DNA from: Prochlorococcaceae cyanobacterium jk18x22bins.40
Lineage (GTDB): Bacteria; Cyanobacteriota; Cyanobacteriia; PCC-6307; Cyanobiaceae
DNA: 64,000 nucleotides
NCBI GenBank assembly: GCA_022826155.1
Contig: JAJDVL010000037.1
Coordinates: forward strand, 1-64,000
Direction: 5' to 3'
Shown here: piece by piece, positions 1-64,000 of the stretch
How the letters are laid out: each line of letters starts with the position of its first letter
Position numbering within the stretch: the stretch's first letter is position 1
The notes under the pieces: model-generated
Told to the model about the DNA's origin: nothing
Seen by the model: only the letters and a program-made list of their open reading frames with translations
Database searches by the model: none
Translations under genes and position numbers: made by a program

Positions 1-309
1 ATCCGCTTTGTTGGCAAAGGCGAGGCAGTGAACGAGGATGTCCAGTTGGCCCCACTGGCTCTCCAGTTGCTGGAACACCGCCTCCGTCTGGTCCGGGTTC
101 TGCACGTCCATGGGCAGAAACAGGCCTGGATTGAGGGGCGCTGTCAGCTCCCGCACCTTGGCTTCAAACCGTCCCTTCTCATCCGGGAGATAGGTGATGC
201 CCAACTCGGCCCCGGCCTGGTGGAGTTGCTGGGCAATGCCCCAGGCGATGGAGCGGTTGTTGGCAATGCCGGTGACCAGGGCCTTCTTGCCGCTGAGATC
301 CAGGAGCAT
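1..309 (-). CDS. fabI: Enoyl-[acyl-carrier-protein] reductase FabI, 5' part only
   Basis: This is the first 103 codons of the NADH-dependent enoyl-ACP reductase, which performs the last reduction in each round of type II fatty acid elongation in the cytoplasm. It reads MLLDLSGKKALVTGIANN from the ATG at 309. The short-chain-dehydrogenase nucleotide-binding start (LVTGIANNRSIAWGIA) and the later DILVHCLAFA stretch are both visible and are typical of FabI. The catalytic Tyr/Lys lie beyond the window edge. The reading frame is open to base 1, so the gene is cut by the window rather than broken. It is divergent from the CAP-domain gene at 402. Confidence 0.93.
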   Translation of the reverse strand, partial: MLLDLSGKKALVTGIANNRSIAWGIAQQLHQAGAELGITYLPDEKGRFEAKVRELTAPLNPGLFLPMDVQNPDQTEAVFQQLESQWGQLDILVHCLAFANKAD

Positions 310-401
310 GGCAGCAAAGGAGCGTGTGTTGCCATTGTTCCTTAGCGGGGACCCTTGAGGGGTGGTAAAAACAGGGGAAGGCGTCCTGATGAGTAGGTCT
401 G

Positions 402-1508
402 ATGTCCAGCAATGACAGGGGGAAAGAGGTGGCTTCAGGGCATTATCTATTTTTCATGCTCATAGGAGCGCTAATTCTCGGTATGGCCGTGGGGCCAGAC
501 ATGCTGAGGGACCGTGTTCTGCAAATTTTAGATCGGTATACATCGTGTTCACAAGAAGAGTCACCACCAGTCCTATCATCCACACCATCGTCAATCTCCA
601 AACTGTCTAGCGATGAATTAAATCAGTTGCGTTATCACGCGCTCCGACTCATCAACAATGATAGAGCAGACTATGGGCTCCCGCCTATTGTACTTGGCAC
701 CAATTCCGCTGCACAGCTCCATGCTGAAGATATGCTCGTCAATGATTACTTTGGGCACTGGTGGGCTGACGGCCGCAAGCCTTATATGGTGTATACGCAA
801 ACCGGTGGCACAAGCTATGTGTCCGAGAACGCGGCAACCAGCGGCTGGACTAATGATGAATGGATCGGCAATGGGTGCGGTTTGTACGTTGACTGCACAG
901 TTCCTACGCCAAAACAGGCGATCACTAGACTTCAATGGGGCATGATGTATGACGATGCCCATGCAGATTGGGGCCATCGCGACAATATTCTGGGGGAGAC
1001 CCATCGCGCCGTGAATATCGGCATTGGATTCAATGGTCGGCGCATGACCTTTGTTCAGCACTTTGAGGGTGGAGCGGTTCAGGCCTTGCCTGGGATGCCC
1101 ATCCTGAACCAGAATTGCGAGCTGTTCCTTTCCCTTGGAAAGCGGGAGACAGGAATTGACGTCGGGGCAGTGAGCATTGCCTACGATCCACTGCCCACAC
1201 CCAAGACACCAGCACAGATTGACGCACTGAACAGCTACTGCACAGGCGGAGGGTTTACAGTCCATTGTTCCGACTCCTTTACAGCCGACATCTTGGAGCC
1301 TCCACCCCTGGGCAGCTACTACCCAAACCTTGATACGAACCAAGTGGTGGCCAGCCTATGGATGGACTCTCCTAGCCGCTTTATGCTGAGAGCCAGGATG
1401 GGCTCCCTGCTCAAAGAGCCTGGCGTGTACACTGTAATTGCTTGGCGTGACGATGGGGAAGAATGGTTTTCCGAGAAACTTGTTGAGTTATCTCTATTTA
1501 TCAAGTGA
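402..1508 (+). CDS. CAP-domain (SCP/PR-1-like) secreted or membrane-anchored protein
   Basis: This 368-residue protein has one N-terminal hydrophobic segment (about residues 15-31) that should act as a signal anchor, then a short Ser/Pro-rich linker. A CAP/SCP-like domain follows at about residues 70-225. Its signature elements are visible: helix LRLINNDRADYGLPP, HAEDMLVNDYFGHW, then HRDNILGETHRAVNIGIGF. The last roughly 140 residues are Cys-containing and I do not recognise them. CAP proteins are usually extracytoplasmic; their biochemical role is often unknown, ranging from sterol or lipid binding to proteolysis and host interaction. The gene is clearly more AT-rich than its neighbours and stands alone between fabI and the addAB block, which suggests acquisition by transfer. 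Cyanobacterial, proteobacterial and archaeal homologues are all conceivable sources. The fold call is fairly secure; the role is unknown. Confidence 0.8.
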   Translation: MSSNDRGKEVASGHYLFFMLIGALILGMAVGPDMLRDRVLQILDRYTSCSQEESPPVLSSTPSSISKLSSDELNQLRYHALRLINNDRADYGLPPIVLGTNSAAQLHAEDMLVNDYFGHWWADGRKPYMVYTQTGGTSYVSENAATSGWTNDEWIGNGCGLYVDCTVPTPKQAITRLQWGMMYDDAHADWGHRDNILGETHRAVNIGIGFNGRRMTFVQHFEGGAVQALPGMPILNQNCELFLSLGKRETGIDVGAVSIAYDPLPTPKTPAQIDALNSYCTGGGFTVHCSDSFTADILEPPPLGSYYPNLDTNQVVASLWMDSPSRFMLRARMGSLLKEPGVYTVIAWRDDGEEWFSEKLVELSLFIK

Positions 1509-2001
1509 CGGATGCGAGGGCGTCCCATGGGGGAGGTTGTCCTACACTCCAACGGTTGGCGGCGGTCATCGCTATTGCCGCCCTGTGCCCTTGAGCGCCA
1601 TGATGCAACCCTTGAACTCGCAGCGGGCCAGTCCTCGGAACAGCTTGTCACCCATAGGCTTTCTCCTCAGGATGGGGGCTACGGGAGTGGTTGGCTCCTT
1701 CTTTGCGATGCCCTTGTCGGAAACCGGAGGGTATTAAGTCTCATTCAATTAAGCCCAGCTTTCTCCATCTCTCTTCAATCTGTCCGCCATCCACTACCCC
1801 GTGCCTCTGTGTCTGCATTTTTTCTCAGGCAATAGGCCACATTCCTGGAAGAAGCGTATTCAAAGAACTCAAAGATATTCCATTGACTGCACGGAACCCT
1901 AGGTCGTTGGCTTGTGTAGAAAACCCCCGCCAGGCCGCCCATGGCCGCCACAACTAGCAAGGTCTTCTTCCTGGAAGGCCTGATAGCCGCCTTAGGGCAC
2001 A

Positions 2002-2111
2002 TCTGAACAAGTCGGAGTCGTCCGCCATCAGGCTCTCACTTTTCCTGTCTCTACCAGGCTTCCCAAAAGCTCATCAAAGCCCCAAGGAGACTTGTTCAGA
2101 GGTTCCTTGGG
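2002..2111. repeat. Inverted-repeat pair and nested hairpin, possible relic mobile-element ends
   Basis: TCTGAACAAGTC at 2002-2013 is repeated exactly in inverted orientation (GACTTGTTCAGA) at 2089-2100, 75 bases apart. Similarity continues weakly outward. Overlapping it, CCCAAGGA at 2081-2088 pairs with TCCTTGGG at 2104-2111, giving an 8-base stem around a 15-base loop. The first pair resembles terminal inverted repeats of a very short non-autonomous element. No transposase or target duplication is visible. Confidence 0.4.
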
Positions 2112-2303
2112 ATCGATCAGATTTGCCATAGCAACGGGCAGGGAAGTTGACAGCACAAATTCCAGCAGCACCACTGGCCCCACCTTCACCAACCATTCCT
2201 TTTGTGACAGATTGTTGAGATTGTCGTTCTGGCTATCCTTCCCTTGAATTGGCCCTGAAGCGATCCAACAGCCCCCGCTTCTTGTGTCCTGCCGATGTGC
2301 AGA
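2028..2303 (-). other. Open frame without a start codon, possible 3' remnant of a gene
   Basis: Between in-frame stops at 2306-2304 and 2030-2028 there are 91 open codons. The translation has protein-like composition: NLSQKEWLVKVGPVVLLEF, then LPVAMANLIDPKEPL and WGFDELLGSL. There is no plausible start before the middle of the frame, so if it was ever coding, the 5' part has been lost. I do not recognise the family. The inverted repeat ending at 2100 lies inside it. The alternative is chance openness in a non-coding stretch. Confidence 0.22.
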
Positions 2304-2379
2304 TCAGCATTGTTCCATGTTGGAGTGTCAACCCTTGCCGGCTTAGAATTTTTTTCCTGCCTTGCCAGGCCCGTTGACC

Positions 2380-5300
2380 ATGGCCACCCTATTCGAGCCA
2401 ACGGCTTCGCCACGGGTCTATGGCCTGCCGCCAGGGGTGGACTTCCCCAAGGCTTTGTTGAAGGGTCTCAGGGAGCGCCTCCACGATCAGCCACCGGAAG
2501 CCTTGGCCCGGATTCATCTGGTGGTGAACAGCCAGCGCATGAAGCGACGACTGGAGCAGCTCCTCCACGGCGCCACCCCATGCCTGCTGCCCGCCATCCA
2601 CTTGGTAGCCACCTACCACGGCAATGCGCCCCAGGCCCTGCTGCTGCCCCCCGCGATTCCTTCCCTGCGACGCCAGTTGCAGTTGGGTCGGCTCATTGGC
2701 AAGCTGCTGGAGCGGCAGCCGGATCTGGCGCCACGCGCCTGCCGCTATTCCCTGGCCAAGAGCCTGGCCCGCCTCATGGACGAACTCCAGGACGAGGGTA
2801 TTGATCCCCAGGTCGTCCGGGATCTGGACGTGGGGGAGCTCTCGGGCCACTGGCAGCGCTCCCGGACGTTCCTCGGCCTTGTGCAGGAGTATCTCCAAGC
2901 CATCGGCGGCCTGGATGTCCGGGAGCGACAGCGCCGGGTGATCGAGGAATTGGCCAGCCACTGGCGGAGCCACCCCCCCAGCCACCCGGTAATTGTGGCT
3001 GGCTCCACGGGCTCCAGAGGCAGCACCCGGTTGCTGATGCAGGCTGTGGCCCGCCTGGAACAGGGGGCGCTGGTGTTGCCGGGGTTCGACTTTGATCTAC
3101 CCGCTGCGGTGTGGTCCCGGCTGGGTCCAACCGGATCCCCGTCGGCCCATCCTCTGGAAGACCACCCCCAGCAACGGTTCTGGCAACTGCTGCAAGACCT
3201 CCGGATGGACTCCCATGGGGTGCAGCCCTGGACAGAGGCCCAGGTGGTTGCCCCGGCGCGCAACCGCCTGGTGTCCTTGGCGTTGCGCCCGGCGCCGGTG
3301 ACGGATGCCTGGCTGGCGGAGGGTCCGTCCCTGGGCCACCTGGGCACAGCCACGGAAGGATTGACCCTGCTGGAGGCCCCCGGGTTACGCCAGGAGGCCC
3401 TCGCCATCGCGCTGCGGCTGCGCCAGGCCTTGGGGGACGGCCACAAGGCCGCCCTGATGACGCCGGATCGTCGCCTGGCGCGCCATGTGAGCGCGGCATT
3501 GGATCGTTGGGACGTTGTTGCCGACGACAGCGCGGGCTTGCCGTTGCAACTGTCCCCACCGGGGCGATTCCTGCAGCAGGTGGCGCAGCTCATGACCCGG
3601 CCCCTCACCACCAGTCGTCTGCTGAGCCTGCTCCAGCATCCCCTGTGCCACGCCGGTGCTGCCCGAACGACCCATTTGCGCCATAGCCGCACCCTGGAAC
3701 TCTGGTTGCGGAAGGAGAGCCATTCCTTCCCCAAGACAACCGTGCTGCAAGCCTTCACCCGGAGGCAGCAGCAACACGCCCCTGCCCCATCCACCACGCC
3801 AACAGAGACAACCTGGATCCACTGGCTGAATGCCTGCCTGTCGGAACCGCTGCAAGGGGAACAGCCGCTGGGGGATTGGGTCCGGCGGCTGCAAGAGGTG
3901 TCGTTACGGCTGGTGGCCGGCTGTGATGCCGATACAGCCAACGGGGCAGACTACGCCAACAGCCCCCTCTGGAAGCAGGAGGCTGGCAGGACAGCCCGGA
4001 AGGTGGTGGCGGCGTTGGCGCAGGAGGCCCCTGAGGGCGGCGCCATGGATGCCCTGGCCTTTGAGGAGCTGTTGCGGAACCTGCTGTCTGCCGAGGCGGT
4101 GCGCAACCCGGAGCCCGAGACCGGCAAGGTGGTCGTCTGGAGCCCTTGGGAGGCCCGTTCCCACGATGCTCAACTCCTCGTCCTCGGCGGTCTCAACGAA
4201 GGCTGTTGGCCGGAGGCCATGGCGCCGGATCCATGGCTCAACCGCCCCATGCGGCGCCAGGCAGGGCTGCCGCTGCCCGAACACCTGCTGGGCCTGGCGG
4301 CCCATGACCTGCAACAGGCCGTTGCCGCACCCCAGGTGTGGCTGAGCCGCTCCACCCGCTCCGATGGTGGGGAGACGGTGCCCTGCCGCTGGCTGAATCG
4401 GCTCGTCAACCTGCTCCGTGGTCTGCCGGAACAGGGCGGTCCCCAGTGTCTGGAGGCCATGGCTCAACGGGGACAACAGTGGCTGGCTTGGGCGAAGGAG
4501 TTGGAGAACCCCCCGGAGAAAACCACACCGGACCTGGTGGCAGCGCCACGTCCCTGTCCGTCCCCACCGGTGGCGACCCGCCCGAAGAAGCTTTCCGTCA
4601 CGGAGATTCGCACCCTGGTGAAAGACCCCTACAGCATTTACGCCAAACACGTGTTGCGCCTGAAGCCGCTGAATCCCGTTGAACAAGGTCCTGATGCCCT
4701 GTTGCGGGGTGTGGCCATCCACCGGGTGATGGAGCGTTTTCTCCGCGCCATCCAGGGGGACCCCGCGGCACTGGATCCCGACCGACGGTCCCGGACCCGA
4801 GACAACTTCATGGAGCTGGCTGAGGACACCCTCAGGGACATGGTTCCATGGCCTGCGGTCCAGCGGCTCTGGTTGGCCCGTCTGGATCGGCTAGCGGACT
4901 GGTTTCTCAATACGGAGGTGGAGCGGCGGAAGGAGGGGCAACCCTTCGACTTTGAAGTGAAGGGTGAGACACCATTGGATTTGCATTCGGAAGACGGGCA
5001 ACCGTTCCGGTTTGTGCTGAGCGCCAGGGCGGATCGCATTGACAAAACCTCTGACGGCTGGCTGGTTTACGACTACAAAACCGGCACGATTCCCAGCAAA
5101 AAGGAGCAGGAGATTGCGGATAAACAGTTACTCCTGGAGGTGGCCATGGTGGAGAGAGGTGCATTCCCAACGATTCCACCCGGCCAGGCCAGGGCATGGT
5201 TCATTGGCCTGGGCAGCAACCCGGATCAGCAACCAGCCGCCGGCCAGGAGAGCAGTGAGGAGGTGTGGCGTCGTCTCCACGCCTTGTTGTATTCCTACCT

Positions 5301-5427
5301 GAACCCCCACAAGGGTTACCAGTCCCGCCGCCTGCTGCGCGCCGAACTTCCCGGAACCTATGACCATCTTGCCCGCTTTGGCGAATGGGACAGCGCCACA
5401 ACAGCCTACCCCCAGGAGATTGCGTGA
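2380..5427 (+). CDS. addB: Double-strand break repair protein AddB, alphaproteobacterial type
   Basis: This is the AddB subunit (1015 residues) of the AddAB helicase-nuclease, which processes DNA ends for RecA-dependent repair. The N-terminus SPRVYGLPPGVDFPKALL and the tract LVKDPYSIYAKHVLRLKPL are hallmarks of the alphaproteobacterial AddB family. The C-terminal PD-(D/E)XK nuclease is visible: RGVAIHRVMERFL, then SARADRIDK and VYDYKTG with the catalytic Asp and Lys. The four cysteines of the iron-sulfur cluster of Bacillus AddB are not seen in this domain. I chose the ATG at 2380 rather than the TTG at 2362 because it gives the family N-terminus. The end overlaps addA by 4 bases (GTGA), so the two are co-translated. 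Marine Synechococcus generally carries RecBCD instead, so transfer is likely. Confidence 0.87.
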   Translation: MATLFEPTASPRVYGLPPGVDFPKALLKGLRERLHDQPPEALARIHLVVNSQRMKRRLEQLLHGATPCLLPAIHLVATYHGNAPQALLLPPAIPSLRRQLQLGRLIGKLLERQPDLAPRACRYSLAKSLARLMDELQDEGIDPQVVRDLDVGELSGHWQRSRTFLGLVQEYLQAIGGLDVRERQRRVIEELASHWRSHPPSHPVIVAGSTGSRGSTRLLMQAVARLEQGALVLPGFDFDLPAAVWSRLGPTGSPSAHPLEDHPQQRFWQLLQDLRMDSHGVQPWTEAQVVAPARNRLVSLALRPAPVTDAWLAEGPSLGHLGTATEGLTLLEAPGLRQEALAIALRLRQALGDGHKAALMTPDRRLARHVSAALDRWDVVADDSAGLPLQLSPPGRFLQQVAQLMTRPLTTSRLLSLLQHPLCHAGAARTTHLRHSRTLELWLRKESHSFPKTTVLQAFTRRQQQHAPAPSTTPTETTWIHWLNACLSEPLQGEQPLGDWVRRLQEVSLRLVAGCDADTANGADYANSPLWKQEAGRTARKVVAALAQEAPEGGAMDALAFEELLRNLLSAEAVRNPEPETGKVVVWSPWEARSHDAQLLVLGGLNEGCWPEAMAPDPWLNRPMRRQAGLPLPEHLLGLAAHDLQQAVAAPQVWLSRSTRSDGGETVPCRWLNRLVNLLRGLPEQGGPQCLEAMAQRGQQWLAWAKELENPPEKTTPDLVAAPRPCPSPPVATRPKKLSVTEIRTLVKDPYSIYAKHVLRLKPLNPVEQGPDALLRGVAIHRVMERFLRAIQGDPAALDPDRRSRTRDNFMELAEDTLRDMVPWPAVQRLWLARLDRLADWFLNTEVERRKEGQPFDFEVKGETPLDLHSEDGQPFRFVLSARADRIDKTSDGWLVYDYKTGTIPSKKEQEIADKQLLLEVAMVERGAFPTIPPGQARAWFIGLGSNPDQQPAAGQESSEEVWRRLHALLYSYLNPHKGYQSRRLLRAELPGTYDHLARFGEWDSATTAYPQEIA

Positions 5428-8400
5428 ATCGGGATCCCGCCACTGAACGTCAGGTCCAGGCGGCCCAACCGGACCGCTCCACCTGGCTGGCCGCCAATGC
5501 CGGTTCCGGCAAAACACGGGTGCTCACCAACCGGGTGGCGCGGCTGCTGTTCCGTGGCACCCGCCCCGAGCAGATTCTCTGCATCACCTACACCAAGGCG
5601 GCGGCGGCAGAGATGCAGAACCGGTTGTTTCATACCCTGGGGGAATGGGCCATGCTGCCGGATTCCCGCTTGCGCCAGAAATTGGATGCACTGGGGGAGA
5701 CGGAGCTTACCTCTCAACGGTTGCGCCACGCCCGCACCCTGTTTGCCTGCGCCCTTGAAACCCCGGGCGGCCTGCAAATCCAGACCATCCACGCCTTCTG
5801 CGCCCGTTTGCTGCGCCGTTTCCCCCTGGAGGCCGGGGTGAGCCCCCAGTTTGTGGAAATGGACGACCACGACATGAACAGGCTGATTCATCAAATCGTT
5901 CAATCCATGGCCGAAGGCCCGCAAGCAGCCTTGCTGGATGGGTTGGCGGGCCAACTCGGCGGGGCAGACAGCCTGAGCAAAGTGGTTCTCCAGGTGGTGA
6001 ACAACCGTGGGGCATTCCCGCAACATCCCCTCCCATGGCTCCGGTTACTGGAGAGTTTCTCCCTTCCCCCCACCATCACGGAACAAACTCTGGTGGACCA
6101 GGTGTTTCAGCCGGGTGACCTGGACTTGCTGGCCCAACTGCGCACCCGATTGGAAGAGAGCAGCGGCAAGAGGGATCAAGATGCGGCGAAGAAATTGGCA
6201 TCCTTGGCGGCAGCCAACCCAACCGGGGCGGACATGGGGTTGCTGGAAGGCGTGCTGCTTACGGGGGCCACTGCCAGGAAACCCTACACAGCAAAAATTG
6301 GTGCCTTCCCCACCAAGGCCCTACGCCAAACCATGGCGTCTCTGATGCCGCCATTGGAGGCATTGATGGAGAGGGTTGAGCAGGCGAGATCCCAACGTCT
6401 GGGGCTGGCGGCCGCTCAGCGCTCCATGGTCCTGCACACCTTCGCTGCGGCATTTTTGTCTCTATATGCCCAGGAGAAACAACAACGGGGCTGGCTGGAT
6501 TTTGATGACCTGATTCAGAAGTCCGGAGATCTTCTTCAGGATTCTTCCGTGGCGGATTGGGTGTTGTTCCGTCTGGACCGCGGCGTGGATCACGTTCTGA
6601 TAGATGAAGCGCAAGACACCAGCCCGGTCCAGTGGGACGTGATTGACAAGCTCACTCAGGAATTCAGCAGCGGCGAAGGGTCCCGGGAGCTGCAGCGCAC
6701 CATCTTTGTGGTGGGAGATAAAAAGCAATCCATTTACTCTTTCCAGGGTGCAGATCCCACAGCCTTTGATGATATGACAGGTGTCTTTGAGGAGCGACTA
6801 CAAGGGGCGAACCTGGAGCTGCAGCGACTCCATTTGGAATACTCCTTTCGCTCGGCGCCGGTGATTCTCAAGCTGGTGGATGCCGTATTCAAGGGGGAAG
6901 AGGCAGAGAAGGCCGGCTTCTCTGCCCAGGAGCACCACAGGGCTTTCAAAACAGCCTTGCCGGGGCGGGTGGATCTATGGCCGTTGGTGCCCAGGACAGC
7001 AGGGGCGGAACAACCATCGTGGAGCGACGCCAGGGAGTACATCCACCCCCGGCCTCCCGCCAAGGTGCTGGCGGAGCAGGTGGCCACATTCGTCCACGGC
7101 CTCATCCACAGTGGGGAAACCGTCCCCGTCACCACAGGGGATGGCAGCATCCAGCGGCGTGCTGTTCGGCCCGAAGACGTGTTGATTCTGGTGCAGCGCC
7201 GCTCCGACCTGTTTACAGAAATCATTGCCGCTTGCAAGGCCAGAAAGTTACTGATTGCCGGCAAGGATCGCCTCAAGGTGGCTGCTGAATTGGCGGTAAA
7301 AGATGTCATGGCGCTGCTCCGCTTTCTGGCCACACCAGCGGATGACCTGTCTCTGGCGGAAGCATTGAAGTCTCCCATCTTCGGTTGGACTGAACAACAA
7401 CTCTTCTCTCTGGCCCACCACCGCCCTCCGGGCTGTTTCCTGGGGCAGGCACTCCGGAACCAGTCAACTCACCACGGCAAGACGGTTGATATTCTGGAGG
7501 ATCTGCGCAACAAGACAGATTATTTACGGCCCTATGAGTTGCTGGAGCGCATTCTGACCCGCCACGGCGCCCGGCAACATCTGATGGGACGATTGGGGCC
7601 GGAAGCGGAAGACGGAATTGATGCCCTGCTGGCCCAGGCCCTGGCCTATGAAACAACGGAAATTCCCAGCCTCACGGGTTTTGTGGCCTGGGCCACCACA
7701 GACGCCTTCGAGGTAAAACGCCAGCTCAGCGAAGCCGGTGACATGGTGCGGGTGATGACGGTGCATGGCGCCAAAGGCCTGGAGGCCCCCATCGTAATCT
7801 TGCCGGATACGATGTTTACCAAGCGCAATCCCGGGGCAGATCAACTCCTTCGGACCACCGATCAGCAACTGCTCTGGAACACCAGAATCACGGAGCGCCC
7901 GGATCATCTTCATGAAGCCGTTGCTGCACAACAGCAAAAGGAGCAGGAAGAGCGCATGAGACTACTTTACGTGGCCATGACCCGTGCCCAGAGCTGGCTC
8001 GTTGTGGCCGGTGCTGGTGAAGTGAAAGAAGATAAAGAAGATGGGGCAAAGAATTGGTACGATCACGTGCAGGAAGGAATCCAACGGGTTGCCGATGCCG
8101 TGAATACCGGTGCGGTGCAAGGAATTGCTGTCCAACATGTGCAACGAGAAAAAGGACGGGGGGGAAATTATTATCCCGATGGGGAGATCCTGCGGCTCGG
8201 TTCTGGGGACTGGTGCGCCCCGGAGCAACAGCAGGATGATCAGCATTCCGGACAGCAACTACCCGACTTGCCCAGCCATCTGTTGAATCCGCCGCTGCGT
8301 CAGGAACCCGTGGCAGAGCCGATGGTCACCAATCCATCCAGGCTGGACGGGGACAAGGCCTTACCTGGTGAGGCCGGGCTGCGTCAGGACCTGGCCATGG

Positions 8401-8909
8401 CGCGGGGCACAGCCATTCATCGCCTGCTGGAAGCACTGCCCGCCATCCCCCCGGCGTTCCAGAACGACGTGGCTGCCCAACTCCTGCATCAATGCCTGCA
8501 CGAAGACCATTCATTCAGTGAATCCGAGTGGGACGGCATGATCCAGGAGGCAGTGGAGGTGTTGAGCGCGCCCGCCCTGGCGGAGGTATTCGCCGAAGAT
8601 GCCCTGACGGAGGTGGGTTTCAGTGTCACCGTGGACGGCCAGCCCATGCAAGGCGTCATGGACCGGGTGCTGGTGCGCCCCGACAAGGTGGTGGTGATTG
8701 ACTTCAAAACCAACGCCACCGTGCCCACCACCCCGGAGGATTGCCCGGAGGGCATTCTTCGTCAAATGGGCGCCTACAGACGGGCCCTCGCCACCCTTTA
8801 CCCGGACCGCCCCGCCGAAGCCGCCGTCCTCTGGACCCGAACCGCCACCATGATGCCGCTTCCCGGCGCGCTTCTCCAGGACACCTGGCAGCACGGTCAA
8901 CCGGCGTAG
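5424..8909 (+). CDS. addA: Double-strand break repair helicase AddA, alphaproteobacterial type
   Basis: This is a UvrD/Rep-type superfamily 1 helicase fused to a C-terminal nuclease, the motor subunit of AddAB. Walker A (AANAGSGKT) lies near residue 23 and is followed by [11 protein letters not shown]. Motif II is [10 protein letters not shown], motif [19 protein letters not shown], motif [11 protein letters not shown] and motif [15 protein letters not shown]. The C-terminal nuclease shows [20 protein letters not shown] and [10 protein letters not shown] with its catalytic Asp and Lys. I prefer the GTG at 5424 over an upstream ATG at 5385. It has an AGGAG five bases upstream, overlaps the addB stop, and yields [14 protein letters not shown] as the N-terminus. 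The 3' end runs 13 bases into convergent gcvP. All catalytic motifs are intact, so the pair is probably functional. Confidence 0.9.
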
Positions 8910-11776
8910 GCCTCAACCGAGGGACAGGTGCAGATGAGCGTCCGATCACCGCGGGCGTTATCAATGCGGGCAACCGCAGGCCAGAGCTTTTCTGCGGGGT
9001 CCTGGTTGCCGGGGAGCCCACCCTGCTGACGGCTGTAGGGACGATCCCATGAATCTGCGATGAGGGCCGCGATGGTGTGGGGCGCCCGCTTGAGGGGATT
9101 GTCGTGGCGATCCATGGCGCCGGAGGCAATGGCGGCCACCTCCTGACGCACGGCAATCATGGCGTCACAAAAGCGGTCCAGTTCGGCTTTGTATTCGCTT
9201 TCCGTGGGCTCCACCATCATGGTGCCAGCCACAGGCCAGCTCATCGTGGGGGCATGGAAGCCGTAGTCCATCAGCCGTTTGGCCACGTCCTCCACACCCA
9301 CCCCCGCTTCGGAGCGCAGGGGGCGCAGGTCCAGGATGCATTCATGGGCCACCCGCCCCTTCTCACCACGGAACAGAACGGGATAGAACTCTTCCAGGCG
9401 GTGGGCAACGTAGTTGGCATTGAGGATGGCCACGGCGCTGGCCTGCCGCAGGCCTGCCGCACCCATCATGCGCAGGTACATCCAACTGATGGTGAGGATG
9501 CTGGCACTGCCGAAGGGGGCGGCGGACACCGGCCCGATGGGCTGCTCCCCACCACAGGCCAGGAGCGGATGGCCGGGCAGGAACGGGGTCAGGTGGGAGG
9601 CCACGGCGATGGGTCCTACCCCTGGCCCACCACCCCCATGGGGGATGCAAAAGCTCTTGTGGAGATTCAGATGGCAAAGGTCCGCGCCGTAGTCGCCGGG
9701 GCGGCACAACTCCAGTTGGGCGTTGAGGTTGGCCCCGTCCAGGTACACCTGTCCCCCATGCTCATGGGTGATGGCGCAGATCTCTCGAATGGCCACCTCG
9801 AAGACCCCGTGGGTGGAGGGATAGGTGACCATCAAGGCCGCCAGGTGGTCGCTGTGGGTGACGGCCTTCCGACGCAAGTCTTGCAGGTCGATGTTGCCCT
9901 GGGCATCACAGTCCACCGGCACCACCTGCAAGCCTGCCATTACCGCACTGGCGGGATTGGTGCCGTGGGCACTGGTGGGAATGAGACAGACCCGGCGATG
10001 GGCCTGGCCCCGGCTGGCCTGCCAGGCACGAATCACCAACAACCCCGCCAACTCTCCCTGGGAGCCCGCATTGGGCTGGAGGCTGACGCCGGCAAAGCCC
10101 GTCAACTCCGCCAGCCAGTTTTCCAGTTGGCGGATCATGGCCCCGTAGCCCTGGGCATCCTCAGCGGGGGCAAAGGGATGCAACTCCGCCACGCTGGGCC
10201 AGCTCAGGGGCAGCAGCTCGGCGGCGGCATTGAGCTTCATGGTGCAGCTTCCCAGGGGGATCATGCCGTGGATCAGGGAGAAATCCTTGGCGGCCAGTGC
10301 CTGGATGTAGCGCAGGAGCGCGGTCTCGCTGCGGTGCTTGTGGAAGGGTTCCTGTTGAAGCCAAGGTTCGTGGCGCTCCGGCACGGGCAACGCACCCTTG
10401 CTGGCCTCCAGCAACTTCGCCATGGGGAGATGGGTGCGCCCCGGCGCCATGAGCGCCAGCAGTTGCTCCAACTCCTCCACCGTGGAGCGCTCATCCAGGC
10501 TAAGAGCGAAGCCCTTCCCGTCCTCCACCACCCGCAGGGAAAAGCCCGCTGCCCGGCAACGGGCCAGGATGGCTGCCGCCGCCGGGGTCTTCACCACAAT
10601 GGTGTCGAAGCCTGGCGCCAGGGCGGGCGCCAGACCCACCTGGGCCAAGGCGGCGGCCATGGCCTGACTCAGGCGGCGCACCCGACGGGCCATGGCAGTG
10701 AGGCCGTCAGGACCGTGGTAGACCGCATAAAAACTCACCAGCACCGCCAGCAGAACCTGGGCTGTGCAGATGTTGCTGGTGGCTTTGTCTCGCCGGATGT
10801 GCTGCTCCCGGGTCTGAAGCGCCAGGCGCAGGGCAGGGCGCCCCTCCGCATCCGCGGACAGCCCCACAATTCGGCCGGGCACCTGCCGCTTGTAATGCTC
10901 GCGGGTGGCAAAAAAGGCGGCATGGGGTCCTCCATAGCCCAGGGGTAAACCCAGTCGTTGAGCAGAACCCACCGCCACGTCAGCGCCAAGGGCGCCCACA
11001 GGGGCCATGAGCACCTGGGCCAGAGGATCCACGGCAACGGTGACCAGCGCACCACAGGCATGGGCAGCGCTGATGACTTCTGCAGGCTCCCAGAGTTGTC
11101 CCTGAACGTCCGGGAGTTGCAGCAGCACGCCAAACACTTCTTCATCAAAGACAAAGGCGCCGGGCGCCTTCACCTCCAACCGGATGCCCAGGGGCTCAGC
11201 CCGGGTTCGCAGCACCCCCATGGTTTGGGGATAGACGTTCCGGTCCACCAGGAATCGGCGAGCCCCGGGCCGCTGACACACCGCGAAGCTCAGCCCCATG
11301 GCCTCTGCCGCTGCCGTGGCCTCGTCCAACAGGGAGGCATTGGCCACCGGCAGACCCGTCAGTTCACAGACGAGGGTTTGAAAATTGAGGAGGGCCTCCA
11401 GGCGACCTTGGGAAATTTCTGCCTGATAGGGAGTGTAGGCAGTGAGCCAAGCGGGATTCTCCAGCACATGACGGCGCACCACAGCCGGCATCACCGCCCC
11501 GAAGTAGCCCAGGCCAACAAGGCTGCGGCTGATGCGATTCCGTCCCATGAGGGCTTCCAACTCCGCCAGGGCCTGCTGCTCACTGACGCTTGGCGGCAGG
11601 CTTTGGGCCATGTGGTTCCGGGGCAGGCGAATGCCGGCGGGGATGGCCTCCTCCAATAACGCTTCCATGGAGGGAAGGTTCAACGTCTGGAGCATCTGCT
11701 GCTGCTCCGCGGCACTTGGGCCCAGGTGGCGATGCAAAAACGACTGTTGGGGCGTTGACGTTGGGGGAGAAATCAA
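8897..11776 (-). CDS. gcvP: Glycine dehydrogenase (decarboxylating), glycine cleavage P protein
   Basis: This 959-residue single-chain P protein decarboxylates glycine and passes the aminomethyl group to lipoyl-GcvH. It is essential for photorespiratory glycine turnover and one-carbon supply. The N-terminus reads [14 protein letters not shown] as in the family. The PLP lysine lies in [16 protein letters not shown] at about residue 708, and the length is standard. The start is TTG at 11776. The frame is closed by a TAG 36 bases upstream and contains no ATG or GTG near the conserved N-terminus, so TTG appears obligatory. gcvH is not adjacent here. The gene is convergent with addA, and its promoter must lie between it and tRNA-Thr. 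Confidence 0.96.
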
Positions 11777-11873
11777 AGGAACGCAATACCAGGACCACCT
11801 TGAGGAATCCTAAAACGATGGCTTGCGCACTGGATTTCCTCCAGGGGACAATTTCGATGCTTGCCTTCGTAAA

Positions 11874-11945
<72 letters not shown>

Positions 11946-11948
11946 ACA

Positions 11949-12030
11949 TGGGCCGGGTTGGATTTGAACCAACGTAGGCAGAGCCAGCGGATTTACAGTC
12001 CGCCCCCATTAACCACTCGGGCACCGACCC
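11949..12030 (-). tRNA. trnY: tRNA-Tyr (anticodon GTA)
   Basis: This is an 82-nt class II tRNA with acceptor stem GGGTCGG/CCGGCCC, anticodon loop CTGTAAA (anticodon GTA), a long variable arm and T loop TTCAAAT. Discriminator A is encoded but CCA is not. It is the upstream member of a Tyr-Thr pair. Confidence 0.96.
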
Positions 12031-12078
12031 GTGCCGTGACTCCGTAATTTAGCAGACCGGACGCCCCGCTCACCGGCC

Positions 12079-12828
12079 ATGGCGCTTCTCACGATCCTTG
12101 GTGTGGGACCGGGTGACCCGGATCTGATCACCGTGGCTGGCCTCAAAGCACTGCGCCAAGCCCGCACCGTGGCCTATCCCGTGGCTCAGCCAGGGGCAGA
12201 GGGCATGGCGGCGCGCATTGCCGCCCCATGGCTTCACCTTGAACAACGGCATCTGCCGCTGCACTTCCCCATGACCACCAACCCGGAGCCCTGTCAGCAG
12301 GCCTGGCACTGTGCTGCCCGGCAGTTGGTGCAGGCGGTAGCGGAGAGACCGCCGGTGGTGCTGTTGTGTGAAGGGGACGTTTCCCTCTATGCCTCCGCCA
12401 GCTACGTGGTGCTCCAACTACAGAGGATGGCCATCCCCAGGTTGACGCTGCGCTTGATTCCAGGGGTGACCGCCATGGCCGCTGCAGCGGCGGCGGCCCA
12501 TTGGCCCCTGGCTCTTCAGACACAGCAGTTGCTCATCGCACCGGCACCGGAGACCCCCACAGCCCTGGATGCCTTATTGGCCAAGGCGGAGATGCTGGCA
12601 TTCCACAAAGTGGGCCAGCGCTGGGCTTGGCTGCGGGAGGCACTGGAGCAGCGCGACCTCCTCCCCCAGACCCTGGTGGCCGAACGGGTGGGTTGGCCGG
12701 ATCAGCGCCTCGTCCCCGCGGCGGAGCTTCCCGCTGGATCATGTTCCTACTTTTCCCTGGTACTGGTGCGTCAGGCCTGGCCCTCGTTGCTTCCACGGGA
12801 TCTGGGGGATGCCGGCACCGCCGTCTGA
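12079..12828 (+). CDS. cobI: Precorrin-2 C20-methyltransferase
   Basis: This SAM-dependent methyltransferase (249 residues) methylates C-20 of precorrin-2 (or its cobalt form) in corrin ring synthesis. The tetrapyrrole-methylase signature LTILGVGPGDPDLITVAGL opens the protein. VLLCEGDVSLYASASYV and LRLIPGVTAMAAAAAAAHWPL follow as in CobI/CbiL. Marine Synechococcus makes pseudocobalamin for methionine synthase and other enzymes, so the gene is expected here. No other cobalamin gene is in the window. It is followed 17 bases later by the MFS transporter and may be cotranscribed with it. Confidence 0.93.
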   Translation: MALLTILGVGPGDPDLITVAGLKALRQARTVAYPVAQPGAEGMAARIAAPWLHLEQRHLPLHFPMTTNPEPCQQAWHCAARQLVQAVAERPPVVLLCEGDVSLYASASYVVLQLQRMAIPRLTLRLIPGVTAMAAAAAAAHWPLALQTQQLLIAPAPETPTALDALLAKAEMLAFHKVGQRWAWLREALEQRDLLPQTLVAERVGWPDQRLVPAAELPAGSCSYFSLVLVRQAWPSLLPRDLGDAGTAV

Positions 12829-12845
12829 GGACGGCATCAGTTTTC

Positions 12846-14150
12846 ATGTTGACTTCCCCTGTGGCGCGTGTGCCGTCCTCAACCCCCTTCCGTTGTGGGC
12901 CCCTATGGCTCCAGCGCTACCCTCCGGCCCTGGTCTGGTCCTGTCTGTTGCGGGGACTGGCCCTCATGGCCCTCACCGGGATTGGCTTCTACCTGGGGAT
13001 TGCCTATGGGGACCGTCTCAGTGGTCTTGCCCTTGGCTACGGCTTTGCCGTGGCCGCTGCCATGGGTGTTGTGAGCCGTTGGCTGGCGGGGCGGTCCCTG
13101 GATGGCGGCCTCCACTGGCGCCACCTCCTGGCCGTAAGTGGTCTGCTCGCGGCAGCCAGCATGGTGCAGTTGCGGGACGTCAGCGACTGGCCTGCTCTGC
13201 TCCTGGGCATGGCCCTGCAGGGACTCGGCTTGGGTCTGTTTTGGCCTGCGGCGGAGATCGCAGTGGCCCAAACCCATGGCCCCGTCCCCCTGGGGAAAGC
13301 ATTCACCCTGGCCCGCTTCTGTGAAGCTGTTGGTTCTGCCCTGGGTGTGCTGGGCACGGCGGTATTCACCGCGCTGGGTCGGACGTCCTGGGCGTTTCTC
13401 ACGGCCGCGGCCCTGCTGCTCGCCCTGGCTGTGGCGGCCCATTGGAGCCCCGGCACGGCTAGCCGCCGAGTCTCCAATGGGCAGACGGACCCTCAACGGC
13501 AGCAGGACAGCTATGGAGCCCTGGCCAAGGTGCCGGGCCTGCCGGCCGTGATGCTGATCAGCATCACGGCCACCAGCATCATCATTCTGCAGCAAAGCGC
13601 CCTGCCCCTGGATCTGGTGCGCGGCAGCCTGGGACGGCCCGCTCTGGAGCCTGTGATGGGCAGCCTGGTGGTGGCTGTGCAGTTGGTGTTGCTGGTGGTG
13701 TTGCAACTCCCCGTGGGTCATCTGGTGAGCCGTTGGCCCACCGGCACCGGTCTGCGCTGGTCGTTGCTGGCCTTTGCCAGTGGTCAGGCCCTGATGACCC
13801 TGTCTTCTTTTCCCATGGCTCCGGATCTGTGGCTGGTGGTGGTGGCCCAGGTACTCACTGCCATGGGCACCGCCGCCTTCTTGCCCACCGCCAGCGCAGC
13901 GTGCCTGGAGCGGACCCCCGCCGCTCTGCAAGGCCGGGCCATGGCGGCCTATTCCCAATGTTGGAGCGTCAGTTCAGTGGTGGCCCCACCGGTGGCAGGG
14001 TGGCTGCTGGAGATGCAGGGCCATGGGATGGGCCTGTGGCTGCTGCTGACCACCCTGTGCCTTGTCACCAGCCGCTTGAATCCAGGTCAGCCAAATTCGG
14101 CAATCGAACAATTAAGAACGGCGATCAACAGTGCGGATGGGGAGACTTGA
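12846..14150 (+). CDS. Major facilitator superfamily transporter
   Basis: This 434-residue membrane protein has about 12 hydrophobic segments in two halves, separated by a polar loop around RVSNGQTDPQRQQDS. The first half carries GLGLGLFWPAAEIAVAQ and the second MGTAAFLPTASAACLERTP, both in the style of MFS drug-efflux proteins. The substrate cannot be read from the sequence. I chose the ATG at 12846 because the frame extends upstream only as the overlap with cobI. The last six codons and the stop lie inside the convergent tRNA-Leu gene, so the C-terminal DGET is encoded by tRNA sequence. Confidence 0.85.
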   Translation: MLTSPVARVPSSTPFRCGPLWLQRYPPALVWSCLLRGLALMALTGIGFYLGIAYGDRLSGLALGYGFAVAAAMGVVSRWLAGRSLDGGLHWRHLLAVSGLLAAASMVQLRDVSDWPALLLGMALQGLGLGLFWPAAEIAVAQTHGPVPLGKAFTLARFCEAVGSALGVLGTAVFTALGRTSWAFLTAAALLLALAVAAHWSPGTASRRVSNGQTDPQRQQDSYGALAKVPGLPAVMLISITATSIIILQQSALPLDLVRGSLGRPALEPVMGSLVVAVQLVLLVVLQLPVGHLVSRWPTGTGLRWSLLAFASGQALMTLSSFPMAPDLWLVVVAQVLTAMGTAAFLPTASAACLERTPAALQGRAMAAYSQCWSVSSVVAPPVAGWLLEMQGHGMGLWLLLTTLCLVTSRLNPGQPNSAIEQLRTAINSADGET

Positions 14151-14215
14151 ACTCCCATGGCATTGCTGCCACTAGTACCTGAAACTAGCGCGTCTACCGA
14201 TTCCGCCACATCCGC
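14132..14215 (-). tRNA. trnL: tRNA-Leu (anticodon CAG)
   Basis: This is an 84-nt class II tRNA with acceptor stem GCGGATG/CATCCGC, anticodon loop TTTCAGG (anticodon CAG), a long variable arm and T arm GGGAGTTCAAGTCTCCC. Its 3' 19 bases overlap the end of the convergent MFS gene. Confidence 0.96.
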
Positions 14216-14425
14216 AGGTCTGGACAGGGCCCAAGCCCCCCATGAGCCTTTGAAATCCTACTATCCCAAGGACATCCACGGCCCCATCGCGGGAAAGAAA
14301 TTAAGGAGAAAAAATTTACTAGAATGCATGAACTTATGACAGTTTCTTGATCGGGAGAACTGGGCAAAATCCAGTCTGGCTGTCACTTTTGAACTGAGTA
14401 CGATTGTTGCTGGCCGGACCCCTCC

Positions 14426-15754
14426 ATGACACTTGCCGCCCTAAAATCCCCGCCTGGGCTAAACGATCCCCAACTATCCATTATTGGTCAGCAGCGGCTG
14501 GAGGGTGAGTTGCATGTCAATGGCGCCAAAAACTCTGCCCTGGTGCTGATGGCGGCTTCCGTGCTCAGCCGCACTCCCATTCGTCTGGGGAACATGCCGG
14601 ATCTCACGGATATCGGCACCATGGCCAAAATCCTGGTGTCCCTGGGGGTGGGTTTCCACGTGGAGGGCTCCTCCGCAGTGCTCAGCGGCGATGGGCTCAC
14701 CCGCCATGACCCGTCCTACGACCTCACCCGCAAGCTGCGGGCCAGTTTTTTTCTGATTGGTCCCCTGCTGGCCCGCCACGGTGTGGCCAAGGTGCCCTTA
14801 CCGGGTGGATGCCGCATCGGTAGCCGCCCCGTGCGTGAACACAACAAGGGCTTGCAGGCCATGGGCGCCAGCCTCTCCATTGAAGGTGGGGTGGTTTCCG
14901 CGAAGGTGTCGGGCAACCGGGGCCGATTGCAAGGGTGTGCCGTTCATCTGGACTGCCCCAGCGTGGGCGCCACGGAAACCTTGATGATGGCTGCCACCTT
15001 GGCGGAGGGTGACACCGTGATCCGCAATGCGGCCCAGGAACCGGAAGTGGTGGATCTGGCGGGATTGCTGAAGGCCATGGGCGCGAGGATTCAGGGGGCC
15101 GGGTCTGCCACAATCAGGGTCTCCGGCGTCAAGGAACTGCACGGTGCGGACTATGCCGTCATCCCTGATCGAATTGAAGCGGGCACCTTTCTGATCGCCG
15201 CCGCCGCCACCCGCTCCCGCCTTCACGTGACCCCCGTGGAGCCCAGTCATTTGAATGCCGTGCTGGCCAAGCTGGAGGAACTGGGCTGCAGCATCAGCCC
15301 CCAGGGTCAAGGCCTCACCATCACCACACGAGGGCAGTTGCGGGGTTGCGAGTTGCGGACCCAACCATTTCCAGGATTCCCGACGGATTTGCAAGCCCCG
15401 TTCATGGCCCTGCTGGCCACGGCTCAGGGAGACTCCCTGGTCAGGGAAACCATTTTTGAGAACCGCCTGCAGCATGTGGCCGAGTTGCAGCGCATGGGGG
15501 CTCAGATTCGCACCTGTGGCAATGTTGCCGTCCTCGAAGGTGTGCCGATGCTCAGTGGCGCCCCCGTGACAGGAACTGATCTTCGTGCTGCGGCAGCCAT
15601 GGTGATCGCCGGACTGGCCGCCGATGGCGTCACCTCCGTGACGGGGCTGGAGCATCTCGACCGGGGTTACACGCGGCTGGAAGAGAGACTCCAGGCGGTG
15701 GGCGCCCGGATTAGTCGCACGGGTGCGGTCCGACCTGCTTTACTGGCGGCCTAA
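14426..15754 (+). CDS. murA: UDP-N-acetylglucosamine 1-carboxyvinyltransferase
   Basis: MurA (442 residues) transfers enolpyruvate from PEP to UDP-GlcNAc, the first committed step of peptidoglycan synthesis in the cytoplasm. The EPSP-synthase-like start GELHVNGAKNSALVLMAAS is clear. The catalytic cysteine is Cys129 in PLPGGCRIGSRPV, which means the fosfomycin-sensitive Cys form. GFPTDLQAPFMALLA and the C-terminal GLEHLDRGYTRLEERL are also typical. The preceding 210 bases (14216-14425) are AT-rich and hold no gene; they probably carry the promoter. tRNA-Leu(CAA) follows after 32 bases. Confidence 0.96.
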   Translation: MTLAALKSPPGLNDPQLSIIGQQRLEGELHVNGAKNSALVLMAASVLSRTPIRLGNMPDLTDIGTMAKILVSLGVGFHVEGSSAVLSGDGLTRHDPSYDLTRKLRASFFLIGPLLARHGVAKVPLPGGCRIGSRPVREHNKGLQAMGASLSIEGGVVSAKVSGNRGRLQGCAVHLDCPSVGATETLMMAATLAEGDTVIRNAAQEPEVVDLAGLLKAMGARIQGAGSATIRVSGVKELHGADYAVIPDRIEAGTFLIAAAATRSRLHVTPVEPSHLNAVLAKLEELGCSISPQGQGLTITTRGQLRGCELRTQPFPGFPTDLQAPFMALLATAQGDSLVRETIFENRLQHVAELQRMGAQIRTCGNVAVLEGVPMLSGAPVTGTDLRAAAAMVIAGLAADGVTSVTGLEHLDRGYTRLEERLQAVGARISRTGAVRPALLAA

Positions 15755-15786
15755 GTGTCCCTAAAATTCGACCTTCAGCCCTTCCA

Positions 15787-15868
15787 GGGAGCGTGCCGGA
15801 ATTGGTAGACGGACTCGACTCAAAATCGAGCGCCTTCGGGCATGTGGGTTCGAGTCCCACCGCTCCCA
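15787..15868 (+). tRNA. trnL: tRNA-Leu (anticodon CAA)
   Basis: This is an 82-nt class II tRNA with acceptor stem GGGAGCG/CGCTCCC, anticodon stem CTCGA/TCGAG around loop CTCAAAA (anticodon CAA), a variable arm with a TTCG loop, and T arm GTGGGTTCGAGTCCCAC. It sits directly upstream of argD on the same strand. Confidence 0.96.
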
Positions 15869-15895
15869 TGATTGCTTTCCCCAGCCAGCCCAACC

Positions 15896-17134
15896 ATGGC
15901 GGTTGACTCGCAACTCTCATCCCTGATCAGCCCTGCCGGTGCAGATGCGGTGATGAACACCTACAGACGCTTCCCGGTGACCTTCACCCATGGCCAGGGC
16001 TGTTGGCTATGGGATCGCCACGGTGAGCGCTACATGGACTGTGTTGCGGGCATTGCTGTTTGCAGCCTGGGCCACAGTGATCCGGTGTTGCAGCAGGCCC
16101 TCAGTAAACAACTGGGTCGGTTGCAGCACGTATCCAACCTGTACTTCACCCCGGAGCAGGGGGAGTTGGCCACCTGGATCACCGCCAACAGCCCCATGGA
16201 CGCGGTGTTCTTCTGCAACTCCGGCGCTGAAGCCAACGAAGCCGCCATCAAGTTGGCGCGCAAGTACGGGCGCTGCAAACGCGGCATCGAACAGGCCCGG
16301 ATCATCACAGCCCGCGCCAGCTTTCACGGCCGCACCATGGCCAGTCTGAGCGCGACGGGCCAACCCAAATACCATCAGGGCTTCACGCCCCTGGTGGAGG
16401 GTTTCCACTACGTGGACTACAACGACTTCCCTGCTATCCAGCAGTGCATTGATCGCCTGGATGCTCAGGGTCCGGCCGTGGCGGCGGTGCTGTTGGAGCC
16501 CTTACAGGGGGAAGGTGGGGTCCAGCCGGGAGATCCCGGCGTCTTTGCCGCCCTGCGCCAGCTCTGTGACCAGCGGGGGATTTTGCTTATCCTGGACGAG
16601 GTTCAGGTGGGGATGGGTCGCACCGGTCAGCTTTGGGGCCATCAACATCTGGGCATCGAGCCGGACGCCATGACCATGGCCAAGGGCTTGGGGGGCGGCT
16701 TCCCCATCGGCGCCCTGGCCGTGAAACGCCACTGCGACGTGCTGCAACCGGGGGACCATGCCAGCACCTTCGGGGGCAATCCTCTGGCCTGTCGCGCTGG
16801 CCTGACCGTGGCCGCAGAGTTGAAGCGGCGGCATCTGCTCACCAACGTGCAGCAACGGGGCGAGCAACTGGGCCGCGGCCTGGAGGAGTTGGTGGTGGAG
16901 TTCCCCAGGCTCTGTGCCGCTGTCCGGGGCTGGGGACTGATTCAGGGGCTGGTGCTGCGGGAGGGTGGACCCGGTGCTGCCCAAGTGGTCCAGGCCTGTC
17001 TTCAGCACAAGCTTCTGGTGGTGCCCGCAGGCAACCAGGTGGTGCGCCTTGTCCCGCCCCTCACCATCAGCGGGGCGGAGGTTGACACAGCCCTCATGCG
17101 GCTGCGCACGGCCCTGGGTGGCTTGGGCGCCTAA
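15896..17134 (+). CDS. argD: Acetylornithine aminotransferase
   Basis: This is a class III PLP-dependent aminotransferase (412 residues) that converts N-acetylglutamate semialdehyde to N-acetylornithine in arginine synthesis. FFCNSGAEANEAAIKLARKYG, the Asp of LDEVQVGMGRTG and the PLP lysine in MAKGLGGGFPIGA (about residue 263) are visible, as is the phosphate-binding HASTFGGNPLACRAG. I chose the ATG at 15896 over a TTG at 15872 that lies four bases from the tRNA end. folC starts four bases after the stop, so the two form an operon. Confidence 0.94.
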   Translation: MAVDSQLSSLISPAGADAVMNTYRRFPVTFTHGQGCWLWDRHGERYMDCVAGIAVCSLGHSDPVLQQALSKQLGRLQHVSNLYFTPEQGELATWITANSPMDAVFFCNSGAEANEAAIKLARKYGRCKRGIEQARIITARASFHGRTMASLSATGQPKYHQGFTPLVEGFHYVDYNDFPAIQQCIDRLDAQGPAVAAVLLEPLQGEGGVQPGDPGVFAALRQLCDQRGILLILDEVQVGMGRTGQLWGHQHLGIEPDAMTMAKGLGGGFPIGALAVKRHCDVLQPGDHASTFGGNPLACRAGLTVAAELKRRHLLTNVQQRGEQLGRGLEELVVEFPRLCAAVRGWGLIQGLVLREGGPGAAQVVQACLQHKLLVVPAGNQVVRLVPPLTISGAEVDTALMRLRTALGGLGA

Positions 17135-17138
17135 GGTG

Positions 17139-18449
17139 ATGGTTGGCGGGGCGGCTGCGCACCCCGGCGGAGAATCCCGCTGGCCAGCCCCTGTTGACTT
17201 GAGCGACCTGCTGCCAGGCCAGACCGCCGGTGCTGTGGCCATGGGCCTGGAGCGGATCCAAGGGGCCCTCGCCAGCCTGGCCAATCCCCAGAACAGCTTT
17301 GTGGCTATCCAGGTGGCGGGCACCAACGGCAAGGGATCCATCTGCAGCCTGGTGCATGGGGCCTTGACGGCCCATGGGCTGCGCCCCGGGCTCTACACCT
17401 CACCCCACTTGGTGAGCTGGTGTGAACGGATTCGAGTTGGCCAGGCGTTCATCCCGCCCACCACCCTGCGGAGTCTGCTGCTGGAGTTGGAGCATCTGGC
17501 GCAGCAGTGGTCCCTCACGCCGTTTGAACAGTTGACCGCGGCGGCCTTCCTTCACTTCCATCGCCAGGGGGTGGACCTGGCGGTGTTGGAGGTGGGTCTG
17601 GGGGGGCGGCTGGATGCCACCACGGCCCACGGTCGGCGCCCCATCGTAGCCTTCGCCGCCATTGGCGAGGATCACCAGGAGTACCTGGGCGCGGATCTGA
17701 CCAGCATCGCGAGGGAGAAGGCCGGCGTCCTCAGTCCAGGCTGTGTGGCCTTTTCCAGTCCCCAGCCTGCGGCGGTGGTCCCTGTTCTCCGTCAAGCTGC
17801 CGCAGATTGTGGCGCCACGATCATCTGGGTTCCTCCCCTTGCAGACCACGGGTTCCAAGCCCTGCAACTTTCTCTTCGGGGCCAGGTGCAGCGCCAAAAC
17901 GCCGCCGTGGCCATGGCGGTGCTGGAGCACGTCAGCGCCACCATACACCCTCTGGATGGGCAGCGCAGCCGGGAGGGCATGGCTTCCGTGCATTGGCCCG
18001 GTCGCCTGCAGCGGTGCCGGTGGCAAGGCCATCCGTTGCTGGTGGATGGGGCCCACAACCGTTCTGCTGCCCTGTGTCTACGCCAGCAACTGGATGACAG
18101 CAACTCTCCTGGCCTCGTTCATTGGGTGCTGGGCATCCTGGCCAACAAAGATGGCGTCGGCATGGTGCAGGCCCTACTGCGGCCTGGGGATCGGGCCTGG
18201 CTGGTGGGGATTGGGGACAACCGCTGCTGGCCAACGGATCAATTGGCCCAGCGGTTGGCGGAACCGCAGGCTGCTTGCCTGCAAGTGCCACCTCCCCGTT
18301 TGGGTTCCACCTGGCCGGTGTCCGTTGCCTTGCGGCAGGCCGTTCATCAGCCGCCAGGATCGAAAGCGCAGGTGGTGGTGGCGGGATCCCTGTATCTCCT
18401 GGGTCAACTGCACCACCAAGGGGTGATTCGGATTGTGGAAGAGAATTGA
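17139..18449 (+). CDS. folC: Dihydrofolate synthase / folylpolyglutamate synthase
   Basis: FolC (436 residues) adds glutamate to dihydropteroate and then to reduced folates, with ATP. The Mur-ligase-type P-loop is VAGTNGKGSICSLVH and is followed by GLYTSPHLVSWCERIRV. VLEVGLGGRLDATT and the C-terminal-domain VDGAHNRSAA are all diagnostic. The frame is open upstream into argD; the ATG at 17139 gives a family-length protein and sits just after the argD stop. It ends shortly before the hli pair, with which it is convergent. Confidence 0.93.
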   Translation: MVGGAAAHPGGESRWPAPVDLSDLLPGQTAGAVAMGLERIQGALASLANPQNSFVAIQVAGTNGKGSICSLVHGALTAHGLRPGLYTSPHLVSWCERIRVGQAFIPPTTLRSLLLELEHLAQQWSLTPFEQLTAAAFLHFHRQGVDLAVLEVGLGGRLDATTAHGRRPIVAFAAIGEDHQEYLGADLTSIAREKAGVLSPGCVAFSSPQPAAVVPVLRQAAADCGATIIWVPPLADHGFQALQLSLRGQVQRQNAAVAMAVLEHVSATIHPLDGQRSREGMASVHWPGRLQRCRWQGHPLLVDGAHNRSAALCLRQQLDDSNSPGLVHWVLGILANKDGVGMVQALLRPGDRAWLVGIGDNRCWPTDQLAQRLAEPQAACLQVPPPRLGSTWPVSVALRQAVHQPPGSKAQVVVAGSLYLLGQLHHQGVIRIVEEN

Positions 18450-18510
18450 GCTTTGGGACTCCTGGCGTTGGTCAACGGGAAGCCCCAAAGGTGGGCGCAG
18501 AGACTGCGGA

Positions 18511-18657
18511 TCAGCCCAGGCCGATCTGGCCGAGGATGCCCTGGCCAGTGAGCACTTCGGTGAAGAGGCCAATGACGAAGCCCAGCATGGCCAGACGGCC
18601 GTTCCAGGTTTCTGCGAAGTCAACAAAGCCGAAGCGGGAAGAGGTGGAGTCAGTCAT
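18511..18657 (-). CDS. hli: High light-inducible protein, second tandem copy
   Basis: This 48-residue, single-helix chlorophyll a/b-binding-like protein sits in the thylakoid membrane, where such proteins bind chlorophyll and carotenoid, protect photosystem II intermediates and dissipate excess energy. It reads MTDSTSSRFGFVDFAE at the start and carries the ELIP/Hli signature ETWNGRLAMLGFVIGLFTE, then GQGILGQIGLG. It differs from the copy at 18736-18882 only in the first residues (T/S and TS/PS changes). The two are 78 bases apart on the same strand and are probably transcribed together from the promoter upstream of the first copy. Confidence 0.92.
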   Translation of the reverse strand: MTDSTSSRFGFVDFAETWNGRLAMLGFVIGLFTEVLTGQGILGQIGLG

Positions 18658-18735
18658 GACGGGAATGGGACGAAGGATTGGGTGGATGGAAGGGGCTTGT
18701 TTGTTTTGCCCTTGCCGTTCAGATGGAATCCGGAT

Positions 18736-18882
18736 TCAGCCGAGGCCGATCTGGCCAAGGATGCCCTGGCCGGTGAGCACTTCGGTGAAGAGGCCAATGA
18801 CGAAGCCCAGCATGGCCAGACGGCCGTTCCAGGTTTCTGCGAAGTCAACGAAGCCGAAGCGAGACGATGGGGAGTCAGACAT
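18736..18882 (-). CDS. hli: High light-inducible protein, first tandem copy
   Basis: This 48-residue Hli protein begins MSDSPSSRFGFVDFAE and has the same ETWNGRLAMLGF chlorophyll-binding helix and GQGILGQIGLG tail as its neighbour at 18511-18657. It is small but unmistakable, and the amino acid sequence is identical to the other copy from about residue 7 onwards. It is the promoter-proximal gene. NblS, encoded at 50333, is known in other cyanobacteria to control hli expression under high light, so a regulatory link is plausible but not shown here. Confidence 0.93.
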   Translation of the reverse strand: MSDSPSSRFGFVDFAETWNGRLAMLGFVIGLFTEVLTGQGILGQIGLG

Positions 18883-18905
18883 GGCCCAGCGGGGTCACTG
18901 CTCAA

Positions 18906-18933
18906 AGTGTAACGAAATATTTAGCAATGTGAA
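18906..18933 (-). promoter_or_regulatory. Predicted promoter of the hli pair
   Basis: On the minus strand TTCACA (18933-18928) and TACACT (18911-18906) are separated by 16 bases in an AT-rich stretch, 24 bases before the first hli start codon. They match the sigma-70-type boxes at five and four of six positions. I could not identify a high-light element (HLR1-like repeats) with confidence. Confidence 0.4.
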
Positions 18934-18948
18934 GGGGCGCGGGCGAAT

Positions 18949-19896
18949 TCATTGCCGTGAAAACCCCACCTCCATGGCAACTTGGTCCTCAGGCCGCAGA
19001 TGTCTCTCCATCAGGGCAGCCACGCATTCTCTGGGCGTGGTGCGCTGCTCAAGCAAGTGGAGAACCTGTTGAGCAATGGGCACGGCAAAGCCGTGGCGCC
19101 CTGCCAACGCCACAACGGCACGGGTGGTGGGAATGCCCTCGACGGTGCCCTCACAGCAGGTCTCCGCCGCTGCCGGTGTTTTGCCGCGACCCAACTCCAG
19201 GCCGAAGCGATAGTTGCGGCTCAGAGGACTGTTGGCCGTTGCCAGGAGGTCCCCCAATCCCGCCAGGCCGTAGAGGGTCCGAGGTTGACCACCCAGGGCG
19301 CTGAGCACCACGCCCATCTCGTTGAGGCCGCGACAGAGGAGAGAGGCCTTGGCATTGCTCCCCAGGCCCAGGCCGTCCGACACGCCAGCGGCAATCACCA
19401 TGGTGTTTTTCAATGCACCGGCCAGCTCGGTGCCACGGGGATCGTCGTTGCAGTAAATGCGCAGTTGCGGGCACCTGAGCACATGCTGCAACTCCATGGC
19501 CAGGGCCGTGTGGTGGGAACTCAATACCGTGGCTGCCGGCAGGCCCTGGCGCAATTCAGCGGAAAGATTGGGTCCGCTGAGCACCAGACTCCGGGCCTGG
19601 GGGCAGAACTGGTCCCATAGGCCGAGAGGCGTCAACAAGGTATCAACGGCAATACCCTTGGAACAGCTCACCAGGGGTAGGCCAGGGGGAATCACGGGGC
19701 CGAGCCGAGGGGCCAGGCCGGGCAGGGCCGCCATGGAAACAGCGCTGACCAGGAGATCAGCCCCTGCCAGGCAGTCTTCAGGGTCACCACCCAACCGTCG
19801 GCTCCACCCCTGCACCTGATGCCCGGCGCTACGGAAGAGTTGGGCCAGGCACTGACCCCATAGGCCCAAACCCAGCAGAGCAACGGTGCGCGCCAT
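18949..19896 (-). CDS. gpsA: Glycerol-3-phosphate dehydrogenase [NAD(P)+]
   Basis: GpsA (315 residues) reduces dihydroxyacetone phosphate to sn-glycerol-3-phosphate for membrane lipid synthesis. The Rossmann start VALLGLGLWGQCLAQLF is of the GxGxWG type, with Gln where most members have Thr or Ala. LSGPNLSAEL, the active-site lysine in ELAGALKNTMVIAAG and GLAGLGDLLATANSPLSRNYRFG are all conserved. The start is the ATG at 19896. It is the upstream neighbour of the hli pair but is separated from it by a predicted promoter. Confidence 0.94.
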   Translation of the reverse strand: MARTVALLGLGLWGQCLAQLFRSAGHQVQGWSRRLGGDPEDCLAGADLLVSAVSMAALPGLAPRLGPVIPPGLPLVSCSKGIAVDTLLTPLGLWDQFCPQARSLVLSGPNLSAELRQGLPAATVLSSHHTALAMELQHVLRCPQLRIYCNDDPRGTELAGALKNTMVIAAGVSDGLGLGSNAKASLLCRGLNEMGVVLSALGGQPRTLYGLAGLGDLLATANSPLSRNYRFGLELGRGKTPAAAETCCEGTVEGIPTTRAVVALAGRHGFAVPIAQQVLHLLEQRTTPRECVAALMERHLRPEDQVAMEVGFSRQ

Positions 19897-19922
19897 TTTC
19901 AGGATTCAGGGGATTCAGGCAG

Positions 19923-20036
19923 TCAGCACAGAGCCACCACACAAGAGAGGGTGAGGGTGCTCACCAGGCCCGTGGCGGTGAGGAGCTTAATCAAGGGGTT
20001 TTCCAGCAACCTGGCCGGGGGATCGGGAGGAAACAT
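19923..20036 (-). CDS. Small hypothetical membrane protein
   Basis: This 37-codon frame starts at the ATG at 20036 and reads MFPPDPPARLLENP, then a hydrophobic helix LLTATGLVSTLTLSCVVALC to the C-terminus. The pattern, a short Pro-rich head followed by one transmembrane helix, resembles small thylakoid or envelope proteins of picocyanobacteria. I cannot name it. It ends 26 bases before the gpsA start on the same strand. No clear ribosome-binding site is visible. About 150 bases upstream (20037-20187) hold nothing else recognisable. Confidence 0.4.
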   Translation of the reverse strand: MFPPDPPARLLENPLIKLLTATGLVSTLTLSCVVALC

Positions 20037-20187
20037 AAAGGAAACCCAAAAACCTTGTTCCCAGTTTGTCTGGCCATGGCCCAAAATGCCATGTTTATTG
20101 AGAACCTGTTCCCGTCTTCTCACCCAAACCACGCCTCAGGGAGAAGACATCCTCGCACCGGAGCACCTGACGCACGTGCTGGAACAT

Positions 20188-20571
20188 CTAGCGTACGTGC
20201 CGGGTGCCGTCCACCGGGTGATAAGTCTCGCCCGTGACCTCCTCGTAGAGGTAGGCGGGGAGCCCGGTCTCGAACATGGTTTGTAGCGCTTCCTTCAAGT
20301 AGGGATTCCAGCCCCCTGTGCTCACTGTGCCGTGGCGCACGGTCCAGTCCCAGGTACCTTGCAGGTCCCGGGGTGTGCGTCCATCTCGATCACGCCATGT
20401 GACCAGATCCTGGGACTCCACCAGGCCCACCAGAATGGGATCCTTGCCGTAGGCCGGGGTCAGGGTCAACTCAAGGCGGATCGGGTCTTCCTTCACCTGC
20501 TGCAACTTGAAGCGGGGGGGGAGCTTCAAGCCTTTCAAGACCGCAGCAACGGTTCGCGTTCTCTTGTTCAC
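20188..20571 (-). CDS. Conserved hypothetical protein
   Basis: This 127-residue soluble protein has a basic N-terminus (NKRTRTVAAVLKGLKLPPRF) and a well-structured remainder including LTPAYGKDPILVGLVES, DLQGTWDWTVRHG and LPAYLYEEVTGETYHP. The frame is open further upstream, but that part overlaps the DUF2973 gene in another frame. The GTG at 20571 lies 43 bases after that gene's stop and is the likeliest start. I recognise the sequence style as conserved in marine Synechococcus, but I know no function. It is probably cotranscribed with the DUF2973 gene. Confidence 0.6.
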   Translation of the reverse strand: MNKRTRTVAAVLKGLKLPPRFKLQQVKEDPIRLELTLTPAYGKDPILVGLVESQDLVTWRDRDGRTPRDLQGTWDWTVRHGTVSTGGWNPYLKEALQTMFETGLPAYLYEEVTGETYHPVDGTRHVR

Positions 20572-20614
20572 GGGATCTGGTGCATTGGTGAAACAACCCA
20601 AGGGGGCTGTTGCC

Positions 20615-20890
20615 TTAGCGGGGGGCCAAGGGGGGAGAGTCATCCGGCTGTTCATCGGGGCTGGCTGCGGCTGGCGGTTCGTTATCCCCGGTGAAACGCA
20701 CCGTGAGCAACTCATCCTCCAGGAGATTGCCCTCCTGATCCAGCAATTCCGGATGAACAGTGACCGACCTGGTGGCGGTGCGGTCCTTCCTGCTGCTGGT
20801 TGCGCTAAACCCGCGACCCATGAGGCGTATGGCCTGGACCAGCAGAAAGACAAAAGAGATTCCATAGAGTATGGGAATGATCTGGCTCAT
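20615..20890 (-). CDS. DUF2973-family membrane protein
   Basis: This 91-residue protein has an N-terminal transmembrane helix ([21 protein letters not shown]-like, residues 1-21), a short basic stretch and the family core [19 protein letters not shown]. An acidic, Pro-rich tail follows. The HPELLD core is the mark of the cyanobacterial DUF2973 family. The function is unknown. The gene is divergent from the protease gene at 20911, with only 20 bases between the start codons. Confidence 0.72.
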
Positions 20891-20910
20891 GGCTGGCTTA
20901 CACGCGCTAC

Positions 20911-22155
20911 ATGATCATGGCACTTCCCTTTCCGTTACCGCCGGCACCATGGTGTCGGTCCTCCTCTCCCCTTGGCTGCCGTGCTGGTGTTTTGGCTTTG
21001 AGCCTGGGGCTGGGTTCCCTGGCGGTCCCCCCCACGGGGGTTGCCCAGCGGGAGCCCGTCATATCCGAGTCGTTTGTGACGGAAGCGGCGCGGCGGGCGG
21101 GTCCCGCCGTGGTGCGCATTGACACGATGCGCACCGTGACCGTTGGGCGCTTGCCCCCCCAGGGCCTGGGGCACCCGTTCTTTGACCAGTTTTTTGACCA
21201 GTTCTTCGAGAATGGCCCGTCCTCCAGGCAGCGCACCCAACGGGAGCAGGGAACGGGGGTCATCTTTGCCGAGGAAGGGTTAATCCTGACCAATGCCCAC
21301 GTGGTGGAACGCAGTGATCAGGTGGAGGTGCGCCTGACCGACGGACGCACCTTGGCCGGCACTGTTGTGGGCCTGGACTCCGTAACCGATCTGGCCGTGG
21401 TGAGGGTGACGTCCCCCACCCCCTTGCCAGTGGCTCCCCTGGGGGATTCCGACGCCGTGGAGGTGGGGGACTGGGCCATTGCGGTGGGCAATCCCTTCGG
21501 ACTGGATAACACGGTCACCATGGGAATCATCAGCAATCTCAATCGCAACATCAGCAAGCTGGGCATTACCGACAAGCGGCTGGAGTTGATCCAGACGGAC
21601 GCGGCCATCAATCCCGGCAACTCCGGTGGCCCTCTGCTCAATGCCGCTGGTGAAGTGATTGGCATCAACACCCTGGTCCGCAGTGGGCCAGGGGCGGGAC
21701 TGGGTTTCGCCATTCCCATCAACCGGGCCCGCAGCATTGCCGAAGAGTTGATCAGGACAGGCAAGGTGAGCCATGCCATGGTGGGGATCGGCTTGCGTCC
21801 CCTGACGCCTGAGTTGGCCCGTGAATTCAATCGGAACAGTGACCGTGGCTTCCGGCTGCCGGAGCGTCAAGGGGTGCTGGTGGCCAACGTGCTGCCCTTG
21901 AGCCCTGCCGAGCAGGCGGGACTTCGCACTGGGGACGTGATCCTTGCAGCGGGGGGGACGAAGGTGACCAACCCGGAGGAGTTGCTCAAGGCCGTGGAGG
22001 CTGCGGGCGTGGGGGGGCAACTTAGGCTGGATGTGTGGCGACAGGGACGGGAGCGGCAGGTGGCGGTCGTTCCTGTTGATATGGCTGTGCTGCAGCAACG
22101 CAACCGAGCCGTGGAGGACGGTACCTATTGGCGCCGCATCCCCCTGCGGCCCTAG
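20911..22155 (+). CDS. HtrA/Deg-type serine protease
   Basis: This trypsin-like, PDZ-containing protease (414 residues) belongs to the cyanobacterial HtrA/HhoA/HhoB group, which removes damaged proteins in the periplasm or thylakoid lumen. A hydrophobic signal segment spans about residues 25-46. The catalytic triad is visible as His in [10 protein letters not shown], Asp in SVTDLAVV and Ser in [11 protein letters not shown]. One PDZ domain follows (about residues 290-385, [18 protein letters not shown]). A repeated FDQFFDQFF motif precedes the protease domain. It begins MIM; the first ATG is used by default. The stop overlaps that of the convergent antiporter gene. Confidence 0.92.
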
Positions 22156-23051
22156 GTCCCAATCAATGCATCCAATCCCAGCCACTCACTCACTTGAAAG
22201 GCCACCAATCCCAAGGGATAGATGAGGCCGATGTTGGCCATGTTGGAGCTCACCAACGTGTCCAGATTGGCCTGGGTGGCATCAAGCCTGCGGGTCTCCC
22301 CCTGGCCTGTGCTGCGGCCGTAGAGCTCAAAGAAGGACGTGAGTTCCGGAACGGACGTGACCAGCCCCAGGCAGCAGCCCACCAGCCAGGCGGGCAGATG
22401 GATGGCTTCAATAAGCAGTTCGGCACTGTTGCCCAGGCGGTGGCCAGCCATGGTGAGCACTACAGATCCCGTCATTAACAGGGCAAGGGCCATCCTGCGA
22501 CTATGTTGTGTGTGGTCTACTGCGATCCCTTCGCCCTGGTCCAGGGGCTGCCCCTCAAGCTCCTGACCCCGCTTCCCCTGCAACTCCGCCAAGTTACGGT
22601 CCAGGAGTTGGTAGCCCAGGAAGCAACCCACCAGGGCCAGGCCGAGCACCAGAGAAGGGTGGACACCGGTGGCAGCCAGCACCAGCGGCAAGAGCACGGA
22701 GAACCCGCAGAAGCTGATTTCCTCAATGAAACGGGGGTTGAGCAGTTCCCAGTGGCGCAGATAAAATACCACGGCAGCCAGAAACAGCACCAGGTTGATC
22801 ACGTTGCTGGAGGCGATATTCCAGAAGCCCCCTGCCAAGCTCTCCCGGCCGTTGAGCGCTGTGGCCAAAACCGCCACCAACTCCGGCAGGCTGGTGGCGT
22901 AGCCCAGAATTTGACCTTTGGTTTTGGCTGACCACCCTAAAACCTGGGCAAGCCCTTCCAGGCCGTTGATGACCAGCAGTCTTACAGCAGCAATGGTGAA
23001 CCCGATGGACAGCAAAAGTTCAAGCAGGGCAAAGCCAAGATCACGGGACAT
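22152..23051 (-). CDS. Cation (sodium/calcium-type) antiporter of the CaCA superfamily
   Basis: This 299-residue membrane protein has about ten hydrophobic helices in two homologous halves. Each half carries the alpha-repeat signature: [19 protein letters not shown] with [16 protein letters not shown], and [19 protein letters not shown] with [19 protein letters not shown]. These are the ion-binding repeats of Na+/Ca2+ exchangers. The ion is not determined; calcium or sodium export is likely. I chose the ATG at 23051 because it starts immediately before the first helix. A longer frame reaches 23120 without adding conserved sequence. Confidence 0.87.
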
Positions 23052-23235
23052 CAACGCTGAGGCACTCCAGCAAAAGTAGTGTTTATCTTGCCGAAGACCA
23101 GTATTGCCCAACAGCAACACCCGTCACCGCCCGTGGCCTACCAGGCGACCGTCATTCACATCTTAAATAATCCTGAACTCTTCGAGACTGTTTTCTTTTT
23201 CTTGGAATAATTTTAAGCCTCTCAAAAAGCCCTCC

Positions 23236-23391
23236 ATGCTGTCCGCTGACTCCACACTGTTCACACTGGGTTGGGACAACCATGGGGAGCTTGACCAAGA
23301 GGGTCGCCAGGCTCTCCTCAACCTGCTGACCCGGGGTTCAGCCCAGGAAACCGGCAAGCCCGAACCTGAGACCCAATCGGTCCATTCATAG
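23236..23391 (+). CDS. Small hypothetical protein
   Basis: This 51-codon frame starts at the ATG at 23236: MLSADSTLFTLGWDNHGEL, then EEGR-like helix EGRQALLNLLTRG and a polar tail. The composition is protein-like and acidic. No domain is recognised. The AT-rich 180 bases before it (23052-23235) could hold a promoter, but no ribosome-binding site is obvious. It is convergent with rbfA, 15 bases away. Confidence 0.4.
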   Translation: MLSADSTLFTLGWDNHGELDQEGRQALLNLLTRGSAQETGKPEPETQSVHS

Positions 23392-23406
23392 GACTAGCTC
23401 CCCTGG

Positions 23407-23790
23407 TCAGTCGCTGCCCAGGTCCTCCTGGACAGGATCTTCCCCCAGTCTTTCCAGAAGACCCAACACGGTTGTGGCAGCTTCCGTGCTTTTGTCCTGG
23501 TGGAACCAGAGCTTGGGACATCGTCGCAACTCCAAACGGCGGCTCAACTGGCTGCGCAAGAAGCCGCTGGCGGCCTTGAGACCATTGAGGGCTGCCTCCT
23601 GCCCTGTCTCCTCTCCTCCATAGACGCTGACAAACACTTTGCAGTTCTGCAGATCCCCGCTGACGTCCACGGCGGTAATGGTGATGATGGAGCGGGTCAA
23701 CCGCTCATCCCTAAGCTGGCCGCTCAGCATCCGACCCAGCTCTCGCTTGATCAAGGCCGCCACCCGCGTGACCCGTCGCCCTTGCGCCAT
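23407..23790 (-). CDS. rbfA: Ribosome-binding factor A
   Basis: RbfA (127 residues) binds the 30S subunit and is needed for maturation of the 16S rRNA 5' end, especially in the cold. The KH-like fold signature is readable: RVAALIKRELGRMLSGQLRDERL, then VDVSGDLQNCKVFVSVYG and RCPKLWFHQDKSTE. Its length is normal. The ATG start is at 23790, three bases after the stop of the DUF751 gene, so the two form an operon. Confidence 0.95.
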   Translation of the reverse strand: MAQGRRVTRVAALIKRELGRMLSGQLRDERLTRSIITITAVDVSGDLQNCKVFVSVYGGEETGQEAALNGLKAASGFLRSQLSRRLELRRCPKLWFHQDKSTEAATTVLGLLERLGEDPVQEDLGSD

Positions 23791-23793
23791 GGC

Positions 23794-24003
23794 CTATGCC
23801 TCTCCTGAAACCACAAGCATGGCATCAAGAATCTGCATCAGACAGATGGCGCCGCTGATGACGGCGCCGATCAGGGCCACGGCAGCAACGGGGCTGCGAC
23901 GCCCCCAAGCCAGAAAGGGCCTGACGGCAGAGATGAAGATGCCCAGGACAAACCCCAGCAGAAAGCGGGGGTACTTGGTCAGGGTGGCGAGCAGGTTTCC
24001 CAT
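23794..24003 (-). CDS. DUF751 (Ycf33-like) membrane protein
   Basis: This 69-residue protein has two hydrophobic helices and the family pattern LTKYPRFLLGFVLGIF, then SPVAAVALIGAVISG and a conserved C-terminal helix ending near MLVV. This matches cyanobacterial DUF751/Ycf33 proteins, whose function is unknown. I chose the ATG at 24003; an ATG at 24039 would add 12 residues not usual in the family. It lies just upstream of rbfA. Confidence 0.72.
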   Translation of the reverse strand: MGNLLATLTKYPRFLLGFVLGIFISAVRPFLAWGRRSPVAAVALIGAVISGAICLMQILDAMLVVSGEA

Positions 24004-24072
24004 GGCATCATCCCAAGACTGTGGTTTGCCCGCGAGCATGGGGGAGACTGTGCCAAACCATCAAGGGCTCCT

Positions 24073-24822
24073 GTGAAACTTTTTCAATTCCGTCACTCTC
24101 CATTTTGCGAGAAAGCTCGTCTGCTGTTGAGCGCCAAAGCCGTTCCCTACGCCGTACAGGAGGTCATCCCCGGTGTCGGCCAAGTGGACCTCTTTCGCCG
24201 CTCCGGGCAGCGGCAAGTGCCGGTGCTGCAAGACGGAGACGTTTTGATCGCAGGATCCGTGGCTATCGCCCGCCATTTGGACAGCAAGGTGCCCGAACCA
24301 CCTTTGCTGCCTGGAGATCCCCAGGAGCGAGCCCGGGCCTTGATCTGGGAGAACTGGGCCGATACAACCCTGGCCCATGGGGCGCGCATGGCCCTGTTGC
24401 AAGCCGTCAGCCAGGACAATCACCTGCGCAAGGCCCTCCTCCCCCAAGCCACACCGGCACCTTTGCGGGATGTGATGGGTGCGCTGCCGGGGGACATGGT
24501 GTCGGGCATCAGTCAGATCTTCACCCACACAGGCCTTCAGCAAGTCAAGCAGGCCCTGGAGCAGTTGACAACCCTTGTGGCCAATGGTCAATCTCTCTTT
24601 GGTGAGCAGTACTGCACGGCGGACATGGCAGTGGCGGCCCAACTCTACGGGCTGAAATTCCCCGCCGCCGCCGGGGCCGAGCTGGGGGGCCGTGGTGTTC
24701 CCGGCATTGCGGATCACCCTCTGTTTGAGTCTCTTTTTGCCTGGCGGGACCAGCTCTATGGAGCTGTGGGACGTGGTGAGCCTGCCCAGACACCGCCCTC
24801 CGACCCGAGCGACCATGGCTGA
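24073..24822 (+). CDS. Glutathione S-transferase family protein
   Basis: This 249-residue protein has an N-terminal thioredoxin-like GST domain and a C-terminal helical domain. The N-terminal domain reads KLFQFRHSPFCEKARLLLS, then RQVPVLQDGDVLIAGSVAIARHLD. The CPYC-type region is reduced to HSPFCEK, and the VPVLQDG cis-Pro and SxAI motifs of the glutathione site are present. The substrate is unknown. The start is GTG at 24073 (GTG AAA CTT). The end overlaps crr7 by 8 bases. Confidence 0.88.
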   Translation: MKLFQFRHSPFCEKARLLLSAKAVPYAVQEVIPGVGQVDLFRRSGQRQVPVLQDGDVLIAGSVAIARHLDSKVPEPPLLPGDPQERARALIWENWADTTLAHGARMALLQAVSQDNHLRKALLPQATPAPLRDVMGALPGDMVSGISQIFTHTGLQQVKQALEQLTTLVANGQSLFGEQYCTADMAVAAQLYGLKFPAAAGAELGGRGVPGIADHPLFESLFAWRDQLYGAVGRGEPAQTPPSDPSDHG

Positions 24823-25081
24823 TCCCATGATTTGGGCCATGGATCACTACGTGATCCTGGAGCCCGGCAAGGCGGAGTGGATGGCTGGTCAGAGGGAAAC
24901 CGCCGACTGGCTGGAACGGACCCTGGCCGCCATGGACCACGTACCCGCCGACCTTCGCCATCTTCCCGACACCCCGGCACGGGCCGCCCATCTTCTGGAC
25001 ACCGCCTGTGAACTGGAAGTGGCTCCCGGCCAGCGGGTGCAGTGGTACGCCGTGCGTCTGGAGCGGGATTCCCCAAGATGA
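24815..25081 (+). CDS. crr7: Chlororespiratory reduction protein 7 (Crr7) family
   Basis: This 88-residue protein carries the family pattern MADPMIWAMDHYVILEPG, then HLLDTACELEVAPGQ and QWYAVRLE. In plants CRR7 is required for assembly of the chloroplast NDH complex. The cyanobacterial homologue is conserved, and a role in NDH-1 assembly is inferred. The ATG at 24815 lies inside the GST stop region, which implies translational coupling. Confidence 0.82.
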   Translation: MADPMIWAMDHYVILEPGKAEWMAGQRETADWLERTLAAMDHVPADLRHLPDTPARAAHLLDTACELEVAPGQRVQWYAVRLERDSPR

Positions 25082-25092
25082 GTCCTGGAACC

Positions 25093-25632
25093 TTAGGTCT
25101 GACTTGTGTCCTGGTTGTTGTCACACTCGGCCAAATCCGGTGTTTTGTGGAGAAGGCGATTCAAGCGCAAACGGTCGGGATTGAGAGGATCAGGGGCCAA
25201 TTCACCGGCAACTTCCCGAAACTTGCCTTCCACGGAGTCAGGGAGCTTGATGGTGAAAATTCGCTCCAGCAGCGCCTCGACGGAGAAAAGGTAGGCATTG
25301 ATGTTCTCCAGTTCAGCAACCACGGTATGCCTCTTAGCCATTTCTTCATTGGCGGATACGCTATTTTCCACACCAGCGGCTTTGACCCCTTCCTCCTGGT
25401 GCAACTCCTCCAGAACACGGACCGCCAGGGTACGGAATGATTGCAGGGAGGTCCAGATCAACTCTTGTTGGTGTCGCAGCGTGGGGTATTCGCGGATCAG
25501 GCGATCATGCTCCCGATAAAATCGCTTGCAATCTGGACACTGGCAGTATCTTTCGGATGGTGCAGACAAATTCCCGCTTGGAACTGATTGTACTTTAGCC
25601 AGAGAACGATGTTGATGGTCAACCTCTGACAC
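25093..25632 (-). CDS. Hypothetical protein with an N-terminal Cys cluster
   Basis: This 179-residue protein starts at GTG 25632. A disordered, polar N-terminus of about 25 residues is followed by ERYCQCPDCKRFYREHD, a Cys-x-Cys-x2-Cys cluster that could bind metal. The rest is strongly helical and charged (LEELHQEEG, ELENINAYLFSVEALLERIF) and may form a coiled coil. I recognise no family. The region is lower in GC than its neighbours, which suggests recent acquisition or relaxed constraint. The stop lies 12 bases from the convergent crr7 stop. Confidence 0.6.
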   Translation of the reverse strand: MSEVDHQHRSLAKVQSVPSGNLSAPSERYCQCPDCKRFYREHDRLIREYPTLRHQQELIWTSLQSFRTLAVRVLEELHQEEGVKAAGVENSVSANEEMAKRHTVVAELENINAYLFSVEALLERIFTIKLPDSVEGKFREVAGELAPDPLNPDRLRLNRLLHKTPDLAECDNNQDTSQT

Positions 25633-25723
25633 GAAAAAGACAACCTTTCAGCCAAAATCCGGGTTTTTGGCAACGGGAGCGCAGGATTTAGGTCGTTGGG
25701 AAGACCGTCAGCCCAGACTGGGA

Positions 25724-26083
25724 TTACTTGAGGTGGGGCATGTCTTCACCAAAGTGCTTGTGCTCGCTGTGACCGGGAAGGGAAATTTCCTCGGGAAGTG
25801 GAATTTCAATAGAGCTGACCAACTGGATCGCATCTCGCAAACGCATGGCATCCGCAAACCATCCCATGGCCTGCTCCGTGTTCCCCCGCCGTTCCGCGTC
25901 ACTGGCCTGTTCCTCGTGAGCCTCCGCCAGCAGGGCCAGCCAACAGAGACTCCGGGCTTGCACCACCGAGAGGTCCAACTCCTCAATCTGCTCATGGATG
26001 ATGCGGTCACTTTCCTGCTGCACCAGCAGCCTTAGGCGCAGAGCATGAAGCTGGGTCACGGTCTCACCCGCTAACTGGTCCAT
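25724..26083 (-). CDS. Conserved hypothetical helical protein
   Basis: This 119-residue, Leu- and Glu-rich protein reads MDQLAGETVTQLHALRLRLL, then VVQARSLCWLALLAEAHEEQ. A TPR-like helical middle (ERRGNTEQAMGWFADAMRLRDAI) and a polar, His-rich tail follow. No catalytic motif is visible. The ATG at 26083 is preferred to a GTG at 26119. It is not recognised beyond its helical character. It sits between the hypothetical gene above and tRNA-Arg, all on the minus strand. Confidence 0.6.
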   Translation of the reverse strand: MDQLAGETVTQLHALRLRLLVQQESDRIIHEQIEELDLSVVQARSLCWLALLAEAHEEQASDAERRGNTEQAMGWFADAMRLRDAIQLVSSIEIPLPEEISLPGHSEHKHFGEDMPHLK

Positions 26084-26129
26084 CGTAACGCCATGGAGAG
26101 CCTTGGCAATGGGGGCCACAGTTGGGGGA

Positions 26130-26203
26130 CGGGGCTGGAGGGACTTGAACCCACGACCTTGGCTTTAGGAAAGCCCTGCTCTATCCAACTGAGCCACAGC
26201 CCC
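26130..26203 (-). tRNA. trnR: tRNA-Arg (anticodon CCT)
   Basis: This 74-nt cloverleaf has acceptor stem GGGGCTG/CAGCCCC, D arm GCTCAGTTGGATAGAGC, anticodon loop TTCCTAA (anticodon CCT) and T arm GTGGGTTCAAGTCCC. No CCA is encoded. It is divergent from rnpB, 71 bases away. Confidence 0.95.
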
Positions 26204-26274
26204 AACAGCTTCAGCACGTCACAGAGGCGTCACCCTGAACACCAGGGAAACAGACTACCCCATACACTGGTGCC

Positions 26275-26677
26275 GGAAAGGAGGCGAGGCGACCGCGGCA
26301 CGACTGAGTTCGCTCAGTGCGTGCTGAGGAAAGTCCGGGCTCCCCCATGGCCAGGCCTGCTGGGTAACGCCCAGTGCGGGTGACCGTGAGGATAGTGCCA
26401 CAGAAACACACCGCCGATGGTCGCGGCTTTTGCCCCGGCACAGGTAAGGGTGCAAAGGTGCGGTAAGAGCGCACCAGCAGCATCGAGAGGTGCTGGCTCG
26501 GTAAACCCCAGCCGGGAGCAAGGCGAAGAACCAAGGTTGGCCATGTACCGGTTCTGCTCAAACATGCCGCTTGAGGCCTGTGGTAACACAGGTCCTAGAG
26601 AGATGGTCGCCCCTGGAGAGGAATGCATTCCATGGAGACTTCCCCAGGAACAGAACCCGGCTTATGTCCTGCTTTCC
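26275..26677 (+). ncRNA. rnpB: RNase P RNA
   Basis: This is the catalytic RNA of RNase P, which trims tRNA 5' leaders. The conserved core GAGGAAAGTCCGGGCTC lies near 26328, and the pairing 3' segment ACAGAACCCGGCTTAT near 26651. Both belong to the P4 helix region shared by all bacterial RNase P RNAs. The terminal helix P1 can be drawn between GGAAAGGAGG at 26275 and CCTGCTTTCC ending at 26677. That gives about 403 nt, normal for a cyanobacterial type A RNA. The last 14 bases overlap the start of rnc, which is encoded on the same strand. Confidence 0.93.
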
Positions 26678-27422
26678 ACCCCCTTCCCCCACCCCCCAGC
26701 GCCAGGCCCGGCTCCAGGCTCTGTTGCAGCGCCTCGGCCTGGATTCCCTCTGTCATCCCCCGGCACTGGCGTTGGTGGAGGAAGCCCTGACCCACCGCTC
26801 CGCAGGCTTGGCCATCGACAACGAGCGGCTGGAGTTCCACGGGGATGCGGTGCTCCGCCTGCTGGCGTCCAGCTTCCTGCGTCAACACTGGCCGGAACTC
26901 CCTGTGGGTGAATTGTCTCGAGTGCGTAGCCAATTGGTGAGTAACCGGGAGTTGGTCCGCCTGGGCCAGGCCATGGATCTCCAACCCTTGATCCACATGG
27001 GGGTTCACGCCCGGCGCGATCCCGCCGCAACCACAGCCATCCTGGCGCGAAGCTGTGAAGCCTTACTGGGGGGGCTCCATGAGGCCCTGCGGCTTGGGGG
27101 TGGGGACGGGTTGCGGGAACTGTACCCCTGGCTGGAATCCCGTTGGCTGCCACTGACCCAGGAATTGCTGAGCCGGCCCCAACTCCACCATTGGAAAACG
27201 GCACTCCAGGAATGGAGCCAGGCGACCCATGCCTGCTTGCCCACATACGTCACTGAAGAGGTGGAGTCCGTCCACGGTCATCCCCGGCGGTTTGCCGCCC
27301 AGGTACACGTGGCTGGGGAACTGCTGGGCCAGGGTCGCGGTCCCTCCCGCCGCCAAGCGGAGCAAGCCGCTGCCGCCCAGGCCTGGGCGGCGCTCCACCG
27401 CCAGCCAGCGTCCCCAGGGTGA
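26664..27422 (+). CDS. rnc: Ribonuclease III
   Basis: RNase III (252 residues) cleaves double-stranded RNA in rRNA and mRNA processing. The N-terminal nuclease domain has EEALTHRSAG, the signature NERLEFHGDAVLRLLA (with His for the usual Leu) and ILARSCEALLGG. The C-terminal double-stranded-RNA-binding domain ends GRGPSRRQAEQAAAAQAW. In the third signature the Asp equivalent to E. coli Asp114 is Arg; the Glu equivalent to Glu117 is kept. The ATG at 26664 lies inside the conserved 3' part of rnpB. The frame is open upstream only through rnpB. It is followed by polA after 65 bases. Confidence 0.9.
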   Translation: MSCFPPPSPTPQRQARLQALLQRLGLDSLCHPPALALVEEALTHRSAGLAIDNERLEFHGDAVLRLLASSFLRQHWPELPVGELSRVRSQLVSNRELVRLGQAMDLQPLIHMGVHARRDPAATTAILARSCEALLGGLHEALRLGGGDGLRELYPWLESRWLPLTQELLSRPQLHHWKTALQEWSQATHACLPTYVTEEVESVHGHPRRFAAQVHVAGELLGQGRGPSRRQAEQAAAAQAWAALHRQPASPG

Positions 27423-27487
27423 TGACGTTCGCCATGGGCACTGCACAGCCCATGGCAGGCTTGTGGTCCTGCCCTGTTGTCTCGACC

Positions 27488-30328
27488 ATGGCTGACACAC
27501 CACTTCTGCTTCTGGTGGATGGCCATTCCCTGGCGTTTCGCAGCTACTACGCACTGGGGAAGCGCAACGGGGGACTGAGCACCAGCGGTGGCATCCCCAC
27601 CAGCGTGACCCACGGTTTCCTCAAGGCGCTGCTGGAGGCTGCTCAGGAGTTGCAACCCCAGGGGGTGGTCATCACCTTTGATACCGGGCAGCCCACCTTT
27701 CGCCACCACCTGGATGCCGCCTACAAGGCCAACCGTGGGGATGCGCCGGAGGAGTTCCATCAGGACGTACATAACCTGCAATACCTGCTCCGGGAGGCAC
27801 TGAGGCTCCCCGTATGCACGGCCCCCGGCTTTGAGGCCGACGACGTCATTGCCGCCGTGGCCCGGCAGGCTGTGGAGCAGGATTGGCGGGTGCGCATCCT
27901 CAGCGGGGATCGGGACCTGTTTCAACTGGTGGACGACCAGAAGGACGTGGCCTGCCTCTACATGGGCGGTGGATCCCATGGGGGGCGTGGCATCACCATG
28001 GTGGACGAGGCGGCAGTGCTGCAGAAACTGGGGGTTGCTCCCCACCAAGTGGTTGACCTGAAGGCCCTCACCGGCGACAGCAGCGACAACATTCCCGGGG
28101 TACGGGGGATTGGCCCCAAAAGTGCCGTCACCTTATTGGCAGAGTATGGAGACCTGGACGCCATCTACAGCGCCCTGGTGACCGTCAAGCCCAGCCTCGC
28201 GAAAAAGCTGGAGGCTGATCGAGACAGCGCCTTTCGCTCCCGCACCCTGGCCCGCATTCGTGTGGACGTGCCGCTGACGGAGCCACCCCCTCTCGCCCTG
28301 GTGGGCCTGGATGCCACGGCCCTGGCCAGCCAGTTGCGCCAGTTGGAGCTGCAAAGCCTGGCCCGGCAACTGGACGCCTTTCACCGCTGCTTTGGTAGCG
28401 GCGCCATGGGGCCGCCCCATGAAAAACCCCACCAGACCCACCATGAAGCTGACCAAGCAACCCGTGGTCCCCGGCTTGCGCCCCGGTTGATCACCACGGA
28501 GGCGGCATTGGCGGCGCTGTTGGAGCGCTTGGAGGCGTCCAGAAATCCGGCGGAACCCGTGGCCCTGGATACGGAGACCACCTCCCTCAATCCCTTTCAG
28601 GCGCAACTTGTGGGCATTGGTGTCTGCTGGGGAGAGGGCAGCGATGACGTGGCCTACATCCCCCTGGGGCACCAGGACACCAAGCCCCAACTGGATTTGG
28701 GTCTGGTGCTGTCCCGCATGGCGCCCTGGCTGGCCAGTGACGAGCACCCCAAATGTCTACAAAACGCCAAATACGACCGCCTGATTCTTCTGCACCACGG
28801 CTTGCGCCTCAATGGGGTGGTCATGGATACCCTCCTGGCGGACTACCTGCTGGATCCCGCCGGTCGCCATGGTCTCAGTGATATGGCGCAGCGTTACTTC
28901 GGCTTTCTCCCCACCAGCTTCCAGGAGTTGGTGGGCAACCACAAGACAATCGCTGCTGTAGAGGCGAAGGCCGTGGCCCGATACTGCGCCATGGACGTAC
29001 ACCTGACCCGCCGTCTCACAACCATTCTCCGCCAGGCTCTGGCCACGGCAGGCCCCCAACTGGAACAGTTGTTCACCACGGTGGAGATGCCCCTTGAGTC
29101 GGTGCTGGCCCGGATGGAGGCCACCGGCGTGTCCATTGACTGCAGCTATTTGCAGACGCTCTCCGAACAACTGGCTGAGCAGTTGGAGGCGTTGGAGCAG
29201 CAGGCCCATGGAGCGGCAGGGCGCCCCTTCAATCTGGCCTCCCCCAAACAACTGGGGCAACTGTTGTTTGAGACACTCCAGTTGGATCGGCGCAAGTCCC
29301 GCAAGACCAAAATCGGCTACAGCACCGATGCCGTGGTCCTGGAGCGCTTGGCGGGGGATCATCCGGTGGTGAACATTATCCTGCAGCACCGCACCCTCAG
29401 CAAGCTGAAGGGCACCTACGTAGATGCCCTGCCGGCCCTGGTGGAGCCCACGACCTGTCGGGTGCATACGGATTTCAACCAGGCGGTCACCGCCACCGGG
29501 CGCCTCTCCAGCAGCAACCCCAATCTCCAGAACATCCCCATTCGCACGGCCTTCAGCCGTCAGGTGCGCCAAGCCTTTCTTCCCGAACCCGGTTGGCAGT
29601 TGATCAGCGCCGACTATTCCCAGATTGAATTGCGGATCCTGGCCCATCTCTGTGGGGAGCCCCTGCTGTTGGACGCCTACAACCGGGGGGACGACGTTCA
29701 TGCACTCACCGCCCAAATCCTGCTGGACAAAAAAGAGGTGAGTGCCGAAGAGCGCCGCATGGGCAAAACCATCAACTTCGGGGTGATCTACGGTATGGGC
29801 CCCCAGAGGTTTGCCCGCGCCACCGGGGTGCCCAGAGCCGAGGCGCAGGAATTCCTGGACCGCTACCACAGCCGTTACCCGCGGGTGTTTGCGTTTCTGG
29901 AGTTGCAGGAACGTCTGGCCCTCAGCCAGGGGTATGTGGAAACCCTGCTGGGGCGCCGCCGGCTGTTTCATTTTGCGCCCCAGGGGCTAGGGCGGTACCG
30001 GGGTCAGGACCCCATGGCCATTGATCTGGACCAAGCCCGCCGGGGCGGCCTGGAAGCCCAGCAGTTGCGCGCCGCCGCCAATGCCCCCATTCAAGGCTCC
30101 AGCGCCGATATCATCAAGTTGGCCATGGTGCGGCTCCACGCAGTGCTGGCGCCGTTGCCTGCCCGGCTTCTGCTCCAGGTCCATGACGAGCTGGTGCTGG
30201 AGGCGGCGCCGGAGGCCTGTGCCCAGGTCATGGACCTGGTGCGCCACACCATGGAAACCGTGTTGCCGCTGCGGGTGCCCCTCCAGGTGGAGGCCCGTTC
30301 AGGGTCCAACTGGATGGAGGCCAAGTAG
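27488..30328 (+). CDS. polA: DNA polymerase I
   Basis: PolA (946 residues) fills gaps and removes RNA primers. Three domains are visible. The 5'-3' exonuclease (residues 1-290) has [29 protein letters not shown] and [16 protein letters not shown]. The 3'-5' exonuclease retains its first acidic motif, [13 protein letters not shown], so proofreading may be active. The polymerase has [31 protein letters not shown] and [16 protein letters not shown] chose the ATG at 27488 because the family begins [14 protein letters not shown]; the open frame reaches 27419. It lies between rnc and cysS on the same strand, with spacing of 65 and 28 bases. Confidence 0.96.
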
Positions 30329-30356
30329 TCTGATTTGCCGACCCCATCGCTCTCCA

Positions 30357-31796
30357 GTGGTTCTCAGGCTCCACAACACCCTCACCGGTTGCCAGGAGGT
30401 GTTTACGCCCCGGCAACCACCCGCTGTCTCCATCTATTGCTGTGGGGTCACGGTGTACGACGCCTGTCACCTTGGCCATGCCCGCAGCTATATCGTCTGG
30501 GATGTCCTGCGCCGCTACTTACGTTGGCAAGGCTTTACGGTGCGGTTTATTCAGAATTTTACCGATATCGACGACAAAATTATCCGACGGGCCCAGGCCG
30601 AAGGCAGTAGCGTGGAGGTTGTCACCGAGCGGAACATTGCCGGGTTCTTTGCGGAAATGGATGCGCTCAACATCCTGCGGGCGGACAATTACCCCCGGGC
30701 CACCCGTTGCCTGGGTCAGATTCAGGCCATGATCACCCGTCTGGAGGCCAAGGGGGCAGCCTATTCTGCCGATGGGGACGTGTATTTTGCCGTGATGAAA
30801 GCCCACCAGTACGGGAAGCTGAGCGGGCGCGATCTCCAGCAGCAGCAGGAAGGGGCCAGCGGTCGTCTGGCGGCGGACGATACGGACCGCAAGTGCCATC
30901 CCTCCGATTTTGCCTTATGGAAACGGTCCCGGCCCGATGAGCCCGGTTATCCGTCCCCATGGGGGAGGGGGCGGCCCGGTTGGCATATCGAGTGTTCCGC
31001 CATGGTCCATGAGGCGTTCGGGGGGGACACCATCGATCTGCACCTGGGTGGGGCGGACCTGATCTTTCCCCACCATGAGAACGAGATCGCCCAGTCGGAA
31101 ACGGCCACGGGTCGCCCCCTGGCCAACTTCTGGCTGCACAACGGCATGGTCAACGTGGACGCGGCCAAGATGTCCAAGTCCCTGGGGAACTTCACCACCA
31201 TCCAGGCCTTACTGGACGAAGGGATACACCCCATGGCGCTGCGCCTGTTTGTTCTCCAGGCCCACTACCGCAAACCGCTGGACTTCACCCGGGAGGCCAT
31301 GGTCGCCGCCACCAGTGGCTGGGAGGGGTTGCAGGTTGCCTTGCAACTGGGGGAGCGCCACGGCGCCCGGCTGGGCTGGTGTGATACCCGACAGCGCTGC
31401 CTGGACCAGCACGAAGTCTTTGCCAGCGCCCTGGACGACGACCTCAACAGCTCCGGCGCCCTGGCAGTGCTGTTTGTTCTGGCGCGCCCCCTGCGGGCAT
31501 TGGCCCGCCGCCTGCAGCGGGGTGGGGAGGTGACGGCCCGTGATCCCGGGCTGGAGGGGAGTTGGCGCAGCCTGGTGGAATTGGCCGGGGTGTTGGGGCT
31601 GGAAGCCGGCACCGCCACGGAGACCACGTCAGTGCCTGGAGACGAAGCCATCATTGCTGCGACCCTTGAAGAGCGCCGCGTTGCTCGGCAGAACCGGGAT
31701 TTTGCGACGGCGGATCGCATCCGAGCCCAACTGCTCTCCCAGGGGATCACCCTCGTTGACCGTCCCGACGGCACCACCCACTGGCTGCGGGCTTAA
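30357..31796 (+). CDS. cysS: Cysteinyl-tRNA synthetase
   Basis: CysRS (479 residues) charges tRNA-Cys with cysteine. [21 protein letters not shown] contains the first zinc-ligand Cys and the HIGH-type [17 protein letters not shown] and [13 protein letters not shown] give further zinc ligands, and the KMSKS loop is [14 protein letters not shown] at 30357 gives the normal N-terminus [15 protein letters not shown], and no ATG is available nearby. An insert around residue 175 ([15 protein letters not shown]) is slightly longer than in E. coli but is common in cyanobacteria. Confidence 0.95.
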
Positions 31797-31862
31797 CCAG
31801 CCGGTTGCACACGTGCTGTGTCTAGGTGCTGGGGTGTGATAAATTTGATTCCACGCCTGTAT

Positions 31863-31980
31863 CCGACTGCTGTGGTCGGCAGGATTGACGTTTCAGCTCA
31901 CTGCCATCAACGGCAGCAGCCTCTCCCAACGCTGCTGAAGGCCAGGCAAAGGGTTGCCGTCGTTCCCAGGACAACCCTTT
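31863..31980 (+). promoter_or_regulatory. Structured leader of deaD with competing hairpins
   Basis: The roughly 200 bases before deaD contain four possible stems: CCGAC/GTCGG at 31863-31879, CTGCC/GGCAG at 31901-31916, CAGCAG/CTGCTG at 31914-31937 and AAAGGGTTG/CAACCCTTT at 31948-31980. The second and third share bases and exclude each other. The last is a perfect 9-base stem ending 13 bases before the start codon, where it could hide the ribosome-binding site. A temperature- or helicase-responsive switch is inferred, not shown. Confidence 0.4.
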
Positions 31981-31993
31981 GTCTCTTCATCAC

Positions 31994-33634
31994 ATGACAC
32001 CCGACCCCGTGTTGTCGGCTGCTGAACCAGCCGCTGGCTTTGCTGGCTTTGGCTTGCGCGACGAACTGCTCCAGCCCCTCGTTGCCAGCGGTTATCGTCA
32101 GCCCTCCCCTGTGCAGGCCCAGGCCATCCCCCTGCTGCTGCAACGCCGTGACCTGATTGCCCAAGCCCAGACAGGGACGGGCAAGACGGCGGCCTTTGCC
32201 CTGCCCTGTCTCCACAACCTGGATGCCGAGCAACGCTGTTGTCAGGTGCTGGTGCTGACGCCCACCCGGGAGCTGGCTCTGCAGGTGGCCAAGTCTTTCG
32301 CCCGCTATGGGGCGCAACTGCCCCAGGTGCAGGTTTTGCCCGTTTATGGGGGTAGTGATTTTCGACCCCAGATTCAAGGTCTGAGGCGGGGCGCCCAGGT
32401 GGTGGTGGGAACCCCGGGGCGGATCATGGACCACATGCGTCAAGGCACCCTCAGCCTCGACGGCTTGCGCGGCCTGGTGCTGGACGAAGCCGACGAGATG
32501 CTGCGCATGGGCTTCATCGACGACGTGACCTGGATCATGGAGCGGACCCCCCCGGAGCGGCAGTTGATGCTCTTCTCCGCCACCATGCCGCCGGAGGTGC
32601 GCCAACTCTCCGGGCGCTTTCTCCGGGATCCCGCTGAGGTGACCATTGCCACCTCCAAGGCCGATACCCAGCGCATCCGCCAACAGTTACTCACGGTCCA
32701 TGCCAGCCAGAAGCTGCGGGCCCTGGTTCAGGTGCTGGACACGGAAGCCAGTGAAGCCACCATGGTGTTTGTGCGCACCAAGCAAGCGACGGTGGACGTG
32801 TCAACCGCCCTGGACAACCAGGGCTACCGCTGCGCAGCCCTCAACGGCGACGTGGCGCAAAGCCAGCGGGAGCAGGTGATTGAGCGGCTGCGCTCCGGCC
32901 GTGTGGACGTGGTGGTGGCCACAGACGTGGCGGCCCGGGGCATTGACGTGGAGCGCATCACCATGGTGATCAACTACGACGTTCCCCTGGATGCGGAGGC
33001 CTATGTTCACCGCATCGGCCGCACGGGACGAGCTGGGCGACAGGGACGGGCCCTGTTGCTGGCCACACCCCGGGAGCGTCGTCTGGTTCAGGCCATTGAG
33101 CGCGCCAATGGTCAGCAGTTGGAGATGATGGACGCCCCCGACGCCGATACGATCAATCGGCACCGGCGCCAGCGCTTCAAGGAGCGCATCCTTGGGGCGC
33201 TGGATGGGGCTGACGTGCCCGTCTTTGGGCAGTTGGTGCAGGAGTTAAGCGCAGAGAAAGGTCTGCCTGTGGAGCACATCGCCGCCGCTCTGGCCCAGTT
33301 GGTGCAGGGGGCCAAGCCGTTTGCCTGTTCTGCGGAGGAGCCTGTACTCCGCCTGAACCCACGACGCCAATCCCGGCCGCTGGCGGCCCACATGGAGCGC
33401 TACCGCATTGAGGTGGGCTGGAAACACCGGGTCAAGCCCAGCAACATTGTGGGTGCCCTGGCGAATCAAGCGGGCATTCGTGGGCAGTCCATTGGTCGGA
33501 TTCATATTTTTGATGAGCACAGCACAGTGGACCTTCCCAAGGATTTGCCTGAAGATCTGTTTGCCACGCTGCGCACCATGCGGGTGGCGAGCAAGCCTCT
33601 ACGCATCCGCAAGCTGGAGATGAGAACGGCGTAG
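31994..33634 (+). CDS. deaD: DEAD-box RNA helicase, DeaD/CsdA-CrhR type
   Basis: This ATP-dependent RNA helicase (546 residues) unwinds structured RNA during cold adaptation and ribosome assembly. Motifs in order are the Q motif (GYRQPSPVQAQAIP), AQTGTGKTAAF, PTRELALQ, TPGRIMD, DEADEML, SATMPP, TDVAARGID and HRIGRTGRAGR. The C-terminus carries a DbpA-like RNA-binding domain (MERYRIEVGWKHRVKPSNIVG, then IGRIHIFDEHSTVDLP). I chose the ATG at 31994; the frame is open to 31979. The leader is highly structured. In cyanobacteria the homologue crhR is cold- and redox-regulated. Confidence 0.93.
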   Translation: MTPDPVLSAAEPAAGFAGFGLRDELLQPLVASGYRQPSPVQAQAIPLLLQRRDLIAQAQTGTGKTAAFALPCLHNLDAEQRCCQVLVLTPTRELALQVAKSFARYGAQLPQVQVLPVYGGSDFRPQIQGLRRGAQVVVGTPGRIMDHMRQGTLSLDGLRGLVLDEADEMLRMGFIDDVTWIMERTPPERQLMLFSATMPPEVRQLSGRFLRDPAEVTIATSKADTQRIRQQLLTVHASQKLRALVQVLDTEASEATMVFVRTKQATVDVSTALDNQGYRCAALNGDVAQSQREQVIERLRSGRVDVVVATDVAARGIDVERITMVINYDVPLDAEAYVHRIGRTGRAGRQGRALLLATPRERRLVQAIERANGQQLEMMDAPDADTINRHRRQRFKERILGALDGADVPVFGQLVQELSAEKGLPVEHIAAALAQLVQGAKPFACSAEEPVLRLNPRRQSRPLAAHMERYRIEVGWKHRVKPSNIVGALANQAGIRGQSIGRIHIFDEHSTVDLPKDLPEDLFATLRTMRVASKPLRIRKLEMRTA

Positions 33635-33652
33635 GTCCCCGTTCATCTGCCC

Positions 33653-33847
33653 TTAGCGCTTTTTCTCCAGCCCCAGGTAGAGCAGGAACCACAGCAATGC
33701 CAAGGTCCCCGCACCAGCCGCCACGGCAATGCCAAGGGGATGATCCCAGCGGAGCAGACCCGCAAAGGCCACCAGCAATGCACTGCTCACCATGCGGGAG
33801 CCGTCACGGCGGTTGTCGGTGAACAGTCGCCGCAGGAACGGGAGCAT
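33653..33847 (-). CDS. Small conserved membrane protein
   Basis: This 64-residue protein begins MLPFLRRLFTDNRRDGSRM and then has two hydrophobic helices, SALLVAFAGLLRW and GIAVAAGAGTLALLWFLLYLG. It ends in a basic EKKR. The ATG at 33847 is preferred to one seven codons upstream. The pattern of a basic head and two helices is seen in small cyanobacterial envelope proteins, but I cannot name it. It lies downstream of cpeY on the same strand and is convergent with deaD. Confidence 0.58.
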   Translation of the reverse strand: MLPFLRRLFTDNRRDGSRMVSSALLVAFAGLLRWDHPLGIAVAAGAGTLALLWFLLYLGLEKKR

Positions 33848-33875
33848 GGATCTCGGGGGTGACGTCATGGAGCAG

Positions 33876-35135
33876 CTAGCGTAGAGCCTGCGCCCTCAGG
33901 GCCAAGGATGTTTGGGCCTGGCCTTGGAAAAGGGCCAGCGCCATGGCGGCGGCCCAGCGCAGTTGCTCTTCCTGGGAGGCGTCTTGTAGAGCTTGCAGGG
34001 CGTCCCGGTGGTCTGTGAGGGCCAACTCCCCCATGGCCACCGCCGCGGCAATGCGGGACTTCCTGTATTGGGGGGCTGTTGTCTCCAACCCCTGCTTCAG
34101 CCAGGCGCTCCGCTCATGGTGTCCCCCCAGGCCCACCAGGCGCATGAGCATGTAATGGCCGCCATAGTCGCTACCGTGGTGGCGGTGCAGTTGCTCCAGA
34201 ATTGCGGCCCGACTGGTTCGGGATTGTTGAAGGATGCCCGCGGCGGCGCCATATTGACAATTCTCGTCCCGTTGCAGCAATAACCGGATCCACCCGGCGG
34301 AGGTGTTTTCCGTGGGTTCGGGTTGGCCAATCAGCCGCAGCCTGCGGGGGTCGTCATGGCAGAGTTCATCCAGGAGGGCTGCCACCGGCGCTGGGGCACA
34401 TCCGTTGGCCAGGGCGCGACGGGCCAGGGAAAACGCCGTCAGCGCCCTGAGGGGCATGGAGACCGGTGTGCGCACCACTGCCGCCAAATGCTCTGGCTGG
34501 GCCGCCAGGCCCAGGTCGATCACCGCGGTTCGCCGCTGCCCCGCCTCCGGATCCTGGAGACGGCTTAACACGGGCTGCAACAGCCCTCCAGGGCCGCCCT
34601 GGCGCACCAGACAGGCCCGCGCTGCCCCGTCCAGAAGGCGATCCGGATGATTGATACAGCCCTCCACAGCATCCTTGGCCCCATGGAGCTCCAGCCGGGT
34701 GAGGCACTGAATCACGGCGCGCTGTTGAGTTCCGGGACCATGGAGCGCCCCCACCAAAGCTTCGGTGAGTTGGTCCGGGTCCATGGTTTGGCCAGCGGCC
34801 CAGAGTCGGGAGAGGCTGTTGGCGGCATTGATCACCGCCCCTGCATCACTGCTGTTCAGAGCCTCTACCGCCCGCGCCACACTGCGGGGATCAGGGCGAC
34901 GGCCCAGGGCCTCCAGGGCTTTGCGGCGTGTGAGCCGCTCATTGATGCCATGGCCACGCCATGCCGATGCCGCCAGCAGAGCGTTGAGGGATTCCGGGCT
35001 GCTGGCAGCCCCCAAGCGGGTGGCGGCAACATACTGCAGCCCAGGGTTGGGCAGTTTGGCGGTGGAGCTGTGCAGCACCTGAATGGCCTCCTGCTCGTCC
35101 AGCCAGCCGAACAGGGTGTCAAAGCGCTCAGCCAT
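33876..35135 (-). CDS. cpeY: CpeY-type phycoerythrin bilin lyase (HEAT repeats)
   Basis: This 419-residue protein of HEAT-like repeats belongs to the E/F family of phycobilin lyases, which attach phycoerythrobilin to specific cysteines of phycoerythrin subunits. The start MAERFDTLFGWLDEQEAIQVL, the NERLTRRKALEALGRRPDP tract and the repeated VINAANSLSRLWAAG-type helices match CpeY. The related MpeY/MpeU lyases of marine Synechococcus cannot be excluded. The ATG at 35135 overlaps the stop of the pentapeptide gene (ATGGCTGA). A cpeZ partner is not next to it. The subunit it modifies lies outside the window. Confidence 0.78.
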   Translation of the reverse strand: MAERFDTLFGWLDEQEAIQVLHSSTAKLPNPGLQYVAATRLGAASSPESLNALLAASAWRGHGINERLTRRKALEALGRRPDPRSVARAVEALNSSDAGAVINAANSLSRLWAAGQTMDPDQLTEALVGALHGPGTQQRAVIQCLTRLELHGAKDAVEGCINHPDRLLDGAARACLVRQGGPGGLLQPVLSRLQDPEAGQRRTAVIDLGLAAQPEHLAAVVRTPVSMPLRALTAFSLARRALANGCAPAPVAALLDELCHDDPRRLRLIGQPEPTENTSAGWIRLLLQRDENCQYGAAAGILQQSRTSRAAILEQLHRHHGSDYGGHYMLMRLVGLGGHHERSAWLKQGLETTAPQYRKSRIAAAVAMGELALTDHRDALQALQDASQEEQLRWAAAMALALFQGQAQTSLALRAQALR

Positions 35136-35784
35136 GGGCATCGCCGTGGGTGTTGATGTCCTCCAGGCTCTCGCGGGTGGTGCAGCGCGCCAGGCGATTC
35201 CAGCAGTCCAACTCTTGATAGGGCCGTGCCAGCAACTCGTCCCGCAAACCTTCCAGCCCTAGAGCTCCCGTGAATACGGATCCCGCAATGCTCCCCACTG
35301 CGGTGAAATCCGCCCCCCGCAGATCAGCGGCCCGGAAATCACAGCCCTCCAACTGGGCATAGGCAAAGCGGCTGTCCGTCAGCAGCGCACCACAGAAGCG
35401 GCTACGGCGCAGGTCCCCGTTGGCAAAGCCGATGTCTTGCATCAGGGCGCCACGGCAGTCTGCCCCACTCAGATAGACCCCCAACATGAACGCTCCCCGC
35501 AGATCCATGTCCCGCAGATCGGCAGTGTTAAGAAACGTGCCACCCAACTGTGCCCCAGGTCCCACGGCGCCGGAGCGTGCATAGGCAAAGCCTGGCGGCC
35601 AGCGGGTCAACCTGTCGTAGCGCGCCAGGCTGAGGTCGGCTCCTTCCAGGCGAGCGTCCCCCAGGTCTGCGCCCCGTAAATCGGCGCGGCAGAGCTTGAC
35701 GCCCCGCAGGTCTACTGCCCCCAGTTGGCAGCCCTGCCAGTTGGTTCCGCGTAAATCAGCGTTGTGCCGAACAGCTTCCGCCAT
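35128..35784 (-). CDS. Pentapeptide-repeat protein of the phycobilisome cluster
   Basis: This 218-residue protein contains a long run of A(D/N)LxX pentapeptides forming a right-handed quadrilateral beta-helix, for example HNADLRGTNWQGCQLGAVDL and GADLGDARLEGADLSLA. An interruption (RYDRLTRWPPGFAYARSGAV) is typical of cyanobacterial members. A short helical tail follows. The biochemical role is unknown. It is translationally coupled to the lyase gene cpeY and diverges from cpeS, so a role in phycoerythrin maturation or rod assembly is inferred. I chose the ATG at 35784; a longer frame upstream has no repeats. Confidence 0.75.
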   Translation of the reverse strand: MAEAVRHNADLRGTNWQGCQLGAVDLRGVKLCRADLRGADLGDARLEGADLSLARYDRLTRWPPGFAYARSGAVGPGAQLGGTFLNTADLRDMDLRGAFMLGVYLSGADCRGALMQDIGFANGDLRRSRFCGALLTDSRFAYAQLEGCDFRAADLRGADFTAVGSIAGSVFTGALGLEGLRDELLARPYQELDCWNRLARCTTRESLEDINTHGDAHG

Positions 35785-35939
35785 GGTGCTGCCCTGTCGT
35801 TGATGATTCGGGGCGAAGGTCAGCCGCGGCTGGTGATCCATGGGGCACGATGCTGATGCAGCCTCCCCAGCTTGTGACAGCGACAGGGCACCATGGATCT
35901 CTCTGCCATGGGTTGTTGCTTTTTTCTCCACCCCGCTCA

Positions 35940-36494
35940 ATGGCGGACTTCCTGCGCCTCAGTGCTGGCACCTGGCTATCGGTGCGCAGTGTCCATCATT
36001 TTGACTTCTCCCCGGACCAGTCCGGGGAGTCCAACCTGATCATTACCCTGCTGGAGCAGGAAGATGAGGCCGTGCAGCGGGTTTGCGCCCAACAACACGT
36101 TCCCTGCAGCGCCGCCACCATCGGGGCCCGCTTTCAGTGGCAGGGCAACCATCGGCAGGGGCCAGCCGATGAGCGCTACGGGGCTGTGCTGGTGGACCTG
36201 CCCGGTCCGCGCCAGGGCTGTGGTCGTTTGGTGCGGGACGTGGGCTATGTGGAAGCCACGCCGGTGATCAGCCCCTATCGCTTTGACGAGGATGGTCTGC
36301 TCACCATTCACACCGTCTATGACCGCAACATGGGGACCGAACGCTGCTGGTTTCTCAACGAGGACGTGCGGGTGCGGGTGGGCACGGTCCAGCTCATGGA
36401 TGGTCCCAACCTGGTGAGCTACGCCACGGAAACCCGTTGCGCCTCCCTTGCGGATCTGGAGAAGTTGCGACGTGCAGCCCAGGCCCGCTGTTAA
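35940..36494 (+). CDS. cpeS: CpcS/CpeS-type phycobiliprotein lyase
   Basis: This 184-residue lipocalin-fold lyase of the S/U family transfers phycobilin to phycobiliprotein subunits, usually at the Cys equivalent to position 82. MADFLRLSAGTWLSVRSVHHFDF, SNLIITLLEQEDEAVQ and YRFDEDGLLTIHTVYDRN with ERCWFLNEDVRVRVGTV match the family. The ATG at 35940 follows a 155-base divergent promoter region. It is 50 bases upstream of pebA and probably cotranscribed with pebA and pebB, so it would receive phycoerythrobilin directly. CpeS is preferred over CpcS because of this context. Confidence 0.83.
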   Translation: MADFLRLSAGTWLSVRSVHHFDFSPDQSGESNLIITLLEQEDEAVQRVCAQQHVPCSAATIGARFQWQGNHRQGPADERYGAVLVDLPGPRQGCGRLVRDVGYVEATPVISPYRFDEDGLLTIHTVYDRNMGTERCWFLNEDVRVRVGTVQLMDGPNLVSYATETRCASLADLEKLRRAAQARC

Positions 36495-36544
36495 AGCTCT
36501 TGGGGGTGGCCGCCTAACATGGAAGCTGCGCGTGGGCCTGGAGC

Positions 36545-37258
36545 TTGTTCACCTGTTTCCTGGATAAGCTTGCCGATGACGTCCAGGTCCGCTCTGGTGT
36601 TCCCCTGCCCGTGCCCAAGGAGTTGGCGGAATGCCGCTCCACCAAAAAGGAGGGGGTGATTCACAGTTGGGCCTGGTCCCTGCCGGGGATTCGCCGTCTG
36701 CGGGCCACCCGGCTGGACGCGGGGAACGTGCTCCAGGTGTTCAATGCGGTGGCCTTCCCGGAAACGGATCGTCAGCAGCCCCTATTGGGCATTGACCTGT
36801 TGCAGTTCGGGTTGCGGGACAAGCTGGTGGCGGTGATGGACTTCCAGCCCCTAAGCCAGGATCCCGACTACCTTGAGCGCTACATGGGGGGTCTCAAAAC
36901 CTTGCAGCAACGTTTCCCGGCCTTTGCCCGGGGGGAAGAAATGCGCAGCTACGACGCCAACCGCTACTTTTCTCCATGGCTGCTTTTCGCTCGCGGTCCG
37001 GCGACGGACCTGAAGGAGAATCTCTGGAACGCCTTTGAGCTACTGCTGAGTGCTTACTGGGCACTCCACGATGCCGAGCAGCCCGATCTCCGCCAGCAGG
37101 GGGAAGTGGAAGCGCTGCAGAGGGACTATGCCCGCTATAGCGTCCAGAAGGATCCTGCCCACGGGCTCTTTGCCAGTTATTTCGGGAAAAGTTGGGCGGA
37201 TCGCTTCCTCCACGAGTTCCTGTTTCCTGAATCCATCCCCACCAAGACCACCCCATGA
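36545..37258 (+). CDS. pebA: 15,16-dihydrobiliverdin:ferredoxin oxidoreductase
   Basis: PebA (237 residues) reduces biliverdin IXalpha at C15 to 15,16-dihydrobiliverdin, the first half of phycoerythrobilin synthesis. FTCFLDKLADDVQVRSGVPL, VIHSWAWSLPGIRRLRATRLD and YFSPWLLFARG match PebA. The acidic residue of GIDLLQFG falls at position 84, as in characterised PebA. The start is TTG at 36545. The frame upstream meets a stop at 36515 without an ATG or GTG, so TTG is obligatory. The stop overlaps the pebB start (ATGA), as expected for enzymes that channel their intermediate. Confidence 0.94.
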   Translation: MFTCFLDKLADDVQVRSGVPLPVPKELAECRSTKKEGVIHSWAWSLPGIRRLRATRLDAGNVLQVFNAVAFPETDRQQPLLGIDLLQFGLRDKLVAVMDFQPLSQDPDYLERYMGGLKTLQQRFPAFARGEEMRSYDANRYFSPWLLFARGPATDLKENLWNAFELLLSAYWALHDAEQPDLRQQGEVEALQRDYARYSVQKDPAHGLFASYFGKSWADRFLHEFLFPESIPTKTTP

Positions 37259-38010
37259 CCTGGCTCTGGCAGCCCTATCTGGACCACGCCCGGCAGCGCC
37301 TGCAAGCGCGGCTCCCGGACCTGCGGCCCTACCCCATTCCGGAAGGCTTTGGGGAGCAGCGGGCAGAGACGGGACCAAAAGGCCGGCCTGTCCAGGTGGT
37401 GACCCGCAGTTGGGCGGTGCAAGCCCGCGGCATCCGCCAGGCCCGGGCAGCCTGTGTGGCCGCCGATCCCGTCCCCCAGGTGCTGAACTTTGTCATCAAC
37501 CCTGATCACAACTACGAGTTGCCGTTTTTCGGGGCGGACCTGGTGACCCTGCCCGGTGGGCACCTGCTGGCCCTTGACCTCCAGCCCGTGCTCAAGCAGG
37601 ATGAGGGCCACACAGCTCCGGTCCGGGAGCGGCTGGAGCCCATTTTCCAGCGCTGGCGCCGTCTGCTGCCGGATGGGGGGCCCATCCCCAAGGAGGCACA
37701 GCCCTATTTCTCCGACGGCTTTCTCTGGACCCGCCTTCCCCTCAGTGAAACCACCCTGCTGGAGGAGGCGGTTTTTCCGGCGTTTCAGGAGTATCTGGAG
37801 TTGTACCTGGATTTGGTGACCGCGGCGGAGCCGGTGCCGAGCGAGCGCGCCCGCCAACTCTTGGCGGGACAGCGGCGCTACACCGACTATCGGGCCGAGA
37901 AAGACCCTGCCCGAGGAATGCTCAGCCGCTTCTATGGTGCGGAGTGGACCGAGGCCTATATTCACGACTTCCTGTTCGACCTGCCCCGCTCCCTTGAGGC
38001 ATTAAGCTGA
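37255..38010 (+). CDS. pebB: Phycoerythrobilin:ferredoxin oxidoreductase
   Basis: PebB (251 residues) reduces 15,16-dihydrobiliverdin to phycoerythrobilin using ferredoxin. VLNFVINPDHNYELPFFGADL, ALDLQPVLK and the C-terminal RYTDYRAEKDPARGMLSRFYG with EAYIHDFLFDL are typical, and the catalytic Asp is in FFGADL. It starts at the ATG overlapping the pebA stop. Presence of both genes shows the cell makes phycoerythrobilin for phycoerythrin or phycocyanin; the pigment proteins themselves are elsewhere. Confidence 0.95.
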   Translation: MTWLWQPYLDHARQRLQARLPDLRPYPIPEGFGEQRAETGPKGRPVQVVTRSWAVQARGIRQARAACVAADPVPQVLNFVINPDHNYELPFFGADLVTLPGGHLLALDLQPVLKQDEGHTAPVRERLEPIFQRWRRLLPDGGPIPKEAQPYFSDGFLWTRLPLSETTLLEEAVFPAFQEYLELYLDLVTAAEPVPSERARQLLAGQRRYTDYRAEKDPARGMLSRFYGAEWTEAYIHDFLFDLPRSLEALS

Positions 38011-38036
38011 ACAGTTGTTTCCAGCCCCGTCCTTGA

Positions 38037-38336
38037 ATGTCGGAACAGCAGATTCCTGCCTTTCTAGAGCGCGTCAAGACAGACGAAACTCTGGCGGCGG
38101 CCCTGTTCGACGCCAGAACGCCCGCAGAAGTCATCAGGCTCGCTGGCACTGCCGGCCTGGACTGCACTGCTGCGGAGATTAGCCAATGGCAGGCCACCAG
38201 GGCCGTCGCCAAGCTGGTGGAAAGCGGTACCTGCGCCAACGGCCTGCGCTGGCGCAGTCTCCATGGCCCCGGCGGGCTCCATGTGCAGATTGCGGGCGCC
38301 AGCGCCAGCTTCGGACTGTGGTGTCCCAGTTGCTGA
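38037..38336 (+). CDS. Nif11-domain protein
   Basis: This 99-residue protein starts with a Nif11-type domain (MSEQQIPAFLERVKTDETLA, then AEVIRLAGTAGLDCTAAEIS). A short C-terminal part ends GLWCPSC. Nif11 domains serve as leaders of some ribosomally made peptides but also occur in proteins of unknown role. No double-Gly cleavage site is visible, and the tail has only a few Cys and Ser. It follows pebB by 26 bases and may be part of that operon. Its function is unknown. Confidence 0.7.
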   Translation: MSEQQIPAFLERVKTDETLAAALFDARTPAEVIRLAGTAGLDCTAAEISQWQATRAVAKLVESGTCANGLRWRSLHGPGGLHVQIAGASASFGLWCPSC

Positions 38337-38358
38337 GTCCTGGCTGCTGAAGAACGAG

Positions 38359-39078
38359 TCAGTGGCCTGCGGTTGAGCCAATGGCCACCACCACGGTGAG
38401 AAACACCCTCACCAGTTCCAAGCTGCCCACAACGGACAGGGCAAACCCGAACTTTCGGGCCACAGGGGGCACGCCGTTGGCCCATGCGGCAGAGACCCGT
38501 CCCCCAGCAGACCACTTGATCACGGCCACGTCCCGCCAGTAGGCGCCGTAGCGGGGCAGGCTGATATTGAAGGGCACGTTGCCCATGGGGCGCCCGGACA
38601 ACAGCCTCCGCCGCTGGTAGGGAACGGTGTCCACCCCAAAGGTGTCCATGTACTCGGGAGAATCGAGCAGGGCATCCACCAGAGCGGCCAAACCGTCCCG
38701 GCCAAGAACAATGGACCAGGCAATTTTCTCTTGCTCCCCGTTCACTTCACGTCCGAGGAGGCGCTGCACCAGGTGGGCGGCCACGTCGTAGTTGGAATTG
38801 CACTGATACACCCAACGCTGGAAACGTTCCGAGAGGCACAGGCCCCGCATGAATTGCTGGACGTTGATCTGGCCGTTCCTGAACTGGGATTCCAGGAAAG
38901 GCTTCCGATCCGCCGCCATGGTGTGGAAAAACAGTTGGCGATAGGCTGCATCAATTAGTACATCCGCATTGCTGACGCTATCCATGCGATGGCTGCGGGG
39001 CGCCAGATCTTCCTGGGCAAATCCGGCAACATGGGCATTCATGGATGTTGCCGGATAGGGCAAGAGGCCAAGGGTCAT
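38359..39078 (-). CDS. cpcL: Membrane-anchored phycobilisome rod linker, CpcL/CpcG type
   Basis: This 239-residue protein has a CpcG-like N-terminus (MTLGLLPYPATSMNAHVAGF). A PBS-linker domain follows at about residues 35-182 ([57 protein letters not shown]). In place of the usual CpcG tail there is a hydrophobic C-terminal helix at about residues 209-234. That architecture defines CpcL, which ties phycocyanin rods to the thylakoid membrane and photosystem I instead of the core. I chose the ATG at 39078 because it restores the family N-terminus. The frame stays open upstream without homology. A broken duplicate follows at 39243. Confidence 0.8.
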   Translation of the reverse strand: MTLGLLPYPATSMNAHVAGFAQEDLAPRSHRMDSVSNADVLIDAAYRQLFFHTMAADRKPFLESQFRNGQINVQQFMRGLCLSERFQRWVYQCNSNYDVAAHLVQRLLGREVNGEQEKIAWSIVLGRDGLAALVDALLDSPEYMDTFGVDTVPYQRRRLLSGRPMGNVPFNISLPRYGAYWRDVAVIKWSAGGRVSAAWANGVPPVARKFGFALSVVGSLELVRVFLTVVVAIGSTAGH

Positions 39079-39242
39079 GGAACGTGAAGCCGCAATGGGC
39101 AGTAAAAAACCAAGGAAGTTTAGATGCAGGGGCCTGGGACACAGGCTCTGCCATTGAAATGCACAAGCAACTTTAAAGACTTTGCAAGGGGGGACTGGCC
39201 ACAAGGTGAATGCCGGTTTCCAGCCTTCCAGCCCCTTGGTGC

Positions 39243-39906
39243 TCAGCGAAGGGTTAGAAACGCGGCAAGGCTGACGACGCCGATGATAGTCAGTGCCAGC
39301 GCCACCTTTTGGCCCAACTCCGGAACGTCGCCGCTGACACCACCAGCCAGTGAAGGCAGCCCGGAGCGTGCAGCCAGCGTGTCTCGCCACCAGTAGGCGC
39401 CGTAGCGGGGCAGGCTGATGTTGAGGGGTACAGCAGTGCCCACCGTGCGGCTGGATAAGAGCCGCCGCCGTTGGTAGGGAACAGAACAGTGTCCGCCCCA
39501 AAGGTGGTCATGTACTCGGGAGAATTGAGCAGGGCATCCACCAGGCCCGCCAGATCTTTCTGGGCAAGGACGATGGACCAGGCAATTTTCTCTTGTTCCC
39601 CATTCACCTGGCGGCCCAGGAGGCGCTGCGCCAAATGGGACGCGCCACCTCGTTATTGGGGTTGCAGCGGTACACCCAACGCTGGAAGCGCTCCGAGAGA
39701 CACAGGCTGCACATCAACTGCTGAACGTTGATCTGATCACTTCCGAACTGGGATTCCAGGAAAGGTTCCCGATTCGCCGCCATGGTGTGGAAAAACAGTT
39801 GGCGATAGGCTGCATCAATTAGCACATCCGCGTTACTGATGCTGTCCATGCGATGCCCGCGTAGCGCCGGATCTTCCTGGGCGAATCCAGCCACTCTCGC
39901 GTTCAT
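39243..39906 (-). pseudogene. Frameshifted duplicate of the adjacent linker gene
   Basis: This is a second copy of the linker at 38359-39078, broken by two frameshifts. Reading from 39906, MNARVAGFAQEDPALRGHRM and FLESQFGSDQINVQQLM run in one frame to about 39650. There two extra bases relative to the intact copy shift it (RCNPNNEVA, then a nonsense continuation). The next segment, [20 protein letters not shown], runs to DTVLF. A tandem duplication of GAACA at 39479-39488 then shifts it again. The last part, [15 protein letters not shown], and a hydrophobic tail complete the homology to the stop at 39243. The first dozen CpcG-like residues are also missing. Assembly errors are possible but would need two independent events. 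Confidence 0.82.
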
Positions 39907-40062
39907 CCGTTGCTGCTCAAAGACACTGCTGACTTCAAAAACCTTCAAAAAGCGCAGCAACCGCTACACATCATGAAGGGTTATGTTCATTTTTGTAATT
40001 CTAGCTTCAAATTTCATTTTACGTGGTAGTGAAAATTTTGACACTCCCTATTAGGAGTTGTC

Positions 40063-40323
40063 ATGTCCTCAGTCTCAATGCGTCGCTGCACAGTGTGCCA
40101 AGCCTGCTGGATTGGTCCTCACCTCTTTTGGGCCACAGGTGCCCGGGGCAACAATCTTGACCTGGCCGGTTTGGTCTGCAATACGGACTACGGCGGCGCC
40201 GGTCGCTGCGCCAATCCCGCCAGAGGCCGTTTGGGTGGAGACACCTGGGAGCAGCGGGAAGCCTGGATTCGGGGGGTCGCCCTCCCCGGAGAGGTGGCTG
40301 AGGGCCACCCCCGTCGGGCTTAG
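40063..40323 (+). CDS. Conserved hypothetical Cys-rich small protein
   Basis: This 86-residue protein reads RCTVCQACWIGPHLFWATGA, then NLDLAGLVCNTDYGG, RCANPARG and GGDTWEQREAWI. The cysteines (CTVC, QAC, VCN, RCAN) could bind a metal. I recall the pattern as conserved in marine picocyanobacteria but know no function. A good ribosome-binding site (TTAGGAG, six bases before the ATG at 40063) supports the start. It is preceded by about 150 AT-rich bases and ends four bases into convergent bioA. Confidence 0.62.
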   Translation: MSSVSMRRCTVCQACWIGPHLFWATGARGNNLDLAGLVCNTDYGGAGRCANPARGRLGGDTWEQREAWIRGVALPGEVAEGHPRRA

Positions 40324-41657
40324 CCAACGAGCCCCTGCACAGCTCTCCCCAGGGCGTCATAGCACTGCTCCAGTTGCTCATCGTTCATGGACAGTGGCGG
40401 CAGAAGGTACAGCACATGGCCCAAGGGTCTCAAAAAGACCCCTGCCGCCAGGCAGGCCCGCTGAATCTGCCGTCCAGCCTCGTGGAGATAGCCGGGCTGG
40501 TCCACCCGCAGATCAATGGCGGCGATGGTTCCACAGAGGCGTGGATGCTCCAGGTTTGACAGCCGCGCCAGCGCCTCCAGGTGGGGGCGATGCCGCTCCG
40601 CAAAACCCTGATAGCGCTCCGGGTGGGCACTCAACAGGGTCAGGCTGGCGTTGGCGGCCGCACAGCCCAGGGGATTGGCCGTGAAGCTGTGGCCATGGAA
40701 GAAGGTGTGCCGTGGATCGTCCGCCACGAAGGCCTGGTAGACGGTCTCCCGCGCCAAGCTCACGGCCATGGGCAAAAAGCCCCCGGTCAACCCCTTGGAG
40801 AGGGCCACCAGATCCGGCTGAATGCCTGAGCGATGGCTGGCAAACAGTGCTCCGGTGCGACCAAAACCCGTCATCACCTCATCGGCAACAAGCAGGGCGC
40901 CTGCGGTCTGCACCCGCTGTGCCACCTGTTGGAGGAAGGCCGGGCGCACCATGGCCATGCCCCCTGCCCCTTGCACCAGGGGTTCAATGATCACCGCGGC
41001 GGTGGGGGTCTCCAGCAACTGGTCCAGGTGCTGCAATGCGGCTTGCTCCCGGTGGTCCACCGTGTCGTCACCCCACCACGTGGCTGGGCACCGGCAGCGG
41101 GCCACGGCGAAGAGTAGGGGATCAAAGGGGGTGGTGAACAAAGAGCGGGTCCCCAGGGCCATGGCGCCGAAGGTGTCGCCGTGGTAGGCCCCGTCAAAGG
41201 CAATCAACTGCTGGCGCGGCTCCCCCCGGTTATGCCAGTATTGGAGCGCCATTTTGAGGCACACTTCCACCGCGGTGGAGCCGTTATCCGAGAAAAACAA
41301 CCGATCCAGACCGGGCCAGGCCTGGCAGAGACGTTGGGCCAGAGTGGCCGCAGGACGATGGCTGAAATTGGCAAAGATCACCTGCTCCAGCTTTTGGGCC
41401 TGGGCGGCAATGGCCGCGGCAATCGTGGGCTCCCCATGACCATGGAGGGTCACCCACCAACTGCTAATACCGTCCAGCACACGGCGACCGTCGGCCAACT
41501 CCAGCCAGGGGCCGTGTCCGGCGCGCACCATTCGGGGTGGATCGTGGAGGGCCTCCTGGGCAAAGGGGTGCCACAGGTGGGGATGCCAGTGGGTGTGGGG
41601 AAGCTGCTCAGGTTGCTGGGGAGCTCCCCCCACGGCGTGAGGAGAGCCGTGGGCCAC
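40320..41657 (-). CDS. bioA: Adenosylmethionine-8-amino-7-oxononanoate aminotransferase
   Basis: BioA (445 residues) uses SAM as amino donor to make 7,8-diaminopelargonate in biotin synthesis. WHPHLWHPFAQEALHD, SSWWVTLHGH, FSDNGSTAVEVCLKMALQYW, ADEVMTGFGRTG and the PLP lysine in LSKGLTGGFLPMAV are typical, as is HSFTANPLGCAAA. I chose the GTG at 41657, two bases after the msrA stop. A GTG at 41693 would overlap msrA. It is the last gene of the leftward string from purC. No other bio gene is adjacent. Confidence 0.93.
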   Translation of the reverse strand: MAHGSPHAVGGAPQQPEQLPHTHWHPHLWHPFAQEALHDPPRMVRAGHGPWLELADGRRVLDGISSWWVTLHGHGEPTIAAAIAAQAQKLEQVIFANFSHRPAATLAQRLCQAWPGLDRLFFSDNGSTAVEVCLKMALQYWHNRGEPRQQLIAFDGAYHGDTFGAMALGTRSLFTTPFDPLLFAVARCRCPATWWGDDTVDHREQAALQHLDQLLETPTAAVIIEPLVQGAGGMAMVRPAFLQQVAQRVQTAGALLVADEVMTGFGRTGALFASHRSGIQPDLVALSKGLTGGFLPMAVSLARETVYQAFVADDPRHTFFHGHSFTANPLGCAAANASLTLLSAHPERYQGFAERHRPHLEALARLSNLEHPRLCGTIAAIDLRVDQPGYLHEAGRQIQRACLAAGVFLRPLGHVLYLLPPLSMNDEQLEQCYDALGRAVQGLVG

Positions 41658-41658
41658 C

Positions 41659-42333
41659 TTATGCTTCTTCCCCCGATCCCGACGTGGCGTCACCCCAAAG
41701 CTGCTTCAGGCGTCGATCACGACCACAACTCCAACGGTAATACCTGTAGCGAACAGGATGGGTTTTGGCATAATTCTGATGATAATCCTCGGCAGGATAA
41801 AAGGTGGCGGCGGGAAGAACGGGTGTAACAACGGGCTGATTGATCAGCCGGGCTTGCACATCATCCAGGGATGTCTCGGCCACATCCCGCTGTTGAGCTG
41901 TGGCCACGAAGATGGCGCTGGTGTATTGCTCACCCCGGTCACAGAACTGGCCGCCGTCATCGAGGGGATCAATGTTGCGCCAGAACGCCTGCAGAAGGTC
42001 CTCCAGAGGAAGAACCTGGCTGTCAAAGGTCACCTCCACCACCTCCCGATGGCCGGTGTTGCCGGAGACAACCTGGCGATAGCTGGGACTGGGCACATGA
42101 CCTCCGCTATAGCCGCTGACCGCCTCCACCACCCCCGGCAGCTTCTCCAGGTCGCTTTCCAGACACCAAAAACATCCACCCGCCAGCACGATTGTTTCCG
42201 TGCTGGCGGGGGTCGGCTGTTCAGGGGGTGTGGTGTCTTCCTGCAACGGAGCCGCCAGGGTGGCGCCAGCCGGCAGGAGTAGCAGGAAGAGACTGGCGCC
42301 AAGGAGCCAGGTGAGGGGACGGTGCAGGGTCAT
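41659..42333 (-). CDS. msrA: Peptide methionine-S-sulfoxide reductase with export signal
   Basis: MsrA (224 residues) repairs the S-epimer of methionine sulfoxide in proteins. The catalytic motif is AGGCFWCLES and is followed by VSGYSGGHVPSPSYRQV, the Asp/Glu pocket and AEDYHQNYAKTHP. The N-terminus has a signal peptide (TWLLGASLFLLLLPAGATLAAP), so the enzyme probably acts in the periplasm or lumen rather than the cytoplasm. Its ATG overlaps the lpxB stop (ATGA), placing it in the lipid A operon. The reductant in that compartment is not evident. Confidence 0.91.
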   Translation of the reverse strand: MTLHRPLTWLLGASLFLLLLPAGATLAAPLQEDTTPPEQPTPASTETIVLAGGCFWCLESDLEKLPGVVEAVSGYSGGHVPSPSYRQVVSGNTGHREVVEVTFDSQVLPLEDLLQAFWRNIDPLDDGGQFCDRGEQYTSAIFVATAQQRDVAETSLDDVQARLINQPVVTPVLPAATFYPAEDYHQNYAKTHPVRYRYYRWSCGRDRRLKQLWGDATSGSGEEA

Positions 42334-43568
42334 GGACTGGTGGTGGAGGATGGTGCTGCGCCCTGACTCAGGGGGAGGGCATCCAGAATGGCCCGCGCCG
42401 CCCGTTGGGCGACACCCGGCTCACCCAGTTGGCTGCGCAGGCGCCCATAGCCATCCAACACCCGCTGACGGGCCATGGTACTGGTGAGCAAGGTGTCGCC
42501 ATGGTCTGCAATAGCAGAGGGGGTGAACGCATTCTGGAGCAGTTCAGGGACAAGTGGCTCGTTCAGTACCAGGTTGACGGGGGAAATGAAAGGAACCTGA
42601 AAGTTCAGCATATGCCTGGCCACCCAGGCCGTGGGTCGGCTGAGGCGATAACCCACCACCTGGGGCACACCATGGAGGGCCAGCTCCAGGTTCACGGTCC
42701 CGGATTTGGTCAGGGCAAGGTCGGCAGCGGCAAAAAGTTCGGCCTTGCGCTGCTGGGCTTCCCGAGCATCCAGGACCGTTGCCATGAGCCCCACGTTCCG
42801 CACCTGCTGGCGCATGACGGGGACAAAGCTCTGCCGCCCGGCCGGGATGATCACCTGCAGTGTCGGGTGGCGTCGCTGGAGCTGCGCCGCCCCCTCCAGC
42901 AGGGGCGGCAGGAGGTAGCGGATCTCCTGGCTCCGTGAGGCAGGCAGCACCAGCAGCAGTCTGCTGTCCTCCCCGAGCTTCAGGCGCGTCCGGGCGGCAG
43001 CGCGCTCGGGCCGGTTGTGGACGATGTCCATCAGTGGATGGCCCACCCAATGCACCACTGCCCCGCGCGCCTTGTAGAATCTGGCCTCCTCGGGGAAGGC
43101 CGCCAGGATCTGACTGCTGAATCCAATCAGTCGGGTGGTGCCTCCTTCCCCCACACGAAAGGCCCACTCCTGGGGGGCAATGTAGTAGTTGATGGGCAGA
43201 TCCGGATTCATCCGTCGCAGCTTGAGACCCAAATTGACGTTTGGTCCCATGTAGTCAATCAGCACCACGCCATCCAGACGCACCGTCCTGATCCATCGAT
43301 TGACCCGAGCCTGGAGCCGCAGGGTGGGCACAACAAAGGGCAGGGCTTCCCACAAACCAATGGCGCTCAAGGACGTGGTGTTGGCCAGCAAGCGGGCGCC
43401 GGCCTGCTCCATTTGCACCCCCCCGAGGGCATGGATGCAGAGGGGCAGGTTGCGGGCAGCAGCCTCTTCCCGCAAGGCTCTGACCAGCAAGCTTCCTTGC
43501 AGGTCCCCCGAGATCTCCCCTGTGCTGATTAGCAGTTGCACAGGCGCGGAGGAGGAGGGTTCAGCCAC
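42330..43568 (-). CDS. lpxB: Lipid A disaccharide synthase
   Basis: LpxB (412 residues) joins UDP-diacylglucosamine to lipid X to form the lipid A disaccharide at the membrane surface. QLLISTGEISGDLQGSLLVRAL opens the protein, with ALGGVQMEQAG, VVLIDYMGPN, YYIAPQEWAF and LTKSGTVNLELALHGVPQVV following. I chose GTG at 43568: it overlaps the lpxA stop (GTGGCTGA) and gives the family N-terminus. A longer frame reaches 43646. The order lpxC-fabZ-lpxA-lpxB is the usual cyanobacterial one. Confidence 0.94.
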   Translation of the reverse strand: MAEPSSSAPVQLLISTGEISGDLQGSLLVRALREEAAARNLPLCIHALGGVQMEQAGARLLANTTSLSAIGLWEALPFVVPTLRLQARVNRWIRTVRLDGVVLIDYMGPNVNLGLKLRRMNPDLPINYYIAPQEWAFRVGEGGTTRLIGFSSQILAAFPEEARFYKARGAVVHWVGHPLMDIVHNRPERAAARTRLKLGEDSRLLLVLPASRSQEIRYLLPPLLEGAAQLQRRHPTLQVIIPAGRQSFVPVMRQQVRNVGLMATVLDAREAQQRKAELFAAADLALTKSGTVNLELALHGVPQVVGYRLSRPTAWVARHMLNFQVPFISPVNLVLNEPLVPELLQNAFTPSAIADHGDTLLTSTMARQRVLDGYGRLRSQLGEPGVAQRAARAILDALPLSQGAAPSSTTSP

Positions 43569-44385
43569 GGGTGGCGGGGAGGGGGCCACGACGCCCCGCA
43601 ACAAGGGAATGCTCGATGAAGTGCAAAAAGGTGGCAGCAGGACCATGCCATGACCGGTTGCGACACTGCTCCAAGGCCTGGGCCATGGTCATCTCGCTGC
43701 GGTAAAAAAGCTTCCAGATGTCCTGCAGGTCCTGCAGGTAGGTTGGGCCGTGGATGGTGGCAAGACCACTGCGCTGCAGTCCTACTTTGTTGAGCCCCCG
43801 CACCCGGGCCGGGTGGCCTTCCACCATGCAATAGGGGGGAATATCCCTGTCCACACGGCTCATGCCCCCCACCATGGCCAGGGAGCCAATCTGCACAAAC
43901 TGGTGAATGCCCAAGGCTCCGCCGATCACGGCACTGTCGTGGATGCTCACATGACCCGCCACTTGCACCGCGTTGGACATGACAATGCGATTGCCCAGGA
44001 TGCAGTTGTGGGCAATGTGACAGTAGGCCATCAGCAGGTTGCCGTCTCCCATCCGGGTCGTCTGACCCTGCTCCGTTGCACGGTTCACCGTGACGTATTC
44101 CCGGAAGGTGTTGCTATCCCCAATGCGCACCTCCGTGTCGCAGCCCTGGTATTTGAGGTCCTGGGGAGCCAGCCCCAGGCAGGCGCCAGGGAACACCCGG
44201 TTGTCACGCCCCATGGTGAGACGTCCCTCCAGAACCGCATGGGGACCAATCCAGCAGTTGGGACCGACGGTTACCCTGGCGCCAACAACGGCATAGGGAC
44301 CAACCATGACCCCTGGGGCCAGAGAGGCTTCCGGATCCACGACGGCGGTGGGATGGATTTTGGGTTCGAGAAGGTCCGTCGGCAT
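43561..44385 (-). CDS. lpxA: UDP-N-acetylglucosamine acyltransferase
   Basis: LpxA (274 residues) O-acylates UDP-GlcNAc, the first step of lipid A synthesis. It is a left-handed beta-helix of hexapeptide repeats (IHPTAVVDPEASLAPGVMVG, IGPHAVLEG, VQVAGHVSIHDSAVIGG) with the catalytic His region GALGIHQFVQIGS and a C-terminal helical domain. The ATG at 44385 lies one base after the fabZ stop. Retention of lipid A genes shows this cell has lipopolysaccharide, as free-living marine Synechococcus does. Confidence 0.95.
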   Translation of the reverse strand: MPTDLLEPKIHPTAVVDPEASLAPGVMVGPYAVVGARVTVGPNCWIGPHAVLEGRLTMGRDNRVFPGACLGLAPQDLKYQGCDTEVRIGDSNTFREYVTVNRATEQGQTTRMGDGNLLMAYCHIAHNCILGNRIVMSNAVQVAGHVSIHDSAVIGGALGIHQFVQIGSLAMVGGMSRVDRDIPPYCMVEGHPARVRGLNKVGLQRSGLATIHGPTYLQDLQDIWKLFYRSEMTMAQALEQCRNRSWHGPAATFLHFIEHSLVAGRRGPLPATRG

Positions 44386-44386
44386 C

Positions 44387-44887
44387 TCAATCCAGAAGAG
44401 AAAACATCAGTTCGCCCTCACAGACCAGTTCGCCGTCCACTGTTGCCCTGCCCCGCACCTTACTGAAGCGCTGGCGCCGGATGCTGACCAGTTCGCAACT
44501 GATGCGGAGCTGGTCGCCCGGCACCACGGGCCGGCGAAAGCGCACCCCGTCAATGCCGGCAAAGACGAACAACCCTTTGGGGAGACTGGGCATCTGCATC
44601 ACGATCAGCCCCCCCACCTGGGCCATGGCTTCCACAATCAACACACCGGGCATCAGGGGGCGGCCAGGGAAGTGGCCTTGAAACTGGGGCTCGTTGATGG
44701 TGACGTTCTTGACGGCGACGGCCCGCTTGCCCGGCACCTGCTCCACCACCCGATCCACCAGAGCAAAGGGGTAGCGGTGGGGCAGCAGGTTGAGAATCTG
44801 CTCACTGCGCAACTCCTGGTTCAGGATGTCCACCTGGGCTGGATCGGTCCGGGTTGCGTCGGGAGTCGTGGTGGGGGATGGGGTCAT
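44387..44887 (-). CDS. fabZ: 3-hydroxyacyl-[acyl-carrier-protein] dehydratase
   Basis: FabZ (166 residues) dehydrates 3-hydroxyacyl-ACP in fatty acid elongation and competes with LpxA for the same substrate pool, which explains its place in this operon. The active-site His is in [13 protein letters not shown] and the Glu in [20 protein letters not shown]. The ATG at 44887 overlaps the lpxC stop (ATGA). The frame is open to 44998 without homology. The first 20 residues are low-complexity Thr/Pro. Confidence 0.94.
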
Positions 44888-45744
44888 CGGTTGGGTGCGG
44901 TGGTGGGTGCGGAACAGGGCATGGCCAGCCGTGCAGCCAGTTGGGTGTGGAGGGCATGGCCGGCGCGATAGGCACTGATGTGCCCCTGGGGGAGGCATCC
45001 GGCCAAGGCCAGATCCCCGATCAAGTCCAGCAACTTGTGGCGTACGGGCTCGTTGGCGAAACGCAGGGGGGGATTGAGCCAGTGGCGGTCATCACACACC
45101 AGGGCATTGTGTAAATTTCCTCCCTTGATCAGGCCAGCAGAGCGTAGGGCGTCCAACTGGTTCTGCAGTCCGAAGGTGCGGGCTGGGGCCACCTGCTCCA
45201 CGAACTGCTCCGGTGTCAGTTCCACCTCGTAAAACTGCTGGCCGATGGCTTGCGAAGGGTAGTTGACCGCCACGCTGAATCGCAGGCCTTCATAGGGCAA
45301 CGCCAGCACATGGCTGTCACCAGCCTGTATACAGACCGTCTCGGGCACCACGGGCGGAGACCGTTGGCCATCCAGGGACTGGAGACCCACAGCAGCTACT
45401 GCCTCCACCCAGGGCAGGGCCGAACCGTCCAGCAGGGGAATTTCCTGTCCCTCCACGTGAATCTGCACGTCGCTGATGCCTATGCCTGTCAGGGCTGCCA
45501 GCAGGTGTTCCACGGTACGGACCAGACCCGTCGGCAGTTGCACTGCGGTGCAAAGACGCTGCTCCCGCACCAAGTGGTGGTGGAGGGGTACGGGAGAAGC
45601 GCCCATGAGACCCATGCTCAGCCCTCCTGACGTACCGGGAGTCAGGGTGACGCGGCTGACGAGACCACTGTGGAGGCCAATGCCGGCGAGGGAGACCTCG
45701 TCGGCAAGGGTCCAGCGGTTGTGATAGTCGGCAGGCCAGGGCAC
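44884..45744 (-). CDS. lpxC: UDP-3-O-acyl-N-acetylglucosamine deacetylase
   Basis: LpxC (286 residues) is the zinc deacetylase that commits the pathway to lipid [20 protein letters not shown], the zinc ligand His in [27 protein letters not shown] and the second metal site in [15 protein letters not shown] are visible. The start is GTG at 45744 ([17 protein letters not shown]), 12 bases after the bamA stop. The enzyme is the main regulated step in other bacteria. Confidence 0.94.
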
Positions 45745-45756
45745 GGTGCTGGCCTC

Positions 45757-48144
45757 CTAGAATTTCCAGCCCACGCCGAAGTTGAGGCCCCACTCGTCCT
45801 TGTGGTTGCCTTTGGCCACCTCCAGGCGCAGTGGTCCCAACGGTGTGTTAAGGACCGCACCGGCGCCATAGCTGAAACCACTGTCCGGCTTGTCCAGCAG
45901 TGCTCCGGGATTGCCGGTCACGTTCGACTGGGATTCGAGCACACTGCCGGCGTCGGTAAACAGTGCGCCACTGACAATCCCGAAGATGGGGAAGCGATAC
46001 TCCATGGACACTTCCCCGAAGGTGGTGCCAGGGCCGATGGCGCATTCCGAGAAGCCGCGGATGGAGGTGGAACCACCGAGGCAGAAGGATTCATAGGGTG
46101 GCGCATTCCCCAGAAGGGTGCCACCCGTCATCTGAAACGCCAATGTCTGAGGACAATCTTCCTCTTCTCCGGGTTCAGGACGGCAACCCCGATAGATTTT
46201 GAGCAGATTTACGGGAATAAAATGGGCGAAGCTCGCCTGGGATCGATTAAACGTTGGCGACCCTTTCCCCATGGAGATATATTGCTCTGTGGAGAAACTG
46301 GCAAAGTTCCCGCTCGTGGGATTAACCTTGTCATTCAAGGTGTTATAGAGAACACCAAGGCGCAAACCCGCTAAAATATTTTTTGACTCACAGTCATGAC
46401 CTACACAGAAGAAATCGTCGGTGGTCTCCTGATCCTTAGGGGGTCCCTTTGCGTAAGCCTTGGCCTCACCATCGGCATTCTGCACGGTGACTTGCTGAAA
46501 GGCCAGACCAGCGGAAGCCGTCCATTTGATGTCGTCAGCATGGGGGTTCCCTCCATTAAGAGGGCGGACAAACTGGAAGTTGGCCCCATTCCGCTGTAGA
46601 CGGACCGAGTCACCATCCGTCTGATAAAGGTTATGGATTTCAGGGTCGGGTCGCCTGCCAAGCTCGGAAGAGACCTCAGGATCATTGACATCGTTCGTCA
46701 AGAATACCCGGTTTGTCGTGGACGCTGGAGCCCGATGGTAATGCTCAACCACTCTGATATCGCTGCCCTCGTCACTCCGAAACTGCAGAGGGATTTCTCG
46801 ACTGAGAAAAACATTCATCCGAAATGCCGTGCGATAGGGATCACCTTTGATCCAGGGATCGTGGAAAGCAAGGTCCAGCAGCACGCCATATTGACCATAG
46901 GTGATCTGTGATGTTGTTCTCCAGGCTCGGCCAAGCAAGTTGTCTTCGCTAAAGGAAATCTGACCAAAGATTCCTTGAACATCGCTATAACCAAGCCCAC
47001 CAGAGAGGGAGCCTGTTTTGGCTTCCTGGATCTTCAAGACCAGATCCACAAGGCCAGGATCGCTGGGAATGGGCCGCAGGGAGACGTTGATGTCGGAAAA
47101 CAGACCTGTGCCATAGAGACGCTCCAGGTCCTGCTGCAGGGTGCGGCGGTTAAACTGGTCTCCCGATGTGGTGGACAACTCGCGGGTAATGACCCACGGC
47201 TTGGTGTCTCCGCGGATGGGCTCCCCGTCCGCGTCAGTGGTTTCGCCAGCGTCATCCGTGAAGGCAATCTCGATGTCCGCTACCCTGCCTTCACGAACCG
47301 TGAGGACAATCACCCCCTGCGGGGTGATGCGCGTTGGCCCCAACACCCTGGCCAGGGAGTAGCCCTGCTCGGCATACCATTCTTCCAGCCTGGTCAGGCG
47401 GTCCTGCAGGGCCACCAGGTTGATGGTTTGGCCCTGGTCTTCCGCGAAGGTGGCCTGCAACACATCCTCCGGCAGCAGCACGTTCTGCTCCTCCAACTCC
47501 ACGGCGCTCAGAACCGGGTTGGGGGTGACCGTCACCTCCAGGCGCACCCCCAGGGGGCCGTCGGTGGGACTGACCCGCACGTCACTGAACCAGCCCGTGG
47601 CATAGATGGCGGTCAGATCTCTCTCCAGTTGGGAGCGGGTTGTGCTTCCACCGGGCCGCACCTCAATGGCGTCGTAGGCGATGGTCTCAAGGCGGTTCCG
47701 TTCCGGGTGATCCGCCAGGCCCACGATGACCACTTCGGCGATGAGCACCTGCTGTTCGGGGGCAATGTCCTGAACGGCTCCGGAAGGGGCCTCCTGGGGG
47801 AGAATCCGCTCCCGGCCAGGATCATTTCGGTCCTCCTCCTGGGTTGCAGCCGACGGGTCCGTGGCCTCCCCCTCTTCCGGTGCATCCTGGGCCAAGTTCA
47901 GGCTATCAGGGGCCTGGGCCGTTCGGCCCTTGACGGCATCCCCGCCCAAGGCCGCGGGCCGCAACTGGGCAAGCCAACGGGCTTGGGCGAAGGATGGCGT
48001 GGGCAGTGCCGTACCGAAGAGTCCCGTGGCGGAAAGGGCGGCCAGCAGGATGGGGGCACGGCGAGGCTGGGAGCAACTCATCACGGAAGACCACAGAACC
48101 ATGGGATTGAACATGCTTGACGGACGTGGTTTGACCCGAGTCAT
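45757..48144 (-). CDS. bamA: Outer membrane protein assembly factor BamA/Omp85
   Basis: This 795-residue Omp85 protein inserts beta-barrel proteins into the outer membrane. A signal peptide (PILLAALSATGLFGTALPTPSFAQA) is followed by an acidic low-complexity stretch and POTRA domains from about residue 130 (VLIAEVVIVGLADHPERN; LPEDVLQATFAEDQGQTI; DQFNRRTLQQDLERLYGTGLF). The C-terminal barrel from about residue 390 contains GLGYSDVQGIFGQISFSE, the conserved RGF motif in GGSTSIRGFSE and a terminal aromatic (GVGWKF). The ATG at 48144 overlaps the purC stop. Internal ATGs (48114, 48081) would still leave the signal peptide. The long middle loops are more AT-rich than the rest. Confidence 0.94.
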   Translation of the reverse strand: MTRVKPRPSSMFNPMVLWSSVMSCSQPRRAPILLAALSATGLFGTALPTPSFAQARWLAQLRPAALGGDAVKGRTAQAPDSLNLAQDAPEEGEATDPSAATQEEDRNDPGRERILPQEAPSGAVQDIAPEQQVLIAEVVIVGLADHPERNRLETIAYDAIEVRPGGSTTRSQLERDLTAIYATGWFSDVRVSPTDGPLGVRLEVTVTPNPVLSAVELEEQNVLLPEDVLQATFAEDQGQTINLVALQDRLTRLEEWYAEQGYSLARVLGPTRITPQGVIVLTVREGRVADIEIAFTDDAGETTDADGEPIRGDTKPWVITRELSTTSGDQFNRRTLQQDLERLYGTGLFSDINVSLRPIPSDPGLVDLVLKIQEAKTGSLSGGLGYSDVQGIFGQISFSEDNLLGRAWRTTSQITYGQYGVLLDLAFHDPWIKGDPYRTAFRMNVFLSREIPLQFRSDEGSDIRVVEHYHRAPASTTNRVFLTNDVNDPEVSSELGRRPDPEIHNLYQTDGDSVRLQRNGANFQFVRPLNGGNPHADDIKWTASAGLAFQQVTVQNADGEAKAYAKGPPKDQETTDDFFCVGHDCESKNILAGLRLGVLYNTLNDKVNPTSGNFASFSTEQYISMGKGSPTFNRSQASFAHFIPVNLLKIYRGCRPEPGEEEDCPQTLAFQMTGGTLLGNAPPYESFCLGGSTSIRGFSECAIGPGTTFGEVSMEYRFPIFGIVSGALFTDAGSVLESQSNVTGNPGALLDKPDSGFSYGAGAVLNTPLGPLRLEVAKGNHKDEWGLNFGVGWKF

Positions 48145-48920
48145 AACCTGACCCTGGAGTCAGAGTGCCGGGGCTTGAGATCAAGCGCCTGGAGGCGTTG
48201 ATTGACGGTCCTGTAGGCATCAACCAGTCCACCAAGGCCCTGACGAAATCTGTCTTTATCCAGGATACGCTCCGAGCTGTCGGGGCTCTGCCGCTGATCC
48301 CAGAGACGGCAATTGTCCGGGCTGAGTTCATCGGCCAACAGCAGTTGACCCGAGGAGTCCCGGCCAAACTCCAGTTTCAGGTCCACCAGATCCAGGTCAA
48401 TACAGCCCAAGGCCTGATGCAAGGCGCTGTTCACTTGACGGGCCATGGTCTCCAACTGCATCCGCTCCTGTGGGGTGATGATGTTCAAGACGGCCAGTCT
48501 GGCCTCACTGAGGAAGGGATCCCCCAAGGCGTCGTCCTTAAAATAAACATCCAGCAGGGGCGGCGCCAGTGGTTGCCCCGCAACGATGGGAAGCTGCCGC
48601 AACAGAGAGCCCGCCGCACGGTTCCGCAGGACCACTTCCAGAGGAATCATGCGCAGGGACCGGACCAGCATCCACCCATTCCCCAGCAGTCCCCGGAAAT
48701 GGGTGGGCAGCCCCCCCTGCTCCAGCAGGGTGAAGAGTTGGGATGAAATCCGGCAATTGAGCCGGCCTTTACCCGGCACGTGAACCTGGTGCCGACCGTT
48801 GGCTGCGGTGGCCGTGTCCTTGAACTCCACAGCGCAAAGCCGGGGATCGGCTGTGGCATACAATCTCTTGGCCTTTCCTTCATGGAGCAGGGGGCCAAGA
48901 ACAGGGGTGGGGGTATCCAT
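48141..48920 (-). CDS. purC: Phosphoribosylaminoimidazole-succinocarboxamide synthase
   Basis: PurC (259 residues) condenses CAIR with aspartate in purine synthesis. LLHEGKAKRLYATADPRL, FKDTATAANGRHQVHVPGKG, LEVVLRNRAAGSLLRQ and LADELSPDNCRLWD are all conserved. The ATG at 48920 is preferred over a GTG at 48929. It is the first gene of the leftward purC-bamA-lpx string and is divergent from purD. About 80 bases separate the two starts and must hold both promoters. Confidence 0.94.
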   Translation of the reverse strand: MDTPTPVLGPLLHEGKAKRLYATADPRLCAVEFKDTATAANGRHQVHVPGKGRLNCRISSQLFTLLEQGGLPTHFRGLLGNGWMLVRSLRMIPLEVVLRNRAAGSLLRQLPIVAGQPLAPPLLDVYFKDDALGDPFLSEARLAVLNIITPQERMQLETMARQVNSALHQALGCIDLDLVDLKLEFGRDSSGQLLLADELSPDNCRLWDQRQSPDSSERILDKDRFRQGLGGLVDAYRTVNQRLQALDLKPRHSDSRVRL

Positions 48921-48999
48921 GGTCAGCACATGCAGCGTCAGGCCGGGGAAACCACACTAAGAGGCAGCATCTCTACTCACCGGCGAAGACTCCAAATCC

Positions 49000-50301
49000 A
49001 TGACTGCAAACATCCTGGTGATTGGCTCGGGGGGGCGTGAACATTCTCTGGCCTGGGCCTTGGCCAGAAGTCCAGGGGTCCGGAAGGTTTGGGTAGCGCC
49101 AGGCAACGGGGGCATGGTCAGTGCCCCCACAGGGGGGGCGGCGGCCATTGCCCCCGTTGCCTCGGTGGCTGCAGAAGACAGGACGGCTATCCTCAGACTG
49201 TGTCAAGACAAGGCCATCACGCTGGTGGTCATTGGCCCCGAGGCGCTTCTGGCGGCAGGGCTGGCGGATGATCTGCGGGCCCACGGCCTGGCGGTGTTCG
49301 GCCCTGGCGCGGACGGGGCCAGGCTGGAGGCCAGCAAAGCCTGGGCCAAGCAACTCATGACCCAAGCCGGTGTGCCCACCGCCCCCAGTTGGGTGGTGAC
49401 CAGCCGGACGGAAGCATTGGATCTGCTCCACCGCCGGGGGCGTCCTCTGGTGGTGAAAGCCGACGGGCTGGCAGCAGGGAAAGGGGTGACGGTGGCCAGC
49501 ACCATGTCTGAGGCCGAAGCTGCTGTGGATCGGTCCTTCGCCGGGGCTTTTGGCCGCGCCGGGGAGCAGCTTGTGCTGGAGGAGCGCCTGGAAGGCTCGG
49601 AGGTGTCGGTGCTTGCCCTCTGTGATGGCCAGGATCTGGTGCTGCTCCCCCCTGCCCAGGACCACAAGCGCATTGGCGAAGGGGACACCGGACCCAACAC
49701 CGGCGGCATGGGGGCCTACGCGCCGGTTCCGTTCCTGGATCAGCAGGACCTGGAGCACATGCGCAGCACCATTTTCCTACCGGTGTTGGCGGCGCTTCAG
49801 GCTCGGGGCATCGACTACCGCGGCGTCATCTATGCGGGCATGATGCTCACAGCCACAGGACCCATGGTGATTGAGTTCAACTGCCGCTTTGGCGATCCGG
49901 AGTGTCAGTGCCTTTTGCCCCTGCTGGAGGGTAACCTGGCTGCCGTGCTCCAGGCCTGTGCCCTGGGTCAACTGGGGGAGGCCCCGCCTCTGATCATCCG
50001 GAGTTCCGCAGCCTGTGCCTGTGTGGTGGCTGCCGCCGAAGGCTATCCGGGTCCCGTTCGCCGTGGGGATCCCATCACGGACACTGGCCGCCCGGAGTCC
50101 CGAAGTATGGTGTTTTACGCTGGTGTGAAGCGTGCGGAAACAGGACAACTCCAGACCGCCGGAGGGCGCGTCCTGGCCAGCGTGGGGCTTGGTGACGATA
50201 TTGACCAGGCTTTTGACCAGGCCTACGCCCGCTTGGACCAAATTGACTACGCTGGCAAAACGGTCCGGTCCGATATTGGCCACCAGGTGCGTCGACGTTG
50301 A
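49000..50301 (+). CDS. purD: Phosphoribosylamine-glycine ligase
   Basis: PurD (433 residues) is the ATP-grasp enzyme that joins glycine to phosphoribosylamine in purine synthesis. ILVIGSGGREHSLAWALA, LVVKADGLAAGKGVTVAST, GDTGPNTGGMGAYAP and VIEFNCRFGDPECQCLLPLL are diagnostic. The purD-nblS order is common among cyanobacteria. nblS follows 31 bases after the stop. Confidence 0.96.
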   Translation: MTANILVIGSGGREHSLAWALARSPGVRKVWVAPGNGGMVSAPTGGAAAIAPVASVAAEDRTAILRLCQDKAITLVVIGPEALLAAGLADDLRAHGLAVFGPGADGARLEASKAWAKQLMTQAGVPTAPSWVVTSRTEALDLLHRRGRPLVVKADGLAAGKGVTVASTMSEAEAAVDRSFAGAFGRAGEQLVLEERLEGSEVSVLALCDGQDLVLLPPAQDHKRIGEGDTGPNTGGMGAYAPVPFLDQQDLEHMRSTIFLPVLAALQARGIDYRGVIYAGMMLTATGPMVIEFNCRFGDPECQCLLPLLEGNLAAVLQACALGQLGEAPPLIIRSSAACACVVAAAEGYPGPVRRGDPITDTGRPESRSMVFYAGVKRAETGQLQTAGGRVLASVGLGDDIDQAFDQAYARLDQIDYAGKTVRSDIGHQVRRR

Positions 50302-50332
50302 GAAGCACCGCAGTTGAAGAAAGCATCACGTC

Positions 50333-52348
50333 ATGGACACCCTGAAAGCGCTGCTGACTGCGTTGCGGCAGTGGTGGTCGGAGTTCACGCTTCAAGCCAA
50401 GCTGCTGGCCCTGTCTACCCTCGTGGTGAGCCTCATCATGACGGGGCTCACGTTCTTCTCCCTGTCTTCCATTCAGGCGGATGCCCGCCTCAGCGACACC
50501 CGCTATGCCCGGGACGTGGGCCTGCTGCTGGCCGCCAACGTGACGTCCCTGGTGGCGGAAGGGCAGGACCGTCAGTTGATTACCGTGGCCAACCGCTTCT
50601 GGCAGCAAAGCAACAGCATCCGCTACATCCTGTTTGCCGACCCCGACGGGGTGATCTACCTGAGCCTGCCCCTCGACAACACGGACGAGGACAGCGCCCT
50701 GCTTTTGAGGCGCCGCCTGGAATTGCCGGACAGCGTTTATGACCACGGGGAAGATCCCCTGGTGCGTCAGCACCTGTCCCCCGATGGGCAGGTCACGGAC
50801 GTATTTGTGCCCTTGACGGCCAACGGGCAACGCCTTGGCGTCGTGGCTTTGGGCCTCAACCCCAATGAAGTGGTGCTCAATACAACGGCCTTGACCCGCA
50901 AGGTAACCATTGCCGTGTTTATCGCCATCTGGGTGCTGGTGATTTTGGGAGCTGTGTTCAATGCCCTTACCATCACCCATCCCATCAAGGCATTGCTCCA
51001 CGGGGTGCGCAAAATCACCGCCGGCCAGTTTTCCACCCGCATTGCCTTGCCCATGGGCGGTGAACTGGTGGAGTTACTGGAGGGATTTAACGCCATGGCC
51101 AGCCAGCTTGAGGCGTACAAGGCGGCCAACATCGAGGAGCTGAAGGTGGCCCAGGCCCAGCAGCAGTCCCTCATCGCCACCATGGCGGATGGGGCCATGC
51201 TGCTTGACGACCGGGGTTGCGTGGTGCTGGCCAACCCCACCTCCCAGCGGTTGTTCCGCTGGGAGGCCCGCAAGCTGGTGGGGGAGCCGCTGGTGAATCT
51301 GCTGCCCGAGTCCTTGTTGATGGACGTGGGGGAAGCCCTGCAGCAGGTGTTGGCGGGTGAATATGCCACCAGGGACATCCGTTGCAGCTTCGGGTCCCCC
51401 AACCGCACCCTGCGCATTGTGCTGGTGGCGGTTACGGACACGGATCCCAGCAGCAAGGTCCTCAAGGGGGTCACCGTCACCCTGCAGGACCTGAGCCGGG
51501 AAGTGGAGCTCAATGCGGCCAAAAGCCGCTTTATCAGCAACGTGTCCCATGAGTTGCGGACACCGCTGTTCAACATCAAGACCTACGTGGAAACCCTTCA
51601 TGATTTGTGGACGCAAATCAGCGACGAGGAGCGCAGCGAATTCCTGGCCACAGCCAACGCGGAAACCGACCGCCTGACCCGGCTGGTCAACGACGTGCTG
51701 GATCTTTCCCGCCTGGAGTCGGGTCAGGAGTTTCGTTTTGAACCCATGGAACTGCGCCCGGCCTTGGAGCAGACCCTGCGCAACTACCGCCTCAACGCCT
51801 CGGACAAGGGGGTGCGACTGCTGTGCGAGGTGGAGCCCGGCCTGCCCCGGGTGCGGGCCAACTTCGATCTTTTGCTGCAGGTGCTGGACAACCTGGTGGG
51901 CAACGCACTCAAATTTACGCCGTCCGGCGGCGCCGTCTGCCTCCGGGCCTACCTGTGGCCCGATTCCTGTCCGGTGCCGGAATTGAGCGCCGTGGTCACC
52001 ATCAACGACCTCACTTCCCGGCTGCCACGGTTGCGGGTGGAGGTGTCCGACACGGGATGCGGGATGAGCGAGTCGGATCAGGCCCAGATCTTTGAGCGGT
52101 TCTATCGGGCGGAGAACACGGTTCACACGGAACAGGGGACTGGTCTTGGCCTGGCCATTGTGCGCAACATCATGGAGAAACAGGGCAGTGTCCCCAAGCT
52201 GGTGAGCAAGCCCGGCGTGGGCACCACCTTCTGGTTTGAACTGCCCTTGGAGGGCAGCGACGACGACGAGCTGGCCCTCCTGGCGGAGCGGGTCCAGGCG
52301 GACACCGCCACCACCAGCAAAATCACTCCGCAGCGTCGCTCAGGCTGA
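50333..52348 (+). CDS. nblS: Sensor histidine kinase NblS (Hik33/DspA)
   Basis: NblS (671 residues) is the essential cyanobacterial kinase that controls light, nutrient and cold responses, including hli genes and phycobilisome breakdown. Two transmembrane helices (about residues 21-46 and 189-211) flank an extracytoplasmic sensor loop. HAMP (from ITHPIKALLHGVRKITAGQF), PAS (about 280-385), HisKA with FISNVSHELRTPLFNIKTYV (phospho-His near residue 405) and HATPase_c (NLVGNALKFTP, DTGCGM, GTGLGLAIV) follow. Its length is typical. The last 26 bases overlap convergent kaiC. Confidence 0.93.
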   Translation: MDTLKALLTALRQWWSEFTLQAKLLALSTLVVSLIMTGLTFFSLSSIQADARLSDTRYARDVGLLLAANVTSLVAEGQDRQLITVANRFWQQSNSIRYILFADPDGVIYLSLPLDNTDEDSALLLRRRLELPDSVYDHGEDPLVRQHLSPDGQVTDVFVPLTANGQRLGVVALGLNPNEVVLNTTALTRKVTIAVFIAIWVLVILGAVFNALTITHPIKALLHGVRKITAGQFSTRIALPMGGELVELLEGFNAMASQLEAYKAANIEELKVAQAQQQSLIATMADGAMLLDDRGCVVLANPTSQRLFRWEARKLVGEPLVNLLPESLLMDVGEALQQVLAGEYATRDIRCSFGSPNRTLRIVLVAVTDTDPSSKVLKGVTVTLQDLSREVELNAAKSRFISNVSHELRTPLFNIKTYVETLHDLWTQISDEERSEFLATANAETDRLTRLVNDVLDLSRLESGQEFRFEPMELRPALEQTLRNYRLNASDKGVRLLCEVEPGLPRVRANFDLLLQVLDNLVGNALKFTPSGGAVCLRAYLWPDSCPVPELSAVVTINDLTSRLPRLRVEVSDTGCGMSESDQAQIFERFYRAENTVHTEQGTGLGLAIVRNIMEKQGSVPKLVSKPGVGTTFWFELPLEGSDDDELALLAERVQADTATTSKITPQRRSG

Positions 52349-53876
52349 CAATGCGGCCAAGGCTTTGGCGCTCATCATCGCTGATGCGGCTGGGGATCCC
52401 GCTGATAATCCGCTCAAAGTCCTTGAAGGAGTCCTTGATCTCGGCCCCCGTGCTGCTAATGAGGAATTCACGGATGCCCTTGTCATGCCAGGAACCGCGC
52501 ATCTTGAATACGTTGATGGCCCGCGACATTTCACCGCGGATCTCCACGTACTGCAGCAGCAGGATTGAATCGGTAATGGTGGAGATGTGGGAGTCGGTGA
52601 TGGAATGGCTACCCATGAACTCTTCGGAGGTGTTGGTGAAAAGCCCGGTGATTTCCTCCTGCTTCACGTAGCCGGTGACCCCAATGACGAACTGGCGAAA
52701 GGCGTTTTGACTCACGCCCCGGGCCAGGGCCGAGAGGGAGTCGATGGCCATCCGGGTGGGCTTGAACTGCCCAATGGCGGTCTTGATGATCTGAAGGTGG
52801 TCCTCCAGACCCGTGGATTCGGGATAGGCGCAGATGATCTTGATGAGCCCGTTCTGCTCCATCTGCTCGAAATCCATGCCCCAGCTTGTGGCGTTGCGCA
52901 TCAACTGGGCGCGGGACTCCTCATAGGCAAAGAGGATGGCCCGTTCTTTCATCTGGTAGGCGTCTTCCAGGAACTTGCTCACCAGCAGAGTTTTGCCGGT
53001 ACCTGTGGGTCCGGTGGCCAGGATGATGGAATCCTTGAAAAAGCCGCCGCCGCACATCTGGTCCAGGCGGGGGATCCCCGAACTAATGCGGGTGTTGGAG
53101 GAGCGGGACGTGAGCCGCATGGCCCCCAGAGCAAAGACGTTGATCCCCTGTACCCCGATGGTGAAGGGAAACTCCCCCTTCATATGGCTGGTGCCCCGCA
53201 GCTTGAGGATTTCACAGGTGCGCCGGCGCCGCTCCCCCTCCAGCACGTTCCGCAGGATGACCACGTTGTCGGAGACAAACTCCTCCACCCCGTAACGGGC
53301 GATGGGACCGTACTCGTCAATGCGTTCCGTGGTCATTACGGTAGTCACCCCGATTTCCTTGAGCCGGGCGATCATGCGGAACACTTCCAGGCGAACCACC
53401 GAGACAGCATCGTATTGCTGAAAGACCGCTGTCACGGAGTCAATGGCCACCCGTTTGGCCTTGTACTTGCGGATGGCGTAGTTGATGCGCTCAATCAGGC
53501 CGGACAAGTCAAAGCTGCCGGCCATATCCTGGCCTTCCGGGTTGGGAGAGGCATCCAGCACAAAGAGCTTATCCTGCTGCACCAACTCCTGGAGAGACCA
53601 GCCGAAGCTGCTGGCGTTGCGCAGGATATCAACGGGCGACTCCTCGAAGGTGACAAAGATCCCCGGCTCCCCGAACTGTTTGATGCCGTTGTAGAGAAAG
53701 TGGAGCGAGAACACGGTCTTGCCCGTGCCGGAGGTGCCGCTAATGAGGGTGGCGCGACCCGTGGGCAGTCCCCCATGGCAGATATCGTCAAAGCCATCAA
53801 TGCCGGTGGGCACCTTCTGAACATGACCGAACCCCTGGCTACGGGGATCCGGTAGGGAGGAAAGCTGACTGGTCAT
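52323..53876 (-). CDS. kaiC: Circadian clock protein KaiC
   Basis: KaiC (517 residues) is the hexameric, double-domain clock ATPase and autokinase. The CI domain has Walker A GTSGTGKTVFSLHF and the catalytic-Glu pair TFEESP. The CII domain has GPTGTGKTLLVSKF and AYEESRAQ. The two autophosphorylation residues lie in SHISTITDS as adjacent Ser-Thr, as in Synechococcus elongatus. The C-terminal tail (DSFKDFERIISGIPSRIS) that KaiA grips is retained. I chose the ATG at 53876, four bases after the kaiB stop. Confidence 0.97.
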   Translation of the reverse strand: MTSQLSSLPDPRSQGFGHVQKVPTGIDGFDDICHGGLPTGRATLISGTSGTGKTVFSLHFLYNGIKQFGEPGIFVTFEESPVDILRNASSFGWSLQELVQQDKLFVLDASPNPEGQDMAGSFDLSGLIERINYAIRKYKAKRVAIDSVTAVFQQYDAVSVVRLEVFRMIARLKEIGVTTVMTTERIDEYGPIARYGVEEFVSDNVVILRNVLEGERRRRTCEILKLRGTSHMKGEFPFTIGVQGINVFALGAMRLTSRSSNTRISSGIPRLDQMCGGGFFKDSIILATGPTGTGKTLLVSKFLEDAYQMKERAILFAYEESRAQLMRNATSWGMDFEQMEQNGLIKIICAYPESTGLEDHLQIIKTAIGQFKPTRMAIDSLSALARGVSQNAFRQFVIGVTGYVKQEEITGLFTNTSEEFMGSHSITDSHISTITDSILLLQYVEIRGEMSRAINVFKMRGSWHDKGIREFLISSTGAEIKDSFKDFERIISGIPSRISDDERQSLGRIVSLSDAAE

Positions 53877-53880
53877 GGCC

Positions 53881-54213
53881 TCAGATTGCCTCTTCCGAGC
53901 CAGAATGCAACACATCCTCGGTGGTCAATTCCTCGAAAAGCAGATCCAGACCGATGAGGACGCGCTGGCGGTCCGAGAGATCGCCGATGATGCGCCGCAC
54001 CGGGGGGGGCAAAATTTTCGACAAGGTTGGCGTGGCAAGGATTTTATCTTCTTCGGCAAGCTGGGGATTTTTCAGTACGTCAATCACCTTGAGGGCATAG
54101 ACGCCTTTGAACTCTGTTTCCAGGATGTCCCGCAGGGTTTTGAGCGCTCGCATGGAGTTGGGTGTGTTGCCCGCCACGTAAAGCTTGAGAATGTAGGTTT
54201 TGCGAGGGCTCAT
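53881..54213 (-). CDS. kaiB: Circadian clock protein KaiB
   Basis: KaiB (110 residues) binds phosphorylated KaiC through its fold-switched form and sequesters Kai[41 protein letters not shown] and [20 protein letters not shown] are nearly invariant in the family. The tail is acidic as usual. Its ATG overlaps the kaiA stop (ATGA), so it is translated together with kaiA. Confidence 0.97.
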
Positions 54214-54596
54214 CGAGCGGTTTCCGGTGATCTGGTCGGATGGGGGCTGGAGGGACCCAGGGCCATGGCGTGGCGGTATCGCTCGTTCAAGCGTGCCATG
54301 GCTTCAATGAGAGCCAAGCGGTAATCCTTCAGGAACGCGGTGCTGTGCCCTTCCATTCTGAGTTGGGTGGCCAACTGGTCCATGACCTGAACGTGGATCT
54401 TTACCAGCAGTTGGGCCGGCACGTCCGCAGAGAACGCAACGGAGACCACCTGCTCCAGCGTCTCGTCCACGGCGTCCCCCTGGCCCAGGTAGACCTTCAG
54501 CAACACCTGGTAACGCTGCCTGAGGCCCTGCAGCACCGCCTGCTGATCCGGCTTCGACAGGTTGCACAGAAAATCGCGACGATTCCGTTCCACCAT
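54210..54596 (-). CDS. kaiA: N-terminally truncated clock protein KaiA (C-terminal domain only)
   Basis: KaiA stimulates KaiC autophosphorylation. Only its C-terminal four-helix domain is encoded here, 128 residues from ATG 54596, where full-length KaiA is about 280-300. Readable pieces are [40 protein letters not shown] and [20 protein letters not shown], which align with the dimer and KaiC-tail-binding part of S. elongatus KaiA. The N-terminal pseudo-receiver domain is absent, and divergent rplU starts only about 150 bases upstream, so there is no room for it. ATG 54596 has GAGG four bases before it; an ATG at 54647 would add 17 residues. The frame is otherwise intact. Some filamentous cyanobacteria also have short KaiA, and Prochlorococcus has lost it. 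Confidence 0.88.
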
Positions 54597-54744
54597 TGCC
54601 TCAACGCTCCACCGGCCAGGACAAGGCAGCACCAACTGTGGACGCATCAATTCTAGGGTGTAGACTCTTCTTTTACCGGTCAGCACGTTTGGCTTGCAAT
54701 GGGGCTTGTTCGCGAGCCCAGCAAAGCTGTGCCAATTCTCGTCC

Positions 54745-55122
54745 ATGTCCTCATCGTCAGCTTCTCCAGCCCCTGCCGCCGATCCCCTTGGCGCCTACGC
54801 CATCGTCGAAGCCTGTGGCAAGCAGTTTTGGCTCCAACCTGGGCGCTACTACGACCTGGACCGTCTTGATGCCGCCGTGGACGACACCTTGCAACTGGAT
54901 CAGGTGCTCATGGTGCGCTCCGGCGCCGGGATCACTGTGGGGACCCCCTACGTGGAGGGGGGGCAGATCAACCTGACGGTTCTGGCCCATCGTCGTGGCC
55001 CCAAACTAATTGTCTACAAGATGCGCCGCAAGAAGAAAACCCGCAGCAAGCGTGGCCATCGTCAGTCCCTCACCCGCGTGCGAGTGGACTCCATTACCGT
55101 GGCGGGTCAGCCCCTGGCCTGA
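54745..55122 (+). CDS. rplU: 50S ribosomal protein L21
   Basis: L21 (125 residues) binds 23S rRNA in the large subunit. A Ser/Ala/Pro-rich head ([14 protein letters not shown]) precedes [40 protein letters not shown] and [14 protein letters not shown], the standard core. The ATG at 54745 is the first after the divergent promoter region shared with kaiA. rpmA follows after 41 bases. Confidence 0.95.
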
Positions 55123-55163
55123 GATCATCTCCCAACCTTCCTTCCCTCCCCTTTTGCAGTTCC

Positions 55164-55427
55164 ATGGCCCACAAGAAAGGTACCGGCTCCACTCGCAACG
55201 GCCGGGATTCCAACGCCAAGCGCCTTGGCGTCAAGCGTTACGGCGGTGAGCGGGTCCATGCAGGATCCATCCTGATCCGCCAGCGGGGCACAGCCATCCT
55301 TCCCGGCAACAACGTGGGTCGCGGCCGGGACGACACCCTCTTTGCCCTGGTGGACGGCATCGTGGGCTTCCAGACCATTCGCCGCAGAGGCACCTGCCGC
55401 AAACGGATTCAGGTGGTGCCGGCTTAG
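55164..55427 (+). CDS. rpmA: 50S ribosomal protein L27
   Basis: L27 (87 residues) sits near the peptidyl transferase centre. It has the classic [20 protein letters not shown], then [20 protein letters not shown]. It forms the usual rplU-rpmA operon. The stop overlaps the end of the convergent transporter gene by four bases. Confidence 0.97.
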
Positions 55428-56215
55428 GATCCGGACCCAACACCCCCCTCACCGGCACTGATGGTCCCCAACTCCTGCCCCTGCCCCGGGATGGCCAGAT
55501 AACGCCGCAGCCAGCCCACCAGCCAATAGAAGGGCAAGGTGTCCGCCAGGGCGCAGAGGAATTTGAAGATATAGCCGCTCAGGATGAGCCCACCCAATTG
55601 GGGCAGGACGGGCTGGCTGGCCTCCAGGGGCAGCACGTCGCTGCTCAGGTGGGTGACGATGATCACGGCGCTGGTGTCCACAAGCTGGCTCACCATGGTG
55701 GAGCCGTTGTTGCGGAGCCAGAGGTAACGACCACGGGTGAGGCGTTTCCAGGCGTGGAAGATCCGCACGTCCGTGAACTGGGCCGCCAGATAGGCCACCA
55801 TGGAGGCCATGACGGTGCCCACCGTCAGCCGCCGCAACTCAAAAAACAGGGGCTGGCGACCTGCCGCGTCCACAGCGGGCAAGCCGGTGGCGGGGTCCAT
55901 CTGCTCAAATCCCGGCAGCACGCCCCCAAGCCACACCACCAGCAGAATCCAGAGATTCACCAGCAGACCCACCCACACAAGCTGGGCGGCGCGCCGTTCT
56001 CCCCAGATCTCGCTAATGACGTCCGTGCAGAGGAAGGTGACGGGATAGGGGAGAACCCCCATCGTCACCACAATGGGGAAGGGTCCAATCTGGCCCAGAT
56101 TGATAAAACGGCTCAGCCCCAGCACGTTCAGCAGGCTCATACTGCCAAGAAAAAAGCCCGCCAATACCAGAAACGCCAGTTCGCGGCGGGCATTCAACTG
56201 CTTGAGGGACGGCAT
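55424..56215 (-). CDS. Queuosine precursor transporter, YhhQ/VUT family
   Basis: This 263-residue membrane protein has about six helices. The family signatures are [20 protein letters not shown] with [17 protein letters not shown], then the late [20 protein letters not shown] and [22 protein letters not shown]. YhhQ-family proteins import queuosine precursors (preQ0/preQ1) for tRNA modification; that substrate is inferred here from the family. The ATG at 56215 precedes the first helix. It is divergent from truB and convergent with rpmA. Confidence 0.86.
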
Positions 56216-56281
56216 AACGTGGAGAGGGGAGCAGTGCTCCAGCCAAATTTAGGCGGCGGCAATGCTAAAACCAGAAGCGCC

Positions 56282-57169
56282 ATGGCCAGCCTGAGCGGTT
56301 TTCTCATCCTTGATAAGCCTGCGGGGCGCACCTCCCACGACTGCGTGTCCCTGCTGCGGCAATGCCTGGGGCTGCGGCGCATTGGTCACGGGGGCACCCT
56401 GGATCCGGGGGCAACCGGTGTCCTGCCCATGGCCGTGGGCAACGCCACCCGCCTCCTGCCCTACCTTAATGGCGACAAGGCCTACAGGGGAACCATAATC
56501 CTGGGCTTATGCACCAGCACCGACGACCTCTCTGGCGCTGTCTTGCAGCAGCGGCCTGTCCCTGGGTTGAGTGCGGTGGACCTGGAGCAGGTCCTGGCCA
56601 GCTTCCGTGGCGCCATTCGCCAGCGCCCACCGGCTGTCTCTGCCGTCCGGGTGAATGGTGAGCGCCTGTATAAGAAAGCCAGACAGGGTGAGGTAGCAGC
56701 GGCTCCGGAACGTCAGGTGACGGTCCATGCTCTGGAACTGTGCGACTGGAATCCTCCCCAACTCACGATCCAGGTGCGTTGCAGCGCCGGCACCTACATC
56801 CGCTCCATCGCCCGTGATCTGGGGGAAGCCTTGGGTTGTGGCGGCACCTTGGCCGACCTGCGCCGCACCGAGGCCCTGGGGTTCGACTTGGAGCAGACCA
56901 CCACCATCCCCCAACTGCAAGCCCATCCGGCCCCCGCAACTCTGGTGCAGGATCCCCGACCGTCCCTGTTGGCCCTCTATCCCCACCACCAGCTCAGCCC
57001 GGAGGAGCACAGCCGCTGGCGCTGTGGCCAGATGCTCCCCATGTCCACCGCCCTGCCGGTGGGGCAAGTGGTGGTGGCGCTGAACCCCACCGGCGCCCTG
57101 GCGGGGATGGCCATCATCCGGTCATCCGGACAACTGCAACCCAGGCTGGTTTTGGATCCCCGGACTTGA
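56282..57169 (+). CDS. truB: tRNA pseudouridine(55) synthase
   Basis: TruB (295 residues) makes the pseudouridine of the T loop in all tRNAs. FLILDKPAGRTSHDCVSLLR opens it, with the catalytic Asp41 in GHGGTLDPGATGVLP, and PPAVSAVRVNGERLYKKARQG and CSAGTYIRSIARDLGEALG follow. The frame extends far upstream without homology. ATG 56282 gives the normal N-terminus. The C-terminal PUA-like part (GQVVVALNPTGALAG) is present. Confidence 0.95.
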   Translation: MASLSGFLILDKPAGRTSHDCVSLLRQCLGLRRIGHGGTLDPGATGVLPMAVGNATRLLPYLNGDKAYRGTIILGLCTSTDDLSGAVLQQRPVPGLSAVDLEQVLASFRGAIRQRPPAVSAVRVNGERLYKKARQGEVAAAPERQVTVHALELCDWNPPQLTIQVRCSAGTYIRSIARDLGEALGCGGTLADLRRTEALGFDLEQTTTIPQLQAHPAPATLVQDPRPSLLALYPHHQLSPEEHSRWRCGQMLPMSTALPVGQVVVALNPTGALAGMAIIRSSGQLQPRLVLDPRT

Positions 57170-57206
57170 GGGCGGCAAGCTGGAGCAAGCGCCCTCCAGA
57201 TCTCCC

Positions 57207-57563
57207 ATGCCCTGGTACGTCAAAACCGAACTGTTTTGTGCTCCTGCCCAGGACATGGGAGAGCACCTGGCCGCCCATCGCCGCTGGGTGCAGCAGCAAC
57301 AGCAGCAAGGCCGGGTCATGGTGAGTGGCTATCTGGTGGACGGCCATGGTCAACCAGGGGGCGGTGGGCTGCTGATTCTGGAAGCAGACAACCATGGGGC
57401 AGCCCTGGCCTTGATCCAGCAGGACCCCATGATCCTCTCCGGTTGCGTGGAATGGCGATTGCAGGGGTGGATCCCCGTGGTGGGGGACTTGTCTTTTCAG
57501 GACAATCCCTGTTCACCTGTGACCGGCAATGCCAACCACTGCGACAATTCAGCAGCAAATTGA
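57207..57563 (+). CDS. YciI-like (YCII-related domain) protein
   Basis: This 118-residue protein begins MPWYVKTELFCAPAQDMGEH, then LAAHRRWVQQQQQQGRVMVSG. The pattern, an N-terminal strand, a helix with the conserved His, and DNHGAALALIQQDPM, matches the ferredoxin-like YciI fold. Members are small dimeric proteins of mostly unknown activity. A poly-Gln run of six lies in the first helix. It follows truB by 37 bases. The 158 bases after it (57564-57721) hold no gene I can support. Confidence 0.72.
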   Translation: MPWYVKTELFCAPAQDMGEHLAAHRRWVQQQQQQGRVMVSGYLVDGHGQPGGGGLLILEADNHGAALALIQQDPMILSGCVEWRLQGWIPVVGDLSFQDNPCSPVTGNANHCDNSAAN

Positions 57564-57721
57564 CGGCCTGAACACAGATACATACCACTTCTACATGACA
57601 GAGCGAGACATGGAAAGAGCTTATCGAGCCTGTTGTTATGGAGATGGTTTGCCATTGGCAACCATCAACAGTTCTTTGAGTTGCTCATAAACAACTTCAG
57701 CCCAGCTTTTCGTTCAAGGCT

Positions 57722-58726
57722 CTAACCCTCCCGTAACCATAGGGCAGCATCAGGAGCGTGATAGGTGAGGATCAAGTCCGCACCGGCGCGACGGAAGCAG
57801 AGCAGGGTTTCCAGCACCACGGGGCGCTCTTCAATCCAGCCCCGCTCTGCCGCGGCTTTCACCATGGCGTATTCACCGCTCACGTTGTAGGCGGCAATGG
57901 GCAGGGTGCTGTCGTCCCGCAGCTTGGCCACAATATCCAGATAGGCCAGGCCGGGTTTGACCATGAGAATATCAGCCCCCTCTCCTTCGTCCAGATCCGC
58001 CTCGATGAGGGCCTCCCTGCTGTTGGCCGGATCCATCTGGTAAGTGGCCTTGTTGATGGGGATGGGTTTATCGTCGCTGGCGCGGGGGGCGGAATCCAGG
58101 GCATCCCGGAAGGGACCGTAATAGGCGGAGGAGTACTTGGCGGTGTAGGAGATGATGGCCACGTCCGTGAAGCCATGGTCGTCCAGGGTGGTGCGGATGG
58201 CTTCCACCCGGCCGTCCATCATGTCGCTGGGGCCAATGAGATCCGCGCCGGCGCGAGCCTGGGCCAGGGCCTGCTGGCAGAGAATCTCCACCGTCTCGTC
58301 GTTGAGAACAACTCCGTGGGGGCTCACGATGCCGTCGTGACCGTCACTGGAGTAGGGATCCAGGGCCACGTCGGTCATGATCGCCATGTGGGGATGTTCC
58401 GCCTTGAGGCGGCGGATGGCGCGGGGGATCAAGCCGCCTTCGTTGAAGCACTCGGCGCCGTCCTCACTTTTGAGGCCGTCGGCCACCTTGGGGAACAGCA
58501 CCACACAGCGGATCCCCAAGTCCCAGGCGCGGCCCACCTCGTCCCCCAGGGCGTCCAGACACCAGCGCTGGCAGCCGGGCATGGAGCCAATGGGCTCGTT
58601 CCGGGCCCCTTCATGGACGAAGAGAGGGTAGATCAGATCCGTGGCCTGCAGAGAGGTCTGGCGCACCATGGCCCGCAGGGCAGGCGTGCGCCGCAGACGG
58701 CGGGGGCGGTGCAGCAGGTCCAGCAT
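57722..58726 (-). CDS. hemB: Delta-aminolevulinic acid dehydratase (porphobilinogen synthase)
   Basis: HemB (334 residues) condenses two 5-aminolevulinates to porphobilinogen, feeding chlorophyll, heme and phycobilin synthesis. RRTPALRAMVRQT, the metal-site region DVALDPYSSDGHDG (the Asp-rich, magnesium-type form lacking the zinc cysteines), TAKYSSAYYGPFRDA and the Schiff-base lysine of MVKPGLAYLD are visible. The start is ATG at 58726. It lies upstream of no obvious operon partner; the DnaJ-domain gene precedes it on the same strand by 68 bases. Confidence 0.96.
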   Translation of the reverse strand: MLDLLHRPRRLRRTPALRAMVRQTSLQATDLIYPLFVHEGARNEPIGSMPGCQRWCLDALGDEVGRAWDLGIRCVVLFPKVADGLKSEDGAECFNEGGLIPRAIRRLKAEHPHMAIMTDVALDPYSSDGHDGIVSPHGVVLNDETVEILCQQALAQARAGADLIGPSDMMDGRVEAIRTTLDDHGFTDVAIISYTAKYSSAYYGPFRDALDSAPRASDDKPIPINKATYQMDPANSREALIEADLDEGEGADILMVKPGLAYLDIVAKLRDDSTLPIAAYNVSGEYAMVKAAAERGWIEERPVVLETLLCFRRAGADLILTYHAPDAALWLREG

Positions 58727-58794
58727 GGAGAGGCAAAAACTTTGGTGATCCTACGAAACTCCCTGCAGTCCCCGGCCTCCCGCCTTGAACCTTG

Positions 58795-59772
58795 CTACAA
58801 AGGCTTGGGGAGCAGGGCCTGCCGGGCCATGGCCTCCCGGAGGGAGCCGGTTCGGCAGGCTGCCCATTGCCGCAACAGGGCCAACTCCTGGGGGGACGGA
58901 GCCTGGGGCACATGGATCACAACCGTGAACAGAAGATCCTTGCGGCCGTCGGGGGACGGCCATCCCTGGCCTTGCAGCCGGAGGCTTTGCCCCGGCTGAA
59001 TGCCGGCCGGAACCATGACCGTGGCTGTGCCCGTGGGCGTGGGCACCGCAATCTCGCCCCCCAGCACGGCCTCGTCCAATCCCAGCACCAGATCGGCCCT
59101 TAACTGGTCCCCCTCCAACCGCCACACGGGATGAGGTTTGAATTGAACCTTGAGGTAAAGGTCCCCACGGCGCCCTGTGCCCGGCTGGAGGTTGCCTTTG
59201 CCTTTGAGGCGCAGGCGGGTGGCGGGAAGAATACCGGCCGGAATGCGCACCTGCACGGATTCCTGGTTCTTGCCCAGGGTGCGCACAGCAAGGGTGCGCT
59301 CACAACCATGGAGGGCCTCGGCAAAGGAAATCTCCAGAGCGGTTTCCGCATCCAGGTCCGGGGCGTTGGCGCGGGAGCGGGGGCGGCCGCTTCGGGGAAA
59401 ACCACTGGCGCTGAAGCCGCCGGGGATGTTCCCCTCCCCGAAGCGGCCCAGCAGGTCGTTGATGAATTCATCAAAATTGCCGTAGTTCTGAAAATCCATC
59501 TCCACCCCTGGGCCACCGCTGGCCTGGCCACGGCCACCGCTCCAGAAGCGGCCAAACTGCTCGTACCGGCGCCGCTTCTCCGGGTCACTGAGCACTTCGT
59601 AGGCTTCGTTAATTTCCTTGAAGCGCGCCTCCGCCGCCTTGTCGTTGGGCCTCACGTCCGGATGATGTTGCCGCGCCAAGCGACGAAACGCCTGCTTGAT
59701 GGTGGCCTGATCCGCACCCCTGGGCACCTGGAGGACGTTCCAGTAGTCCTTGTATCCGCCGCTCCGCGCCAT
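58795..59772 (-). CDS. DnaJ-domain co-chaperone, CbpA-like
   Basis: This 325-residue J protein has an N-terminal J domain (DYWNVLQVPRGADQATIKQAF, with HPD in ARQHHPDVRPND). A Gly-rich linker with GVEMDFQNYGNFDEFIND and two C-terminal beta-sandwich substrate-binding domains (IPAGILPATRLRLKGKGN and PTGTATVMVPAGIQPGQSLR) follow. The Cys-rich zinc domain of DnaJ is absent, as in CbpA and class B J proteins. It stimulates a DnaK in folding or stress. The start is ATG at 59772. Confidence 0.9.
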   Translation of the reverse strand: MARSGGYKDYWNVLQVPRGADQATIKQAFRRLARQHHPDVRPNDKAAEARFKEINEAYEVLSDPEKRRRYEQFGRFWSGGRGQASGGPGVEMDFQNYGNFDEFINDLLGRFGEGNIPGGFSASGFPRSGRPRSRANAPDLDAETALEISFAEALHGCERTLAVRTLGKNQESVQVRIPAGILPATRLRLKGKGNLQPGTGRRGDLYLKVQFKPHPVWRLEGDQLRADLVLGLDEAVLGGEIAVPTPTGTATVMVPAGIQPGQSLRLQGQGWPSPDGRKDLLFTVVIHVPQAPSPQELALLRQWAACRTGSLREAMARQALLPKPL

Positions 59773-59804
59773 GCTGGGAAAGGGTTGGAAGAAGGGGCCT
59801 CCCA

Positions 59805-60060
59805 GCCCCCATGGGTCATTTTGCTGATAAGGCTGACCTCACCCCATCTCCCTTGGGCTCAGGCGGCAACAGGGGCGGCCTGGCGAGAGAAACGAACGAT
59901 GTTGTTCGCTGTTACGAAATTGCTCTGACCGAGCAGGCTTCAGTCACCCTCCTCATGCCCCGTCGAAACCATTGCAGCCCCGTGAAAAGTGGAGCTGAGC
60001 GGAATCGAACCGCTGTCCGAAACACTGGTGTGAGCCACCTAGTTCACGGCATGTGAACCC
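59805..60060 (-). ncRNA. ssrA: Circularly permuted (two-piece) tmRNA gene
   Basis: The acceptor piece (60060-59990) comes first. It contains the T arm GCGGTTCGATTCCGC and ends CAGCTCCA. After eight bases the coding piece starts at 59981 with GGGGCTGCAATGGTTTCGAC. GGGGCTG pairs with CAGCTCC to form the tRNA-like acceptor stem. The resume codon GCG is at 59909-59907 and the tag frame ends with TGA at 59861-59859, giving ANNIVRFSRQAAPVAA. This tag is the marine Synechococcus type. CCA is not encoded. The 3' limit of the coding piece is approximate. Trans-translation rescues stalled ribosomes. Confidence 0.9.
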
Positions 60061-60085
60061 TTTTAACGTAGCACAAGCACCATGG

Positions 60086-60490
60086 TCACCGTCCCGCAAT
60101 CAGGCGTGCGGCCTTGACGAGGCCCGCCCTGGTCTTCACCAGGTAAGGCCCTTGCAGCAGGACGTCGGCCACCCGCAGGGCGATCCCGGCCAGGGCAAGA
60201 TCCAGCACACCCATGGCCAGCAGGGCGGGAATCAGACCCCAGCCCAGGCCTCGCACCAGCCATGCCAACAGGGCGCCGCTGGCCAGCAGGAAGCTGGTGG
60301 CCAGCAGCCCCAGGCCCATCCCCAACAGCAACACCCCACCGACGAGGCGGCGGCGGTCCCGGCTCACCTCCTGCAAGGCCATGCGCAGATGCACGTCCAC
60401 CAGGCTGGCCAGCAGCAACACCATGCGCTCCAGGGGATGCCGTGGGCCGCGTCCCTGGCGGGAACCGGGCGGGTGAGGTGGGGACGCCAT
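60086..60490 (-). CDS. Holin-X/DUF1469-like membrane protein
   Basis: This 134-residue protein has a basic, Pro-rich head, an amphipathic helix (LASLVDVHLRMALQEVSRDR) and two adjacent transmembrane helices (LVGGVLLLGMGLGLLATSFL and WGLIPALLAMGVLDLALAGI). This is the pattern of the Holin-X/DUF1469 family, found in many chromosomes unrelated to phage. The function is unknown; an envelope-stress or membrane role is often inferred. The ATG at 60490 shares a base with the preceding stop (TGATG), so it is coupled to the gene upstream. Confidence 0.7.
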   Translation of the reverse strand: MASPPHPPGSRQGRGPRHPLERMVLLLASLVDVHLRMALQEVSRDRRRLVGGVLLLGMGLGLLATSFLLASGALLAWLVRGLGWGLIPALLAMGVLDLALAGIALRVADVLLQGPYLVKTRAGLVKAARLIAGR

Positions 60491-60981
60491 CACTGTTGCC
60501 GACGGCTGCTGCCCAGCAGGAGCCCGGTGACCAGGCCCGCAAGAACAGCGACGGAAAGGCTCAACAGAGGCTGTTGCCGGATGCTGCGCTTGAGGCGGGG
60601 AGCCAGGTCCCGACGCAACTCGTCAACAAGGGTGTCCAGCCGTTCTTCCAGGGGATGAAGCATTTCGTCCCATTCCTTGGGAGTCTCCCTGAGCCGTCCC
60701 ACGTGGTTCACCAACTCCAGAAGCTGGGCCCGGACGATGGTCCGCGTGTGGGACGTCCGGCTGGCAATGAGTTGCACCAGCTCCTCCAGGCTGCCGCGGG
60801 TGGCCTCCCAATGTTCACGGGCAATCTCGGGCCATTCCTGCTGCAGCAGGGGCAACAGGGCCTGGAAATGCTCCCGCAGCGGATCCCCTGTGGCGCCGTC
60901 GATTGCAGCGTGACCCTCCTGGGCCTGGTCGGCGGGAGACGGGTCGTTGGACTGGTCGTTTGCAGGCGACGACATTGCCAT
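60490..60981 (-). CDS. DUF883-like helical protein with C-terminal membrane anchor
   Basis: This 163-residue protein has a Ser/Asp/Ala-rich head and a long helical middle (about residues 30-125, LREHFQALLPLLQQEWPEIA and LHPLEERLDTLVDELRRDL). A single C-terminal helix (LLSLSVAVLAGLVTGLLLG) ending in SSRRQQ follows. That layout resembles the DUF883/ElaB-YqjD group of ribosome- or membrane-associated proteins. It pairs with the Holin-X-like gene downstream, as such genes often do. I chose the ATG at 60981; a GTG at 60996 or ATG at 60975 is possible. Confidence 0.6.
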   Translation of the reverse strand: MAMSSPANDQSNDPSPADQAQEGHAAIDGATGDPLREHFQALLPLLQQEWPEIAREHWEATRGSLEELVQLIASRTSHTRTIVRAQLLELVNHVGRLRETPKEWDEMLHPLEERLDTLVDELRRDLAPRLKRSIRQQPLLSLSVAVLAGLVTGLLLGSSRRQQ

Positions 60982-61085
60982 GGGCAGAATGACCACACCT
61001 TAAATCCTCCAGCAATCCCCCCGGCCTGGCTTGTTGTTGCCGGATCAGCACCTTATGGTTTTTCTACGGGTAGATCTGGTCGTCA

Positions 61086-64000
61086 TTGGTTTACGTTCAG
61101 CAGGTTAAGCTCAGTTGCTTCAAGTCCTTTGGCGGCAGCGTAGAGATTCCGCTGAATCCGGGGTTCACTGTCGTCACCGGACCCAACGGGTCCGGCAAAA
61201 GCAACATTATTGACGGCATCCTCTTCTGCCTGGGGCTAGCCTCCAGCCGCGGGATGCGGGCGGAGCGCCTGCCTGACCTGATTAATCACCGCATGGTGCG
61301 GCAAGGCAAAGCTGCCGAGGCATCGGTCAGCGTCACCCTTGCCCTTGGGGACTGGCAGCCCCCTGAAGTAGAGCCGGATGCCGAACCTGACGCCCTGGAG
61401 GTTGCCGGGCCATGGATTGATCCGCAGCAACAGGAGGTGGTGATTGGCCGCCGCATCCGCCTGGCCCCTGGCGGCACCTACAGCAGCACCTATTCCATTG
61501 GGACAGAGTCCTGCAGCCTGAGCCAGTTGCAGGCTCAGTTGCGCCGTCTTCGCATTGACCCCACCGGCAGCAACGTGGTGATGCAAGGGGACGTGACCCG
61601 CGTTGTGTCCATGGGTGGCCGTGAGCGCCGGGAAATCATTGACGAACTGGCGGGTGTGGCATTGTTTGACCAGCGCATTGAGCAGTGCCGCAGCAAGCTG
61701 ACGGACGTGCGGGACCACGAAGAGCGCTGCCACATTGTGGAGGGGGAGCTACGCACCAGCCGCCAGAAGCTGGAGCGGGACTGCGGGAAGGCCCGCCGCT
61801 ATCAGCAGTTGCGTGACCAACTGCACCAGTCGCGCCAACAGGAGTTGGTGCTGTTATGGGAGGCATCCTGTCGGCAACGGGACGACCTGGTGGCGCGCCA
61901 GGGGCAGAACCGGCAGGAGCAGCAGGCCCTGCAGACCCAACGGGAGCAGCTCACCGACACGCACCATCAGAAGGTGCAGGCGTTGCAGGAGATCCAGGCC
62001 CAGGTGAAGGCCCTTGGCGAGGATCAACTGTTGTCGGTGCAGGCAACGCTGGCAGGGCTGCAGAGTCGGGAGCGGGAGCTGCAGCGCAGCTTGCAGAACC
62101 AGGACCAGGATCACCTGGAACAACGGCACCATGACTGGCGCGGTCGCTGGCGACGGATGGAGGCTGCGGCAGAAGCGTTGGCCGGCGCCAACCATGGCGC
62201 CCAATTGGAGGCCGCGGACGGGCGCTGCGGGGACACCGAGCGGGTTGTGGAGCAACAACGGCAGCGGATGGAGGCGCTGGCGCACCGTTCGGGAAGCTGG
62301 TTGCAGAGCTATCAACAGCGGCAGCAGGCCATGGCGGCGCTGCGCAGCAGCATCCAGCCCCTGCGCACCGAGCAACTCAAGCTTCAGGAGCAACTCAAGC
62401 AGGAGGAGCAGCAATTGCAGGACGGGCGTGAGCAGCAGCAGCAGGCGGAAACCAGCCACCGGCAACACCAGGCCAAGCTGGATGATCTCACGGCCCGGAA
62501 GGGGCAACTCCAACAGAGGCTGGAAGCGCTCCGGACGGAGTGCAACGAAGGCAACAGCGCTCTGAAGCTGTTGCAGCGCAGCCGCCAGCGGTTGGAACGG
62601 GATCAGGTGCAGTTGAAGCAGGACCTGGTCAAGCTGGAAAGCCGCCGTGAAGCCCTGCAAGAGAGCCGTGGCACCGGGGCGCTGCGCTTGATTCTGGACA
62701 GTGGGCTGCCGGGCATCCACGGTCCCGTGGCAAAGCTGGGTGAGGTGGAACCACCCCATCGCCTGGCGCTGGAGGTGGCTGCCGGCGCCCGTCTCAACCA
62801 CGTGGTTGTGGACAACGACCAGATTGCCGCACAAGCCATTGCGCTCCTCAAGCGTCACCGCGCTGGTCGCCTCACCTTCCTGCCCCTCAACCGCCTGCGC
62901 ACGCCAGCGGCCTCAGCCGCCACGACCCGCAGCCCGCGGTTGCCAGGCCTGGTGGACCGCGCCGTGAACCTGGTTCACTTTGATCCTGTCTACGGACAGG
63001 TTTTTGCCCATGCGCTGGGGGACACCCTGGTGTTTGAGACCCTGCATCAGGCGCGCCGCCTCCTGGGGCAGCACCGTTGCGTCACCCTGGAGGGGGAGCT
63101 GCTGGAGCGCAGCGGCGCCATGACAGGTGGAAATCTGCAGCGCCGCCAGGATCGCCTCGGTTTCAGCCGCAGTGAACAGACCGACGAGGCGGAGCCTCTC
63201 CGGCAACGGCTGCTGGAACTGGGCCAGCACCTGGGCGCCTGTCGGCGGCAGGAGGCCCAACAGAGTCACACCGTGGACGCCGTGCAGACGCGGTTGACCG
63301 ACGTCAGTTGCCGTCTGGCGGCTGTGGAGGCAGAGCACGGCAGTGTGTTGGCGCAACACGGACCCCTGGCCACACGTCTGGACCAGCAACGGCAGCGCAT
63401 CACTGCCAGCGCCGCCCGCATCAGGGAGCGCCAGGGGCGGCTGCAAACGCTGGACGGGGAGTTGAAGGCACAGCAGCAGCAATTGGTCACGTTGGAGGCG
63501 GTCGCCGAGGATGACGACGCCACCCTGGTGAGCGGGCAATGGCGCCAGTTGCAGGAGGAACTGAAGGCGGCGGAGTCTCAGCACACGGCCAACCTGGCCC
63601 AACGGGAGGTGCTGCGTTCCGCCTTGCGGGAGCACCGGTTGAACGAGCAGCGTCTGGCGGACCAGCGCCAACTCCTGCAACAGGAAGGAGACCGGTTGGA
63701 GCGAGAACGTGAAACCCTGAACCAGCGCCGGCAAGAATTGAGCACGCACCAGCAACGCCTGGAACAGGAACGCCGGACCATGGAGGCCAAGCTTCAGGAG
63801 TTGCAGCAGGTCCTGGGGCAGCAGCGGCGGCAGCGGGACCAACTGGAGACTGCCGTGGCGCAACTGAATCAAAAGATTCACCAGAGCACGTGGCAGCAGC
63901 AGCAGTTGGCGGAGAAACACCAGGCCCTCAGGGATCAGCAAACGGCCATCGAGGCGCAGATCCGCCTGCAGCAAGCAGAACTGCCGGACCCTCGCCCCCA
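61086..64000 (+). CDS. smc: Chromosome segregation protein SMC, 5' part
   Basis: SMC organises and segregates the chromosome as an ATPase dimer with ScpA/ScpB. About 971 codons are present, and the frame is open to the window end. VYVQQVKLSCFKSFGGSVEI and Walker A TGPNGSGKSNIIDGILFCLG open it, then ASSRGMRAERLPDLIN and VVMQGDVTRVVSMGGRERRE. Long Gln-rich coiled coils follow, with a hinge at about residues 535-680 (SGLPGIHGPVAKLGEVEPPH; ALGDTLVFETL; GGNLQRRQDRLGF). The C-terminal head with Walker B lies outside the window. The start is TTG at 61086; an in-frame stop at 61071 leaves no other start. Confidence 0.93.
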   Translation, partial: MVYVQQVKLSCFKSFGGSVEIPLNPGFTVVTGPNGSGKSNIIDGILFCLGLASSRGMRAERLPDLINHRMVRQGKAAEASVSVTLALGDWQPPEVEPDAEPDALEVAGPWIDPQQQEVVIGRRIRLAPGGTYSSTYSIGTESCSLSQLQAQLRRLRIDPTGSNVVMQGDVTRVVSMGGRERREIIDELAGVALFDQRIEQCRSKLTDVRDHEERCHIVEGELRTSRQKLERDCGKARRYQQLRDQLHQSRQQELVLLWEASCRQRDDLVARQGQNRQEQQALQTQREQLTDTHHQKVQALQEIQAQVKALGEDQLLSVQATLAGLQSRERELQRSLQNQDQDHLEQRHHDWRGRWRRMEAAAEALAGANHGAQLEAADGRCGDTERVVEQQRQRMEALAHRSGSWLQSYQQRQQAMAALRSSIQPLRTEQLKLQEQLKQEEQQLQDGREQQQQAETSHRQHQAKLDDLTARKGQLQQRLEALRTECNEGNSALKLLQRSRQRLERDQVQLKQDLVKLESRREALQESRGTGALRLILDSGLPGIHGPVAKLGEVEPPHRLALEVAAGARLNHVVVDNDQIAAQAIALLKRHRAGRLTFLPLNRLRTPAASAATTRSPRLPGLVDRAVNLVHFDPVYGQVFAHALGDTLVFETLHQARRLLGQHRCVTLEGELLERSGAMTGGNLQRRQDRLGFSRSEQTDEAEPLRQRLLELGQHLGACRRQEAQQSHTVDAVQTRLTDVSCRLAAVEAEHGSVLAQHGPLATRLDQQRQRITASAARIRERQGRLQTLDGELKAQQQQLVTLEAVAEDDDATLVSGQWRQLQEELKAAESQHTANLAQREVLRSALREHRLNEQRLADQRQLLQQEGDRLERERETLNQRRQELSTHQQRLEQERRTMEAKLQELQQVLGQQRRQRDQLETAVAQLNQKIHQSTWQQQQLAEKHQALRDQQTAIEAQIRLQQAELPDPRP

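Follow-up and report, generated by a model that had tools for sequence, protein, structure and literature searches.

The Thermus rpmH and rnpA genes overlap, and in E. coli 6S RNA and ygfA are carried by a dicistronic transcript. The locus described here resembles the Thermus pair in that a gene for an RNA-processing enzyme shares its first bases with the neighbouring gene, and it resembles 6S RNA-ygfA in that a stable RNA would come from a transcript running on into a coding gene. It differs from the Thermus pair, where two coding frames overlap, by joining an RNA gene to a coding frame, and from 6S RNA-ygfA, whose genes are not known to share bases, by 14 shared bases that include a start codon. 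In E. coli, RNase III autoregulates its synthesis by cutting a stem in the 5' UTR of its own gene (rncO), according to excerpts of PMC5371410. As at rncO, a structured RNA 5' of rnc would here limit RNase III output post-transcriptionally; unlike rncO, the leader is formed by the RNase P ribozyme, contains the start codon and has no known RNase III site. In other picocyanobacteria rnpB and rnc are neighbours as well, and the difference lies in the rnc start, which is found past the P1 helix of the RNA in 96 of 107 family genomes. A literature search, with most subscription papers outside its scope, returned no published report of an rnpB-rnc overlap.

The window (the whole stretch of DNA analysed, 64,000 nucleotides) belongs to the genus of the sponge symbiont Candidatus Synechococcus spongiarum. 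RF00010 matched positions 26277-26679 of the plus strand with 246.9 bits (gathering score 100; E 3.6e-79) over all 367 model positions (1-367 of 367, not cut off), corresponding to a full-length class A RNase P RNA. It is the only rnpB copy in the genome and, with the 5' strand of P1 added, spans 26275-26679. In P1, GGAAAGGAGG (26275-26284) pairs with CCTGCTTTCC (26668-26677) with one G.G mismatch. In P4, AAGTCCGGG (26331-26339) pairs with CCCGGCTT (26656-26663) with one bulged base. The P19 stem-loop (CCTGG...CCAGG, 26612-26648) shows indels of 1, 2 and 12 bases across the genus; the helix names P4 and P19 follow the E. coli P RNA structure. The ATG presumed to start rnc (26664-26666, plus strand) stands directly 3' of CCCGGCTT, and the 3' strand of P1, which falls within rnc codons 2-5, begins one base past it. 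The start codon is in this way placed within a short link joining two long-range helices whose 3' strands are made last. Counted from the A of the ATG to the last P1 base, 14 bases are common to rnpB and rnc, exactly as the original prediction had placed them. The P RNA does not end well before 26664, since the match reaches 26679, and its mature 3' end probably lies at or just past 26677. The rnc start codon is hence inside the mature P RNA, as expected of a transcript that can serve either as stable RNA or as mRNA.

The statement that the ATG belongs to a conserved rnpB segment held in part: CCCGGCTTA is conserved, but the next base varies: of 126 family P RNAs, 79 have T and 47 have C (a count from a survey that used a narrower rnc motif than the 107-genome count). 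UUAUG is ordinary in these RNAs, next to UUACG, and the ATG triplet alone is therefore unremarkable. What goes beyond chance is that, across two genera, 11 of 11 genomes have this ATG in phase with rnc, as the sole ATG, GTG or TTG ahead of the protein fold.

By its sequence, the product of rnc (26664-27422, plus strand; 252 residues, stop ending at 27422) is an RNase III homologue. It matches RNase III entries in the PDB and PF00636 (Ribonuclease_3; 57.7 bits against a threshold of 27), and it is the one such gene in the genome; its TIGR02191 match of 155.8 bits is below the curated cut-off of 166.25 for this NCBIfam equivalog. The predicted fold is helical up to residue 189 and ends in three strands and one helix, as in the C-terminal dsRNA-binding fold. 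The active-site acids of E. coli RNase III are E41, D45, D114 and E117. Equivalents of E41, D45 and E117 are kept, and an Arg occupies the D114 position (ILARSCEALLG) in 9/9 genus genomes, which leaves the set of four acids incomplete. Among 107 aligned proteins the residue at this position is Glu in 75, Asp in 20, Arg in 9, Ala in 2 and Gln in 1. A sole Ribonuclease_3 gene was found in each of the nine genus genomes; two such genes are present in each of four genomes from three other genera, namely two of the S. lacustris group, G032 (which we take to be RCC307) and G080. In G080 (L093), whose genus g72 adjoins Ca. S. spongiarum in the polA tree, the D114 position holds Ala, so loss of the acid may predate the Ca. 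S. spongiarum genus.

Conservation within helix 1 of RNase III bears on where translation can begin. L17 is invariant in 31 aligned family proteins, R13 is conserved in at least 90% of them, and the predicted helix 1 spans residues 11-23. Between the rnpB ATG and helix 1 no ATG, GTG or TTG is found in 9/9 genus and 2/2 S. lacustris-group genomes, and none occurs downstream before codon 13 in 11/11. A start further downstream would cost the protein its invariant L17 and its nearly invariant R13, and the original prediction stands on this point too. No well-placed Shine-Dalgarno sequence was seen; an AGGA ends 14 bases before the ATG. The body of rnc is under purifying selection (dN/dS 0.165 and 0.178), and codons 6-14, which link the overlap to the fold, are almost free (dN/dS 0.72). 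A codon-position test of this linker gave no coding signal (5, 4 and 4 variable columns by codon position), which counts against any strong claim of protein-level selection on it. Residues 1-3 are predicted with less than 50 pLDDT, and in one genome (G009) Ser replaces Cys at codon 3, by which the G.G mismatch of P1 becomes a G-C pair. Comparison of these sequences suggests that the shared bases are governed by the P RNA and not by the protein; the tail at the N-terminus seems to be a tolerated extension, its first five residues dictated by the P RNA. More generally, a coding frame that starts within an RNA gene can mislead the annotation of start codons.

The overlap was then compared across relatives, as the original prediction had proposed. 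It is present in 11/11 rnpB-bearing genomes of two genera: 9/9 of the Ca. Synechococcus spongiarum genus (10 genomes) and 2/2 of the S. lacustris group, a freshwater relative (4 genomes, the two others without an rnpB match). The tenth genus genome, G007, gave neither an rnpB nor a Ribonuclease_3 match, a double absence that fits an assembly gap. Family counts refer to 126 genomes out of 255 with rnpB in a draw of 300, a sample that includes added members of genera g5, g57 and a few others. In 107 of the 126, rnc lies on the same strand within 700 nt 3' of rnpB; among the 19 others, at least L093 has a divergent motif, and tblastn places rnc homology there 290 bases further on. The first in-frame rnc start is inside the P RNA in 11 of the 107. 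In the remaining 96 its distance from the ATG position is 14-30 (8 genomes), 31-60 (49) or 61-350 (39). No in-frame start was found at distances 1-13 in the 107 genomes, so that, apart from the 11, every rnc begins beyond the last P1 pair. Other families were left out of these counts because the rnc motif rule is too strict for them; in several of their genomes tblastn placed rnc a short way 3' of rnpB. Further downstream, polA (27488-30328, plus strand) comes shortly after rnc, both in the window and in the seven further genus genomes that were compared, and it is located elsewhere, away from rnc, in G032 and the S. lacustris-group genomes.

The polA tree separates the two overlap-bearing genera and forces at least two changes (one gene, with long branches); on these sequences the overlap would need two origins. 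G032 has UUACG in its P RNA and an in-frame rnc ATG at +18, which offers a simple route: a tolerated C-to-U change in the P RNA gives a new start once the old one is lost. S. lacustris has been placed in subcluster 5.3 with RCC307 (excerpts of PMC9361551). Most likely, the overlap arose without selection for control, UUACG to UUAUG having rescued, in two lineages, an rnc that lacked both a spacer and a start of its own. The overlap thus has the appearance of a side effect of losing both spacer and start codon, with competition as its consequence. The anatomy fits such a non-adaptive origin because the P RNA needs the shared bases with or without rnc (they are the same in the P RNA of relatives that lack the overlap), because rnpB-rnc distances range from 0 to more than 60, and because the codons after P1 are near-neutral.

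The cyanobacterial -10 consensus is TANNNT. In the window, TACACT at 26263-26268 is the sole TANNNT on the plus strand between 26201 and 26700; it stands 6 bases before P1 and is presumed to belong to the rnpB promoter, with a start at about 26275. A TANNNT box lies 6 or 7 bases before P1 in 9/9 genus and 2/2 S. lacustris-group genomes, and none is found inside rnpB in 7/9 and 2/2 of them, respectively. A sigma-70-type scan of 26050-27550 returned no plus-strand promoter, though it also missed the presumed rnpB promoter. Since the box lies 5' of P1, none exists inside rnpB in 9/11 genomes and both genes are single, rnc is most simply read from the rnpB promoter; judged from these motifs it probably is, and a promoter of another type may exist within rnpB. 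The lack of a -10-like box within rnpB makes one shared transcript likely, and the idea of competition needs such a transcript. A tRNA gene (26130-26203, minus strand) that points away from rnpB lies some 60 bases 5' of this presumed -10 box.

We propose, with a probability of roughly 0.6, that rnpB and rnc form one transcription unit with a 14-base overlap in which each transcript is committed either to P RNA or to RNase III. Polymerase would start at about 26275 and read on into rnc, as there is no room for a terminator between the two genes. The 3' strands of P4 and P1 would pair, as they emerge, with partners already made, hiding the AUG between the helices, and 3' maturation near 26677 would sever the AUG from the remaining rnc. 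Most transcripts would become P RNA; a few, on which a ribosome loads ahead of the closure of P4 and P1 or which mature slowly, would yield RNase III. From the overlap, its conservation, the single start codon and the absence of a consensus -10 box within rnpB, all of which can be read in the genomes, we infer the shared transcript, the kinetic choice and the low RNase III yield. On any one molecule, initiation at rnc and the folding or 3' maturation of the P RNA would then be mutually exclusive. The original prediction had held that one transcript cannot keep both an intact P RNA and the rnc start region, so that processing and translation would compete and link two RNA-processing enzymes. 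It is supported in part: an uncut precursor carries both sequences, and it is maturation near 26677 that would part the AUG from the remaining gene and folding that would hide it; the competition itself, and a regulatory link of the two enzymes, are possible. The anatomy points to exclusion, and its use by the cell as a control is possible.

Folding predictions are supportive on average. In 10/10 genomes folded, shortening the transcript so that it starts 60 bases ahead of the AUG opens up the 31 bases around this codon relative to the full transcript. The accessibility of the AUG by itself varies widely: in the full transcripts of the ten genomes it is unpaired with values of 0.19-0.73, in simple folds that leave out pseudoknots such as P4. 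This partial exposure counts against the proposed transcription unit, as do the missing Shine-Dalgarno sequence and the lack of a coding signal in codons 6-14.

The same difference in openness would also suit an rnc with a separate mRNA, short or leaderless and transcribed from within rnpB, in which case the genes overlap in DNA only and no molecule has to choose. G001 and G005 do carry one TANNNT each inside rnpB, but at different places (-358 and -105), and the 9 other genomes with the overlap carry none there; together with the scan, which also missed the presumed rnpB promoter, this makes a separate mRNA unlikely. We consider it highly improbable that RNase III starts elsewhere, at an upstream codon of the open frame or a non-standard downstream one, with the P RNA ATG unused. 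Such a start would accord with the weak constraint on codons 6-14, with the GTG at -84 and TTG at -93 that lie in the open frame of 6/9 genus genomes, and with a misannotated RNase III start in another cyanobacterium (excerpts of PMC10989914). The P19 indels, however, intervene between these upstream codons and the ATG and break the frame. In the two S. lacustris-group genomes the open frame reaches back only to -51 and -39 and offers no start codon 5' of the ATG. Downstream, the TTG and GTG codons are located in or past helix 1, most of which would be lost, and a CTG at +57, present in 8/9 genus genomes, is likewise inside it.

A harder alternative to set aside is that the overlap is real and has no consequence: the spacer was lost, transcripts are in excess, and P RNA formation and RNase III synthesis go on without measurable mutual effect. 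The identity of the P RNA bases in relatives without the overlap and the continuous range of rnpB-rnc distances both agree with this, as do the median intergenic spacers of S. lacustris, the smallest of cluster 5 at 20-25 bp (excerpts of PMC9361551), and the dispensability of RNase III in Synechococcus PCC 7002 (excerpts of PMC10989914). Yet maturation parts the start codon from its gene on every mature molecule, however large the excess, and no separate promoter was seen; we regard an overlap without effect as a plausible reading that falls short of even odds. At the opposite end, the P RNA could act as an operator of rnc, so that lagging folding, protein assembly or 3' maturation leaves the AUG open and more RNase III is made. 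Under this reading, the amount of RNase III would depend on the condition of RNase P, by way of a start codon set where the ribozyme closes, and such an arrangement would have evolved twice. A dedicated switch of this kind is less favoured because UUAUG is ordinary, the shared codons follow the P RNA and the linker is almost free, and we consider it doubtful.

With the proposed transcription unit, an essential catalytic RNA and a coding frame share bases and a single molecule is probably one or the other. This provides a test bed for the division of transcripts between stable RNA and mRNA, and for the contest between ribosomes and co-transcriptional folding of a ribozyme. The interest lies in two central RNA enzymes sharing bases in two lineages; it is kept modest by the likely origin in spacer loss. 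Because Synechococcus lacustris Tous, which bears the overlap, exists as a culture (excerpts of PMC6706942), the overlap is open to experiment.

Searched against phages, the region gave only P RNA-like and tRNA matches among the matches listed (20 of 53 records). The cyanophage matches to the minus-strand tRNA gene at 26130-26203 are annotated tRNA-Arg. An unannotated stretch of Microcystis phage MaAM05 (MW495066.1:115321-115518) is 78.7% identical to the 5' half of the window P RNA and is possibly, from this similarity, a phage-borne RNase P RNA. Elsewhere in the window, a two-piece (permuted) cyanobacterial tmRNA gene, expected for this group, was detected at 59794-60074 on the minus strand (RF01851, 277.8 bits).
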